Shown here: positions 1-64,000 of the stretch, in pieces
Numbering within the stretch: position 1 is the stretch's first letter
Layout of the letters: the number at the start of each line of letters is the position of its first letter
From: Cladocopium goreaui
Taxonomy: Eukaryota > Sar > Dinophyceae > Suessiales > Symbiodiniaceae
Length of the DNA stretch: 64,000 nucleotides
NCBI GenBank assembly: GCA_947184155.2
Contig: CAMXCT020001513.1
Coordinates: 407,501-471,500, forward strand
Direction of reading: 5' to 3'
The notes under the pieces: generated by a model
What the model was told of the DNA's origin: nothing
What the model saw: the letters and a program-made list of their open reading frames with translations, nothing else
Database searches by the model: none
Translations under genes and position numbers: made by a program

Positions 1-69
1 CGTTATCCGGTCCACGGTCATCATCCAACAGGGAACGAGTCGGAAAATGACAGGGCCTGGTCGCTAGGA

Positions 70-111
70 TCAAGCGCTTCTCTTCAACACCCCATTGGTG
101 CCAAATGCCAC
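70..111 (-). CDS. Terminal exon of an unidentified minus-strand gene
   Basis: Read on the minus strand, a CAG acceptor is followed by the 14-codon frame VAFGTNGVLKRSA and a TGA stop at 72-70. The exon starts with G after AG and continues in phase from the island at 1153-1233. The plus strand is also open here, from the window edge to a stop at 183, with a PKKRK basic cluster at codons 43-47, so strand is not certain. Family not recognised. Confidence 0.4.
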   Translation of the reverse strand: MAFGTNGVLKRSA

Positions 112-959
112 CTGAGATGTCCGGATCCAAAGAAACGGAAAGCGACCGTTGATGATTTGCTAAAGCTTTCTGGGAAGCTATAACTGTGTAACTTTTCAGT
201 TGATTTACGAGTAATGGATCTACTGTATCTGAACATACTGTAGTTTTTATATCCTACATTTTGTAGGCCCAAAGGTCACTCCTGTGGGCCATTGTGATCC
301 ATTTTGCACGGACTGCCTGCAAGACCAGCAAGCGGGATCCAACAAAAACATGAGCCGGATGAGCTTTCACAATGATAGCTATATCACGCCATATCTATAG
401 GCTAACTCCACTAGGGTTGCTAGATGTTTACAGCTCGCTTTATCTTGCCGACATTCAACTCCCTCCTTGGATGTGCATTCCTGAAATTGGGGTAGTGGGT
501 AATATCCAGGCATTGTACCACAGCTGCGGGATATACCCCTGTTATGGCTTATCAATATCACCAATAACTATGTTACTATGTAGAATGTATTAGAATATGC
601 TTATAGTTATTGCCACTTGATTGTGCTTATATATGCCACAAAGTGGGCCCCTATATAGCTTGGTTGGTTTATAACTCCAATAACTCACTTAACGCTGCTG
701 ATTCCGCCGAGAGTTGCCGAGAGTGGGATAGTCATGGAATCTCCATGGGAATCCAAACATGATGGGTTTATAAACGTCTATGAACATATGTACCAGATAT
801 GTATAACATATATATATATATATTTGTAGGGGACTCTATGATATCTCCATGCGAGCAGGTTTGAGGCCATTTCTCTCACGATCATGCAGTTATGGCCATC
901 AGCAGTTACAAATGGACATATAACTCAGCTTCTTTTTTCGTGAAAAAAAACCTAAACAA

Positions 960-1067
960 CTGGTTGGTGGTTTTTTCACCATCTTGAAAAATATGAGTTC
1001 GTCAATGGGAAGGATGACATCCCATATGAAATGGAATCCATAAAACATGTTCCAAACCACCAACCAG
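960..1067. mobile_element. Family B MITE-like element
   Basis: CTGGTTGGTGGTTT at the left and AAACCACCAACCAG at the right, with the family core (AAAAATATGAGTTCGTCA) between them. Flanks are AT-rich. Confidence 0.8.
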
Positions 1068-1152
1068 TGTATATATAAATATTAACATATATTAACCAAC
1101 AATAGCAGTTATAAAACATCTTCCAGTCACCACCAACCATCAAAAAAGTCAC

Positions 1153-1233
1153 CAGGTGTTTCTGAGCTGCCAGGCTATTGGCCACAAAGTCCACCTTGTA
1201 GCTACCGCTCTTCAGGCCTCCTCTGATCACGGC
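1153..1233 (-). CDS. Internal exon of an unidentified minus-strand gene
   Basis: The minus strand shows a pyrimidine-rich acceptor ending CGCAG, then 27 codons starting AVIRGGLKSGSYKVDFVANS, then a GTGACT donor. About three quarters of codons start with a purine and about 70 percent end in G or C, the best coding profile in this part of the window. It ends on a codon boundary and joins in phase to 70-111. The plus strand is also open but lacks that codon pattern. Product unknown. Confidence 0.45.
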
Positions 1234-2404
1234 CTGCGAAAAGAAAACGACAAAATCTGTGCTGACCATAGGATAGAAAACATGTATCCAGGTGAAATCT
1301 ATGGAAAAAAACATAGGAATTGGCAGTTTCTGTTGCTGAAACAATGTTGGTCTTACTGATTACAACGTTGCTTGAGTTGCTTAAAAATTCACTCATATGA
1401 AAAACTGTTGGGTTTAGGTATTATCATGTATTATCTATATAGTTCACACCAGGTTATTGTAAAGTTGTTAGTGGTCAACTAGGAAACAAACACTTGTGTC
1501 GCTGATGCTCTACCAATTCTCAGTGAAAAATCAGTGAAATCCTAACTGACTTTGGAAAAAAAGCCGTGGGGGTTGAATCCACATTGTTGTTCCGTACTTA
1601 GCTCTGGTAATTTGTTACATAGCTATGGAAAATGGCTGATTTATAGATGGTTTACCTATTAAAGCGGAAGTTTTCCAAAGCTATATGTTAGTTTACCAAA
1701 GGGCACCTCATCTTAACTCCACTCGTTCTGTTCCGAGTAGGATTCAAAAAAAGCAACTTTTAATAATCAACAGTCCGCAGCTTTCTATTTTCATGGTTGT
1801 CCCATCCACCCGACTAAGGCCGCAACCCATAGGTTTCGCACATGTGGAGCAACTGGAGTTCTGTGCCAGACCTGGAGACGTTCAAAAATCTGGGTTTCAT
1901 GGGCTTTGGTCTGGATATCTATCGCTATTTCTTGATACGTAAAACATGTGATACAATCGTAGATTGTATCATTTATAGTATCATTTGTAGTATCTCTAAT
2001 TGTAGTTTTAATATGGGGATGTGTTGATCTAAATGGGGGACCATCGTCAATGATGGGGACAAACGTCCAGCAGTAGGAGCTAGTTTGGTGCGAACAATGG
2101 GGTACCAGGTTTTGACCCGCATCCAAAGGTTGTAGGGGGGAGTTTACCCCTGTGTACCAATAAGTCGAATAAAAAGACAACATATCAGGGCCCCTGTTCA
2201 AAAACAACCCCAAAAAATTGGGATCTATCATGTTCAGACATGGGCGTGATTCGTAATCAATGTCATAATGGGATAATGGCTAGGGCCGGATGGTCATCCG
2301 CTTGGAACAGATGCTTGGGGTGCTCAAATTTCAAAACTTTAGCCACCAAATGACTCCACCTGCAGCTTTCACTTCAGGGACTCAACTGGTGTCAGTTTGG
2401 GGGA

Positions 2405-2508
2405 TACCCTCTTGTAAACTAACATAACTATGGAAAATCACCGTTTTTAATGGGTAAATTCACCATAAATGGCCATTTTCCATAGCTATGTTAGTTTACC
2501 AGAGGGTA
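2405..2508. mobile_element. Family A MITE-like element (TA target)
   Basis: Inverted ends TACCCTC(T)TGTAAACTAACATA and TATGTTAGTTTACCAGAGGGTA enclose a short palindromic core. The TA at each end fits a TA target duplication, as in Tc1/mariner-type elements. A GC-richer island with no decisive frame follows directly at 2520-2620. Confidence 0.8.
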
Positions 2509-2768
2509 TGTTTCCCTTTCTTCCAAAGGACTCAGCGATTGATTGAACCACAAATAGTCTACTGAGACAGCTTGAGAGGACTTGCTCGAATTTGCTCCAC
2601 AATTGAGAGGGGAATTCTAGCCCACCTGAAAAAATGTGACAATTAAATTGGGCATTGTCTTCTCCACTGAGTAAGTATGAAGTTGAACAGTGAAACCTGT
2701 TGCAATGGAAGTGCAGTTTGGTCGTCTTTTCTATCATCTATTTTTTTTGTTTAATTACATAACATTAC

Positions 2769-2866
2769 CTGGTTGGTGGTTTCAACCCCTCTGAAAAATA
2801 TGAAAGTCAGTTGGGATGATTATTACCAACATATGGAAAAAATCAATGTTCCAAACCACCAACCAG
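2769..2866. mobile_element. Family B MITE-like element
   Basis: Ends CTGGTTGGTGGTTT and CCAAACCACCAACCAG. TTAC stands next to both ends, a likely 4-bp target duplication. The core carries the family sequence around CCTCTGAAAAATATG. Confidence 0.8.
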
Positions 2867-3059
2867 TTACATGTATTATGTTTAGGTCTTGCTGAGTCTT
2901 GCTGGTCGAATCCCAAAATCTCTGCGGGTCAACCACCATGTTCCATGTATTTCTATATGTATAAATTACGATTAACCACCCCATGTCTTTACTTTTTGTT
3001 TGCTAAAAAAACATGTAAAAACCACAAGGTGGTGCCCCCCACATAGTAACGAGTTCGAT

Positions 3060-3112
3060 ATATCTATCTATATATTTATCTATCTATCTATCTATCAATC
3101 TATCTATCTACC
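3060..3112. repeat. CTAT/ATCT microsatellite
   Basis: Imperfect run of the tetramer CTAT (tatctatcta units). The long frames through it are repeat artefacts. Confidence 0.85.
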
Positions 3113-3366
3113 TAACTACCATAAACCAAACGCTATGTTTGTTGGGTCAATTATAACCCCCATGAATACTATAGTTACAAGTATCATAAACCCTAGTTGT
3201 TGGAGTTATGAATCACCTTTGCCAAAAACCATAGTTACTACATATATGAGATACCTACCATAAATCATAAATCCAACAGTTCAATTGGAGTTCCGATTCC
3301 ACAGGTTGTTTTCACAACCTGTGGGTCACCGTCCTCCTAAATTCTCGTCGCCCCAACAAGCGGCAC

Positions 3367-3422
3367 CTGCCAGTAGGGCAGCACCTCTGGTGACAGCCAT
3401 GTGTTGATCCTCGCGACGACGA
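3367..3422 (-). CDS. Exon-like island, unidentified product
   Basis: On minus an AG acceptor leads into a frame ending VARINTWLSPEVLPYWQ and a CAG/GTGCCG donor. About 84 percent of codons end in G or C. The same frame also runs on past the donor to a TAG near 3340, so it may instead be a terminal exon. Only 18 codons long, so chance is possible. Confidence 0.35.
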
Positions 3423-3459
3423 CTCATCGGGGGTGAAATTTCTTTCATGGGGATTTCAA

Positions 3460-4010
3460 TGCAGAATCAGCATATTCATGATTATATGATGATGAAAAAT
3501 ATAGTCATGATTAATACATATATGTTTTTCATCATCATACATGAGATATCATACATGAATGTGCTATAAACCAGCATGTGATGAAAACAATGAATAGTGA
3601 TATTTTATATGATGGTGATCAGCATGAATCATACCTGATTATCACCATGAGATTTATTCTTTTCTGAAATAATGAATCAGTCCAGATTGATGTCTCATTG
3701 ATACTTAGTGAAACAGCTATTTCATTGTGTTTTTTTTGAGGCAAAACCTATTGATACTTAGTTTTCTGAAATGATGCATTTCTGTAGCTATGTCATATTC
3801 ATACCAGTATTTATATATATATACTTGTATCATCGAATAACTATTAGTGATATACATATGGTATATTGGTACTGATACTGATCAATATAATACTGATACC
3901 GATATTACCGATACTGGTGAAATACTGTATTTATGGGTATAATGCTGATATATATATATATATACCGATAGTGAAATACTGATACTGATTCAGATACAGG
4001 TATACTACTG
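3460..4010. repeat. AT-rich degenerate short-period repeats
   Basis: Many variants of ATGATG, GATACTGAT and TACCGAT words with no sustained frame. It separates the minus-strand islands below 3.5 kb from the mostly plus-strand islands above 5.6 kb. Confidence 0.6.
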
Positions 4011-5614
4011 CAAAATCAGGCTGGTGGACTTCAAATAGGGAGTTGGTGAATTTATCTGACATTAATTGACTACTGCATGTATCATGGATGTGGTGAAGCC
4101 ACGAATACACTATCCTGGATACTACTGTAAATGTATGGTAAAAAAAACACATAAGAACTATCTCCAAAAGGTAGGTTTATTGTAGTATTGTTATGTGCTC
4201 CACATTAATGGTAGAATTGAATATGGACTTGGTGAATGTAGTGTTTGTAATGGATTTGTCGGACGTCGTGACTCAACGAGTTTTTTTTTAAATCTTCTGA
4301 CTAGAATTGACTATATGCAGCAATCATTCACATAGATTCATTAAAGAGCCTTGGGTTACTCCTGAAAGGGCTACTCCTAAAAGTTGCTATCATTTCAAAA
4401 AACCTCAAACATTCTCAAAACATCCAAACAACTATAAAACATACCAAACAAAACAACTAAAACAAACAAAAATGAAAAACAAACTCACAACTTGCAAAAA
4501 AAACAAACAAACGATACACAATCCAAACATGTTTCAAACAAAATCAACTGGTTCCAAACAAACCCAAGAAGTTCATAGAAGTTTCACATAAAAAAAAAAA
4601 AAAACGGTAAAACTAATACCAAAAACAATCTAAAATTAATGTTATATATATATTTAAATAGTATCAATGAACAATATTGGAATGAAATTGAACTGTTTGG
4701 AATGAAATGGATGTGTTTGGAATTAAAATGATTGAACATGTTTTTTTTTTTTGACTAGGAATGTTCCCATAGGGAATGTCCCCCTCCGTAGACAAAACAG
4801 ATGTAAGCGAAAAAAAACAAGTAAAACATACGTTCGGAAGAAACCAACACACATCGATATACAACAACATCCCATATGCTCCATGGCATATCTACTAGCA
4901 TTCATCCCAAAAAGGGTTCCGTTATGTAGGTAAACACAAAACACATAGAGCCAATGGACTATCAGAAGTTGACCCATAGCGGCGGTGGTACCCACAGTCA
5001 CGTTCTGCTTGTTACTCGTTTCAGTATCACTTACAACTCATTACAACTCCAGTTATGAAAAAATTACAACGATAAGCCGTAATTCCTAATTAACACATGT
5101 TACAAGTTATAAACCAACGCGGCTGATTCAGAGGGGGCACCACCTTAGAACAAGTACTGAATAAACTTTGGATGAACAATTGCAGCGGAAAATGACGTGA
5201 CCCGTGACCAGCCACGTTAGAAAGGTGGTGCCCCAGGTCGTTCGCTCAGTCGCTTGACAAATAGAATCACTTTTCTTGAGGGATATGAAATAACATGAAA
5301 TAACTATAGTTCGAGCAACAAAGTTTGGGGGATAAAAGCAAAAACATTGCTTTCTGTTTTTGTTAAAACATGGGGTAAGATGAAGCAACAAACTTAACGT
5401 TTGGGGGAACCACATTGTGTACATCTGTGTTCAACCCCCAAAAACAAATGATCCAAGTTGCGGGCCAAAAGGTTAGGAACCCTCCCATAAACTAACATAG
5501 ATATGGAAAACCCATCATTCATGAATTTCAAACGGAAGTTTCCATGGGTTTTCTATGGTTTTCTACATCTACGTTAGTTGACCCTAGGCTAAACCATGGG
5601 TTTTAATCGTGCAG

Positions 5615-5770
5615 AACCACGGAAGTTGGATCCAGCGAACCACCCCTGCGCTGCGGCACCTTTGACCCGACCTTGGCAGGGAGTGGATCCCCTGGGGAAC
5701 CCTCTGCCGAGCGGAACAGTGGTGATGGAACCAATGGCTATAGCGGCTACCAGAGGCTATGGAACCAAAG
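5615..5770 (+). CDS. Exon-like island, unidentified product
   Basis: After TCGTGCAG the plus frame starting TTEVGSSEPPLRCGTFDPTL stays open for about 51 codons with 60 percent purine first positions and about 62 percent GC third positions. A second plus frame from an ATG at 5596 and one minus frame are also open. Rich in Gly, Ser, Glu and Pro; no family recognised. Confidence 0.3.
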
Positions 5771-5991
5771 TTATCTATGATGTCTATGATGTCTATTTCA
5801 CCAAAGTTCGGTGGTTTCAGAGGCCATGAGGTCTATGAATTGCATTTTTGTTCAACCGAATCCTCTGGCTACATGAGGGTCTGGTGCACAAAGATTGTAG
5901 CTTCGCAATTTCGCAAGCGTCTTTTCAACGTTTGTACATAAAGATTTTGTCACATACAAATAGAGATGACTATAGTGGAATACAGTAGAAA

Positions 5992-6103
5992 TACCCTCTG
6001 GTAATTTGTTACATAGCTATTGAAAATGGCCCAGTCGAAATAGTGGATTTACCCATTAGAAATAGTGGATTTTTCCATAGCTATGTTAGTTTACCAGAGG
6101 GTA
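5992..6103. mobile_element. Family A element with adjacent half copy
   Basis: A complete copy with TA at each end. A solo right half follows at 6118-6159, ending TTAGTTTACCAGAGGGTA. The island at 6156-6308 begins inside that terminal repeat. Confidence 0.85.
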
Positions 6104-6155
6104 CCTCATCCCATGAAACATGGTGATTTTCCATAGCTATGTTAGTTTACCAGAG

Positions 6156-6308
6156 GGTACACATTCTGGAATGGTGAACCATCCGCTGCAAACATCCTGC
6201 AGTACCTCCGAAATTTCCCATGGTCCCTGAGAGCAGGTCTCTTCGATGTAGATCTGACTTTCACCTCCGGAGTGTTCCATGCAGAGATGCGACCGTCAAA
6301 CGATTGTA
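6156..6308. CDS. Exon-like island filling the gap between two elements
   Basis: The island fills the space between a family A end (AG at 6154-6155) and a family E start. On plus the frame ILQYLRNFPWSLRAGLFDVD is open throughout. On minus a frame containing ESQIYIEETCSQGPWEISEV is open and runs into the family A end exactly at CTCTG/GTAAAC. Strand unresolved, but both readings place splice signals in the element ends. Confidence 0.3.
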
Positions 6309-6446
6309 CAATGTGCGGCCCCCGGCCACGATAGCGTTCAGTTGGTGCCAATAACTCCAATAACTGTATGGTTTATGGTACTTATTACTATAGTTACTGG
6401 GGCTTATACATCTACTATCATCTACTTATAACTGGGCCTCACATTG
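6309..6446. mobile_element. Family E MITE-like element
   Basis: Starts CAATGTGCGGCCCCC after TA and ends GGGCCTCACATTG before TA. The core is the family sequence AACTCCAATAACT...TATGGTTTATGGTACTTAT. The right flank reads TTGTAG, a possible splice acceptor. Confidence 0.8.
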
Positions 6447-6585
6447 TAGCTATTTGGAGGTGATACATCAATGATCTGGGCAAAGCTCAATGAATTTTCT
6501 GATGCATTCGTGGTGACTTCCCTGAATCACATGTCGATTCTCCTTGAGAACAAAAACAAACCGACATGTGACATACCTACAAGGT
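6447..6585. CDS. Exon-like island between family E and family F ends
   Basis: The plus frame from TTGTAG reads LFGGDTSMIWAKLNEFSDAF and stays open to ACAAG/GTTGCCCCC, the first bases of a family F end. On minus a frame containing ENRHVIQGSHHECIRKFIEL is open to a stop. The island occupies precisely the space between two elements. Product unknown. Confidence 0.3.
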
Positions 6586-6799
6586 TGCCCCCTAGTTATA
6601 AGATGTTATAAGTTTGTTCAATAAACCATCTAACTATGGCTAGTATCACCGTAAACCCTAGTGAAGCTAGTTGTACCTGTTAGCTTATCGACTTCAGACT
6701 TGTTTTATCGGCAGTCCACATCAATCCACACAGCTCAGTTGGTCATCTCTACCCTAGTCATGTGGTAATGATTCATAACCAGGATATACATATATCCCA

Positions 6800-6910
6800 A
6801 GTAACTATGGTTAATAACTCCAATAACTATATGGTTTATGGTACTTATAACTAACTATGGCTACTGGCGCTTACAAACCAACTTATAACTGGGGGGGGGC
6901 TCACATTGCA
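6800..6910. mobile_element. Degenerate family E copy
   Basis: Shares AATAACTCCAATAACTAT and TATGGTTTATGGTACTTATA with family E and ends in a G-rich block followed by CTCACATTGCAG. The left end is eroded. Confidence 0.6.
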
Positions 6911-7010
6911 GGATATAGAGATATCCCAAATATATGCCGGTTGAACATGAAAACAACATGAAATTGCACCAAGCAGTGAATGCAGGGGATGTAATTTAAG
7001 TCCCCTCTAG

Positions 7011-7254
7011 GGAAAGTTCTGCAGTGGCACCTTCCCCTGGCAGCTTCAGCTTTCCAAACCTCAGTGATGGACGATGTTGGGAAATCCACAGTTTTGAGAT
7101 CATTGAATGGCAAAAAATCGTGAAATCAAAACCAATACCAATCATAAATCATTGGATTTCCGTAGGTCTGTTTTTGCTGCTACTTGAGTTGATTGCCATT
7201 TTGCTGCTGCCAAAATGTGTTCACGTTTCTACCACCATTCTCTTGCCAGAAATT
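7011..7254 (+). CDS. Exon-like block with a hydrophobic segment
   Basis: One plus frame is open from CTCTAG at 7010 to a stop at 7263. The first part reads ESSAVAPSPGSFSFPNLSDG with 63 percent purine first positions. The last part, LFLLLLELIAILLLPK, would span a membrane and ends at a good donor (ATT/GTGAGT). It may be two exons, with a second acceptor CCGTAG near 7166. Product unknown. Confidence 0.3.
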
Positions 7255-7814
7255 GTGAGTTGATTGAGGCTTGGGCACAAATGCCGGAAAGCATGTGAAC
7301 CTTCTTAGTACAAGGGTAGCCAAGTTGATTTATAACTGACTATAGTAAAACCAATTCGGCTTTGTGGCAATGAAAAGACAACAGTTAGAGGATTTTGGAG
7401 GCCGGTTGTTAACCAACCTAGCTACAGTATGCTACAGTTATATAATTATATGGGTCACCACCTTGTACCCCGGTAGCATCAACCTCTTGCCAACCATCCA
7501 GGCTGGCACTTTGAATTGAGCAACCCATCTAATCAGTGAATTCACTATTGCCGAGTTTGATGTAGTGTCACACATTTAGGATCACATAAGAAAAGGTATG
7601 AATTTCTCTGATATGGTGTACCCCCAAACTCCGTGATGATTCATCATGTCCCATCAAAAATACCATGAAACAAAATGAAAAAAGGTGTTAGTTATGTGTC
7701 AATCCCCGTGTTCAGTCACACCCACAAACAAAATTCATATGGAATCTCTTGGCCATATCAGGCCATATCCCATGAAAATCCATGAAATATCACGGTTTAC
7801 CCATGTGATGCACC

Positions 7815-7921
7815 TCCTATGGACATCTCAAACGCCCAAGCAACGCTTCTGCATCGTAGGGATTCGTGATGTCCGAGGCGTCCGTGTCGATCCTGGCCAT
7901 CAACGGCTTAATAACCCATAG
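7815..7921. CDS. Exon-like island, strand unresolved
   Basis: On minus, MARIDTDASDITNPYDAEAL has about 74 percent GC third positions. On plus, GFVMSEASVSILAINGLI follows ATCGTAG and runs to a family C-like end. Both are plausible and neither is recognised. Confidence 0.3.
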
Positions 7922-8025
7922 GATCCATGGTGCTGGTATCTATGCTAACATGACTGGGGTATATTGATGGTAAATGTATGTAAATGTTACCATATATAGC
8001 AGCACCATGGATCCGTCATGGGTAA
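7917..8025. mobile_element. Divergent family C element
   Basis: CCCATAGGATCCATGGTGCTGG at the left and AGCAGCACCATGGATCC at the right form an inverted repeat, with the family C core GGTATATTGATGGTAAATG between. A GTGCTGG extension marks a subfamily also seen at 46200-46290 and 53347-53449. Confidence 0.65.
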
Positions 8026-8035
8026 GATGTTATAG

Positions 8036-8153
8036 CTGGTTGGTGGTTGACCTAGCCCTCTGAAAAATGATGGAGTCAGTTCGTCAGTTGGGATGATGAC
8101 ATTCCCAATATATGGAAAGTCATAAAATTCCATGGTTCCAAACCACCAACCAG
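8036..8153. mobile_element. Family B MITE-like element
   Basis: CTGGTTGGTGGTTGACC to TCCAAACCACCAACCAG with the family core. It lies directly next to the family C-like copy at 7917-8025. Confidence 0.85.
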
Positions 8154-8611
8154 TATAAGTTGGCGATAGGGTACACATGGCTATCATTTCTTGTAATCAC
8201 CAACCTGACTTGAGGCGGAATGTGGATTCCCGATTCGTACATTCGAAAATGTGAGGCCTTGGAGAATGTTCGAACATATCCCAATCAAAAGGGGTTATAC
8301 TTGGTGGTTCACCCCAGTTGGCAAGTAGATTATAACCTTAAATGATAAATGGTTGCAATTGTAATTAATTAAGTAGAGAGCGTCAGGGGTACGGGTTAGT
8401 TCAGCTATATCGGGGGGTTCTTATCTACTGGGGTCAAGCACCAAGTAGCACCCATCTACTCCCAGATTGATGTTACCATGACTGAGTCGCCAGCGTCCCT
8501 TAAAGAACACATTTCGTAATCAGAAATCAAGCGGGTATAGGTCCTGGGGCACCAATGGTCCCACCATGGTTTTTAGGTTGTTTATAGACATGTTTGCCTG
8601 TCTGAAAATAG

Positions 8612-8778
8612 GATACTCCCCGAATCCCATGGGTGAATACATCCTTTTCCCTGTCAACATTGCCAAAATTTTGGGGCAACTGCCCACACTTATAATAGAT
8701 GATTTACCAGAAATAACGACTGGAGCTGAAAAAAAACCATGGACCCTGGCTGAAAAACCTGGGATCTCCGGAGAAAGG
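8612..8778 (+). CDS. Exon-like island, unidentified product
   Basis: A plus frame of about 55 codons lies between AATAG and the donor AGG/GTAAAT. It contains MGEYILFPVNIAKILGQLPT, then an acidic and Lys-rich stretch (EITTGAEKKPW). Purine first positions are about 64 percent. It ends on a codon boundary and can join in phase to 9019-9186. Product unknown. Confidence 0.4.
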
Positions 8779-8864
8779 GTAAATTCCTGGCAACAGTTTC
8801 AGCAAACCTTTGGGAACCACTGAAAAAGGAGAACACTGACTAACCACCCGAAAAAAAAATCATA

Positions 8865-8985
8865 CAATGTGAGGCCCCCAAGATAGCTAAGTTGGTTTAT
8901 AACTCCAATAACTATGGTTTATGGTACTTATTACTATAGTTACTGGGGCTTATAAATCTACTTTTAACTGGGGGGCCTCACGTTG
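8865..8985. mobile_element. Family E MITE-like element
   Basis: TA then CAATGTGAGGCCCCCAAG, and GGGGGGCCTCACGTTG then TA. The interior is close to the copy at 47859-47979. It lies between the exon-like islands at 8612-8778 and 9019-9186. Confidence 0.85.
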
Positions 8986-9018
8986 TACCTCATCACAGAA
9001 ATACCCCCAAATCAAGAG

Positions 9019-9186
9019 AGACAAGTAATACGCTGCGGCGAAAAACAACTCAAAGTCCTCAAACACATAAAAACAAACCAAACGTTCACCGTGAGCGGTG
9101 GCCCACCTCTCACATCCCTGACTGGTGGATCGATGGAAAGTGAAGTTGTCAGTAAACCTGGGCCGATTTCCGTCGGAAACCATGAG
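9019..9186 (+). CDS. Exon-like island, unidentified product
   Basis: 56 plus codons between CAAGAG and the donor GAG/GTGTTC. It contains TNQTFTVSGGPPLTSLTGGS and starts with a basic stretch (KQLKVLKHIK). About 66 percent of codons start with a purine. It begins and ends on codon boundaries, in phase with 8612-8778. No family recognised. Confidence 0.4.
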
Positions 9187-9879
9187 GTGTTCCATGTCTT
9201 TTTCCCACTATGAAAAGGGAGAAACTACATGGAAACTGAAACTGTCCCCTCATCCAGTGTGTCCATTTGCACCACAGTTTTGAGATCTTGGATATGGCCA
9301 AGCATCAAACCTGGGAAAAAAAAAAAACGATAGAATCGCTGGAAGTGGAAGAAATTGCTGGTGTTGCCTTTTTATTGCTTCATTTTCCCTTTTTCGTCGG
9401 TTTCCCAGAACTGCTTGCTCTGTTTTCCCCTGAGTGTTGCCTCAGCAAAAACATCGACCAACCCTATTTGGGAGTATAGTTGGGGCTGTAAATATGTATA
9501 TGTATATATGTTATGGTGATAAAACCTCATAAGCTGGGATACAACTACAATAACTATCGTTATAATATATCCACTTCGTTGATGAAAAATGGCTATAGTA
9601 ATGGCTAATAAATACTTGGAACGGTTAACAACTCTGGTGATAATGGATATAAACATAGTTATTAATCATTCCAAGCAATTCTTATTAATTACTGTATGTT
9701 TCAGGTTCATAACTTGGTTATATCATGTTATGTCCACTTGTAAGTCTGGGTAAACTCTGATAATTCACATTAACTATATGTACTGTAACTTATAATGTGG
9801 TTCTGTAGAATCTAATCATTCACATTATGTAATTGGAGAATATTGGAAGTGTCCTAAAATGGGGGTACCCCCAAATCAT

Positions 9880-9985
9880 CCAAGTCATGAGACCATTTGA
9901 GTATTGTCCATGGTGACGGGGGATCCCATGCTGGGCCACCGAACATTGACACGGAGATAAGGCCGCAAGGTACCAGGGAGTCGGC
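9880..9985. CDS. Exon-like island, strand unresolved
   Basis: On plus, HLSIVHGDGGSHAGPPNIDT runs to CAAG/GTACCA. A minus frame from an ATG is also open. Short and unrecognised. Confidence 0.25.
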
Positions 9986-10338
9986 ATCGCCAGCTGGCCA
10001 TGGTGACTAGTCACGTCATGCTGACCGACTGACGATCATCCCTTATGGAATCCTTATGGGTCGTAAACTGACACTCTGGTGGCGAACTACCCAGGAATCG
10101 TAAGTGGATTATAAGCCCAGTAGCGGGATAAGTAGGATTAATCCACCTACTAAAAGTAGGGTTAATCCAGCCACTTACTAAGTGGGATTAGCCACCAAGT
10201 AGATATTCATCTTGGTGTGTTTCGAACTTGGGTGGTACCAGAATAGCCCCTTCCAATTTCTGAATTTATAAGTGTTGATTGATGTTACTTGCTGATAAAC
10301 AAACACTTAGAATGGTCATGAACGGTCCAAATTGAGAG

Positions 10339-10445
10339 CTGGTTGGTGGTTTCAACTCTCTGACAAATATGAAAGTCAGTTGGGATGATGACATTCCCAA
10401 TATATGGAAAGTCATAAAATTCCATGGTTCCAAACCACCAACCAG
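10339..10445. mobile_element. Family B MITE-like element
   Basis: CTGGTTGGTGGTTTCAAC to TTCCAAACCACCAACCAG. AGAG at both flanks is a likely 4-bp target duplication. Confidence 0.85.
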
Positions 10446-10485
10446 AGAGATAACATGAGATAACCCCATTTTGACAAACCTCCAG

Positions 10486-10597
10486 CGCCGACAAGCCCTG
10501 CCTTCGATCATGTCCAAGAAAGTGGTGTCATTGCCACGGCGCAACCTGCAGAACCAGCAGGGGATGGATCCCGGATAGCCCTTCTCGGTTGACGGAT
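10486..10597. CDS. Exon-like island, strand unresolved
   Basis: The plus frame RRQALPSIMSKKVVSLPRRN has about 73 percent GC third positions. A second plus frame, PTSPAFDHVQESGVIATAQP, is also open to a TGA at 10597. On minus, LRRGNDTTFLDMIEGRACRR lies between TTCTGCAG and GAG/GTTTGT. Exonic nature is likely; strand is not decided. Confidence 0.3.
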
Positions 10598-11029
10598 CCC
10601 ATGATGGGCTGGGGTTACCCGGCCGGAAACATAGAGTTTAAGCGAACTGGAAGCCATGGCCCAGTCGAAATAGTTGATTATCCCCATCTGGTGCACTCCG
10701 GAGAGTCCTGTCCTGGGAAAATATCGTGATTAATTTTTGGGGTCCTGACCTTTTTAAGATTAAAATCCTGGTGCTTGACCTTACTTGCCGGAATTTATAG
10801 TCTCAGACGAATAAAACTTGCAGCCAATAATTTCTTGATGCTTAAGGTTTCCAGAAAGGCATTTCTCCCCCTCTAATATCAATTAAATTCCTGGGTGCCA
10901 ACCCTTATATAAAGCTCAACAAACAACCCCTCAACATATGCTGTTAACCGACTTATTTCCATGGTAAAGAACACAGTGAAAAAAACAGTGAAAATGCTAG
11001 AAAATAATGAAAAAAACTGAAAAAAATCA

Positions 11030-11510
11030 AAATCTCATGGCAATACCTTGCAATTGACCCACTGAATGGTTTAAACCTCATTGTGGATTGAATTTATGGA
11101 TAGAAATCTCATTTTTCAACATATTTTGACCCAAAAAAAATCGAAAAAAAAAAACTTTCAAAATTTCATGGCAATACCTTGAGCATGACCCACTGAATGG
11201 TTTAAACCTCATTGTGGATTGAATTTATGGATAGAAATCTCATTTTTCAACATATTTTGACCCAAAAAAAATCGAGGAAAAAAAACTTTCAAAATTTCAT
11301 GGCAATACCTTCAAAATGAACCACTGAATGTTTTAAACCTCATTGTGGATTGAATTTATGGATAGAAATCTCATTTTTCAACATATTTTGACCAAAAAAA
11401 AATCGAAAAAAAAAAACTTTCAAAATTTCATGGCAATACCTTCAAAATGAACCACTGAATGTTTTAAACCTCATTGTGGATATAATTTATTGAAAGAAGT
11501 CTGCTTTTTA
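11030..11510. repeat. 131-bp tandem repeat, four copies
   Basis: The word CATGGCAATACCTT recurs at 11036, 11167, 11298 and 11429, exactly 131 bp apart. Each unit carries TTTAAACCTCATTGTGGAT and an A-rich CAAAAAAAATCGA segment. The last unit diverges after CATTGTGGATATAATT. No frame runs through it. Confidence 0.95.
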
Positions 11511-11559
11511 AAAAGTATTGAAATTTATAAAAGTGACATTTCTCATTTTGCATCACTTT

Positions 11560-11735
11560 CCCGTTGTGGTTCTCCCGTTGTGTTTCCCCATTTCCTGCTC
11601 CTTATTGTGCCGCCGAAAGCTCAGCTGTTATTCTTCCGTTGTGTCTCCCCGTTGTAACACCCCGTTGGACCATTCAAACGCCAGCGAGCCGAGGCCGCGC
11701 CCAGCTGAAGGACATTTTTTTCCTGGGGTTTGACG
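11560..11735. CDS. Exon-like island after the 131-bp array
   Basis: GC-rich block with two open plus frames (one with TPASRGRAQLKDIFFLGFD before GTACAT) and an open minus frame. Product and strand unknown. Confidence 0.25.
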
Positions 11736-12087
11736 TACATAAAACATTACTTTCCTGTGGCCGGACGTTTGCAAAATAATCTTGAAATATTTTTGACATA
11801 TTTTGAACCAAAATTGTTTTCCTGGGTTCGAAGGGACGCAGGGTTTTGTATGTGCAAATCGGATCAAATCGGTGATTTCAACATTATTTTTGGGTACTGG
11901 ACTCCCAGGAAAATAATCTGCATCACCAGATGGTGGTGTTGATTTATGTTAATTTTCCCAGCTATAAAATGCAGATTTTCCATAGCTATGTTAGTTTACC
12001 AGCAGTGATGATGGAAATTGATCACCATGAATCTTCTGATTCGGCAAAAAAACCTGGACGAATAAAACTGAATTGGTGAGTTGCTAG

Positions 12088-12174
12088 GATATACTCCGCC
12101 TTACTCCGCCCAACGGCGCGCCTGGCCCAGTCACGGGTGTCTGCATTGGTGCACACTGAAACGGACAAGAAGCT
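12088..12174. CDS. Exon-like island, strand unresolved
   Basis: Plus: after GCTAG, IYSALLRPTARLAQSRVSAL runs to a GTAGAT donor in phase with 12379. Minus: a 17-codon exon with TTTCAG acceptor and strong GTAAGG donor reads CTNADTRDWARRAVGR with 75 percent GC third positions. Each is credible. Confidence 0.3.
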
Positions 12175-12378
12175 GTAGATCTTAGCCATTCAATGCAAGT
12201 CTCCGCCGCAGTCGGTTTTTGCAAGTCAAGTGAGTAGTCTTCAAACATGTTCAGAAGTTGATTCATATGAATATATACATATTAATATATATATATAGTT
12301 CCTAATACATCACAAGGTCACAAGGTGGTGTTAGATGGAGGTATTTACCCCCACCGTTATAAATAGGCTCCTTTGAAG

Positions 12379-12580
12379 GGGACCATTTTTCGATCGCATC
12401 TCCAGCGATCCCATCCCCAAAACGTGTCCCAATGCTTTGCTCCACATCCACTTAACTGCCACTGCCGTCGTCACCACGGGCTGGGATCCAAACAACTCTG
12501 CTATCTTTGCTCTCAACGAAACTGGCGTGGCAAAGCGGTGGCAAACTAACCGTGTACCCCGGGGGATCCCCGGGGGCTAG
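12379..12580 (+). CDS. Exon-like island, 66-codon open frame
   Basis: An acceptor TTGAAG is followed by G and an open plus frame to TAG at 12578-12580. It contains ALLHIHLTATAVVTTGWDPN and NNSAIFALNETG. Purine first positions are about 61 percent and GC third positions about 65 percent. The mirror frame on minus is also open, so strand rests on codon statistics only. Could end earlier at ACTGGC/GTGGCA. Product unknown. Confidence 0.4.
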
Positions 12581-12925
12581 TGACAGCTGCCATGTGGACC
12601 CAAAAAAAAGGGAACCACCTATGAACCTATTTCCAGCACCATGTTGAAGAGCGCAAGCACACTATGTACGCAAAGAAAAAGACAATTTCATGACCTTCAG
12701 CGTTTTCGTCTGTCATCATTTGGGTAGCAATTCCTAGTATTGCGTATATCACAGCTTTTCTACTTTTCGGATCAATGCTCATGATGTTCTACCCACATCT
12801 ACCCAAATTCCAACAAATTACAAGGATACCTTAGCCACTCTTTGATGAATGCTCCAATTCTAAAGCATTATATCATGTGTCCATTTGTTTGCATGATCTG
12901 CATCGATCAGCGCTAGATGTGCGAG

Positions 12926-13038
12926 GCACAGGGAGCCGGCGGTGTGCCTTCTGTGGTTTGCCCAGAACTTGAGATCGTAGTAAATGAAAACCTTGGCATG
13001 GTGTATGGTTCGGTGCGTGATTTGGTCAGGGATCTGAG
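12926..13038 (+). CDS. Exon-like island with strong codon signature
   Basis: After GCGAG the plus frame reads AQGAGGVPSVVCPELEIVVN and then NLGMVYGSVRDLVRDLRM. About half of the codons start with G and position 2 is the least GC-rich, a strong sign of coding on this strand. It can join in phase from 12379. The minus mirror frame resembles a CDC50 motif but has poorer statistics (see rejected items). Confidence 0.45.
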
Positions 13039-13677
13039 GATGTCTTGGGGGGGGATACAACTATAAATGAAATACATTCCAACACTAACATTCAAATCAA
13101 GTCCATTCTGCGGCGCAGGTATGCCAATTGGAGGTACCTACAATGCAAGGGATCTAAAAATGATCTAATCATTTGGGGGTCCCAAGAAATAGCATAAATC
13201 TAATATAATATAAATCTATACGCCTCACGATCCCAAACATCAACAAACTTGCTAAGGGATAATCTCATGTCATGGGGCCCATGGGGTTTTTCGATACCCC
13301 ATGAATGGGATCAAGTAAACAAATTCTTGGTGGATTGACCATATCCTAACTGGGTGAATCCCATCATACAAACCACCCCCACTGCTTTAGGTTCCAAATG
13401 GGTGCCCCCCCAAAAAACAGGTTTTTCCGGGTGCTTTCAACAAAAAATAGGAAGGAAGAGGTCCAGAGTGGGCCTAGATAGCTATAAAAGTTGGTGTCTA
13501 ACCCCAGTATACTGTGTGACACAACGTTTATAACTTTCGTTAATGGGGGTTATAACCTAATAACCGTTATACTGGGGGTAGGGTTGATGATGGTTGATGT
13601 TAGATATTTGATGATATTTGTATAGTTAAGAAATGGATTGGTATTAGATATGTGTATGTGTTAGACTGTTAGATATA

Positions 13678-13790
13678 CTGGTTGGTGGTTTCAACCCCTC
13701 TGAAAAATATGAGTTCGTCAGTCGGGATGATGACATTCCCAACTGAATGGAAAGTCATAAAAATAAATGGTTCCAGTCACCACCAACCAG
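13678..13790. mobile_element. Family B MITE-like element
   Basis: CTGGTTGGTGGTTTCAACCC to GTCACCACCAACCAG with the standard core. Confidence 0.85.
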
Positions 13791-13879
13791 TGATAATTGC
13801 CATAGAAATAGTTGATTTACCGATTAAACATGGTGGAACTTTCCATGATTTTCGTGGCTGAATCATGGTTCTATCCAAT

Positions 13880-13969
13880 CCCATAGGATCCATGTATGGT
13901 ATATATGCTAACATTTGGGGTATATTGATGGTAAATGTCACCATATATAGCATACATGGATCCTATGGG
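13880..13969. mobile_element. Family C MITE-like element, AAT duplication
   Basis: A 90-bp element with ends CCCATAGGATCCATGTATG and CATACATGGATCCTATGGG. AAT lies directly outside both ends (13877-13879 and 13970-13972). Orientation is opposite to the copies at 21863, 27263 and 46108. Confidence 0.92.
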
Positions 13970-14044
13970 AATGTCATGATAACATCAACCAATAGAAATC
14001 CCAGAAAAGCGATACCATCGTGGTACGTCACGGGCCCCCTGGAG

Positions 14045-14135
14045 GCCCTGGATTTTTAGGATTCCTGACATCTCCTTCGATATCCACATCCAGCGAAAAT
14101 TCCTCAGCCGACGCCGAAATGGTGGTGTTTATGCT
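14045..14135. CDS. Exon-like island, strand unresolved
   Basis: Minus: TISASAEEFSLDVDIEGDVR. Plus: after TTTTTAG, IPDISFDIHIQRKFLSRRRN with G directly after AG. Both are natural-looking; product unknown. Confidence 0.3.
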
Positions 14136-14549
14136 GATTCGTTTGAACAATCTTTGACCTATTTATTTAGAAAACAAAAAGAAAAACACCTTAAGACCTT
14201 AAGTAAGGAAATTCGGAATTATAAACCAAGTTGTAAACAGATTTAAAAAAACAAAACATCTTGTATGGCTCCACCTTGTATGGCTCAACGCCTGATTGGC
14301 TTCCCAAAATGGATGGTTTATAGACATACTAAACATGTAACATGACCAATGAATTCTGGGTGCATTGGTGCCCTACTTTGAACGGCCATGTTTGTCCTCT
14401 TCGCTGAAATTGAAATGGGAGTTCAGACAACAAATCATGGTCTCTGGTCCTCTGGTCTCTGGTAATCAAACACGGTTGGCTATTAACTCGTTTATTTAGA
14501 GGGCGACCATTTGTATCGATGGATGTAAATAGTGGTGTTTCCAGTGCCT

Positions 14550-14720
14550 ACCGGTATCTGAATTTAAGCCTCCTGAAAATACTTCGGCTACTTGCCACGG
14601 GCGCGAGTAAGGGAAAAGTAAACAGCATTCAGCAACTATACCAGCCAGCTTCATTTCCATTGTACAGGCACAATGGTTCAAACCCTCTGTCGTTCCATAT
14701 CGTACTGCTTGGTTGATGGG
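14550..14720. CDS. Exon-like island, strand unresolved
   Basis: Open on both strands. On plus, PPENTSATCHGR precedes a GTAAGG donor. A longer plus frame and a longer minus frame also cross the island. Confidence 0.25.
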
Positions 14721-16024
14721 GATTCTGATAGTCCCAACGGGCGGATTATACACAGGAAAGTACAACCCCCTATCATCAACCGAACAGGGTGGTTAGTCGC
14801 TGCTCATGTGGCAATTCCTTTTTGAGGAGCTTGTGGATTTTGGAATATTATGCTGGTTGGTAGGGGATCTCTCGTTGTGTCTTGAAGATCCCCTCACGTC
14901 AGCCAGCCCTACCTCTGTCAAGAATGGTTCACGACCACGACCACTTTATATGTATGGGTGTGTACATACGTATGCAATATGCGTATGTGCAAATATATAC
15001 AGTATGTACATGTACCTGTATATGTATATGTCATTATATGTCTATGTATCCTCTGCTGTGGAAGTGGTGGGGGTGGGGGGTAGGGGGTGGAGGGGGGTAA
15101 CCCCCCATACCATATGGGGTGGAGGGGGGGCGTGAACACGAGACACGGATGTAAACATATGAATGATATTGAATGATATGAACATCTGAAAATGCTTACA
15201 ATGTTTAGCAACCAGTTGCCTAAAGAAAAGGTAGGTAGACACATCTGAACACATCTGAACACCTGGAATGTATAAAACTATGAGACTACGAGTTAAACAT
15301 AAAGTACAACCTCCTAGGTAAATTCAGCATATTCTTTGCAGGGTTCCTGAGCGGGACTCCAATATAATTGACGAGCAAAATATGGATGCTTTTTCAGATC
15401 AATCATGGATGGTCTAAACTCAAAACCACAGATTGAAAATGCATGGTTAAATGGCTAAACAACCAAAATCATTTCAAAACATGTGTAAAACATGCTGCTC
15501 CTACACCACAAAACATGGATCGTAAAATACCGTGAAATACTGGACATACTTTTGAAGTACAATATAAATACATTACTAGATCCAACAATAACAATCAGTT
15601 CCTCAGTGAATTTTCCATGGTGAATCTTAGATACCTGTCAAAAACTCTGCATTTTTTTTTTGCTGGTGACTGTACATGTTTTACCATAGCAATTTAGATT
15701 CAAGTAACATTGCCAATCTTAGATACCTTACAAAAATAAACAAATTCTTACCTGGTGAACGTCGATAATCCCATGCCAAAAGACTTAGTAGGATTAGTTT
15801 CTACCCATCCAGTTGGTTAACCTAGCAAGTATGAAACACTGCAAATTTCTGCAAATCACGGGATAAAACGACAATAAACCATCCCGCATTTGTCATCACC
15901 ATTTTTAGATTTTATGATTTTTAGGTGGTATAAACCATTCAACTTGTCTTAAACCATCATTTTCCATCCCTAAACCACCATTTTCCTTTCCTTTCCATCC
16001 CTTTCCATTCCCAAAAAGCTGCTT

Positions 16025-16128
16025 TTTCCCAGTGGTTTTCTCCACTTTCGTCCCCCAAGGTCCCCAAAGCTCAACGTCCGGACCTTCTCGAGAAGGTCTG
16101 CGGTGTAAGCGACGGTCACCTTCGCGGG
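16025..16128 (-). CDS. Exon-like island, unidentified product
   Basis: The minus frame AKVTVAYTADLLEKVRTLSF continues with GDLGGRKW. About 67 percent of codons start with a purine, 40 percent with G, and 70 percent end in G or C, clearly better than the open plus frame. Exact splice sites are uncertain. No family recognised. Confidence 0.42.
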
Positions 16129-16998
16129 CAAAGCCCAGTGATGTGAACGTTGGCTGAACAAAAAAGCCATGAAAAACTATATGGATGTGGGTCAAAATGG
16201 AAGACCGATGTGGGACCACAGATGTGAATGTCTAGTTTAGTAGAAAAACCATCCATAATTTTGGGGTACCTAATTTTGACCCATAGCCATATGTCCGTCA
16301 AGCAACCCATAAACCCCAACGTTGTAAACCATGGCCATGGGGTTTCCATAAGGGCTTATTGTTTTCCAGTTTTGTAAGGGCTTAGTTGGAACACAGTGGT
16401 GATATTTCCCATAAACCCGAACGTTGAGCAAGTATCCGTCAACTCAGCGAACTATGGGGCACCACCTTGTAGGGATTTCAGAGGAATTTTCTAGTATTGT
16501 GCCATAAAAAAACATGGGATTATATAGTGGAATAGCATCAACGATAGGAATTCGATAGTATAAATGATAACTTTACATTAGTTTTAGGTGAATTTCTGGT
16601 ACGAACATGGTGTGAACATTATTGATGGTGAGATTTGCATTGAAGAATCGGATGTAAAGCTCACACAAAAAATGGATGGCTATATTATAACCCATAGAAT
16701 GAGTGGATAAAAACATGCATCATTTAAAAGTATATTCTTAGTATTCATTAGATTTTAGCTAGATTAACCATCAACAATAGGATTTATAACAGGGATTAGC
16801 TGCTTAGCTGGAGATTCATGATCAACAAAGGGACTACATTCTACACCTGGGGTTATTTTTTGGATTACTGGGTTATGGTCATCCCGAATAGGATTCCCGA
16901 ATTGATGGCTATATTATTCATAGATGACCATCCGCTGTGATGGCAACGATACTTTGACCATTGCACACAAACATGAACAAATGATTAGTGAACGATAG

Positions 16999-17111
16999 CT
17001 GGTTGGTGTTTTTTCGCCACCCCTCTGAAAAATGATGGAGTGAAAGTCAATTGGGATGATGAAATTCCCAACTGAATGGAACAATGACAAATGTTCCAAA
17101 CCACCAGCCAG
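16999..17111. mobile_element. Family B MITE-like element
   Basis: CTGGTTGGTGTTTTTTCGCC to TCCAAACCACCAGCCAG with a divergent core. Confidence 0.75.
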
Positions 17112-17369
17112 TTATATAATGAACGATAGATATCACGAACAATGAGGATTTGAATGCAGCAAAGAGGAGAATGTAGGCAACCGACATTTTCATGTGGAAA
17201 CCAACAGCAAATACACAGGATGTCCTACGTGCGCTGGTGCCCCTGTTCCTTGATTTTTACCAGGGTTTGAGGTGATGAGATAACAACAAACATAAATAGA
17301 GGAACCACATAGTAGACTTTCACCTCATTTTGTTTGTGTGTAACGAAAGAGAACTTGAGTGTTGGCCAG

Positions 17370-17483
17370 TTTGAGTCAAAGGGCAAGCGCATCAGTGTAC
17401 CGGTATGCCCCTATCTGGTTCACAAGAACCCCCAATGGTTTCCGATTGAGGCTGGCTCATCATTATTGGGTTTACCTGTGTAG
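17370..17483 (+). CDS. Exon-like island, unidentified product
   Basis: After TTGGCCAG a plus frame of 37 codons, beginning FESKGKRISVPVCPYLVHKN, reaches TAG at 17481-17483, or a GTGTAG donor just before it. It can join in phase to 17584. Purine bias is weak. Confidence 0.3.
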   Translation, partial: FESKGKRISVPVCPYLVHKNPQWFPIEAGSSLLGLPV

Positions 17484-17583
17484 CTCATTCGGACGGAACA
17501 TATAAAAGATTTCTAGCCACCCCTCAAAAAAAAACAAGAACCAGATTATTTACCATGGTGGTAGTTTCCATGAATTTTCGTAG

Positions 17584-17853
17584 AAATTCCACTTCGCTAC
17601 CTTTGTGCTATCTAGATATTTGGGCGTCTCCTTACATAAACCATGGGATGAGTTCGCTCCCGGGAGCCACGACTCGAGCCCGGCGCTTCGACTCGAGCCC
17701 GGTGCCTCTTGGAGAGACCCACTCTTCACCAAGAGAATGCTACACATGATGAAACACAAGACCATAATGGAGGCGGTCAGAACCTCAGCCGGGCCCCAGT
17801 TTTTCCAGCCAGGGGTTTTTGCGGGATCCATTTTGTGTTTCCATTTACGGTCG
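17584..17853. CDS. Large exon-like island open on both strands
   Basis: Plus: 90 codons from TTTCGTAG to TCG/GTTTGA, with FTKRMLHMMKHKTIMEAVRT. Minus: a 119-codon frame (17550-17909) with a hydrophobic segment LTASIMVLCFIMCSILLVKS. The frames share their third-position class, so codon bias cannot separate them. Confidence 0.35.
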
Positions 17854-17910
17854 GTTTGACTTGAAGTGAAAAAACATGACACAAAAAAATCAACAGAACA
17901 TCTTGACATA

Positions 17911-18014
17911 TACCCTCTGGTAAACTAACATAGCTATTGAAAATGGCCATTTATAGTGGATTTTCCCATTAAAAATGGTGATTTTCCATAGCTATGTTAG
18001 TTTACCAGAGGGTA
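17911..18014. mobile_element. Family A element inside a short duplication
   Basis: Complete copy with TA at both ends. The sequence AACAGAACATCTTGACATAT lies directly before it (ending at 17911) and again after it at 18020-18040. Confidence 0.88.
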
Positions 18015-18069
18015 ATAATTAACAGAACATCTTGACATATATTTGAGATGGATGGAGTTTGGATTTGGA

Positions 18070-18181
18070 TACCCTCTGGTAATTTGTCAAATAGCTATTG
18101 AAAATGGCCATAGAAATAGTGGATTTTCCCATGAAAAATGGTGGATCTTTCCATAGTTGTGTAAACGTTTACCAGAGGGTA
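18070..18181. mobile_element. Family A MITE-like element
   Basis: TACCCTCTGGTAATTTG to GTTTACCAGAGGGTA. The island at 18183 starts within two bases of the right end. Confidence 0.88.
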
Positions 18182-18182
18182 G

Positions 18183-18300
18183 GATCGGCAGAGTCTTGTG
18201 ACACTGAATCACATCGGGCCGCGCGTTGGGACCGTTGGGAGGAAGCCACTGATTGGATGGGACCATAAGCTCCGGAAAACTTGACAGCTCCACAGGGTCC
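18183..18300. CDS. Exon-like island abutting a family A element
   Basis: Plus: after GGGTAG, 33 codons beginning DRQSLVTLNHIGPRVGTVGR reach TGA at 18284. Minus: after CATCCAG, GPCGAVKFSGAYGPIQSVAS runs to the element end. Strand unresolved. Confidence 0.3.
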
Positions 18301-19188
18301 CTGGATGAGTTCATTGGTGTAAAAGATAGTCCCTGGTTAGGTAACTTGGTAATTACCAATGAAATAGCTAAGTCCCTGGTGGTAGATTCTGGTAGATGGG
18401 TGATCCACTTTCAGTCCCCCAAGAAGCGAGCTAGGTAAGTTGGTTTATAATTGATATAACTGGGATTTATGGTGATATTTTTTGTTGCCATCGTTCGATG
18501 GGGTTGTGAACCAACAAGAATAAATAAGTTTGGTGCGCTCCCAAACGATAGCTAAGTTGTTTCATAACTAGGTTGACCAGGGTTCACGGTACATAATATA
18601 TAGCTATTTTTTATTACATGATATATATATATATACATACACATACATACATACATTATTACTATTAATTAATATATATATATACACATATAATCATATA
18701 TTACATTGATATATCTATGGATAAGAGCGGTTATACACCAACGAGTCATCAAGCGTGATGTTTGTTGGTCTAGTTTCACCCCGGCCCCATGAATCCTATA
18801 TTAATATATACTATATAGTCATATAGTTATAAAACGTTATAAGATGTTATAAAAGGACAACATAAATGTTGTAAGATGTAAAAAAATGTTACTATGGATG
18901 TTATTAGGGTATCATAAGCCATAGCTAAAGAGTTCTTTTCGGTTTTCACCATCCCCATATCGGGCCCCCGGGCCATTTGACAGCAGTAGGTGTAGAACCA
19001 AAACCTAGGATCGATCATCGGATCCAGGCGCCTTGTTCCCGCTGAAAGATGCTGAAAAAGTAATGGGAATCATCAAACATAGCTGGTTGGATTTTCCATA
19101 TATATATAAATGGTGATAGTGATTTTCCATTAAAAAAATGGTGATTTTCCATAGTTATGTTAGTTATAACTTTATAACCCAATATTAT

Positions 19189-19394
19189 CTGGTTGGTGGT
19201 TGAGCCACCCCTCTGAAAAATATGAGTCAATTGGGATGATTATTCCCAATATATTATGGAAAAAATAGGGAAAATAAGAATAACATATGGGAAACATATT
19301 GTTAATCTTTCTGTCATATGAGTTCGTCAGTTGGGATGATGACATTCCCAATATATGGAAAGTCATAAAATTCATGTTCCAAACCACCAACCAG
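19189..19394. mobile_element. Family B element with internal duplication
   Basis: CTGGTTGG to CCAACCAG over 206 bp. The core GTCAATTGGGATGAT...CCCAATATAT appears twice, so this copy is a tandem internal duplication or one element inside another. Confidence 0.8.
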
Positions 19395-19649
19395 ACATTG
19401 ACATCGTGTTGACGTATGATATAACATGATACCAGTAGTACCGCACAAGGCGGTGGCGGAAGTTTCAAAAATAGGAAACCTATAGGAGACGTTGGTTGTT
19501 GTGAATCACGGGTGGCAGAGCGAATCCACTGATTGACCGAAAGGTGGTTGGAGTTGTGTTTGCTGGAGTGGTTGCAATGGTTGCAGTGGTAACCTCACCC
19601 ACAACTGCTGGATGTAGTGTGATGTACTGCAACTGTAGTTGTAGCGTAG

Positions 19650-20085
19650 TGGAGTTGTAGTTGTGGTGTAATGTAATTAGTGTAGTGTAGTTGCAGTCAT
19701 ATAGTTGTAGCTGTAGTTGTTATGTAGTTGTAGTTGTTGTAGTTGTTGTAGTTGTTGTAGTTGTTGTAGTTGTTGTTGTTGTTGTAGCTGTAGTTGTTGT
19801 AGTTGTAGTTCTAGTTGTAGTTGTTGTGTAGTTGTAGTTGTAGTTGTAGTTGTAGTTGTAGTTGTTGTTGTTGTTGTTGCTGTTGATGTTGTTGTTGTTG
19901 TTGTTGTAGTTGTTGTAGTTGTAGCTGTAGTTGTTTTAGTTGTAGTCCTAGTTGTAGTTGTAGTTGTTGTGTAGCTGTAGCTGTAGTTGTAGTTGTAGTT
20001 GTAGTTGTTGTAGTTGGAGTTGTTGTGGTTGGTGTTGTTGCTGTTGTTGTTGTTGTTGTTGCTGTTGTCGTCGAAGTTAGGGTAG
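19650..20085. repeat. GTT/GTA-rich microsatellite
   Basis: About 430 bp of TTGTAG and TTGTTG units. The poly-Cys/Ser and poly-Val frames through it are repeat artefacts. Confidence 0.95.
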
Positions 20086-20189
20086 TTAAGTTAGTGAATG
20101 AAGTTAGTTAAGTTAGTCAAGTTAGTTAAGTTAATCAGTGTCTACTTTTTCGACATCTTAACGTCGAAAAAGGCTCAAAACCCTCACAA

Positions 20190-20590
20190 CGGCGTGCAAA
20201 TTTTTGCGACACTTTTTCGACATCTGAAACCTCCAAAAGTGGTCCGAGATGGTGTGTTTTGTACATTTTGACTTGGAAATGTGCTTCGCGCCACAACGGC
20301 GTGCACTTTTTCGACATCTGAACCTCCAAAAGTGGTCCGTACATGGTGTGTTTTGTACATTTTGACTTGGAAATGTGCTTCGCGCCACAACGGCGTGCAC
20401 TTTTTCGACATCGCAACTTCCAAAAGTGGTCCGACGCTGAGGTGTTTTGTAAATTTTGACTTGGAAATGTGCTTCGCGCCACAACCGCGTGCACTTTTTC
20501 GACATCTCAACTTCCAAAAGTGGTCCGAACCCCTGGTGTTTTGCACATTTTGACTTCGAAATGTGCTTCGCGCCACAACGGCGTGCAATT
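20190..20590. repeat. 94-bp tandem repeat array, four to five units
   Basis: ATGTGCTTCGCGCCACAAC recurs at 20281, 20375, 20469 and 20563, exactly 94 bp apart, after one divergent unit. Each unit has GTGCACTTTTTCGACATC and CCAAAAGTGGTCCG. Because 94 is not a multiple of 3, the three minus frames cycle through the same peptides (such as CGAKHISKSK) and stay open for 119-162 codons. I treat these as repeat frames, not a gene. Confidence 0.92.
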
Positions 20591-21377
20591 TTTCATCGCT
20601 CCTGTGGCCAGCTGGCTCCGCACCCGCCGCTTTAGCGAGCCTACTTTTCGACCCTCCGGAGCCACAAATCACTGGAAAAACACAGTGTTTCGCGAGTTTC
20701 CTACCTTTTCGCGCATCTGCATCTTCTGTCTTCTTACTCTTTCTCTTCTACTCTTCTCTCTTCTAATCTTCCTCTTCTCTATGCCTCTTCCCTGCTCTGC
20801 TTTTCATCTCTCCATATTGTCGGAAGTTTGACTTCTAAACTTCCTTCGATAACACTGAAAACAACAGCGAGTTGCTTATTTTATTGGTGAAAAAAAACAT
20901 CCCAAATCCATCGCAATTGCAGGGTCAATGTTTGCTTTGAGAAAATCCCATGGCACTAGCCAGCTTGGAGTAAATGGCATATAGATCTACATTACCACCT
21001 CCGACAAAGGAACTACAATGTGGGGCCCCTGTTTACGAAATCGCGACAAGTTGGGGTTCACATAACTCCAATTTCACGACACGGTTTTTCATGATACTTT
21101 TCCTTAACCTGTAAATGTCTTTTTTGTATTCATGGTTGGTGAAACTAAACCAACAGTCACATCACGCCATCAATAGTGCCCCACATGGTAGATCCTGCCC
21201 AACAGGTTGCATCGTTTGAAAACACCCTGAATTGAACCAATGGAACTCTAAAATTTAGCATTTCCAATAGCAAAGTCATCCTTCCAAGCCCCTTGTGGGT
21301 CAATTTTTTTGAGGTTCCATGTTGAATTTAGATGAATTTAGGTGTACTAACAGATTAACAGAATCCAACAGAATGAT

Positions 21378-21450
21378 CAGTCTGTTCCGTCCTTGCCCTG
21401 CCAACTCTGGGACCCAACGGAAGAAGCATCGTCGCGTCGGGCTGCTGAGA
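21378..21450. CDS. Exon-like island, low support
   Basis: Plus: after TGATCAG, SVPSLPCQLWDPTEEASSRR runs to AGT/GTCTAT. A longer plus frame overlaps it. It is isolated from other islands. Confidence 0.25.
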
Positions 21451-21862
21451 GTGTCTATACACACATCTCTTGAAGCCTCAGCTCATTCAGCTGAAAATTC
21501 GTACCATGCGACTGAAGGAGAACCATTACAGTACTGGAACCATGTGACCATAATGTAAACATTATGACATATTATGGTCATATTTAATATGGTAACCATG
21601 AATCCATATGACCATATGAATCCATGACTGACCATTTCATTAATAACCATTATTTTCATACTCTTTTTCAAAGCACACTGTAAAATCAGACCATTCTGGG
21701 GATGACTCCATCCATCCTCAACCAGATAAACTTGGCTGGCTATGGTGCGGTAAAGGGTCAGGCTTCGGTCTAAAAATACTCACACAATTGGCCATGGCGG
21801 GCTTAGTGAACTAACTGGTTGTTAACCTATGGGATTATTTAAAAAAAAACATTCTATCAATG

Positions 21863-21953
21863 CCCATAGGATCCATATATGCTATATATGGTAACATTTA
21901 CCATCAATATACCCCAAATGGTAGCATATATACCATACATGGATCCTATGGGA
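21863..21953. mobile_element. Family C MITE-like element, ATG duplication
   Basis: CCCATAGGATCCATATATG to CATACATGGATCCTATGGG with ATG directly outside both ends (21860-21862 and 21954-21956). Confidence 0.92.
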
Positions 21954-22530
21954 TGGGGTAACTTCTTAGTACTTCTAACTGGTATAACTTGGGCCATAAC
22001 TATGGATGATAACCAAAAGTGTACATCGCTATCAATGAAATCGCACATCAAATCCATGCAGAAAATCCGAAAAAATCGTGTTCTTGCAAGAGCTAGATGT
22101 GACTTAACTCTGCCGGCGATGGTGGGAGGACCTTAAGGTGCTGCTGGGCATGGGCCCAACTGCTTGAAACATTTTGAAAGGAATGTAGCCCCCGAAAAGA
22201 CAGAAAAGTAATTCATGACTGCAGGACATTTCAGGAGCGTTTTTGTAAGATTCTATATATTTTAGTTTATCCTTTGTGGGGGTGCTATAATTGAATAACT
22301 AAGAAAATAATTAGTTTGCTAAATAGGCACGTAGAAATGTAGTTAAATCGATAAACGTACACCAGATATACAGTAAAAAACACAAATACATAAGCAGCAT
22401 CATACTGACTCTGGTGATCGCAGTGTTGACACAATACCCCGAAGTGGCAACATGCAGTAAACAATTCGACTGACACCAAACATCTTGAGTGCCACAATCC
22501 CAAACTTTAGGATCTTTTGGGATATCATTA

Positions 22531-22631
22531 CAGTTATGGCCCTTTACCAGTTATAAGTACTAAGAAAACCCCATTTATAGAAGGTATAATCCCATTTATA
22601 ACCAGTTATAACTAATAAATGGCTATAACTG
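22531..22631. mobile_element. Family D MITE-like element
   Basis: CAGTTATGGCCCTTTACCAG to ATGGCTATAACTG, preceded by TA. The interior has the family TTATAACCAGTTATAACT. Confidence 0.82.
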
Positions 22632-22944
22632 CACCAATTGGTGTTGGGTGATTTAGGCTATATCTTCCTTTCTTGGTGCTGAAGCTAATTGCCCCATCTG
22701 GACTACCAACATTAAACCAAACAAAAAGAGACAACATAGTTGTAGAGAAAATTTCCCTACCAGATGCTGCCCCACTCTGTTAGCCGTTAACTAAGTTGGC
22801 ATACACAAGTATGCTGACTGTTTGGTTTATGGTCATAATAAATCTAGCTAGATGCGGTTGTAACGAACTTATAACTAGGTAACTAGGTGGCACAACCTTG
22901 AAAGTGATGTCCATCTACTACTTGGTTGATACATTTCCCTACTA

Positions 22945-23063
22945 CAGGATGGGGCCCCCCAGTTATAAGTTGGTTTACAACTCCATCTAAATATAGTTGT
23001 ACATCATACACTATTTATATTGTAGTTATAAACCAACTTAGCTAACTATGGGGCCCCATCCTG
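22945..23063. mobile_element. Family E/F-like inverted-repeat element
   Basis: CAGGATGGGGCCCCCCAGTT and its inverted copy GGGGCCCCATCCTG enclose AAGTTGGTTTACAACTCC and AGTTATAAACCAACTTAGC. TA stands at both ends. It is the most regular long palindrome of this group. Confidence 0.85.
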
Positions 23064-23150
23064 TATGGGGTTATATATATATAATCATCCCCAATCATCC
23101 ACATAGTACATTATATATATACAATACCCTGGAATCACCACTCAACCAAG

Positions 23151-23353
23151 GTATGCTTTATGGCTCATCTGGTGCGGACAAACCGGGTCTTCTTTCTGGC
23201 GCCTTACCAAAGGCCATGGAACAGTACTTTGACCGTGCTTGCTCGGAACCAAACATACTCACCCTGGCCGCGAGTGGCACGTATCGAAGCCCAACACGCT
23301 ACAATGTCGACAACATACAACATGCAACTGAAACTCTCACCGTCAAACAAAAG
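23151..23353 (+). CDS. Exon-like island, 67-codon open frame
   Basis: CAACCAAG is followed by G and a plus frame ending AAG/GTATTC. It contains GADKPGLLSGALPKAMEQYF and EPNILTLAASGTYRSPTRYN. About 59 percent of codons start with a purine. A second plus frame (AHLVRTNRVFFLAPYQRPW) and a shorter minus frame with a GTGAGT donor are also open. No family recognised. Confidence 0.4.
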
Positions 23354-24127
23354 GTATTCAGAACACCAATGATCATGACAATATGGTGACTAAACCATAT
23401 GGAAAGTGAACATTGGGGTCGTATCATGTGCACAAAGTGATTGTCCTTCTGATTTTTTTTGGGCTGTAAGCCACCTTGAAGGAATGTTGGGTCACATGTA
23501 AACCTGCACCTATAGGTTGAGTGGATGTTGGGGTGACTCTCTTGTCATCGGCAAGCAAACACACGCGGGATATGGAAGGCCAAAGTTTCGATTCACTAAC
23601 GAAAACATAAGTCGTGTTTTTGTCTCCATGTTTTTTTGTTTTCATGTTATTTACCCTCTGGTAATTTAACATTCCCACTCAGTCTTCGACAAAGTTTAAC
23701 TGGGGCTTTCACAACGACAAAGTTTAACTTGGTCTTTGGAAGCGACATGTGTTTACTGGGCATTATCAGACCCAATGAGTACTAGTATAAATATATACCG
23801 GACTCCAGAGTTTCAAACAAATCCCACTCCAAACCCAGAGCGTGAAAAAGTGCGTGAAACGACCGTGAAAAACCCGTGAAAAGACAGTGAAAAACCGGTG
23901 AAAACCAATCAAAAACTTGAGCATGGAAACCACATATTTTTATTCAGAACTTTGAGGATTGATTTACGGATTCGATTAGGCTCAGGGGAAAGGTCACCCT
24001 TTTTTGACCTTTAGTATGGCCAAATGGTATATATATATATATATCAGCAGTCAATGAGTGTCTTTAGTAAAGTCATGGCTTTACTTGGACGACAACGTTT
24101 AACTTTGTTCTTGGAAGTAGTGGGATT

Positions 24128-24209
24128 GCTATGGAAAATGACCATTTATAGTGGATTTACCCATTGAAAATGGTGATTTTCCATAGTTATGTTGGTTTAC
24201 CATAGGGTA
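24128..24209. mobile_element. Degenerate family A copy
   Basis: GCTATGGAAAATGACCATTT to CCATAGTTATGTTGGTTTACC with an altered right end (ATAGGGTAA). Confidence 0.6.
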
Positions 24210-24726
24210 ATTTTCCAATGTACTGAAGCCACAAGAATCTCAAACTGTGATAACTCACCCAGATCGTACTCTGCCCCTGATTTTTGTTAACCCGTTACAT
24301 GTCAAGTTCCCGGTGATTCATTAAAAATGTGTAACCCTAATACTTTCCCTCAATCGAACTAGTGAACTAAACGAAAACCTGAGGGTAGAATGTATTGGAT
24401 CTATTCATGTTTAGGGACCATTCCAGGAGGGTACTTAATACTATTTTGGTTGTGTATGTATATATATATGTATTTATATATATTATATCCATTTCAGGAT
24501 GGTTCAACCATTATCAAAGCCGATGAACTTCATGGATCATTGATGGTTAGACCACAATTATTCATGGTTAAACCCATATTCTGAATGCTTCAACCGCCAT
24601 TTTCGACGGTGAAATTTGATGACAGGATGGTGCCCCCCCCGTTGTGATGTGAACGTTGGTGAACATAGCCCCATCTAAATATAGTTATAAGATGTTATAA
24701 GTATCATAAACCAACTTGACCAACTT

Positions 24727-24812
24727 GTGAAAAATATGAGTTCGTCAGATTGGGATTATTATTCCCAACTATATTGGGGAACATAAAATTCATGTTCCAA
24801 ACCACCAACCAG
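24727..24812. mobile_element. Truncated family B element
   Basis: Lacks the left terminal repeat. The core GAAAAATATGAGTTCGTCAG and the right end CAAACCACCAACCAG are intact. Confidence 0.75.
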
Positions 24813-24856
24813 CAAATCACACTCACCTACCGAATCCAGAAAAACAAAAAACTACC

Positions 24857-25035
24857 AACATATCAACATATCAACATATATCAACATATATCAACATATA
24901 TCAACATATATCAACATATATCAGCATATATCAACATATATCAACATATATCAACATACCAACATATCAACATACCAACATATCAACATATCTACATATC
25001 AACATATCACCATATCAACATACCAACATATCAAC
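24857..25035. repeat. TATCAACATA 10-bp tandem repeat
   Basis: About 17 imperfect copies of a 10-bp unit. The Tyr/Gln/His/Ile-rich frame through it is a repeat artefact. Confidence 0.95.
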
Positions 25036-25118
25036 ATACCCAAAAACAACCAGTATAGTTATTTGCACCAACTTAGCGATTCCGAGTGGCCCCAAATTTT
25101 GCACCCTGGATTTCCCAC

Positions 25119-25170
25119 CTGGAGCTCGACCGGCTCGTCATGGATTTTTCATTCAACACAATGACCGGGC
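25119..25170 (-). CDS. Exon-like island, unidentified product
   Basis: On minus, GCGCCCAG is followed by 16 codons (PVIVLNEKSMTSRSSS) and a CAG/GTGGGA donor, with 75 percent GC third positions. Three plus frames are also open across 25085-25190. Confidence 0.33.
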
Positions 25171-25493
25171 CTGGGCGCGAGGTCCTCGGGGTTTACCATG
25201 AAAAACTGGTGGTTTAAGTCTGAAAAATGAGGATTTAACAATGACAAATGCTGGTTTCACCATGAGAAAAAGATCTTTTCCCATGAATAAACCCATGAAA
25301 CCTGGTGGTTTAACATGGTTTAACTATGAATACTGAGGCTTTGACCATGGTCACCATGGACGTTGAAGGATGAACTATGGCTGAATCATTTGGTAAAGCT
25401 AATAACACCCCAATTATACAGAAGAAATGGATTGGTACTAAGAATAAACAATTGAGAGTTGCAAAAAAATGGGTTTACCACTTCAATATAATA

Positions 25494-25526
<33 letters not shown>

Positions 25527-26392
25527 GTATCCCCAATGAAATAAGTTCCCAAATGTCTTCAATATGGTCAACCATTGCGAGTTTAGATTCACTGCTTCCA
25601 TTCTGTGTCTTTTGCTGAGCTCGATACCCATCAATACAAACAGAAATTCGGGAATGTCGGAATTGATATGCCATTGTTAATATATATATATACACATAAT
25701 ATATATATATAATGTATGTATCTGTTATTACAAGTTTATTGGAGTTCATCACCATGATGTCAAATCAGTTCAATTTCAAACAAAAGGCATGAACAACTTC
25801 TTAAAATTTCACCGATATCCACACCAAGAACCAATATGATTTCTATACATACGTCATTATATATATATATATTATACACATGGGCTTGTCAGTACCCCTG
25901 AAATCCATTGATTTATCTTGAGTTTCCCTTTTAAATTGTGTAAATTGCTTGTAGAGCCCATTTTCAAGAAGAAAAACACAATATGTCTATTGTGTGCTGA
26001 CATTTTTATCAGAAAGTGGTGTACAATCCCATGGTTTTCCCATAGAAATGGACGTACAGAGAAGGTACCAACACCTCCACGATATTACACATTTTTTTCA
26101 GGTTTTCAATGGCTTTCATGGTGTTTCCATGTACTAACATGTTGGCTTACATTTGGTGCACCATGGTTTCTCATTCTTTGTACTCTTTCTATGTTCTGGA
26201 AACACTTCCATGTTCCTAACAATTTATGCTGGATTTATATGTTTGGTACTACTCTCCAGCAAACTCGGATAGCGAACTGGAAAACCACCATGTTGCACAG
26301 CTCAATTTATCAATGGTGCAGAATATGTCCAAAGCTATTTGGAGGTTTCCTGAAATGGGGGTACCCCCCAGTCATCATCCATTTTTTTCAAG

Positions 26393-26465
26393 GATTTTCC
26401 ATGAAAGAACCGTCCAGCCCCGGACATGCCTTGAGACCTCGTCGGCACCTCAGATTTCGGCCATG
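26393..26465. CDS. Exon-like island, strand unresolved
   Basis: Plus: TTTTTTTCAAG then G, IFHERTVQPRTCLETSSAPQ, and ATG/GTTCGA. Minus: FNATIEPWPKSEVPTRSQGM. A 194-codon plus frame crosses the region but has no coding signature outside the island. Confidence 0.3.
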
Positions 26466-26722
26466 GTTCGATGGTGGCATTGAACTCTCCTCACCAGATT
26501 AAGTTATTCAATAGCAACTAGTTGGTTATAGTAGTAGATTCATATTAGATCATTCATGTTAAAATTTATAAGCCCGGAATCCCTCTAGGATGCTGAATTC
26601 AGGACATAAGTTTTTTACGGTTTTATTTAACAGTTAAATACTTCGAGAATTAGGAACTTCAACTGTTATCAAAGAAAATGTCTTGTAGTTTACTAAATAT
26701 CCTCCGGTGCCAACATGGCAAG

Positions 26723-26782
26723 CTGGAATGGTTTAAGGATTGTCCGGGCAGACCGGGAAGACCACTTCCTTTCGCTCGCTTG
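26723..26782 (+). CDS. Exon-like island with GTGAGG donor
   Basis: ATGGCAAG is followed by exactly 20 plus codons, LEWFKDCPGRPGRPLPFARL, and TTG/GTGAGG. Two minus frames are open as well. It would join in phase after 26393-26465. Confidence 0.33.
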
Positions 26783-27011
26783 GTGAGGCTTGCCATATTG
26801 GGACCATAAGCCAACCTAGTGACACGGCAACCCCATCTAATCAACCAAAGATCATTTATCAATATTAATGACGCATATCCATATTCTGAATTCTTATATA
26901 TATATATATATCTTATTATATCTCTTGGATATCATGGTGAAAATGACCAACCAACCAAATTATTTGGTTAAAGAAATTCCACAACTTATAACAATCGATC
27001 ATCCCTTGCAG

Positions 27012-27262
27012 CTGCTGCCACAGCGAGCGGAGAAAATTGGTCACTACTTACACTACTTCCCCTGAGCGATGAAATACCCTATAGGGCCCTGTCCCATGAC
27101 ACGTTTCTGATGCAGAAGAGAACGACGATAAATTCGGGTACTGCAAATAGGTACCCTGTCGATGGGCTCTTAGCTCGATTTCACAACAGACCATCATTGA
27201 TCAACTCCACATATCGATTGCTAAAGTCCCTATCAGTCATGTGTAAATCACCATTTAACTTA
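27012..27262 (+). CDS. Exon-like island, about 83 codons
   Basis: CCTTGCAG leads into a plus frame containing WSLLTLLPLSDEIPYRALSH and PSLINSTYRLLKSLSVMCKS that stays open up to and through the family C element at 27263. Product unknown. An ATG at 27110 is a possible internal start. Confidence 0.35.
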
Positions 27263-27352
27263 CCCATAGGATCCATGTATGCTATATATGGTAACATTTA
27301 CCATCAATATACCCCAAATGTTAGCATATATGCCATACATGGATCCTATGGG
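27263..27352. mobile_element. Family C MITE-like element, TTA duplication
   Basis: CCCATAGGATCCATGTATG to CATACATGGATCCTATGGG with TTA directly outside both ends (27260-27262 and 27353-27355). The element plus duplication is 93 bp and the surrounding plus frame reads through it without a stop. Confidence 0.93.
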
Positions 27353-27560
27353 TTATATGTGGTGGTTTCAAATGCGGGATTTTCAAAACCATGGGTTTCA
27401 ATACTAAATTGGTCTAATTTTGAATGGTTGGGGGGCCACATGGTACATCCACCTGTCGCCTGCTTGGAGGTTCCTTAAAATTTTGAATGCATCATAAATT
27501 GGGATGTAGCTAGGAAAAATGAGGATCTAATTAAGGAACCCCCCCATTGTTCTTTGCCAG

Positions 27561-27745
27561 TTCTTCGCCTAACAAATCCCCATCAACAGGTTTTCTTTAT
27601 CCTTCTGTTACTGGTGCATCCGCCATACCATCCGACCACTGAGTTTGCGGACGGGATAATCTTTGGGTTGTTCCTTAGGGACTCTCTGTGCTGGATGCGC
27701 TTGGGAAATGGGGTCGTCCATCTTGACGAAAAGTTGCGTTGGTGA
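27561..27745 (+). CDS. Possible terminal exon with a hydrophobic segment
   Basis: TTTGCCAG is followed by a plus frame to TGA at 27743-27745 containing QVFFILLLLVHPPYHPTTEF and then SLCWMRLGNGVVHLDEKLRW. It can join to 27012-27262 across the family C element in phase. A minus frame, KEQPKDYPVRKLSGRM before GTATGG, competes. Confidence 0.35.
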
Positions 27746-28524
27746 TTATATATATATATATATGGATAAATCATAATAATTGACTAACCTGAGAAATCTG
27801 GCTATTTTGGAAACAATGCCTTGCTAACCATGATTACAGTGAGGTTGCAGTGAGGTTGTTATTTTTTTCTCCATAGATAGGTAGATAGATACAGATACAA
27901 TATATATATATATACACATGACATATCAGTATTACTATGCATGTTCATGCAGGTTCTTCCTCTCCGGTGTATTCCAAGTGAATCCACGTCATTCCAAGTG
28001 ATTCCATTGCTTCCAATGAATAAATCTACATGTACCCCAAACAGGGAACAAGTTGTTCCCGTAAACGAAGAGTTTGTGGAAAACCCATCATTTGGGGATC
28101 TATATAATTTTCCTTAAAGAAGAGTATGTCTGTTCCACATGGGGGCTCCCTGAAATGGGGGTACCTCTAAATCATCCATTTTAATGGGGTTGTCCACTAT
28201 AAACCATCTATTTTGGGGTACCCCCCTATGTTATGGAAACTCCATGAAACTCCCACATCGAAGTGTTAGTTTACCCGGTAACAAGGATGGGCTGGGCAGG
28301 TCATTCTACAGCATGTCGTTTTGGACGCTGCCGTGACGGGCACCACCATGACAGAACGTCTGGTCAAACATCATCGACCAACACATCATCGACCAACACA
28401 TCATTCAACTCATTCATCTCATCCATAAAACACAACATCTTCACTAAACACAAAACACAGAACCGTCAACAAACAAATATTTCTCTATCCATCTGGGTAA
28501 ATTATAGGGACATTTACTCACCTG

Positions 28525-28650
28525 AAAGTTACGGGTTACGGTCGTTCGCGCACGCCGCTGAGCTGTCCCTGCTGGCTGCTGAAAGGCAGAACCTTCGTCC
28601 ATCTCATGGCAGATCCTTCTCCCAATGCACTCTTCCTGGCGGCTGAAAAA
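28525..28650. CDS. Exon-like island, strand unresolved
   Basis: Minus: TTTTTTCAG acceptor and a strong CAG/GTGAGTAA donor with a 40-codon frame. Plus: WLLKGRTFVHLMADPSPNAL after CTGAAAG. The strong donor slightly favours minus. Confidence 0.33.
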
Positions 28651-28795
28651 AAATGGGATCCTTTTGTTCAATGTTTAAGTGGGTTGTAAAAGTTGTAACC
28701 CCAATAACGGAAATAAAGTAGGTTTAATCCACCTACTTTGTAGGGTTAATCCAGCCACTTACTAAGTGGGATTAGCCACCAGGAAAATCTTCACC

Positions 28796-28915
28796 GGAAA
28801 CCCATGTTTTTTTTTACCAAACAACAGCTGGTTTCTACCGCAAATTGTCCCATCCAATTCTGTGAGTTGGGAGATGGGGGACCCCTGGGGACCCCATGGT
28901 TTCGCCGACTTGTAG
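28796..28915. CDS. Exon-like island, strand unresolved
   Basis: Minus: SPISQLTELDGTICGRNQLL. Plus: after AACAACAG, LVSTANCPIQFCELGDGGPL to CTT/GTAGAA. Both are open; no product. Confidence 0.3.
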
Positions 28916-29631
28916 AATCAACAATGGGGATAAGCCGGATAAGTATTTGCTGATTTGGCGAGTCAATTGTCAATAGGGTCATTTAAAGGGAAACACACAC
29001 ACACATAGGAACATCCTGAAGTCCGGGACAAAGCAGACCCGGACCGGGACATGGTACTATTGATGAGATGCTATTTAACATGCCACCGCAGAACATGAAT
29101 GAATATTGATAAATATGGACTCGGACTGTTGACTTGTTATTCATTTAACATTATGACTGTATCACCCTTGATGAATAGTTAACTATGAATAAAATGCTTA
29201 TGATGACAAAAACCAACGTCATATCCATCTCTTATAATTCCTGAATATCTGTATATATATAATACACAGTATCCAGTAGTATAGCATATGTATATATATA
29301 TATATAGATAGCAGGTACAAGTTGATGTATCTATCAGGAGTGACCTCCAAGTGATTACCCAGTTGATCTTCTGCCATCTTAAAACTACTGAAATAGGGAT
29401 GCTGTCTAAATCTGAGGAATTTTGAGATGATGTTTCTTTCTTTAGGAAGATCAGAAAACTGTTTGGTAGGATTCATGGTCGCAAGATTGACACAAGCCAA
29501 TAGAAAGCTGCCAAATAGAAGTGAGACTTCTAAAAATGGTCAGGAATCGAGGATCCAGTTGAAAGAAGTGAGCCCCCAAGAATAGTTGAAGAAACTCAAA
29601 ATTCTCAATTTCAAAAAAACTGAATTGAAAA

Positions 29632-29692
29632 CATAAGCCATAAGCCATAAGCCATAAGCCATAAGCCATAAGCCATAAGCCATAAGCCATTT
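29632..29692. repeat. CCATAAG 7-bp tandem repeat
   Basis: About eight perfect copies of CATAAGC. The MAYGLWL frames through it are artefacts. Confidence 0.97.
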
Positions 29693-29821
29693 ATAAATGA
29701 CTTAGCAACAATGAAAGCCCCAAGGATCGCACCTGGTCCGCTGTGTCACCTCACTGCGAGATCAACATTTTTCAGGGTCCCATTGAGGTGGAAAAAAGAT
29801 GTGTTTCTTTCAACCAAGATC

Positions 29822-29938
29822 CAGTTATAGCCATGGCTATTAGTGAACTAACTGGTTATTAACCTATGGGATAAAATACATGACCTATAAATGGGGTCTT
29901 CTATCCGTACTTATAACTGGTATTTCGGGCCATAACTG
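29822..29938. mobile_element. Family D MITE-like element
   Basis: CAGTTATAGCCATGGCTATT to TTCGGGCCATAACTG, followed by TA. Long variant with AACCTATGGGATAAAATACATG. Confidence 0.82.
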
Positions 29939-29982
29939 TATCCAGTTCAGGTGATCATCAATCAGGTTTTGGGCAACCAGTA

Positions 29983-30088
29983 CTGGTTGGTGCTTGAGCC
30001 ACCCCTCTGAAAAATATGAGTTCGTCAGTTGGGATGATGACATTCCCAATATATGGAAAGTCATAAAATTCATGTTCCAAACCACCAA
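29983..30088. mobile_element. Family B element with eroded right end
   Basis: CTGGTTGGTGCTTGAGCC with an intact core. The right end CCAAACCACCAAAAAA has lost the final CCAG. Confidence 0.78.
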
Positions 30089-30210
30089 AAAAATGGTATT
30101 GCTTGATATATCTTGTTATACTGGTCAGATAGGTATTTCACATCAACCAGGCATTGGTATTGTATATATCAAGCATGAAAGTGATGTGAAATATCAATCA
30201 ATACCTACAG

Positions 30211-30294
30211 CCGGTTTTGGGGGGGCCATCCATCTTCCTATGGCCCCGGCATGGCTCACAGGAGAAGCCAGCCGGGCAATTCTGGATACTCTTG
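30211..30294 (+). CDS. Exon-like island, unidentified product
   Basis: ACCTACAG is followed by a plus frame GFGGAIHLPMAPAWLTGEAS and a CTTG/GTGAAC donor. About 41 percent of codons start with G, against 22 percent for the Cys-containing minus mirror frame. Product unknown. Confidence 0.4.
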
Positions 30295-30444
30295 GTGAAC
30301 ATGGAACATGGCGAAACAAACCAACTTGGCCGTTGATAGCTGATTTACCTATAAAATAAATTAAAATCAGCCAAGTTGGTAAATCACCTTGGATATTAAC
30401 GGCCATAGATTTACAAATAGCCATTTACCCATGGCTCATGGTAG

Positions 30445-30602
30445 ACTTTGCCATGTGAGGGTAAATTCACTGCCCAACTGCCCCAAAACGCTCCCTGTGA
30501 TTTGCTCCATCTCAATCTTTGGCGCCATGGCGCCACTGGTGGACACCATTCTTCGGCGACTTTGGATGCAAATAATTTCCCAAATGCGACGCCAGCAAAT
30601 CA
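30445..30602. CDS. Exon-like island, minus slightly favoured
   Basis: Minus: MVSTSGAMAPKIEMEQITGS continuing VLGQLGSEFT, with 63 percent purine first positions. Two plus frames are fully open, one hydrophobic (LPVICSISIFGAMAPL). Confidence 0.33.
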
Positions 30603-30807
30603 GCTTCATTTATATCATTTATATCTCGAAGCCCAGGTTATCTTGCACGTCTTAGATTTATATGCATCTGTATACATTATGATAGATTACAATAATTCAC
30701 CAGCATGAGATCTTAGGCACTGATACCACCAACCATTTGTAGCGAGGTCGCAGTGAGGTTGTTTTAATTGATCCAAAGATGTGGAATCTCTGGTAACAAA
30801 TTACTGA

Positions 30808-30928
30808 TACCATCTGGTTATTTAACATAGCCATGGAAAATCCCCAAAATAAATGGAGGTTTCAAGCTGGGAAAATCATCTATAAATGGGCCATTTTCCA
30901 TGGCTATGTTAATCATAACCAGAGGGTA
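30808..30928. mobile_element. Family A MITE-like element
   Basis: TACCATCTGGTTATTTAACA to ATAACCAGAGGGTA with the GCCATGG subfamily core seen also at 45585-45672. Confidence 0.8.
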
Positions 30929-30952
30929 ATAAGAATCCATGATCTTCTCCTG

Positions 30953-31135
30953 GCGCCTCAAATCCACATTCTGAGAGGGAGAACTTTCAAGGTACACTCC
31001 GCATGGCATTTGGGCAGCTTTTGTATGCTTCGGTCCTCCCATTCTGAGGAGGAAGACTTGCATGCCTCCAACCCAGTAGGGGACTCTTCCAAAAAGACGC
31101 AATTATCCCATCTGCTCCATGGTATGCTAGAATAA
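30953..31135. CDS. Exon-like island, strand unresolved
   Basis: Plus: MLRSSHSEEEDLHASNPVGD, open to a stop at 31135. Minus: LEACKSSSSEWEDRSIQKLP before a GTTCTC donor. Both are hydrophilic and unrecognised. Confidence 0.3.
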
Positions 31136-31436
31136 TTGCATCTAATTACCCGCGGTTCTCAAAATTGGATACCAAATCTCACATACCCCTTTTCAGACAA
31201 GCCCAAATTCAAATATCATTGTGGTCGTGAAATGTTGTTTTTTAGATCCTATAATAATATTCAAACTATATCTCCATATTGGTTGTTGGTTAATATTGTT
31301 ATATATGGTTATATCATATCATGCTATATATATAATTCTATATATCATGTTATATCATATGCCAATTCTTGTTGTTTTTCTATGTTTTTCTTCCCCATGA
31401 TGGTTTCAACATGTTTAAACCACCCATTTCCCTAAG

Positions 31437-31529
31437 CAACATGGCGGCTGCCGGTGCTGGTCTCGTCACCAGGGATCTGCACCTGGAACCTGCAGCAGTC
31501 GTTTCAATGGATTGGATTGGTTTATATAA
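31437..31529. CDS. Exon-like island, possible start exon
   Basis: Plus: MAAAGAGLVTRDLHLEPAAV, about half of codons starting with G, to AAG/GTAAAC. Minus: CTGCTGCAG then FQVQIPGDETSTGSRH with 81 percent GC third positions. Both have strong support, so strand is left open. Confidence 0.35.
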
Positions 31530-32234
31530 GGTAAACAAAAACAAAAAAAAACGATCAGGAAACACTCATTTTTATGGAACAAATAGGTTTCCTTCATACT
31601 TTCCCTTCAGCCAATCCATTGATTGTTACAGTTATGGCGCCAGTTTGGGAGCTATGGGATGATTTATACCTCCAACTACGGTGAAAAACATATCCATGAG
31701 GTCACAAGCCAGTTGTAACTGTGGCTACAGCATAGATTTAAACCATAACTAGTGGTAACTATGAATCTCCTTTAATTCATGGAATAGTAGTGGGATCTAT
31801 CAACCGGTGCAGGATGGATCATCCACAGTATGTTGTATAAGTTCTGTACATAATTGGTAAGAAAAAGGTAGAACTTCTGGTTTCATAATCTGTGACATAT
31901 TTGTTGCTGAATGTTTAGTAATTAAAGCGATACTTAGTAAAACATTCCCTACCATAAATGGGTGGTATAAACCATCAAAATATGGTTGGTTTGTTGTTGT
32001 TTTACTAACATTACTTAATATTAATATCTCTGGGTAAATTACAATATTTCACGAACCTGAAATAACGCTATATATGGTGCGCAATTTCCCTTATGAACCA
32101 TCATTCCAGTGAGGTCGCAGTGAGGTCGCTATAATTTAACCATATCATCTACTAGATACATTGCCATATTGTTATATCGCCATAAATGGGTGCTACACAC
32201 CATGCCCAAATAGTAGCTGGTAGCTTTCCGAATC

Positions 32235-32388
32235 TATATGCTTTCCGAATCGAGAAGTCGAGATCTCCATTCCAAGTCCCCCGGCCTTCATGCGCATGTT
32301 TGGAAGAAGTTTGGGCATAGCCTCCCCCGCCGCCCAGATCCCAGATGGATTCCCTCCACTGGCCATGGGATGAGCCATCACTCCTGCT
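32235..32388. CDS. Exon-like island, strand unresolved
   Basis: Plus: after CGAGAAG, EISIPSPPAFMRMFGRSLGI with about two thirds GC third positions. Minus: SSHGQWRESIWDLGGGGGYA after ACAGCAG. No product. Confidence 0.3.
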
Positions 32389-32404
32389 GTTTTTTGGCCC
32401 ATGG

Positions 32405-32518
32405 CCATGGCTATTAGTTGTAACTGCTTATAAATGGGATTATACATGACCTATAAATGGGGGTTTTCTTAGTACTTATAACTGGTATTTTGGGCCATAA
32501 CTCCATAACTGTGCAACT
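32405..32518. mobile_element. Degenerate family D copy
   Basis: GGCCATGGCTATTAGTTG to TTTTGGGCCATAACT with the long-variant core. The left end is eroded. Confidence 0.65.
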
Positions 32519-33329
32519 AAGGTGAAAAAACAATCTGAAGAGGTGAAAAGGGCTACAGATCTACAACATTCTACAACTGCTCAGGGCTACAAGTGGTGAA
32601 ATTCGTAAACAACCTCAAGGTAAAATTACCCTGCACATTGACAAGGTAAAAACTCTTCAGGGCTACAACTCTGAGGTTCGTAAATGATGCGGAAAAAGAA
32701 CCCCCGTCGATTGCGTTTTTTTTTTTTCACTTTCAATCGTCAAAAAATATGTTCCAAGAAAAAAACATGTTAATGCTGTGTGTTTGTAGAAGAATACACA
32801 AGAAATAAATCACTTTAAATCGGTAGCATGTGTTTAACGGTTCAACAACTATGCAAAATTGATACTTGATCAACTTAATCAAGGGGGCCTTGTCCAATCC
32901 CCCAAAAACGCACACTGCAGCTCACTGCTTGGTGGTTAGAAATCCTCCCTGAACAAGTATTACTCTTCATGAGGGGATCATCATCCCCCGTTACAATGGA
33001 ACATATGTTTGAGACCTCTTCAAACCAACCAGTTACCAATCAGTTTGTGACCTGTTCGTTCAATACACCGTCCAACTAAACCCGTAAAGTTGCGATCCTA
33101 TGACCTCTTCAAAGTGCGCTAGATCATTTTCCAAAAACAGGTTAGGTGTGTATTTTTTTTTTAATTGGGGTCCCCCAAAATCATCAATAGATGGATTTTC
33201 CATTATAAACCATCCATTTGGGGTACCTCCATTTATGGAACGACATGGAACGACCCATGGTAAAATCATTGGTTCCCACCTAAAAAGAAAAAAAACAATT
33301 TGGGATGATGTGGGTGCCCTCCATTTTAA

Positions 33330-33468
33330 ACAACCCCTCCATGTCAGTGGCGTCGCACCATGTCGCACCCCTCGGCGCCTGCCCTTTCCATTGCGGCGCT
33401 GCCATTGGCATCGTCGATCGTGTGTTGGATTCAGTTCTGAGCTCCTTATCATGGAGGGTTAAGCAACA
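33330..33468. CDS. Exon-like island, strand unresolved
   Basis: Plus: MSVASHHVAPLGACPFHCGA to AGG/GTTAAG. Minus: APQWKGQAPRGATWCDATDM. Both are open over about 40 codons. Confidence 0.3.
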
Positions 33469-33849
33469 AAAATGGGGATTGACAGTTGATGTTCGTTAAG
33501 TTAAGTTGCTTTCTAACTCGGATAACTAAGGTCCCTAGTGATGAAATAACGTGAAACTACATGAAATAACATTAAATAACATTAAATAACTATAGTTCGG
33601 GGCTATGAAACAAGTTAGAACTAGTGGGCACCACTTTTTTATGGGTCGAAAGTTGGTACATGGGGTATGGTCATCCATCCCAGTATGGGAATCCCTAATA
33701 AACTGATTGATGATTCCATAATCCTTATAATGAGTACATCAATCTCTCATGTACTCCTTAGTGGTCACCAGTGGACATGACGACCATCCCCTGAAGTGGA
33801 CAATGGTGATCTGCTTGATGGTGGAGCCACCTATTCCACTATGATTGTC

Positions 33850-33975
33850 AATTGGTCTCTATCTCTCTCTCTCTCTATCCATCAATACATATATATATAT
33901 ATACATACACACAAATGTACTAGTACATACATATACATCTATATATATAGTATACATACATATAATACAACAAGC

Positions 33976-34006
<31 letters not shown>

Positions 34007-34330
34007 CATACATAATATAGTAATACGGATGGTAAACATAATACTGCAATAGTAAAAATAACAATAATAATACATATATTAATATCTATATATATAATAA
34101 TAACAATAACAATAATACTAATACTAATACTACTACTAATAATAATATTAATAATAATAATTATTATTATATATATATATTACAATACATCTTTAGAGTG
34201 TATATATATATATTGTTTATATGACATATATGTAACATAAATGTACATATATATATATATATATGTATATACATAATATTATATATATATTGTGTATACA
34301 TATGTTCTAACTTAGCCAGTGTAAAAGCAA
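33850..34330. repeat. AT microsatellite tract
   Basis: Runs of (TA)n, TACATA and AATAATA with a short CT run at the left. No gene. Confidence 0.95.
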
Positions 34331-34530
34331 TTTATGATCATCCTAGAATAGATATAATCCTCCACTTTCCGGTCCACGTTCCAGTCCAATACAACTGTGG
34401 CCCTAAACAGATATAAATGAATGGGATACTATCTCCTGCAACATGAGGTTTTCTAAAGCCAGTTATAAGTGTTAAGGGCTACAACATGCATATTATGCAG
34501 TTTTCATTTTTTTACAACTATCTCCTCCAG

Positions 34531-34692
34531 GATGCATGTGGAACCCCCCAAGCCAGATCAGCTCTTCCAAGTGACCCGTGGAGCAATTGGCCGTGGCACC
34601 TGCTGTCACTTTAGCCAATGGCGGGGGTTTGGGATCCAAGATCCATGATCCACCACAACCATTGCAGATTCTTAGCATTTCCATTGCCATAC
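34531..34692. CDS. Exon-like island, both acceptors strong
   Basis: Plus: a pyrimidine tract ending TCTCCTCCAG then G, and MHVEPPKPDQLFQVTRGAIG to TGA at 34648. Minus: TTTTTTGCAG then a frame with a CNGCGG motif. Strand unresolved, but exon status is well supported by the splice context. Confidence 0.37.
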
Positions 34693-34796
34693 CCTGCAAA
34701 AAATGACAAATTCTTTGCTAGGATTAAAGTACCCATCTAAGATTGACCTAGTTTCTTAGGTCAAGTTTTTTGGGGTGAACAAAAAAACTTACAGCG

Positions 34797-34889
34797 CCCG
34801 GCCTGGACTGTCTTACGACCAGGTGGCAGGATGATCATTCGCTTTTCCTGACCCGCTTCCCCCAGAGAATTGGGGGGAATCCTGGAATG
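34797..34889. CDS. Exon-like island, strand unresolved
   Basis: Minus: TCATTCCAG then G, EKRMIILPPGRKTVQAGR, and a GTAAGT donor. Plus: ACTTACAG then PGLDCLTTRWQDDHSLFLTR open to 34918. The minus splice sites are the better pair. Confidence 0.37.
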
Positions 34890-35294
34890 AGACGAAATAC
34901 ATATTTTTCTCTATGACAAACCCACTCCGTGAAACCTGGTTCCTAGTCAGTCCAAGGGTATCTGTTTATTTACTTCTTTTTGGGGTTCCAGTGTTCTTGT
35001 TCTTTTTGAAGGGATTGTGCACAAAAGATTTCAACACGGAAGCCGCACAGGAGCCTGAATCCATTGAATTTGGAACCTCTGCATCTAAACAGCACCCAGA
35101 ACATGCAGCGCAGATGGATCAAACCACTTAAAACACTTTGAACCTGGACCTAGATTTCCCAATACGAGTACACAATGGCCTACATCAACATCCGAAAAAA
35201 AAAAAACACTTTTATTCAATTCCATTCTATTCACACTCTTCCATTCTATGCAACAGTATATGCAACATGTTTTAGGATTTCGGTTTGCCAAAAC

Positions 35295-35394
35295 CTGCAA
35301 TTTCCTTCCCCAAAGAAATAGCTACGACACCGTCCTGGTCCCGCGGCAAGACCACGGGCACAGGCACGGAGTTGTTTCCTCTGGCGAGAGCCAA
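35295..35394 (-). CDS. Internal exon, unidentified product
   Basis: Minus: TGTCCCAG then 33 codons containing NNSVPVPVVLPRDQDGVVAI, then GCAG/GTTTTG. About 45 percent of codons start with G, 64 percent with a purine, and 67 percent end in G or C. A GA-type donor (TTGGG/GAAGG) would instead join it in phase to the minus reading of 34797-34889. Two plus frames are open with weaker purine bias. Confidence 0.45.
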
Positions 35395-35496
35395 CTGGGA
35401 CAAGCCAGATGGGAAACTCAGAGATGGGAAAAAAAACTCCCATTGTTTCTGAGATGTTCTGAGGAAATGGATCTAACAAATATATATATATATATA

Positions 35497-35612
35497 TCTG
35501 GGTAAATTATAATATTTCACCAACCTGAATAGTTCGGCCATTTGGGGATGATTCCCCTTATTAACCATGATTCCCAGTGAGGTCGCAGTGAGGTCGTTAT
35601 AATTTACCCAGA
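35497..35612. mobile_element. Family G MITE-like element
   Basis: TCTGGGTAAATTATAATATT to GTTATAATTTACCCAGA with AT flanks. It carries CAGTGAGGTCGCAGTGAGGTCG, also seen near 32105, 30742 and 27838, and its left end recurs at 43851 and 28493. Confidence 0.85.
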
Positions 35613-35649
35613 TATATATATATATATATATAAAGAGTGTGTTTTTTTC

Positions 35650-35926
35650 TCTCCATATTTTGAAGCTCAATGCGTGATCTGAACTGTGTGTTGCCAGAGA
35701 TTCCACTGTCATGTGCGTCCCCACAAAATGTGGGGTCCACCACATAGATGAAACAACCATGCAGGGTGGGTTGACCAAAGCGGTTGATATCAAGAAAATC
35801 TGGTGATGGAGCCACGCATCCTCCAAACGATACAGATCTATCACGGATGGAAAGTCTCAAAGTATGAGCAACAAACATGACAAAAACAACGGATGATGCT
35901 GCTAACACAAAAAGGAACAAACACAT
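35650..35926 (-). CDS. Long open frame with N-terminal hydrophobic segment
   Basis: A minus frame of up to 109 codons begins MCLFLFVLAASSVVFVMFVA, like a signal anchor, followed by a Cys-containing soluble part. Codon statistics are only neutral, and a plus frame (DSTVMCVPTKCGVHHIDETT) with 75 percent purine first positions overlaps its middle. Confidence 0.3.
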
Positions 35927-36234
35927 GCTGTGATGGGTTGACGCCTGTTTGACACACTTAGGACTTGATCTTTATCATTGACGGCGTACTTTCCCAAAGC
36001 ACGGCCCATCGTCATTCGATGATATGTGCAGCGTTCCAAGCCCGAAATCTCATTCGATGAAGCACTGGCTGGTTAAAAACTTGGATCCTAGTTCATGAAT
36101 TGCGAGGATTTCAAGTAATATTGGGTCGGAGACAACCCCGGAAAAATTATCCTTCACCATCATGTATCCATTAGATCAATGGGTTTTCTCCATATCTTTG
36201 ATAGGTAAAATATCTATTTGTTTACAAAAACATA

Positions 36235-36343
36235 CAGTGATGGCCATTTATTAGTTATAACTGGTTATTTCTATGGGATAAAATACATTCTATAAATGGT
36301 GTTTTCTTAGTACTTATAACTGGTATAACTTGGGCCATAACTG
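36235..36343. mobile_element. Family D MITE-like element
   Basis: TA then CAGTGATGGCCATTTATTAG, and AACTTGGGCCATAACTG then TA. Confidence 0.88.
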
Positions 36344-36574
36344 TAATGATATCCCATTAAAGAAGAAACAGCCAGACCTCCAAGGCCTGAATGATATCAC
36401 AGCTCATCAACCAGCATGGGTCCTTTATGAAATACTGGTTGATTTTGAAAGGCACCCGGGAATGAAATGGACTATTATATGGTGAATCAGATGATGGTTA
36501 ATATGTGGTTAATGTACTGTTAATAGTGGTTCATATATGGTTATTATATATGGTTAATGATGGTTCACAATAAC

Positions 36575-36682
36575 CTGGTTGGTGGTTTTTCGCCACCCCT
36601 CTGAAAAATGATGGACTTCGTCAGTTGGGATGATGAAATTCCCAATATATGGAAAGTGATAAAATTCCAAACCACCAACCAG
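36575..36682. mobile_element. Family B MITE-like element
   Basis: CTGGTTGGTGGTTTTTCGCC to TTCCAAACCACCAACCAG with the standard core. Confidence 0.87.
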
Positions 36683-36875
36683 ATATTAATTGGTACTTCG
36701 ATGGGCCATGGAATGACAGTTAATTGCTTAGTAACTGGAATATTTCCCTATTTAATGGCTCAAAAAGCGCTGTTACCGCAGTTAACTACTCCACTACTCC
36801 CATGGCCGCCCATGGCCCATCTAGGTCAATAATCCCCTCTAAACCAACTATACCAACTATAAACCAACCACTTAC

Positions 36876-36959
36876 GGCGCCCCCAGTACCCCTTCTCCCC
36901 CTTCCCTTCCAAAGCGGTTGCCTGTCACATGCAGATTCTGCACTGGCAAGCTCCTTCGC
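36876..36959 (-). CDS. Internal exon, unidentified product
   Basis: Minus: ATCGAG then 28 codons beginning AKELASAESACDRQPLWKGR, ending exactly at GCC/GTAAGT. About 75 percent of codons start with a purine and nearly half with G. The N-terminal part is helix-prone and the C-terminal part Arg/Gly-rich. A plus frame with CRFCTGKLLRLDEF to a stop at 37007 is open but has weaker codon bias. Confidence 0.45.
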
Positions 36960-37519
36960 CTCGATGAATTCACCGGAAAAATGAGGAAAATTGTTGGCTA
37001 CAAGTAGATGTGTAGATGTAGTTACTGTTGAGCTTTGGGAGCCAACTTTTTGATGTGACTGTCTTAGAGATTGTTTAAGTAAGATCTACTATAGAAACAC
37101 ATTGTTGATTGACACAAACCTTATATATGTCTTGTACAGTATGATACACATGAATACGCATGACATAGTAAAAACGCAATCATTATATAGGTAGTAAAAT
37201 AGCACAGTCGAATTCAATTCTCATGCGCTGAATTTTATCGAGGTCACACATGTCATACATGTGGCAAAATTATCTTATAGAGCTGGATAAAACTAGTAGA
37301 TGTTCACTTTGTTTGGCATCATGACCATAAACCAAAAGAATGTGTGTCCATCATAGATGTCTAATTCAACAGACATGTAAACATAAATGAAGCATTGCAT
37401 TGAACGATGAAACAATTTAGCTGCATCATCCTAGTTGGCCAGTATATCAACGAAAAAAATACAAACGTGTAAATCATCAAATTCAAACTCACCAACAACA
37501 AGAAACAAGAGGGACCCTG

Positions 37520-37659
37520 CAGCCAGTTTTTCAAAATGGAGTTTCAAGTGCATTGACTACAACTTGATTCCTAGTTGCCCCTGGGTATCACCTTGTACCA
37601 GCTGCCATTGGCTACGGGATGCGGAGTGGGTAAAACTATGTGAATCCCTCATTCCGATG
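37520..37659. CDS. Exon-like island, strand unresolved
   Basis: Plus: a Cys-rich frame (PCTSCHWLRDAEWVKLCESL) to ATG/GTAGGT. Minus: GIHIVLPTPHPVANGSWYK between GAATGAG and AAG/GTGATA. Confidence 0.3.
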
Positions 37660-38369
37660 GTAGGTTTGTTTTTTTTTTAATATATATACCACTAAAGTGG
37701 GGGGGTGTAAGATTCTTGCAACAAGTAGGCCCTAGGCGCCCATCATTTCATTGTAACAACCTGAAACTTCTGAAACCGTTCCACCTTTTCGAGTTGTTTC
37801 AAACTTGGAAATGAGGAGGTCCTCAAAGGGTTCCTATTTCAAGAAAAGTCAATCAAGCGGGGACTTTCCCAATATGCACTTCTTTGACAGGATCTGTTTA
37901 TGGCCTACAAGGATCTACAAGTGCTGTTTGCAAACATTATTCGAGTTGGTGTAACACACCCCCGATCTATATAAGTTTGATTTTTAACAGCACACACCCT
38001 AATAATGTTGTATCCTGATTAGCAGCTGGATTCGCTATTGTGGTTAGAATTCTCCACATGATTCAGCACCCCTGATTAGTTGTCTATGTTGTCTGGGTTT
38101 CGTAATGTGGCAAGATTTTTTGGCAAACTTTGTTCTTCTCAAATAAAGAAATGTTTATGTAAAAACACAAACTAGCATTTTTTTCCGTGAAAAAATGCTT
38201 GTCTGCCTTTCCTAAAAGACCCAATCCCTTAATAAACCCTTATTAACGAACAGCTTTTTCGCAAATTTCCAAGGCACTGGACCATGAGAGGGGTCCAGTT
38301 CACTTTAGTAGGTTTGTTCCCCGGGTTCACAATTGCAGCAAACTTGTTCTGAGGTGATCCTATAGGTTA

Positions 38370-38660
38370 TCTTTCTCTTTCCTCTTCCTCTTTGTCTTTC
38401 TCTTCCTCTTTGTCTTTCTCTTCCTCTTCCTCTCTCTCTCTCTCTTTCTCTGTCTCTCTTGTTATTTCACTTTTAGTTCCTCCCTCTCTCTCTCTCTTGT
38501 TATGTCCCTTTTACTTCCTCTCTTTCGCTCTCTCTTTCTCTTTCTCTATTGTTATTTCTCTTTTCTTCCTCTTTATCTTCTCTTTCTCTTTCACATTTTC
38601 CTTCTCTCTCTCTCTCTCTCTCTTTCTTTTTTCTTTCTCTTTCTCTTATTACACCTTTAA
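38370..38660. repeat. Polypyrimidine CTTT/CTCT tract
   Basis: About 290 bp of nearly pure C/T on plus. The Ser/Phe/Leu frame on plus and the Arg/Glu frame on minus are composition artefacts. Confidence 0.95.
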
Positions 38661-39078
38661 TAAAAAATGAGGTGCAAAAGGTAACGCAATCAACATGCTG
38701 AACCCCACTCACTACAAGTACTACAATAGACGTACAAATTCTACAAGTAGAAATGCTACAAGTACAAATAGTACAGGTACACATATCATAAGCTACATCA
38801 GCAAAACAAAGTTTTTAATTGTATGCCAATTCTCGCAAATTAAAATCATCATTTAAAAAAAATGTAGGAATGTATCGTATCCTATCTGGGGAACAAATTT
38901 TGAAAAATAAACTTTAAACAGAGTATATGATCTGTTTGGGGGGGGGTGAGACACACACACACAAATCAGGATAGAACATTCGTGCGAATGAACTAAACCA
39001 ACTTAGCGAAATTCAACTAGCAATCCCCATACTTGTTGGTCAAATCTCCGATAATAAGGGATTTGTTCACGACAAATT

Positions 39079-39186
39079 CTGGTTGGTGGTTGACCTACCC
39101 CTCTGAAAAATATGAGTTCGTCAGTTGGGATGATGAAATTCCCAATATATTTGGAAACATAAAAAATGTTTCAAACCACCAACCAG
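39079..39186. mobile_element. Family B MITE-like element, AATT duplication
   Basis: CTGGTTGGTGGTTGACC to TTTCAAACCACCAACCAG with AATT at both flanks. It is 108 bp (36 codons), and a plus frame reads through it from 39033 to 39332. Confidence 0.88.
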
Positions 39187-39210
39187 AATTGGTACAAATC
39201 GACCATTGCA

Positions 39211-39331
39211 GGCTTGAAACCATGCAGGTGCTTGGTGTGCTGGCGGCTGGCCGTTGGCAGACCTGCAGCAAGAAAAAATCTTCCAAATGCAAATGTTGTT
39301 GCACTCAGAAGATTCCACAGGAAATTCCTTG
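39211..39331. CDS. Exon-like island, strand unresolved
   Basis: Plus: after CCATTGCAG then G, LETMQVLGVLAAGRWQTCSK to a stop at 39330-39332. Minus: after TTGCTGCAG then G, SANGQPPAHQAPAWFQACNG into the family B end at CTG/GTTGGT. Confidence 0.33.
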
Positions 39332-39514
39332 AACAACTTGAACACATTCATTTTACATGATGATTTTGCGTTTGGTTACCTATCTGACAGGTAACGGGAA
39401 GATGAGGGATTTATTGCAACCCCCAAAAAAGATAGAAAAAAATGAAACCTGAAAATGATGGGAGAAACACCACCTATACCATGCTGGAAATATGTTCCTA
39501 CATTCTTGTGGGTG

Positions 39515-40433
39515 ACCACAAAACAAATTCGTGTCCTATCAAGTCGCGTGGATTCCAAGTACTACGTCTTTTTGTATTGCACATGACGTTGCAATTCCAC
39601 TCAACATCAACTGCAACATGTGTTCATCGTCAAAAGTACAAACAGTTTCCTTAATTTCTGGTAAACGTTTACATAACTATGGAAAGATCCACCATGTCTA
39701 ATGGGAAATTCCACTATAAATGATCATTTTCAGTAGCAAACTGTTAGTTTACCAGAGGGTACTTTCAACCCAATCTCTGAGTCGCGGACCAAACAGTCAC
39801 ATACCTCTGTGGGGTCTCCTTCCTTTGCGGCGTGTCCTGACGGACGCACCATTGCATGGCGGTACAAGGTGGCGCCCCCCAACGTTCAAAGTTCGTTTAG
39901 TTCCACAGCTATAGCTGGTTGGTGGTTGCTTCTAACCCCTCTGAAAAAATATGACTTCGTCAGTTGGAATGATGAAATTCCCAATATGATGGGAAAATCA
40001 TAAAATGCATGTTCCAAACCACCAACCTATCATGAATGGTGGCTGTGTTCTACAGCAACTTAGCAAACTATGGGGCATCACCTTGCACATCAATTTGAGG
40101 AAACAGTTGATTTTCAAAAATATCCGTGCTATCAGTGAACTCGATTGCGACCTCGAATTCTCGAATGTATTCAGCCTGAGGCTAGCTCGATGATTCAACT
40201 GATTCAACTATCGATGGTGGATCTTTCCCTCTAGCGAACTGTAACAAATTACCAGAGGGACAAACGTTGTTCTTTCAAAAACTCAAAAAAAACAAAGTTG
40301 CATCTCGATGTCAGGATGGGAGGACAGCCACATCTCGGTCTGCCTTGAAGTGATAGACCAGTTGCGGCTTGGGCGCCGGCCTTGGATGTCAAACCAGCAG
40401 CAAGCGACCAACGAAGAAAAAATCGACCCATGA
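39515..40433 (+). CDS. Four-exon model spanning element introns
   Basis: Proposed exons are 39515-39660, 39756-39868, 40107-about 40180 and 40298-40433. Exon 1 (FCIAHDVAIPLNINCNMCSS) ends TCTG/GTAAAC inside the left end of a family A element. Exon 2 begins at its CCAG/AGGG end, reads SVGSPSFAACPDGRTIAWRY, and ends AAG/GTGGCG in a family F end. Exon 3 (LIFKNIRAISELDCDLEFSN) and exon 4 (SGWEDSHISVCLEVIDQLRL, stop TGA at 40431) keep the frame, the last join needing a GC donor. No family recognised. The uninterrupted frame across two element excisions is the main support. Confidence 0.42.
39659..39761. mobile_element. Family A element acting as a candidate intron
   Basis: CTGGTAAACGTTTACATAAC to GTTAGTTTACCAGAGGGTA. 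Candidate splice sites are GT at 39661 and AG at 39754-39755, both inside the terminal repeats. Confidence 0.85.
39866..40090. mobile_element. Family F element with a family B element nested inside
   Basis: Outer ends AAGGTGGCGCCCCCCAACG and CTATGGGGCATCACCTTG. A family B copy (39915 to about 40028, CTGGTTGGTGGTTGCTTC to CAAACCACCAACC) lies within. The block is the candidate intron between exons 2 and 3 of the model at 39515-40433. Confidence 0.75.
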
Positions 40434-40453
40434 GTTGGGGGTTGGAAAAACTA

Positions 40454-40516
40454 CAGTTATGGCCAGATATTAGTTATAACTGGTTAGTACTTATAACTGG
40501 TAAAGGGCCATAACTG
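40454..40516. mobile_element. Short family D element
   Basis: TA then CAGTTATGGCCAGATATTAG, and GGGCCATAACTG then TA. The shortest family D copy (63 bp). An island begins at 40519. Confidence 0.85.
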
Positions 40517-40518
40517 TA

Positions 40519-40612
40519 GAAACATCAGCAATTCCGGCAATGGCCTGAAGGATCTGGTTGAGGGTGTGAACAAAAAAGAGGGGGCAACTGGGCCATACTT
40601 GCCTTACATGGC
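40519..40612. CDS. Exon-like island beside a family D element
   Basis: Plus: from CTGTAG the frame NISNSGNGLKDLVEGVNKKE runs to TGA near 40610. The start lies at the element's TAG. The minus strand is partly open. Confidence 0.3.
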
Positions 40613-40687
40613 CTGACACAGAGCTTATACCAGCTACTAGTAATTACTGGTAGGTACCTAAAAGAATAGGTACTGTACCTCTTAAAG

Positions 40688-42019
40688 ATGCCCTCGACAT
40701 TGCTATCCTCCAAGCTTGCACATTGGCACATTGGCAGACTTGGATCTCTTGGATCTGATCAAGATGGCCCAACAATCAAACAAATCCTACGGTAGATTCC
40801 CCAGTCATGATAGTCATGATGAATCGAAAGGTTGATTGCAACTCACCAAGACCTCTTCAGCAAATCCTTTCCACATCTGCCATGGCTTTCTCTTATATAT
40901 AGGCTACTCCCTTAAAAATTTCAGGGTTTATCCGAACATTTCCCACTTTTGGAAATACATTTTTTTCAGAGGATCCCCCGGATCCCTCCCATTTTCCAAG
41001 CAGCGGAGTGCATATTGGAGCCCTTGGAAGAGTACGTCCTGACAGCGTATGGAGGTCATGGCTAACCGTGAAAAACCATCTTGAAGGAGGACCGAAAAGT
41101 GGTTGAATCCCTGAATTAACATCGGGATTCAGCCTGAATATACTTTATAGACATATATTAATATGTATATATATACAGTATTATACAGTATATATGTCAG
41201 ATAACTTAACATAAATATAAATACTAATACAAGTAAAGTATCATTTGCTTGTGATAGGAACGATACAGTATTGAGCGAAAAAACAGCACAACTAATGATA
41301 AATGCATCACCAGTCTTTGGCGACATCGAGGTCCCCCAAAAACACAAGACATCGAGGCCCAAAAAGATAGACACGTTGTTCCTAGCTATATCACATCGGC
41401 AAAATGTCTCCAAAATTTCTTGGATCAACATAGAAATTAATCAAAATTGATGACTGATGGTCACCATCAAATTTCTTGGGATTGATGTTTTGTTTTGTTT
41501 TTTTCCTGGGAGATGAGTATATATTACATAGATGATAGTTTATTTCAACATGTTCTATTCTTTGGAGGTGTTTGCTCAAAGCGTGCTGGAAGCACCACTT
41601 CCAAGGTCTTACTCAGACTCAGCTCGCATTTTCAGTGGCTTGCGCTTGCTGCAAGGAGATCATATGTTCCCTTTCTTTTCTTGGAAAACAAGAAAAAACA
41701 CAGATACATATATGATTCATGATATATTTATATATATATGAGATATATGGGTGTCCCCCAAAGTAGGCTACCCTAAATCCGATGATTCTCATTATCATGT
41801 TCCAAACAAAATGGTTATTCCGCAATTCCCTCAGTGGAGGATACATCCAAAGATAGCATTTTACTAAACATGGATTTTCCAAAGATACATCCAACAAAAA
41901 CCTTGGCAATCACCCATCTCAGCCAGATGTTATACCAAACTTTGATGAATTTTCCGGAGAAAAACATATCCAAAGCGTATCCAACCCATCACGGCCTGGG
42001 TCTTCTGTGCGAGGGCTAG
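40688..42019 (+). CDS. Tentative five-exon gene model, about 183 codons
   Basis: Proposed exons are 40688-40791 (begins MPSTLLSSKLAHWHIGRLGS), 40972-41054 (IPRIPPIFQAAECILEPLEE, after TTTTTTCAGAG), 41314-41405 (FGDIEVPQKHKTSRPKKIDT), 41568-41655 (VFAQSVLEAPLPRSYSDSAR) and 41835-42019 (stop TAG 42017). Phases agree at all four joins, using three GT donors and one GA donor. Because several frames are open in each island the agreement is suggestive only. Minus alternatives exist, notably at 40928-41122. No domain recognised. Confidence 0.32.
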
Positions 42020-42121
42020 TGGCCGTGCTCTCCACACCTGGAAGCTGAGTGGACGTTGTTTGTGGTTTGAGGAACCACCGGATATCTGGGGATATGTGTG
42101 AAGATACAATCAAATATAGTG

Positions 42122-42230
42122 CAGTTATAGCCATTTATTAGTTATAACTGGTTATAAATGGGATTATACCTTCTATAAATGGGGTTATAAGTACTATTAG
42201 GTACTTATAACTGGTAAAGGGCCATAACTG
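42122..42230. mobile_element. Family D MITE-like element
   Basis: CAGTTATAGCCATTTATTAG to AAAGGGCCATAACTG with the family core. Confidence 0.85.
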
Positions 42231-42327
42231 TGGGATATTGCGGGGTATGATTGGATATGATGAAATTGGTGTGATATAACTGATATAACTGTCAACAACA
42301 GGGACTTCATTGTCACGTCTAGTCTAG

Positions 42328-42525
42328 GATATAACCCCTGATGCTAAATCCAACGCTGCGGGCTGCGGCACCCGAAATTCATGCGGTCTACCTTGGATCC
42401 TAATTCAACATCTGCTTGAACAGGAAAAACAACGTTTGAAATCACCAGCTGAGGTGTATTTCCTGAGGCAGTTGCTGATCAAATCCACTGATCACCGGAA
42501 ATTCCGAGCCGTGCTTCCCACTTAG
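42328..42525 (+). CDS. Probable terminal exon, 65 codons plus stop
   Basis: GTCTAGTCTAG then G opens a plus frame to TAG at 42523-42525. It contains GLPWILIQHLLEQEKQRLKS and ends EVYFLRQLLIKSTDHRKFRA followed by VLPT. The second half looks like an amphipathic helix. Purine bias is neutral. It has no ATG, so it must be an internal or terminal exon if real. Product unknown. Confidence 0.4.
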   Translation, partial: DITPDAKSNAAGCGTRNSCGLPWILIQHLLEQEKQRLKSPAEVYFLRQLLIKSTDHRKFRAVLPT

Positions 42526-42845
42526 TATGTCACAAGCTGCCAAAAAAAACGGGGTATACGTAAGGTTTATCCAATTGTAACAAGTGTTGTAACATGTTAC
42601 AAGCTACTTATGAAATGAGATGAACCACCAAGTATAATTCACAGAAAACAACCTTCAGTCCTTTGTGTTCAAGCCCTCCTTTCGCAGGTGTACTCTACAT
42701 TCTTGTCGAAATGTTGGTTTGCCTATAGCTCCAGGTTATAACTACGGTTCATGGCGCAAAGATAGTAACGTTGGTTAGCATGAGTTTTGCCAGTTAAACC
42801 CATCACTTACCCAGAGTTCATGGTTGGATGGGTCAATATGCACAG

Positions 42846-43118
42846 CTGCGTATGGCACCTACACCATCCAAGGTGACGCTTGAGAGTCTGGAAGGAATCC
42901 TCAGCTGCCATGACGGCGGCTGAGACCCCCAACATGGGCGTAGCCGAGACCCATGGCTACGCCAGTGCCATGTTTTTTTGGATTGGGTACTGTACTCCCT
43001 AACAAAGGAACAGCCTTGGGATGTGCTATGCTGCTTGGATCTCTTGAGTGGCATGCTGAAGCAATTCATAGACCCCATATGATAGACGTTTGGGAAACCT
43101 CCCAAAAGATGTTATATT
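42846..43118. CDS. Exon-like block with several open frames
   Basis: Plus frames include APTPSKVTLESLEGILSCHD (after ATGCACAG), TAAETPNMGVAETHGYASAM, and a 57-codon frame starting MATPVPCFFGLGTVLPNKGT. A minus frame of 90 codons is also open (42833-43105). Coding is likely; arrangement is not resolved. Confidence 0.3.
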
Positions 43119-43587
43119 ATTAGATATGGTTATTGCAGGGTTTGACACCATGGCAGATCTTCAAACAATTTTCAAAAGCTTAAGATATTAGAGTTCCAAG
43201 TACGATAAGATCAAAACCTACCGAGAAATCCGATGCCAATCAATGCCGCCAGCATTTTATCCCGCCATAACCCTCACCTTTTTGAATTTGTAAGGTTTGC
43301 TGCTAAAAAAACAACATCTTTTCTTGGTGGAACGCGTCTGTCCTTTTGTAAATAAATCCTCAGGTTTCATGTATGACATGTTCAAAACATGGCACATGGG
43401 GTGTGGTCATCCATCCCATAAAGAGAAACCTTATGGCAAAACAAAAAAACATATTCATGGATTGATGACTATCCCACAATTAATGGGTTCACAATTTCTT
43501 CAAAATCCAACTTGTGATTTAGTTGCTGAATGTTACCACATTAATTAAAAAGTATATTTCCATCAAACCGACCCAACTAACATCTAC

Positions 43588-43693
43588 TACCCTCTGGTAA
43601 TTTAACATAGCTATTGAACATGGCCATTTATAGTGGATTTACCCATTGAAAATGGTGATTTTCCATAGTTTTTTGTAGGTTTACCAGAGGGTA
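43588..43693. mobile_element. Family A MITE-like element
   Basis: TACCCTCTGGTAATTTAACA to GTAGGTTTACCAGAGGGTA. An exon-like island follows immediately. Confidence 0.88.
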
Positions 43694-43811
43694 GTAGTTG
43701 TGAAATCCAACAAACAAACCATCGACTCAGCACCCAGCTCATCATCCCGCATCTGCGGAAAGCGCCAACACGGCGAAAGGATTGAATGGAAGATTGAATG
43801 GGAATAGAACT
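43694..43811. CDS. Exon-like island abutting a family A element
   Basis: All three plus frames from the element's CCAG are open for 30-40 codons, and part of minus is open. Strand and frame unresolved. Confidence 0.25.
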
Positions 43812-43902
43812 CATCAACAATATATTAGGGACTATAATTGGAAATTAATAATCTGGGTAAATTATAATATTTCACTAACCTGAATTTGAACATGGAAATG
43901 GT

Positions 43903-44014
43903 TACCCTCTGGTAAACGTTTACATAACTATGGAAAGAGCCACCATTTCTAATGGGTAAATCCACTATTTCTATGGTCATTTTCAATAGCTTTTTGTATG
44001 TTTACCAGAGGGTA
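43903..44014. mobile_element. Family A MITE-like element
   Basis: TACCCTCTGGTAAACGTTTA to GTATGTTTACCAGAGGGTA. A fragment of family G (TCTGGGTAAATTATAATATT) lies just to its left. Confidence 0.88.
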
Positions 44015-44365
44015 TATTAGGGAATATCATGGGAAATTAATAATTAGGATATCATGAGGTGAAACATGTGCATATATTGATTTTGCGCCACCTACGGTCA
44101 TGATAAAATTGGGCTTTCATGGGAATAGAACGAATGTTGGCAACCCAATGCCACAAACCTACCTTTTGGGGATGGTTTATGCCCATTTATGATCATTTAT
44201 GGATATTTATGGTGATTTTAAGGGTCTTTGCCACATGGAAGATATGATGGGGATATCGGATATGATGTGGATTTACTAGGATATGACTGTTGATATGACC
44301 AAGCACATTACCACAAGGTGTTGCCTTCCAGTTTATGCGTGTTGGTTCCTAAACCCAACTATACG

Positions 44366-44590
44366 TAGCTATTTCGAACGGCTACGGCATGCTGTGCTGG
44401 CTACATATATGTGACTGTGAAGAGCGATGCATGGAACTGTAAAATCCTTGGTAGCCTTGGTGGAAGTGTCATAGTGGACACAAAACCCTTGGTGGAAGTG
44501 TCTTTCCATCACAAGACCCTTACCCGCTTCAAGCGCACGATGGAGTTGTCGGCGGGATCCTGCATGGAGTTCCTCTACACTTGTTGGTAA
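44366..44590. CDS. Large exon-like island open on both strands
   Basis: Plus: a 73-codon frame from ACGTAG to TAA, containing GSLGGSVIVDTKPLVEVSFH, with about 65 percent GC third positions. Minus: a 119-codon frame (44369-44728) containing VEELHAGSRRQLHRALEAGK. Purine bias is equal. Confidence 0.35.
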
Positions 44591-44961
44591 ACAATTCATA
44601 GACTTGGGGTCCTTCGAGTGGCCCCCTGATTGGTGGTGGATATTGGTGGTAGTACTGGTAAGATTTTCCATTGGTGGAATCTCCAAGTGGAACCCATCTG
44701 TGGATTCGTTGGTGGTAGGCACTCTCATGGTGGAATTGTGTAGATGGAGTTCGGCTATTGGTTCATCACCGTAAACCCAAATGTTAACCTATCGTCAAAA
44801 GAATGTCATAAACCAACTTACATTCAACTGGGGGACTACCTTGTATATGATGTAAGAAAGGACATAGCCGCTATCTTTGGGATGATTTCTTTTAGCATGT
44901 TCTATTTGTAGGTCTTACTGTGAGGTGGTTCTCAGCCAGGAATTTCTGATTTTTTTTGAGC

Positions 44962-45047
44962 CAGCCCTTTTGTTGGGTGTGGTGGAAAAATACCTCCAGC
45001 CAGCGCCAAAAAAAGTCTCTGCGGCGTCAACGGGGGACAGTAACTAG
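44962..45047. CDS. Exon-like island, possible terminal exon
   Basis: Plus: after TTTTTTTGAG, PALLLGVVEKYLQPAPKKVS to TAG at 45045-45047. A second plus frame is open. Confidence 0.3.
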
Positions 45048-45242
45048 GGTTCCCCCACAGCTTGTCTAGTCAGCTGCATTGCAGTCAGGAAGCACATCTA
45101 TTTCAGGAAATATACACCTAATATTATGGCAAGATCCTAGGGTTTACCCGCAAGGTTAGAATGGAGTTCAAATATGATCCTTCGACATGCTCAAAAACCT
45201 GCGCAGGGCCCGTTGGGCCAGTGTTTTGGTATTTACCAGACG

Positions 45243-45322
45243 ACGAACCCTAAACCCTAGAACCCTAAAACCCTAAACCCTCAAACCCTAAAACCCTGAA
45301 AACCCTGAAAACCCTGAATCCG
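45243..45322. repeat. Interstitial telomere-like repeat (CCCTAAA variants)
   Basis: About ten degenerate units: CCCTAAA, CCCTAGAA, CCCTAAAA, CCCTCAAA, then CCCTGAAAA. It resembles plant/alveolate-type telomere sequence (TTTAGGG) on the opposite strand. Confidence 0.85.
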
Positions 45323-45467
45323 AAAGCAGAAAACACTGCGTAGGCGTATACGCAGTATTTTCTGCAGTTTCTCTTCTCATGTTCGACGACAGGGAATCCT
45401 CAATGTTGAAGTCCGGACAAACCACGGGGTCTGTGCGTAATATTAGGTACCGCCCTAGATGCTTTAT

Positions 45468-45690
45468 CTGGTTGGTGGTTGAGCCACCCCCCAAAAACAT
45501 ATTAATCAGATTGGATCACCATCCCAACTATTGGGGAAGTCATAGAAGCCATGTTCCAGTCGCCACCAACCAGAATTCCCTCTTGTTATTTAACATAGCC
45601 ATGGAAAATGGCCCATTTATAGTTGATTTTCCCATTAAAACCTCCATTTATAAGGGATATTCCATGGCTATGTTCCAAACCACCAACCAG
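45468..45690. mobile_element. Composite family B/A/B block
   Basis: A family B copy (45468-45573) is followed by a family A core (CCCTCTTGTTATTTAACATA to CCATGGCTATG) that runs directly into a second family B right end (TTCCAAACCACCAACCAG). It looks like a nested insertion or a recombinant of the two families. Confidence 0.75.
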
Positions 45691-45896
45691 TTATAGATAC
45701 CTAAATGTTTTCCAACCCAGAAACCACCAGCGACCCGAAAAACCAGTGGGAGCTATGGGAACCCACTAAGCACCCTTCAACGGTATACGGAAACGAACGC
45801 TTTCCCTTTGATAACTTCACAGTTTGCTATTAAAAATTACCCATGTTTATAGTATTTTATAGTGGATCTACATATAAAATCATGGTTTTTCAACAG

Positions 45897-46114
45897 GTGT
45901 TTCGATTTTCCATAGCTGTATTCTGCAGAATTTTTGCCGGATCTTTCAACGATTTTCGTCAGAAAAACACCCGGGTTTTTGTCGCCTCCAAGAAGGCACC
46001 CTCCAGCGTGGTTTTGGCCGAGCACAGGATCTGGGGAATTGCATGGGGCAGCTATTGGATGGGGAATGGCAAAGGGCTTATGTTGGAAGATGTTTCCATT
46101 TCCCATACCCATAG
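45897..46114 (+). CDS. Exon-like island, 72 codons
   Basis: TGGTTTTTCAACAG then G opens a plus frame containing VFRFSIAVFCRIFAGSFNDF and KAPSSVVLAEHRIWGIAWGS. It is open up to ACCCATAG/GATCC, where the family C element starts. About 64 percent of codons in the GC-rich half start with a purine. A GA-type donor at the element is possible. Product unknown. Confidence 0.42.
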
Positions 46115-46197
46115 GATCCATGTATGCTATATATGGTAACATTTACCATCAATATACCCCCAATGTTTGCATATATACCATACATGGATCCTATGGG
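46108..46197. mobile_element. Family C MITE-like element, ATA duplication
   Basis: CCCATAGGATCCATGTATG to CATACATGGATCCTATGGG with ATA directly outside both ends (46105-46107 and 46198-46200). A GTGCTGG hairpin (46200-46290) follows. Confidence 0.93.
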
Positions 46198-46871
46198 ATA
46201 TGCTCCATGGTGCTGGTATATTTACCTACAAAACTGGGTGAGTTTTATGGTAAATGTTGGTAAAAATATTCCAGCACCATGGAGCATCTGGGTTTGTGAG
46301 GAATTGCAATTTTGATGTCTGAGACCTATCGTTTTCTGGGTGGCTAAAGTCAAGACATGACATATATTAATATACATTATATATGTACTCCACATCTTGC
46401 ATACTGCTGACATATTGACCTACAAATATCAAATCCAACGCAATCATCACCTTTACGCGTTTAGATAAGTTCATCATACATGTCAGTCTAGTGCAAGAAG
46501 GCCACCACCCTTGGGGTGAAATTACCATAGCTATACCGGACCCTGGTGAGTTTGTTTAATCCCCTTGCAGAGCGAAAATAATTTGTGTCATAGTTATAGG
46601 TATGTTATAGTTAGTACAGCACAACACAAAACCACCACCGGTGCTTTGAAAAGCTGATCAAAAACCACGCCCTTTTGGCCATGTTTTTTCTGATACCCTC
46701 TGGTGAACTAACATACCGGTATCATGAGTTGCAGTTGTACTTTGACTATGGAATTGCTCCCATTCCCATGCCGTATCGCAAGACTCCTATGGTTTGATGA
46801 CCTCCAAAAAATGATAGGAACGGGAACCCATATTTTGACCATGGAACTTGTGAATTTTTGTGAATTTACAG

Positions 46872-47037
46872 GATATGTCAGGATTGCAGTGCTGAGGGGT
46901 ATCTGATTCCAAAGAATGCCGGCATGAACTTAGGCTCCAGCGGTGTCATGCGCACCATTGGTTGGCGCCTGCAGAGAAAACCATTCCATGGCTACAGCCA
47001 CCCAATGCGCTTTACGTGCCGCAGCACAAAACCACAT
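46872..47037. CDS. Exon-like island, strand unresolved
   Basis: Plus: TGAATTTACAG then G, ICQDCSAEGYLIPKNAGMNL, open to 47091 with a possible CAT/GTTCTA donor. Minus: a frame from an ATG, MWFCAAARKAHWVAVAMEWF, with 43 percent G first positions. Both have merit. Confidence 0.37.
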
Positions 47038-47132
47038 GTTCTAAACGAACTCCAACAACACTGTAAACAAACACAAAATAAACACACATAACAAAACAAT
47101 GTAGGTTTTAAAGGGCACCTGAGCATTGAATC

Positions 47133-47330
47133 GTGGTGAAAAAACATAAGAATTTGGTTGAAGGTCCCTTGAACCCATTTTCAGCCCATCATAACCACGG
47201 AAATTATGAACGAAACATGATCTTCAGAATTTCCCTCACCTTCTTGTTTGCCAACTGGTGGTATGATGTAAGCAACCAGCTGTCGCTTACATCTTTGGAC
47301 GGCAAGTTCATCCCCATCTCTACCGGTTAG
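47133..47330. CDS. Exon-like island, 65-codon plus frame
   Basis: Plus frame from 47133 to TAG, with RISLTFLFANWWYD before a GTAAGC donor. No other support. Confidence 0.28.
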
Positions 47331-47858
47331 ATTCGACAACAATATGGAAACCCGATTCCGATATTTGCTTCATCGTTTCCAACTTCTGAGATATATATAT
47401 ATATATATAGATATTACATAGTAAAATAAAATGTTCTCCTGAAAGAAGTTGCAAATGTTAACTGCTAATTTCAATGCTAACTAAAAAAAAAAAAAAAACT
47501 GCAAATTCACAGAGAACTCAGTAACATCTCAGTGATTGTTGTTGGTTAATATTGTCCCTAGCCCTATCCGTAAACCCACACATTATTTTGGGGTGTCACC
47601 AATATTGCGGCGTTCTTCCATTATCTACCCGTTATGACGTTATGTATTCCGTATATCCCAGTCTATATCCCATTCTATCCACACAAAATATCAGCAAAAA
47701 GGTAGGTCTTATTTCCAATGTCGGCTTCCAACAAAGTCCACATCATCATCGGAGTGAAGCAACGAAAAGGTCACAAATACGGCCCAACCAACACTTGCGG
47801 CCATGGGATGAAATAATTCCTGCCACTAAGGTGACACACACACACACGTATATATATA

Positions 47859-47979
47859 TAATGTGAGGCCCCCAAGATAGCTAAGTTGGTTTATAACTCC
47901 AATAACTATGGTTTATGGTACTTATAACTATAGTTACTGGGGCTTATAAACCAACTTATAACTGGGGGGCCTCACCTTG
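47859..47979. mobile_element. Family E MITE-like element
   Basis: AATGTGAGGCCCCCAAGATA to GGGGGGCCTCACCTTG between AT microsatellites. Nearly identical inside to 8865-8985. Confidence 0.88.
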
Positions 47980-48138
47980 TATATAAATTATATATATATA
48001 CCACTTAAATGATGCTGTCTTTTCGCCAGTTATTAATATCATTTAAACCACTCAAAAAGCATCATTCAGATCTATGACAAATATATGACATGAGATTCCC
48101 AATTAGTGAATTCCCATCTCTTCCCGGTGAAATCCCAA

Positions 48139-48213
48139 TTAGTTCCAACTCCTGGCCCACTGAGCCTCACAGGCCGCCACCTTTTGAAGAAGTTCGTTCA
48201 GTTCTTGCGAGAC
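48139..48213 (-). CDS. Terminal exon with a coiled-coil-like helix
   Basis: Minus: TCGCGCAG then G begins 24 codons, VSQELNELLQKVAACEAQWA ending RSWN, and TAA at 48141-48139. The upstream bases keep the frame (TIVRLTIAQ). GC by codon position (about 60, 39 and 73 percent) and 64 percent purine first positions fit coding on minus. The heptad-like Leu spacing suggests a short coiled coil. A plus mirror frame is open but C-rich at position 1. Function unknown. Confidence 0.47.
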   Translation of the reverse strand, partial: VSQELNELLQKVAACEAQWARSWN

Positions 48214-48669
48214 CTGCGCGATGGTCAGCCTGACGATGGTGGATGAAGGGTTAAGATACACAGCTGCAGCTAGGTGGGTTTAGGACTCACCTATACATAT
48301 ATATATAATATATATATATATATATTATATATATAATATATGTATATGTATGAATATAACTATATACGATATATGTATAGATACAGATTATGACAATTAT
48401 ATGACTGTATACAATGAGTTCATTATTGGAAAAACAACTGTAGTTGCATGGGGTTAACCAAACAACACCTGCCTATGGGACATTCAGACACCACGAGTTT
48501 CGGGGTTTTCCGATGACCCCACACAGGGTGGAGTTGAGATGGGTAGTAATTATACAGTATACCCCACATGATTGATAAAAAATCACAGAGTCGTAGTACC
48601 GTGTAGCACCCCCAAACAAATGGGAAAGTACATGAAAGTACATTCTCACACTATACTGACTATACTATG

Positions 48670-48800
48670 GTAGGATTCTACTTATATCTATCTTATATCT
48701 ATCTTATATTTATCTTATATCATCTTATATCTATCTTATATCTATTTTATATCTATCTTAGAATCTTACATCTATCTTATATCTATCTTATATCTATCTT
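48670..48800. repeat. TATCTATCTT 10-bp-type repeat
   Basis: Imperfect tandem copies of a unit such as TTATATCTATC. No gene. Confidence 0.9.
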
Positions 48801-50260
48801 TTTGAGGACTATACATCTTACAAGTCTGAACCATCAGCAAGCTTGCTCTGACTCTGAGGTCTGAGCTCAAGATTCTTCACCTCGGGGGGGACACGTCAAT
48901 GGGTTTTGTTGGTACCCCAAACTGGATTCGTTACAATAGAAAGTCTTATGAAAATGGATGATTTGGGGGTACCCCCGCCCAAAATCATAGGACACCTCTA
49001 ATATCACTGTTTTAGGAAACGCTGATCAAAATCTATTGATATTAATTGTGGTAACTCCCATGCCATAAACCTACCTTTTTGGGGATAAGTTTTACCAGCC
49101 CTAAACTAACATGGTGATGACTTCGGGATGGTTAACATCTAAGATTGATGGATTTCCATGGATTTCTCACCCTTTCAACTGTCTCACAAAGTAAAACATA
49201 CAGGTTGACCTACAAGAAGAAGTCCCCCAAACAGTATGTAAGTTGATAAACAGCCACAACCTCCAAGTGTCACCAGGGTCACCAGAGTCATTTTACCAGC
49301 CATGCTTTTGGGGAGGCGAGATATCACTCCAATTGGGCTTGGGGCCCAATCCTGCACACCGATTCCTGGGGATGTTGCGTATTTACAGCTGTGGAGCCCC
49401 CAAATTATCGACAACATCCGATAACATCCGATAACTAAGTTGGTGAACATAACTCCAATTTCACTATGGTATGATACTTACAACATCTCACAACTCTAGT
49501 TTTCATGGGGGTTAAAAACCAACTTATAACTGAGGAGCCTCACATTTCAAGCGAGGTATAACTCCCCAGTTACTAGCCAATTACGATCCGTAGGATGATC
49601 CTCCAAGCTCACCATTCAATCTTCGCAGGAATCGAAGCATGTTGGGGAGCTTGCGTTGGATTTCTACCTGGATGTCCCCATTTAGTAACTGGTTAAAATC
49701 CATACATATGTCTGTATATAAAGCATTATTAAGTTATTAACCATTATAGTAGTCAAACTGTAGATATTCATAGATAAATAATCTAAAATAATTTCATATG
49801 CATAGTTGCTACTACTACTCCTACTACTACTACTATTATTACTACTACTACTACTACCCACATTCCTACAATTATCCGTGACGTTTCACACAAAACAATT
49901 ATCCTCTGCCGGTCTCAGGGCCAGACATTTTCGGCACAACTGCGAGCATCCAGCAAATGGCGTTCCTTGAACACCTGCCGTCGCTGTTAGCCCTTCGTTA
50001 AAGGGGGGGTCTTCAGTGACCGTTGAAGTCTATCAAGGTGGGGGATTGCAAACGAGAAAACTCAATTGGCTTATAACATCTTATAACATCTTATAACCTA
50101 GGTAAACCATGGTTTATGACAATTTCAAACAAAAATCGAAAAAATGCTTATAACAAGGTGAACTATGGTTTATGGTGAAAAAAATATTGAGAGACAAAAG
50201 GGTGTTTCAAGCCATGCTGGAATGATCCTTCTTACCGACGATCACTTCTAAATTTGGTGA

Positions 50261-50362
50261 TGGCCCAAGTTATACCAGTTATAAGTACGAATAGAAAACC
50301 CCATTTATAGAAGGTATAATCCCATAGAAATAACCAGTTATAACTAATAAATGGCTATAACT
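50261..50362. mobile_element. Family D element, reverse orientation
   Basis: GATGGCCCAAGTTATACCAG to AAATGGCTATAACTG. Reverse of the copies at 36235 and 42122. Confidence 0.75.
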
Positions 50363-50918
50363 GTGATGTACTGATGTCGCAGTGAGGTCTTCATAGTTCA
50401 ATCAAAGCCAATTCATACTTTGAATGTTCCCTCAGAGGTTTTCGCTGGATCCATTGGATAAGTACATGTCGGGCTTTTCTTTCCATTGACCCATTACAGT
50501 ATTGTATACTGTATATATATATATATCACAATACCAATGCAGAGAACACAATGAAATCATCATGTTAAAACTGGAATCCCCCCAGCTAGGGGACATATTC
50601 GCCTAGTTTCTTGACTCAAATACCTTGTTAAATAAAAGAATCGCTGACTAGTCTATTTTCCCATGTATCGCAAAAAATATCATTGAACTATCCTTCACCA
50701 TGCAAGAAATGGGTTACTCCGGTTTTTGTGGAATTAGATATGTACACATAAAACCACTTCGGTTGGTCTGAAAATAAATAGGCTACCCCCAAGTCAGTTG
50801 ATTAATCCTCATGTTCTCCATTCAAATGGCCTGTACCCCATTCCTAGACTCTTGGACAAACCCTGTTATAATATGTTATAATAAAACTTCTGTTATTTTC
50901 CAACAAACAACAACAAAC

Positions 50919-51319
50919 TATACCGATATCCACAAAATTCCTCGTGTGGTTGGTGCTGTCCCACATTACCGTTTTTTTCAACTGGCCATCTAGGGCAAGA
51001 TCTTCATCTGGTTGGTGGTGCAATAACCATCTTGAAAAATGATGGAGTTCGTGAATGGGAAGGATGACATCCCATATGGCAGTGGGTCAAAACCTTGTAC
51101 CCCTGTAGTTCACATCAAAATAGCTGGTAAATGGATGTTCATCCCTCTAAAAATGGTATTGATAGGTATTGATTCATAGCCATATATGAAATGGAAAATA
51201 AAACATGTTCCAAACCACCAACCAGGCTTAAGGTGCCAGTGGGCTCGAAGCACCGGACCCCCCAAGGGGGCTGCCTCCTGCTCCTGTCGCACTGCTTCTA
51301 GGATTTCGGACTTCAAGGC
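50919..51319 (-). CDS. Two-exon gene fragment with an element as its intron
   Basis: Minus exon 1 (51319-51223) begins with G after GGGCGCAG and reads ALKSEILEAVRQEQEAAPLG, then GPVLRAHWHLKP. It ends CCTG/GTTGGT, the first bases of a family B element. The element ends CCAACCAG at 51008. Exon 2 (51007-50919) continues in frame as EDLALDGQLKKTVMWDSTNH to a GTTTGT donor. About 47 percent of exon 1 codons start with G, and about 76 percent of exon 2 codons start with a purine. The first part is helix-prone. Start and stop lie elsewhere. No family recognised. Confidence 0.55.
51008..51225. mobile_element. Composite family B element serving as an intron
   Basis: Terminal repeats CTGGTTGGTGGTG and CCAAACCACCAACCAG bound 218 bp. 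A family B core (51029-51078) is interrupted by about 100 bp of other sequence. On minus the removed segment would run from GT at 51222-51221 to AG at 51009-51008. Confidence 0.82.
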
Positions 51320-51808
51320 CTGCGCCCGGCAAGCCCGTCGTGAAGTTCTCCATTGGGGAAACATAAATCTTCAGCAGAAGAACAAGAGCCTGGAAAGATT
51401 GTCAAAAAAATATTTTTTGGTTAAGAACCAGTTGGATGTCGAAAAATGTGGTGGTTAAAAGTTAAAACAATCATAAACCATCCCCCCACATTAAAACTCG
51501 CAAAAGCTATGATTGCAGTTTTCTTTTCGTGTCCATGAAATAAATCCCCATCATGTTTTTGATAGATCACTTCCCTTCCAATTATGGCCCATAATGGCCA
51601 TGAATGTTCCCAAATTCCATCACGTCCCCATTTTTTTTTTTAATATTGCTTTTCTTCGTGTGATCCCCACCATGACATTTATAGATTTTCTTACTGGCAA
51701 ATCTTCTGGCATGAAACTGATGACGTTGGCAACTCATTAGATCATTTTTTGTTGGGGGTTTCCTATCCTTTCCCCCATGGTTTCCCCATGAATTTCCATT
51801 TTCACCAC

Positions 51809-51857
51809 CAGAATTTGGCACCGGCTCACCTGGGCCCAGTGCTCCATGAAGGCTTTC
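51809..51857 (-). CDS. Exon-like island, minus favoured
   Basis: Minus: TTCGCCAG then G, ESLHGALGPGEPVPNS, to TCTG/GTGGTG. The plus frame NLAPAHLGPVLHEGFPGEPR is also open. Short. Confidence 0.33.
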
Positions 51858-52229
51858 CTGGCGAACCCCGGTGATCAATGGAAAAGCTATAGAAAAATAA
51901 CACTTACTATATTTATAGATTATATATTTATCATGATTTACTTATTAAAAATCCATATAAATGATACAAAACCATGGATGGCCATGGATGGCCCAAATAA
52001 TTTTCGTGATTTACCTTTTAAAACATGGTAAACATGGTGATTTTCCACAGCTACGCTGATTTACCAGAAAGTTTGCATCATATAATTGGCCCAAAGAACC
52101 AATATGATAGGTTGATAACTGATGAACCTTGGACATGTTGATGTGCTGCCCAGTTTGTTGTCTAAGTTAGTGGCGTCCAACCCGGAAAAACACAAAAAAA
52201 AAAACGATATGTTGTGCACTGTGAGCACA

Positions 52230-52296
52230 TATGTGTGTAATATATATATATATATACACACATGCACAAATATATATATATGTATATATATATATG

Positions 52297-52327
<31 letters not shown>

Positions 52328-52425
52328 GTATATGTATATATATATATATGTATATATATATATGTATATGTATATATATATGTGCATGTGTATATATATA
52401 TATATTATAATTATATATACATGAG
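52230..52425. repeat. TATA/TG microsatellite
   Basis: About 190 bp of (TA)n with TATG and TGTATA units. The Tyr/Ile-rich frames of over 90 codons on both strands are artefacts. Confidence 0.97.
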
Positions 52426-52737
52426 GCCACACAATCAGCACCAATCACTCAACTTGGGATTAGCTCAGTGTCCCCAACCCAAATTCATTGAATGGTTTGG
52501 TGTAATTGCCAAACATCACGTGTACAGTGTAGATCAGTCGCTCCTCAACTTGATTAATTATGCATTTCTCCTGATGAAAGGAATGGCCGCAGGTTGAGCT
52601 ACTGGCCAGGAGGTATGCAACGTGTCAAAGTAGGATGAAATTTACCCCAATCATCCTATGAGCTGGTTGTCTGATTGCAGCTTTGGATTTTCTCAATTCC
52701 TATATGCATTTGTTAAACAATAAAAACACATGTTGCT

Positions 52738-53027
52738 CTAAGTCCATTTTAAAACCTTCAAAAAAGGGTGGTGCCCCCCAGTTCTGGTTCATGAAAAGTA
52801 TAGATATATCTACCATAGACCTAAGTGAAATTGGAGTTAGGTCCACCAACTAACAAACTGGGGCACCACCAATAGTAGTTGGTAAGCCTTAGTAAACATC
52901 TCGAGTTTGGTCAAATCCCCTGAGCTTTCATCCAAGTCTCTGAGGTACCGTGGCGCAAGCCGCTTGGTCCTCCGGCAGCGCAGCGCTCGGTAATCACCGA
53001 TAGAGATCTGGATGTTGGGTGGGCAGC
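52738..53027 (-). CDS. Gene 3' end: two exons separated by an element
   Basis: Minus exon 1 (53027-52870) follows TTGTTGGATTTAG with G and reads CPPNIQISIGDYRALRCRRT, then RYLRDLDESSGDLTKLEMFT. It ends TTG/GTGGTGCCCC, where a family F element starts. Exon 2 (52755-52738) follows TTTTTTGAAG with G and adds VLKWT and TAG at 52740-52738. Phase is kept. The segment from RYLRDL to AYQLLL looks like an amphipathic helix. The gene start lies upstream of 53027. Product unknown. Confidence 0.5.
52763..52873. mobile_element. Family F element serving as an intron
   Basis: GGTGGTGCCCCCCAGTTCTG and GGGGCACCACC form the ends. On minus the donor GT (52869-52868) is in the terminal repeat, and the acceptor AG lies a few bases past the other end, at 52757-52756. 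Confidence 0.8.
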
Positions 53028-53346
53028 CTAAATCCAACAATAAATAAAACCTACAATTAGGTAAATAACTACAGTTTTACAGTGTGGTTTATGATGGTTG
53101 ATGTTTTTGATTCGGATCCGTGATGCACAAACATTACTTAATGCTAAACCAAGTATGTGTGGATGCAAAAGAACGTGCACAGATCAACTTGTTACAGTAC
53201 TTCCCATACTTCCTTGGGATACCTCGCGCACAAAACCTAACATCAAGTTCCAATTGGCTTGGGCCAACATGATAAAACTCTCAAACAAAAACTGAAGTTT
53301 TTTTTTCAGCAAACATGTCTTGGAGGTTTTAACCCATCACCCATGA

Positions 53347-53449
53347 CGGATCCATGGTGCTGCTATATATGGTGTGCCATGGATCCCATCAATATACCCC
53401 CTTTATGTTAGCATTAATATACCAGCACCACACCATGGATCCTATGGGT
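53347..53449. mobile_element. Family C-like element with GTGCTGC extension
   Basis: GGATCCATGGTGCTGCTATA to CCAGCACCACACCATGGATC with TATACCCCCTTTATGTTAGC inside, as in family C. Confidence 0.7.
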
Positions 53450-53669
53450 CAGGAAACCCCATATTTAATGGTAAAAAACTATGGTTTCCGGTTAAGATTT
53501 TCCTTTAAACCAATCCAATCATTAGGGACAAAAAAAGCCGCTTGTCTCAAGCAATCATCCCCTTTTCGCGTCTGGGACACGCTAAAAATCGATCCCCAAA
53601 TCCAGAAGACATAGACTAGACTGGGTATCAAAGCCATGGAGGCGAACCATGGTGCTGGTAAAAAACCTA

Positions 53670-53747
53670 CAGTGATGGCCATTTATTAGTTATACCTGGT
53701 TATAAATGGGGTTATAAGTACTTATAACTGGTAAATGGCCATAACTG
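53670..53747. mobile_element. Family D MITE-like element
   Basis: TA then CAGTGATGGCCATTTATTAG, and AAATGGCCATAACTG then TA. Confidence 0.88.
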
Positions 53748-53967
53748 TACAAAACTGGGTGATGTTCTTCAGGTTTTTCTATGTTGGTGTGCATATTGCA
53801 CCATGGTTTGCATTTAAGGGAAACACAAATGTATAATCGGACATTCCCCATACATGTGTTTCCCAGCGTTAAACCTCCATCCTTCATAATTCATCCAGAT
53901 CAATCCCCAGCATCTCTCTCCTCAAAATATCATCAGTGTTGTTGGTTAAATACTTTGGAGAGAGATA

Positions 53968-54071
53968 CTGATTGGTGGTTGAGCAACCCCTCTGAAAAAT
54001 ATGAGTCAGTTGGGATGATTATTCCCAATATATGGAAACATATAAAAAAAATGTTACAAACCACCAACCAG
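53968..54071. mobile_element. Family B MITE-like element
   Basis: CTGATTGGTGGTTGAGC to TTACAAACCACCAACCAG with the family core. Confidence 0.82.
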
Positions 54072-54177
54072 ATATGAGCTACTCAACATTGACTGGTCAA
54101 ATATATCCAGAATATATTAGCCGGTCATTGAACCATCAGGACCGGTTAGTACATCAGCATTGGACCATTCTGCGCTG

Positions 54178-54393
54178 CAAGGTGGTGCCCCCCACGGTCA
54201 TAAGTTGGTTTATAAACCATAGTAAGTACAGACGTACAGATATATCTACCATATATAGGTATCATCAGTTGGTTTCAAAACCAGATTAATTAACTAGGAT
54301 GTGACTATGAAAAGTATCATAAACATTCATGAACCGTATATAGTTATTCGAGTTATAAACCAACTTCGCTAACGACCTGGGGCACCTGGTGGA
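54178..54393. mobile_element. Long family F element
   Basis: CAAGGTGGTGCCCCCCACGG to CCTGGGGCACCTGG. Inner arms ATAAGTTGGTTTATAAACC and TTATAAACCAACTTCGCT are also inverted. It lies just beyond the stop codon of the gene at 54405-54740. Confidence 0.75.
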
Positions 54394-54404
54394 AATTCAT
54401 GTCT

Positions 54405-54740
54405 TCACTCCTTGATCTGCAGCCCCTCACGGAGTTCTGCCAGTTGCTGCTCCACACGTTGAAGCCTGGAAAACGCTGCGATGCCTCCGGAGATCAACTA
54501 TGGCTAGCCACTGATATAATAACTGGCTATACACACACACATATATTATATATATATAACTATAAGTCATATAATTTATAGCGCACTATTTACTATACTA
54601 TACTATTATTATATCATTCATAAAAATACATGTGTATATATATATAATATATAAATACATATATACATATCCCCCACTCCGAATCCGCCGCGCCTTTGTC
54701 GATTCTCCGCCACCTGCTGCGCCAGCTGCGCCACTTCCAT
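54405..54740 (-). CDS. Small two-exon gene, coiled-coil-like protein (44 aa)
   Basis: Minus: an ATG at 54740 (context TCGCCATGG) begins MEVAQLAQQVAENRQRRGGF. Exon 1 ends at 54667 (GATAT/GTATAT). Exon 2 starts at 54465 after TTTTCCAG with G and reads LQRVEQQLAELREGLQIKE, stop TGA at 54407-54405. The split codon AT+G restores Met, so the frame is continuous. Both halves are Glu/Gln/Leu-rich with heptad-like spacing. The frame also stays open upstream of the ATG, so the true start may be further 5'. Function unknown. Confidence 0.5.
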
Positions 54741-55230
54741 GGCGACAAGGCAAGGCGCCGAAGGCGCCGCAAACCGGCGGTGGTTCCGTGGTCGTTTCCG
54801 TTCAGTCGACGTGGTGAATCAAGGCTGAACCGTGGTGAAAACGGAGGTTTTAATGCGAAATGGAGATTTTCATGGGACATCATGGCAGATTCACCAAGAA
54901 AGGGCGGTTTTCAAACGGGCAAATGGATGTTTTTTTTTGGGGAAAATCCATCTAAAATGGAGGTTTATCGCTGGGAACCCTTCAAAATCCATCGTTCACA
55001 TGACGGTCCATAGGGAAAATATTTGGAAACGGAGGATTTTCCAGCAAGCCTTGCTTGACCGGGGGATGGTGGCATTTATTGGACACCTGGGTTCAAATCA
55101 ATTATGATATACTGCCGGAATTCATAATTAGCAAGCTCTTTCCTATCCTGATTTGCTCTGTTCTTGTATGAGTTTCGTCATCTTGTCACAGTAAATCGTA
55201 TTGTTTTTTCTTCCACATGATGCCACATAT

Positions 55231-55390
55231 TCACTTCAATAGTTTCGAGAGATCCCGTGAGTGTATCTTGGCAGAATTCTCTGTGTGTGTGCAATGTATG
55301 AGTCCCTGCTGGAGCCATGATGCCATGATGTGGTTGCAGCCCAGACGGGCTGTACCATGGAATACCCCAAGCAATCGTGTCCTCTCAGAT
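55231..55390 (-). CDS. Probable terminal exon, unidentified product
   Basis: Minus: ACATTGTAAG is followed by a 52-codon frame (SERTRLLGVFHGTARLGCNH, later NSAKIHSRDLSKLLK) ending TGA at 55233-55231. It lies about 490 bp upstream of the next minus gene, so the two would be head-to-tail. Purine bias is about neutral. Confidence 0.42.
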
Positions 55391-55655
55391 CTTACAATGT
55401 TCATTTAATCTGCTGGGTTTGTGGATAACAGCTACTATAGAATTATAGCCCTTAAAAGTAATGATATGTTTAAAACCTCGTTTAAGTTATTATATTTGTT
55501 CACCTAGCTGCAGGAGGTATAATCCTATGGCCATAACTGTTGAGGGCCGTAACTGTAGATGGTTCGATTAGTCTTTCGCCCCGCAGCCACACATGACGAG
55601 AGATTTGCACGTCAGCAAGTGTTAGCTGGACCCAAACAATTGGAGCTGAACTCAC

Positions 55656-55690
55656 CAATTCGTGGGGTAGACGCATTCGATGACCAGCTT
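55656..55690 (-). CDS. Short exon-like island with GTGAGT donor
   Basis: Minus: AATTAGAAAAG, then LVIECVYPTN, then TTG/GTGAGT. Short, but the donor matches consensus well. Confidence 0.3.
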
Positions 55691-56277
55691 TTCTAATTAA
55701 CCTACTGTAATAGAATCACCCACTGTGACATTGGTAACTCAGAATATCCATGGAAGGTTTTTGGCATATGGCTAGTCTCAACATTGGTTTGTTGCGCTAA
55801 ATATCACCATAGTCTATGGCAATTTATAGCAATACAGAAATTCATGCTGACTTGACAAGTCACACCCATCCCAAAAAAATGAGCCACTCATCTCAAGCAA
55901 TCAGGAGCCAAGATTCATCAAGGTTGAACAACAAGAGGCATAGTTGACACTCCAATCCCAGAATTATCAGAATTGGATGGTCCTGGATGGTACCCATGAA
56001 CCCCATGAATCTATGGTCCAGTGGTCCCATCATCCCAAAAGTCTATGGTATAGTCAATCCAATGGGAAACTCTGACCAATAATAGCTATGTTGGGACCAA
56101 ACATCTTACAGGATTGATACTACCAATACTAATCAATACTCATCGCATTACTGATACACCAAATAAAAACAAATAACTTGGCTTGTACATGTTTATACCA
56201 ACTATTTATGAAAAAAAAATGGGGAGAGTTTACGAAAAATGGAGGTTTCCGTTTCGTCATAGGGCTACCCCCAGTTC

Positions 56278-56463
56278 TCATGCATGGATTTTCCATGTAA
56301 ACCATCCAGCTCGCCTGGGGGTCCCCATGGGGGTCCCCATGGGGGTCCCCATAAATGGCCCCTTTCTGGGCACTGGACTCTCGGGGTCTGGCCCCGGCAA
56401 AGCGTTCGCGTTCGGAATGGCCTCAGGAAAGCGCTTCCAGCACAGCGCCATGGAACTCATCAT
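56278..56463 (-). CDS. 61-codon open frame with MGTP repeat
   Basis: Minus: a complete ATG-to-stop frame, MMSSMALCWKRFPEAIPNAN and so on, includes three MGTP units from a 12-bp repeat (GGGGTCCCCATG, 56318-56353). GC third positions are about 64 percent. Plus frames through the repeat are open too. Confidence 0.35.
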   Translation of the reverse strand: MMSSMALCWKRFPEAIPNANALPGPDPESPVPRKGPFMGTPMGTPMGTPRRAGWFTWKIHA

Positions 56464-56730
56464 CGTTTTGTCCCATCATTTCCCGAAATCCCCATGGAAA
56501 TCCAAGTAGTATTAATTAAATTAATAAGACTTATAGTACTGGTAGTTTTTCATGGATTTTCGCTAGCCCTCTGAAAAATGAATAAAACAATGCTGGAGTG
56601 AAATTGTTTAAGATGTGAGTTCGTCAGTGATTCTGACATTCCATGACATTCCCAACTGGGAAAGTCACAATCCAGCCATGTTTTTTAGTCACCACCACGA
56701 TCCCATGGAATCCCATGGGCCCATGGTGAA

Positions 56731-56853
56731 ACCCGGGTACCCTGGGCGCAGCACTACGACGCCACAGAAACACAAGTCGCAGTGATTAGAGAAGCCCTGG
56801 GCGGTGGGCCGAAGCCATGGAGGTCGTCAGATGGAGGACATGAACCAAGGCCT
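56731..56853 (+). CDS. Exon-like island, plus favoured
   Basis: Plus frame of about 41 codons, TRVPWAQHYDATETQVAVIR followed by EALGGGPKPWRSSDGGHEPR, running up to the family D element at 56855. About 42 percent of codons start with G and 63 percent with a purine. Left boundary unclear. Confidence 0.4.
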
Positions 56854-56854
56854 A

Positions 56855-56967
56855 CAGTTATAGCCATGGCTATTAGTGAACTAACTGGTTATTTCTATGG
56901 GATAAAATACATGACCTATAAATGGGGTTTTCTTAGTACTTATAACTGGTATTTTGGGCCATAACTG
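56855..56967. mobile_element. Family D MITE-like element
   Basis: TA then CAGTTATAGCCATGGCTATT, and TTTTGGGCCATAACTG then TA. Long variant, close to 29822-29938. Confidence 0.88.
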
Positions 56968-58312
56968 TAAATCATGGGGGAAAATCAGCGGAATATGTTC
57001 ATCATCTGTGTGAATATGAATTCATCTTTGAAGCACAAGTGAAAAAGTGATGTCTAACAAACCGAAAACATATTAATAATTATTGCAGATAATGAAGAAT
57101 CGGCCACAAACAGCACTGCCCTCAACTATGTGAGCTAATGACCTCAACTATGTGAGCTATTGACGACATTCATCAGCGCCGGAATGTTGAAACCTTCTGA
57201 TTTTTTTCAACAGGTACGGGTATCAACAAGGAAGCTTAAAGCATCTTAAAGCCCCAGCAACAAAATCAAAAGCCATCCGAAGTATGAGTCAAAGCTTGCA
57301 AAGGGGCGTACCATGGGCATTGAAAAACATTAGAAAGCACTAAAATTAGCCTACCCACAGGCTTGCGACCCACACTGTCCTACACTCATACTTGGATTTT
57401 CTTAAACCCAAACAAACAACTCACGTTCATATTCCAAATACATGTTTGCAGAAATGGTTGATTTACTGAGAATGAATCTTCAGATAACCAAATTGTCTAA
57501 GATGCTCCCTGCGCCTTTAATCATTTGTCCCATGAAACATGCCCCTATCCAGTCCCATGAAATACTGGATGGTTAATAGGTATCTGCTGACTATGGGTTA
57601 TCATAATCCCCGATTAAGTACAGTCTAGGAACCAATCAACCATCACGTATCAACTACATCCCCATATGTTTGATGGTTAAAACCGCTAGATCACCTGTAT
57701 CCCCTTGTAAATGATAGTTAAATCCCACTACTCCCCTTGGAATTCCATTCTCGCTCCGCAGTCGCCTGGCCCATGCCAGATGGCAGCCAGCGCCTTGCAG
57801 GATGCAATGGATGCAACCCTTAAAAAAATGCCAACAAGTTGAAAACCTGGAAAGGATGGAGAAACATCATCTATCATCATCGAATTCACATCCTGGTTTG
57901 ATATGTTTTGTTTTTTTTGGCGCTGGGGCGGGGGCGGAGGTATGTGTCAATATGCATGTCATTTTTCTTCACTAGATTATAACTTTTAATTTACAAGTTA
58001 CAACACCCATCTGCAACAAGACGCCATGGGAGATGGTACAACCATGGGATGTCACAAGTTCCTATAGAACCTCAGCTTCTCCTTCACAAACAACACATGA
58101 ATTTAACTGAACATGGAATATCCCAATCCAACTGGTTTCTCATCAATTTCCGCATTCAATGGCCAATGTTCAGACGTGGAACGTGGGGCTCCTGTAAACG
58201 AAATAGCTAAGTTGGTGAACATAACTGCAATTTCACTATGGTTCTAATGATGCTTAACACTATAGCTACTATAGCTATATCTGGGGTGTATAAACCAACT
58301 TATACCCTCTGG

Positions 58313-58408
58313 TAAACTAACATAACTATGGAAAATCACCATTTTCAATGGGTAAATCCACTATAAATGGTCATTTTCAATAGCTTTTTGTATGTTTACC
58401 AGAGGGTA
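58313..58408. mobile_element. Family A MITE-like element
   Basis: TACCCTCTGGTAAACTAACA to GTATGTTTACCAGAGGGTA. A degenerate E/F-type element (58190-58310) lies directly to the left. Confidence 0.88.
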
Positions 58409-58691
58409 ACTGGGTGGCCCATGCCTCTCACTCAGGAGCCATCCAGCTCACCATAGACCCGACCGCTCGGCTCTTACGGTGCTGTGACAGCTGGGCTGGG
58501 CTGGTTGTCTTTAGTGATCTTAGTGGGTCTTAGGTACATTTGTACATGGAAACTTTCTATGTGAATCGGAGATGCTGGGAAAATCCATGGGAAAATCCAT
58601 GGAAAATCGCGATGTGTATGCGATGTGTCAATGACCGAAAAATCAACCAACAAAAAGGCGACCGAAACAAGCAAACCTACATGTTATTGAG

Positions 58692-58850
58692 CCGGAATTG
58701 GGCGCAAACGCAGCAATTTGCGCAGTCGGAGCAAAAAGCAATGAGCAGTTGGACGTTGCAGGATGTCAACAAGTTATGAGTGCCCGCAGTGGAAGGTTTG
58801 AAGCAGCAATTTGCAACAAACATGTTGCACCCTCCAGTAAACTCACATAG
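58692..58850 (+). CDS. Exon with strong coding signature, 52 codons plus stop
   Basis: Plus: GTTATTGAG is followed by PELGANAAICAVGAKSNEQL, then DVAGCQQVMSARSGRFEAAI, to TAG at 58848-58850. About 71 percent of codons start with a purine and 42 percent with G, the best values seen for a frame of this length here. A second plus frame (MLLSRNWAQTQQFAQSEQKA) overlaps it with lower scores. Product unknown. Confidence 0.52.
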   Translation, partial: PELGANAAICAVGAKSNEQLDVAGCQQVMSARSGRFEAAICNKHVAPSSKLT

Positions 58851-59424
58851 ATCTGCAACATCCACCATAGAAAGTAAACCCCAGATCTTCATCATTCGTC
58901 CCTAGGAATCCACATAACTATTGGACATGGCCCAGTCGAAATAGTGAGTTTTCCCATTAATAGCATGGTGGTGATGTTCTTTCCATAGTTTTCTGTGGCT
59001 GTTTACCAATTTTGGGGTAGTTGCCCCAATCGAATAATCACCATAATTCACCATAATTCTGGCACTTGCTGTCACCAAATCTTTGTGACACAAGCACATT
59101 TATTCAAGTTTATGAAGAGTAAGGTCCCAACAGACCCATTGAGGCCTTATTTTTTATGCGCCACCGTCAACACCTACGAATGGGAATTGTTTAGCCCCTC
59201 CTGTTTAAGGACAAGGTATGGGGATACCCTTAAACTTCCAAATTCACGCGCACCATGGAGCATCTGGTCAATAGTGTGTCAAACATAGCCAAAATGAGTG
59301 CATTTTGCATGTTTTTCCCGTCCCCCTCAATATACTCTGGAGTAGCATAAACAAAATACTTTGAAAGTCGGTGAAGTAAGTGCCATATGTTCCATGAAAT
59401 ATCATTAAATTGTGAATCACTGTA

Positions 59425-59575
59425 ACAATCCCATTAAATCCCATTAAATCACCATCAACAACCCATAAAACCCGATGAAATCCCATTAAATCACTACCAA
59501 CAAAAACGTAAAAGCCCATGAAATCCCATTAAAAGAACCCATGAAACCCATAGAACCCATAGAAAATCCCACTTC
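59425..59575. repeat. CCCATTAAATC-type minisatellite
   Basis: Imperfect repeats of ATCCCATTAAATC and CCCATGAAATCCC. A plus frame from 59541 continues to a stop at 59744 through a separate GC-richer end (GSRVKTLDELRLTKLVRHII) that might be an exon. Confidence 0.7.
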
Positions 59576-60233
59576 AAAAACGCCACTGAAACCCCCGGTG
59601 ATTCCTCCCAAAAAAGTCCCTAATCAAATCCCACATCCGATCCACCAGACATCACCAGTAATCCCAGGTCCGCCTGGCAGCCGCGTCAAAACCTTGGACG
59701 AACTCAGACTGACAAAACTAGTTCGTCATATCATAAACAATTGAATTGGAGTTAGAAACCATAATTTTTGGTGATATGTTTTTAGAAGTTTGTGTATGTA
59801 TATTTACAATGTATAGTTGGAGAAGATGTTATATATTCAAAAACATGATTTCATATATACAAAACAAGTTGCAAGTATCTAAAAGTCATGTTATATTTAA
59901 AAGTCATGTTATAAGAGATGATGCATAATAAAAAAAAGTACTGTTATAAGACATGTTCATAAAGGTTATATCGGTTGCTTACAGAAAGTATTGGTCACAA
60001 TATTGGAGTTAATGGAAGATACTTACAGGGATATTCATGGGGATAACCAACTAGAATCAGACATGTTTTCAATTGGTCTCCTGTTGGTGTCAATTATCAA
60101 GTAATCACCAAAAGAACCAGTTCCTTTGAGCCCATGACGTACTGTGGATGGTTGCGAAATCCTGCACCAGTTGGTAACTATTGGGAACTATAAAACAATG
60201 TAAATAATGGGACTACACTGGGATACTCTCTGG

Positions 60234-60327
60234 TAATTTAACATAGCTATTGAAAATGGCCATTTATAGTGGATTTTCCCATCAAAAATGGTGATTTTCC
60301 ATAGTTACGTTAAATTACCAGAGGGTA
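60234..60327. mobile_element. Family A MITE-like element
   Basis: TACTCTCTGGTAATTTAACA to TAAATTACCAGAGGGTA. A GC-richer island (60330-60480) open on both strands follows directly. Confidence 0.87.
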
Positions 60328-60995
60328 AACCATCCATCAACTGGTGCAGGATTCTTCCATCCACTGTAGAAGAGCAGAACGCCTGATGTTTTGAAGACAG
60401 TTCGACTCTGCAACTCTGCCGCATGCCGCATGCTGCGGGCTCGGAGCACTGGATGTCTCTGGCAATTTCTAACATGGCAATGGAAACTACCGAAAAGGCC
60501 ATGGTTTTTATTGAGGAAAATAATCTACACATGGTGGGTTTTCATGGGTTTTCCCACATCTAAACGTATGGAGGGTATCTCAAGTGACTCGATTTGTCTA
60601 GGATCTTCCTCTACTTGGGGATGTTCATCTCTATTGCTACAAGATGCTACAAGTATGTTGGAGTATCCAGAATGCATTTTGAACAATCTGGGACTTTCAA
60701 GTTTCTGGATCAAACAATCATAAACTCTCTACAAAGAGACGTTCCAAACAATCACAGTTTGCAGAATCTAATGATATCTAATGCAACAATAACCAATGAT
60801 ACAATAGACATTAGCTACAATAAACCATGAATCTGGAACAATAAACCAAACAATCTAATAACACATTCAAAACTTTGACTCAATACTTATACATTTAATA
60901 CCATACCATGGCCATAACTTCAATCCCATCCCGCTTGTCCCCTGTTGGCTTGCTGGCCCCATTTGGAATTCGAAATCGATATATACCGTAGATAT

Positions 60996-61122
60996 CTGGT
61001 TGGTGGTTTTTCGCCACCCCTCTGCAAAAATGATGACGAATCCTCAGTTGGGATGATCAAATTCCCAATATATATGTATATATATATATGGAAAAGTAAA
61101 AGCCATGTTCCAGTCACCACCA
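60996..61122. mobile_element. Family B element joined to a family A right half
   Basis: CTGGTTGGTGGTTTTTCGCC with family core. Its right end (CAGTCACCACC) passes directly into a family A right half ending TGTTTACCAGAGGGTA near 61191. Confidence 0.72.
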
Positions 61123-61991
61123 TTTATAATTGATTTTCCCAGTAATAGCATGGTGATGTTCCATAGTTTTCTGTATGTTTACCAGAGGGTATACCGTATC
61201 TATTGATATTGGGGTATTGGGACAGCTTTCTGAGGTCGGACCATGATTTCTCGAGGTGAAATCTCAAAAATCCATGAGGAAAATGGGGGTCAACCGACCG
61301 TTGATCACCGCCAACCGACCAAGGGGCTACTGAGGGTCCGATTCAACAGCTGTGACGCCTGCGCGCAACAAAATAGACAACATCAGGGTGTCATGGGCAA
61401 TTAAAGTAAGACATGACAACAAAAACCACAAATAAACTGAAAACAACCCAACAAAAATAGCTATGAATCAGTGTTTATTCATCATGTTGCAAATCGTCCC
61501 AACAATGGCCTTAAAGCTCGCACCAATCACAACCATTGATGCATTCAACCCGGCGAAAATTGTCCAAGTCAATTAGGATCATAAATCATTTCAAGTAGAT
61601 ACAGTATATTAATGTATATTAATGTATACCAATGTGTACTAATGTATATCAATGTGTACAATTATTAATGTATATTAATGATGAGTATGGCTATCAATAC
61701 CTTTTTTTCAATTAAAAAAACAGGTTTTAGGGGATGAACAAATCCAGCTATAGCTTGGTGATCCCCTTGTGGAGATTGGAACCTAATGTGGAGATGATTT
61801 CCCCAAGTCCAGAAAAGCACTTATACCACGTGATTCACATGTTGAAATATTTTAGGATTGGAGATGACTTTCTCGGCCATACATGAATTCATTTACCTAA
61901 TATGAGACCCTTCCCCCCAAATCATGGTTTAGTATGGAGGATGGGATGGGATTCAGTGGAATTATTGAACGAAGGTTGCAACCACAACTCA

Positions 61992-62014
61992 TTTTAGCCA
62001 TTTTTGGCTCCAAC
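61992..62014 (+). other. Spliced-leader-like sequence, possible relic
   Basis: The bases TTTAGCCATTTTTGGCTCCAA resemble the dinoflagellate spliced leader core TAGCCATTTTGGCTCAAG, with one extra T and one extra C. The surroundings are AT-rich with no clear frame. Could be chance, since the core is partly palindromic. Confidence 0.2.
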
Positions 62015-62509
62015 ATATGGTGTTTAACCATTGAACTATGTGGATATAATTGAAAACTCATGGTTAGTTGTTGATGTATGTTCCAATTCAGTAGCTCATC
62101 TCGTCTACAAATAGCTGAACTATGTAAAAATTAACCACAAACATGATCCGTGGGGTGAACCACTGATGGTTGGTTGAATGATATGGCCAAAATAACCACT
62201 ATCACTATAATCAGTTCAGTTGTTTTTTTTGACTAACCACTAAACACGAATCATTGGCGGGTTAATGATAATTCAAAGTCATTGGCTGATCATATGTTAG
62301 TTAACCATGTAGATATATCATATACCCTATAGGACCCTATATATATATACACATGTATAATTACCATAGACCATATTCTATTACCGTATAGATGATTCTA
62401 GTTGATGATTGGCTGATCGCCAAAGAAATGTACTTCTACCATCCCACAGATCTTAACCATCAATTGTGGTTGCTGATGATAAGATAGTCAATATTTGAGT
62501 ATACCCGGC

Positions 62510-62615
62510 CTGGTAAACATACAAAAAGCCATTGAAAATGGCCATAGAAATAGTGAGTTTTACCATTAATAGCATGGTGGTTTTCCATTGTTATGTGGCT
62601 GTTTACCAGAGGGTA
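62510..62615. mobile_element. Family A MITE-like element
   Basis: CCTGGTAAACATACAAAAAG to GTGGCTGTTTACCAGAGGGTA. Subfamily with AATAGCATGGTGG, shared with 58930-59015. Confidence 0.82.
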
Positions 62616-62987
62616 ACATGGTCATTTTTAGTTCATGGGAATGGGAGAATGGGTTTTCAACCATATCCCCATAGGAACTATAATGATAGTTGAAAACCTA
62701 GCCTACATATAGAAGTTTCCTAAAATAGGGGTACAGTTCCCCAAATTATCCATTTCATTTTCGGATTTTCCATTACAAAGATTACAAACCATCCATTTTC
62801 GGGCATCCCCATTTATGGAAAGCGACCCAAAAATGGCCCATTAACTGTAGTTCTATTTCCCATAAACCCAAACGTTAACCAAGTTATAAGTCAACTTAGC
62901 TAACTATGGGGCACCACGGCACCACCTTACATGTCTTTTTGGCCAATGACACCCTTCAGCCCCATCCTTCCAGATCCTTCCAGTCAC

Positions 62988-63035
62988 CATTGCCTGCTTG
63001 CCGTAGCGGAGCACCGACCGGCCTTCACTGGAAGC
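62988..63035 (-). CDS. Exon-like island, minus favoured
   Basis: Minus: CTGCACCAG then G begins ASSEGRSVLRYGKQAM, and ATG/GTGACT follows; the frame stays open about 20 codons further. About 63 percent of codons start with a purine, 40 percent with G, and 65 percent end in G or C. A 72-codon plus frame (62906-63124) overlaps. Confidence 0.43.
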
Positions 63036-63175
63036 CTGGTGCAGTGAAGGGAAGCGTGACCGTGTTGGTTTCATGGGGATACCTGGTGGTTTCCCTATGG
63101 TTAATAGTGGTTAATAGTGGTTAATAGTGGTTAATAATGACAATCAATGATTATCAGTTGTGATTAATGGAGATT

Positions 63176-63280
63176 TACCCTCTGGTAAACGTACAAAAAG
63201 CTATGGAAAATCACAATCTCTGATAGGTAAATCATTTCTATGGGACATGTTCAATGGCTATGTTAAATGACCAGAGGGTA
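63176..63280. mobile_element. Family A MITE-like element
   Basis: TACCCTCTGGTAAACGTACA to GTTAAATGACCAGAGGGTA. A GGTTAATAGT short repeat (63098-63135) lies to its left. Confidence 0.87.
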
Positions 63281-63582
63281 AATAGCACTACAGATATATG
63301 GCCCAAAAATAGCAGTTGTTTGTCAGTAAGTCACCCCATGGTTCATGATAACCTCATCTATAAACATAAGAATAGCTATAACTAGTAAAGGGTCATAACT
63401 GTAGGGTTTTTAGTGACCAAAACATACTATATGGTATACATATACTATAGGTATACATAGATGGGGTTGCACCAACAAATAATGGTGTAGACTCAAAAAT
63501 GGAGGACTTGAAGATCAGCCCACATAGACATAGGCAGTTTTGACCAACAAAACAGCTCCTGAGAACGTTGAACCCCGAAATC

Positions 63583-63894
63583 CTACTGAAAAACCAGCTT
63601 TTCAGGTGGTGTTTGGAAGTCTAGTGAGACTTGAACATCTTGAACAAAGGAACGTATGATCTGAATCAAGTCTTGCCGGAAACAAAAGAAACAAACTCGA
63701 AATCCAAGCTCCCAAGCTAACCACAAGCACCACAGATCACCACAGCCAGTCGGCTTTTTAAGGCACCTTTTCCCAGCCAGCAATGCGCGACCTCGGAGCC
63801 ATGGCTTCGATTCATGAACCACGAATCCGATTCCGGCCCGAATCGGACCTGAAATCAGCTCTAAATCCCATTCGAATTCCACAGTTATGGCCAT
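63583..63894 (-). CDS. 103-codon open frame starting inside an element
   Basis: Minus frame from ATG (63894) to TAG (63585-63583). It contains SGPIRAGIGFVVHESKPWLR and a Trp/Cys/Leu-rich stretch, and ends FQTPPEKLVFQ. The ATG and first codons lie in the terminal repeat of the family D element at 63882. Purine bias is neutral and G first positions are about 34 percent. It may be one exon of a longer gene. Confidence 0.38.
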   Translation of the reverse strand: MAITVEFEWDLELISGPIRAGIGFVVHESKPWLRGRALLAGKRCLKKPTGCGDLWCLWLAWELGFRVCFFCFRQDLIQIIRSFVQDVQVSLDFQTPPEKLVFQ

Positions 63895-63982
63895 GGCTAT
63901 TAGTTATAACTGGTTATAAATGGGGTTATACCTTCTATAAATGGGGTTATAAGTACTTATAACTGGTAAAGGGCCAAAACTG
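63882..63982. mobile_element. Family D MITE-like element
   Basis: CAGTTATGGCCATGGCTATT to AAAGGGCCAAAACTG with the standard core. Confidence 0.85.
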
Positions 63983-64000
63983 CACATGTTTCTTCGTTGA

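Follow-up and report, generated by a model that had tools for sequence, protein, structure and literature searches.

A composite copy of an abundant dinoflagellate MITE that is probably not an exact intron, in a family that appears to have given rise to one in a kinesin gene

The element at 51008-51225 on the minus strand is, with a probability of roughly 0.7, an older insertion of a very abundant dinoflagellate MITE and probably not an intron with those exact boundaries, the role proposed for it in an initial annotation. Another copy of the same family, located in a kinesin gene, appears to be a precise intron whose removal restores the coding sequence, on protein evidence from that single case (n = 1). 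Coordinates refer to the window, the whole 64,000-nt stretch of DNA that was analysed (G000:C1513:407501-471500), which belongs to an assembly of 1.17 Gb in 6202 contigs. The dinoflagellate identity of this genome is borne out by 172 exact genome-wide matches to a 21-base sequence that we take to be the dinoflagellate spliced leader, while the backwards control gave 0.

The annotated terminal-inverted-repeat element is real. This family B copy measures 218 bp including a nested element; on the minus strand it starts CTGGTTGGTGGTTTGGAACATG... at 51225 and finishes ...TTGCACCACCAACCAG at 51008, with terminal repeats CTGGTTGGTGG (51215-51225) and CCACCAACCAG (51008-51018) that are exact across 11 bp, and its orientation is that of the kinesin copy on its coding strand. 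The left border on the minus strand reads ...AAGCCTG/GTTGGTGGTTTGG... (the slash marks a border), with the proposed donor GT at 51222-51221 inside the 5′ repeat, and the right border reads ...CCACCAACCAG/ATGAAG..., where the 3′ repeat is the source of the AG and 51008 is the last base of the element. The GT is indeed found directly after CCTG, where the repeat had been said to begin, but the symmetry takes in the preceding CTG as well, and the true start is CTGG, 3 bases ahead of the proposed donor. The copy is a composite: its outer part aligns with a simple 108-bp copy at 960-1067 that resembles it and has no nested element, while a second element of 104 bp (51078-51181; ends GGCAGTG and CATAGCC) sits inside it with ATAT on either side as a 4-bp duplication. 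Seven other fetched composite copies hold the same 104-bp element between ATAT copies, in outer variants that differ. The inner element is abundant in its own right; a search with 50950-51300 gave 2457 first-look candidates, and among the 40 best-scored, from which our figures are drawn, 27 matches were confined to roughly query positions 107-242, a stretch made up of the inner element plus its edges, with 91-98% identity. Several outer variants have it at approximately the same ATAT, a recurrence that suggests a target preference.

The outer copy has no target duplication. On the minus strand it is preceded by AAGC and followed by ATGA, which match at 1 of 4 positions, and there is no GT at −4, the position of the donor in the verified kinesin copy. 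The acceptor of 51008-51225 would be AG/A, whereas all six introns placed by eye from protein (two in the CCT gene, two in C3546, and one each in C5891 and C5991) end AG/G; the other introns inspected could not be placed reliably (one of C3546 gives no in-frame join), and an intron between direct repeats has a border that can slide. In Symbiodinium, according to the available text of PMC4083563, AG is likewise frequently followed by G. As placed in this analysis, the introns of the CCT gene include GC-AG as well as GT-AG types, which likewise points to a dinoflagellate.

MITEs are short, non-autonomous transposons with terminal inverted repeats (TIRs), and by its repeat number, its TIRs and its fixed-length duplication this family is a MITE, a non-autonomous TIR DNA transposon. 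Counting perfect 11-bp ends spaced 75-100 bases apart, we found 19,943 places genome-wide, 97-122 bp long, with 0 in the control. Within the window, CCACCAACCAG with at most one mismatch occurs 34 times, against 1.3 expected, and paired copies are mostly 98-118 bp long. Target duplications were assessed in 36 copies with automatically paired ends, drawn from the window, the composite matches, the first-listed copies on contig C2 and one kinesin gene, a set neither chosen for its flanks nor random: the 4-bp duplication is exact in 9 (shuffle mean 1.04, maximum 5 in 2000), and at least 3 of the 4 positions match in 16 (shuffle mean 5.3, maximum 13). Exact examples in the window are TTAC (GTAA on the minus strand) around the copy at 2769-2866, which lies in AT-rich DNA, AGAG at 10339-10445 and AATT at 39079-39186. 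The flanks are mostly AT-rich, with a G+C content of 0.15-0.45 in 48 of 51 copies; the exceptions are 51008-51225 (0.55 over 2 × 30 bp, tied for the highest), one other composite (0.55) and the kinesin copy (0.47). Among the papers listed by literature searches none was seen to name the family, and for the terminal sequence CACCAACCAG no related title stood among the matches listed.

The copies are also unevenly distributed, with 8 perfect ones in the window against 1.1 expected per 64 kb, a clustering at about 7 times the genome average, and the perfect copies listed on contig C2 are likewise clustered, the first of them at 409 kb. Outer elements from the window, C2 and C3, compared by eye, have internal stem halves that appear to change together (TTGGGA..TCCCAA in some, ATGGGA..TCCCAT in others); at several places they also differ by discrete alternative blocks, as though modules had passed between subfamilies.

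The case for an intron comes from a kinesin-domain search with 104 matches, in which one gene among the 16 loci returned and examined (G000:C3546, about 287,200-289,000 on the minus strand; overlapping loci L057, L059 and L063) carries a family copy, 124 bp long and with one mismatch in one end. Its coding strand reads AACAAGA-GTTT-CTGG...ACCAG-GTTT-GAGTGCC, with GTTT on both sides, and the copy interrupts the codons for NINKS/LSALGNVI, a motif that is uninterrupted in two other kinesin loci (L048 and L051, from a narrowly framed text search across the 16 loci). With the donor in the duplication, the candidate intron is GTTTCTGG...CCAG, and removing GTTT...CAG leaves AAC AAG AGT TTG AGT GCC, or NKSLSA, a conserved kinesin motif; the protein so predicted matches PF00225 at positions 211-327 with 156.9 bits, and its alignment to a solved kinesin-2 continues across the junction. 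Splicing at the terminal-repeat GT, by comparison, produces a frameshift and leaves a PF00225 match over 211-270 only, with 49.7 bits. Because GTTT...CAG splicing restores the motor domain, the donor GT of this putative intron is assigned to the target duplication and the AG to the element, with the mRNA unchanged; the claim of the initial annotation that the element supplies the GT too is thus contradicted in the one verified copy. By the mechanism we propose, a MITE would land in an exon at a GTNN target, so that the upstream copy of the duplication would give the 5′ splice site GT; the right end of the MITE would give CAG and the downstream copy of the duplication the G after AG, and removal by splicing would bring back the original codons exactly. 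An intron of other sequence in the kinesin locus L051 (G000:C5891, about 105,813-105,931) starts with GTGA, ends in CCAG and is followed by a second GTGA; it has the duplication-donor pattern of C3546 but is not a member of this MITE family.

Around 51008-51225, the initial annotation had reported a reading frame that continues past the element, and this does run on across the proposed junction, for 49 codons on the left and 54 on the right. An open length beyond chance, however, is not shown: by its shorter side the frame ranks 4th among 204 junction frames of 34 copies, and the chance of a randomly placed junction in the window being open for at least 45 codons in both directions is P = 0.015 per frame. 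The figure of about 76% purine-first codons downstream was reproduced (75% over the 28 codons scored) but is not rare, as 159 of 6248 open 29-codon stretches drawn from the window (2.5%) reach 22 of 29. With a codon model trained on 3000 codons from CCT and kinesin exons in the same genome, the upstream open frame (AQALKSEILEAVRQEQEAAPLGGPVLRAHWHLKP; 51224-51325, minus strand, GC 0.64) scores 17.8 bits, a value that 9 of 8270 open windows reach (top 0.1%) and that lies at the 84th percentile of true exons; this frame is a possible exon. The downstream open frame (EDLALDGQLKKTVMWDSTNHTRNFVDIG; 50922-51005, minus strand) is indistinct at 2.6 bits, a score reached by 9.7% of open windows (1057 of 10,916). 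We also scored both sides jointly for 49 copies on both strands, or 98 copy-strands. With the donor taken from the duplication, the kinesin copy came first (8.1, where a score of 8 is reached at random junctions with P 0.0001) and 51008-51225 third (0.0); with the donor taken from the terminal repeat, 51008-51225 came second (2.3, where a score of 2 is reached at random junctions with P = 0.003), and the antisense of the kinesin copy was higher (2.4). The joined flanking frame had no match in Pfam, and the flanking frames gave one match at E 0.33 in one search of PDB sequences and none in another; against their own genome they returned only the locus itself and three matches with E 0.18-5 that we judged to be chance.

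The copy at 51008-51225 lacks the GTNN duplication needed by the mechanism demonstrated in the kinesin gene and is for that reason unlikely to be an intron with exactly those borders; the missing GT at −4, the AG/A acceptor, the lack of a homologue and the weak downstream coding signal count against the annotated intron as well. We favor an older MITE insertion that would later have been struck by the second MITE at 51078-51181, with its ATAT duplication, and whose location would be non-coding DNA or the interior of a longer intron, beside a GC-rich and possibly exonic stretch. Counting against this reading are the GC-rich flank, an upstream frame that scores like a true exon, two frames in phase, and the second place among 98 when the donor is taken from the terminal repeat. 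As a special case of the favored reading, and a tentative one, the element could be part of a longer, conventional intron in a gene on the minus strand, with the GC-rich exon ending before it (for instance at CCG/GTGCTT) and the next exon beginning past 51007 (for instance after ACGAG/G), both sites being guesses. A candidate donor GT and an AG/G acceptor do occur in the sequence and the upstream coding score agrees with such an exon, whereas searches of Pfam, PDB sequences and the genome itself turned up no homologue.

Splicing as originally annotated, at CTG/GT (51222) and CAG/ (51008) with both sites borne by the element and CTG, at one time together with a 4-bp duplication, left in the mRNA, we regard as unlikely. 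It is favored by the open phase shared by both sides, by the coding-like upstream frame and by the rank of 2 among 98, and an Aureococcus family is reported, in the accessible part of PMC9860276, to contain the donor as well as the acceptor site and to lengthen the transcript by 12 bp. With a 4-bp duplication, however, 7 nt would be added and every fresh insertion would cause a frameshift; moreover, the terminal-repeat GT is not the donor in the one verified copy, AG/A stands against AG/G in the six introns placed by eye, the downstream coding score is weak, and Pfam, PDB sequences and the own genome yielded no homologue or paralogue. A broader version, in which the terminal repeat (CTG/GT...CAG/) carries a weak donor and acceptor on either strand and could be spliced in both orientations at any target with 7 extra nt, 51008-51225 being such a case that is still spliced after the arrival of the second MITE, seems to us very improbable. 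We also give little credence to an exonic insertion of the GTNN type whose upstream duplication has decayed, leaving a donor that is now shifted or weak, or a damaged gene: the GC-rich flank, the coding-like upstream frame and the capability of the family in the kinesin case would suit it, but no residual duplication is seen (AAGC and ATGA agree at 1 of 4 positions), and decay to AAGC is not expected of a donor that serves a functional intron.

Other copies with a suitable target were compared with the kinesin case. Exact GTGG duplications flank 29 copies genome-wide, and among the 21 examined (20 fetched and one in hand) none is coding-like on both sides in sense, the best scoring −1.0 against 8.1 for the kinesin copy and the best antisense score being 0.7, in a comparison blind to exons of fewer than 22 codons. 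Of 20 fetched copies that are oriented as in the kinesin gene and have GT at −4, a right end is present in 17, and the duplication is exact in 4 of those 17. Six other dynein and kinesin stretches contain no family end with at most 2 mismatches, and twelve CCT loci hold single degenerate ends (at most 2 mismatches) with no pair closer than about 430 bp. A strand-symmetry count gave 965 GTNN versus 897 NNAC (binomial P 0.12), with a control, 920 TGNN versus 1057 NNCA, that is itself unequal (P about 0.002); relative to this control GTNN is in excess by about a quarter, which would favor splicing, and we set the excess aside because the control pair fails. From the copies looked at, the family apparently lies mostly outside exons, and its copies are best read as ordinary MITE insertions for the most part, with a minority that became introns.

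That introners are known in dinoflagellates, as the initial annotation stated, is established in the available text of PMC9860276, PMC7789003 and the review PMC11453091. Those of Symbiodinium microadriaticum are described, in the part of PMC9860276 at hand (Gozashti et al. 2022), as having TIRs, 4-bp duplications, a 3′ splice site in the element and a 5′ splice site from the duplication, an arrangement that, as described, is like that of the kinesin copy and is absent from 51008-51225. For dinoflagellate introners including those of Polarella glacialis, the accessible portion of the review PMC11453091, describing Roy et al. (2023), reports recent insertions and several families per genome, whereas the copies analysed here lie mostly in AT-rich, probably non-exonic DNA and include one verified intron only. 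Introner elements of Amoebophrya have inverted repeats and 3-5 nt direct repeats at exon borders but, as far as the excerpted text of PMC7789003 goes, are largely non-canonical and without family-specific inverted repeats, in contrast to the family-specific ends and the GT-AG verified intron found here. The same excerpt also gives the definition of MITEs, which our family resembles in its length of about 100 bp, its TIRs, its short duplications and its tens of thousands of copies.

On the strength of the one predicted kinesin intron, introner is the right class for the family; at 51008-51225 an exact intron that draws both splice sites from the MITE lacks support. A MITE family of about twenty thousand copies, most of them apparently not exonic, that turns into a clean intron on reaching a GTNN target within an exon would show that introns can be gained as a side effect of normal transposition and of the choice of target, without elements specialised for genes. 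The kinesin copy provides a concrete, testable case of a MITE-derived intron, and 51008-51225 a useful negative, in that a terminal GT and AG together with an open frame are insufficient by themselves.

Scans of the whole window with Rfam (at the gathering threshold) and for tRNAs found nothing. Elsewhere in the assembly G000, contigs C1 and C2380 carry full-length intronless PF00118 genes that look bacterial, so that bacterial contigs are probably included. The window further contains a tandem array of 3.7 copies of a 131-bp unit (11027-11509), another of 4.1 copies of a 94-bp unit (20210-20594), and a telomere-like AACCCTAA array at 45246-45315. A dispersed repeat, CCATAGCTATGTTAGTTTACCAGAGGGTA, is present in 13 copies in the window, including those at 2458-2508, 6109-6159, 17964-18014 and 60277-60327, and the similar CCAGAGG precedes three (L064, L065 and L068) of the fetched family B copies that have GT at −4.
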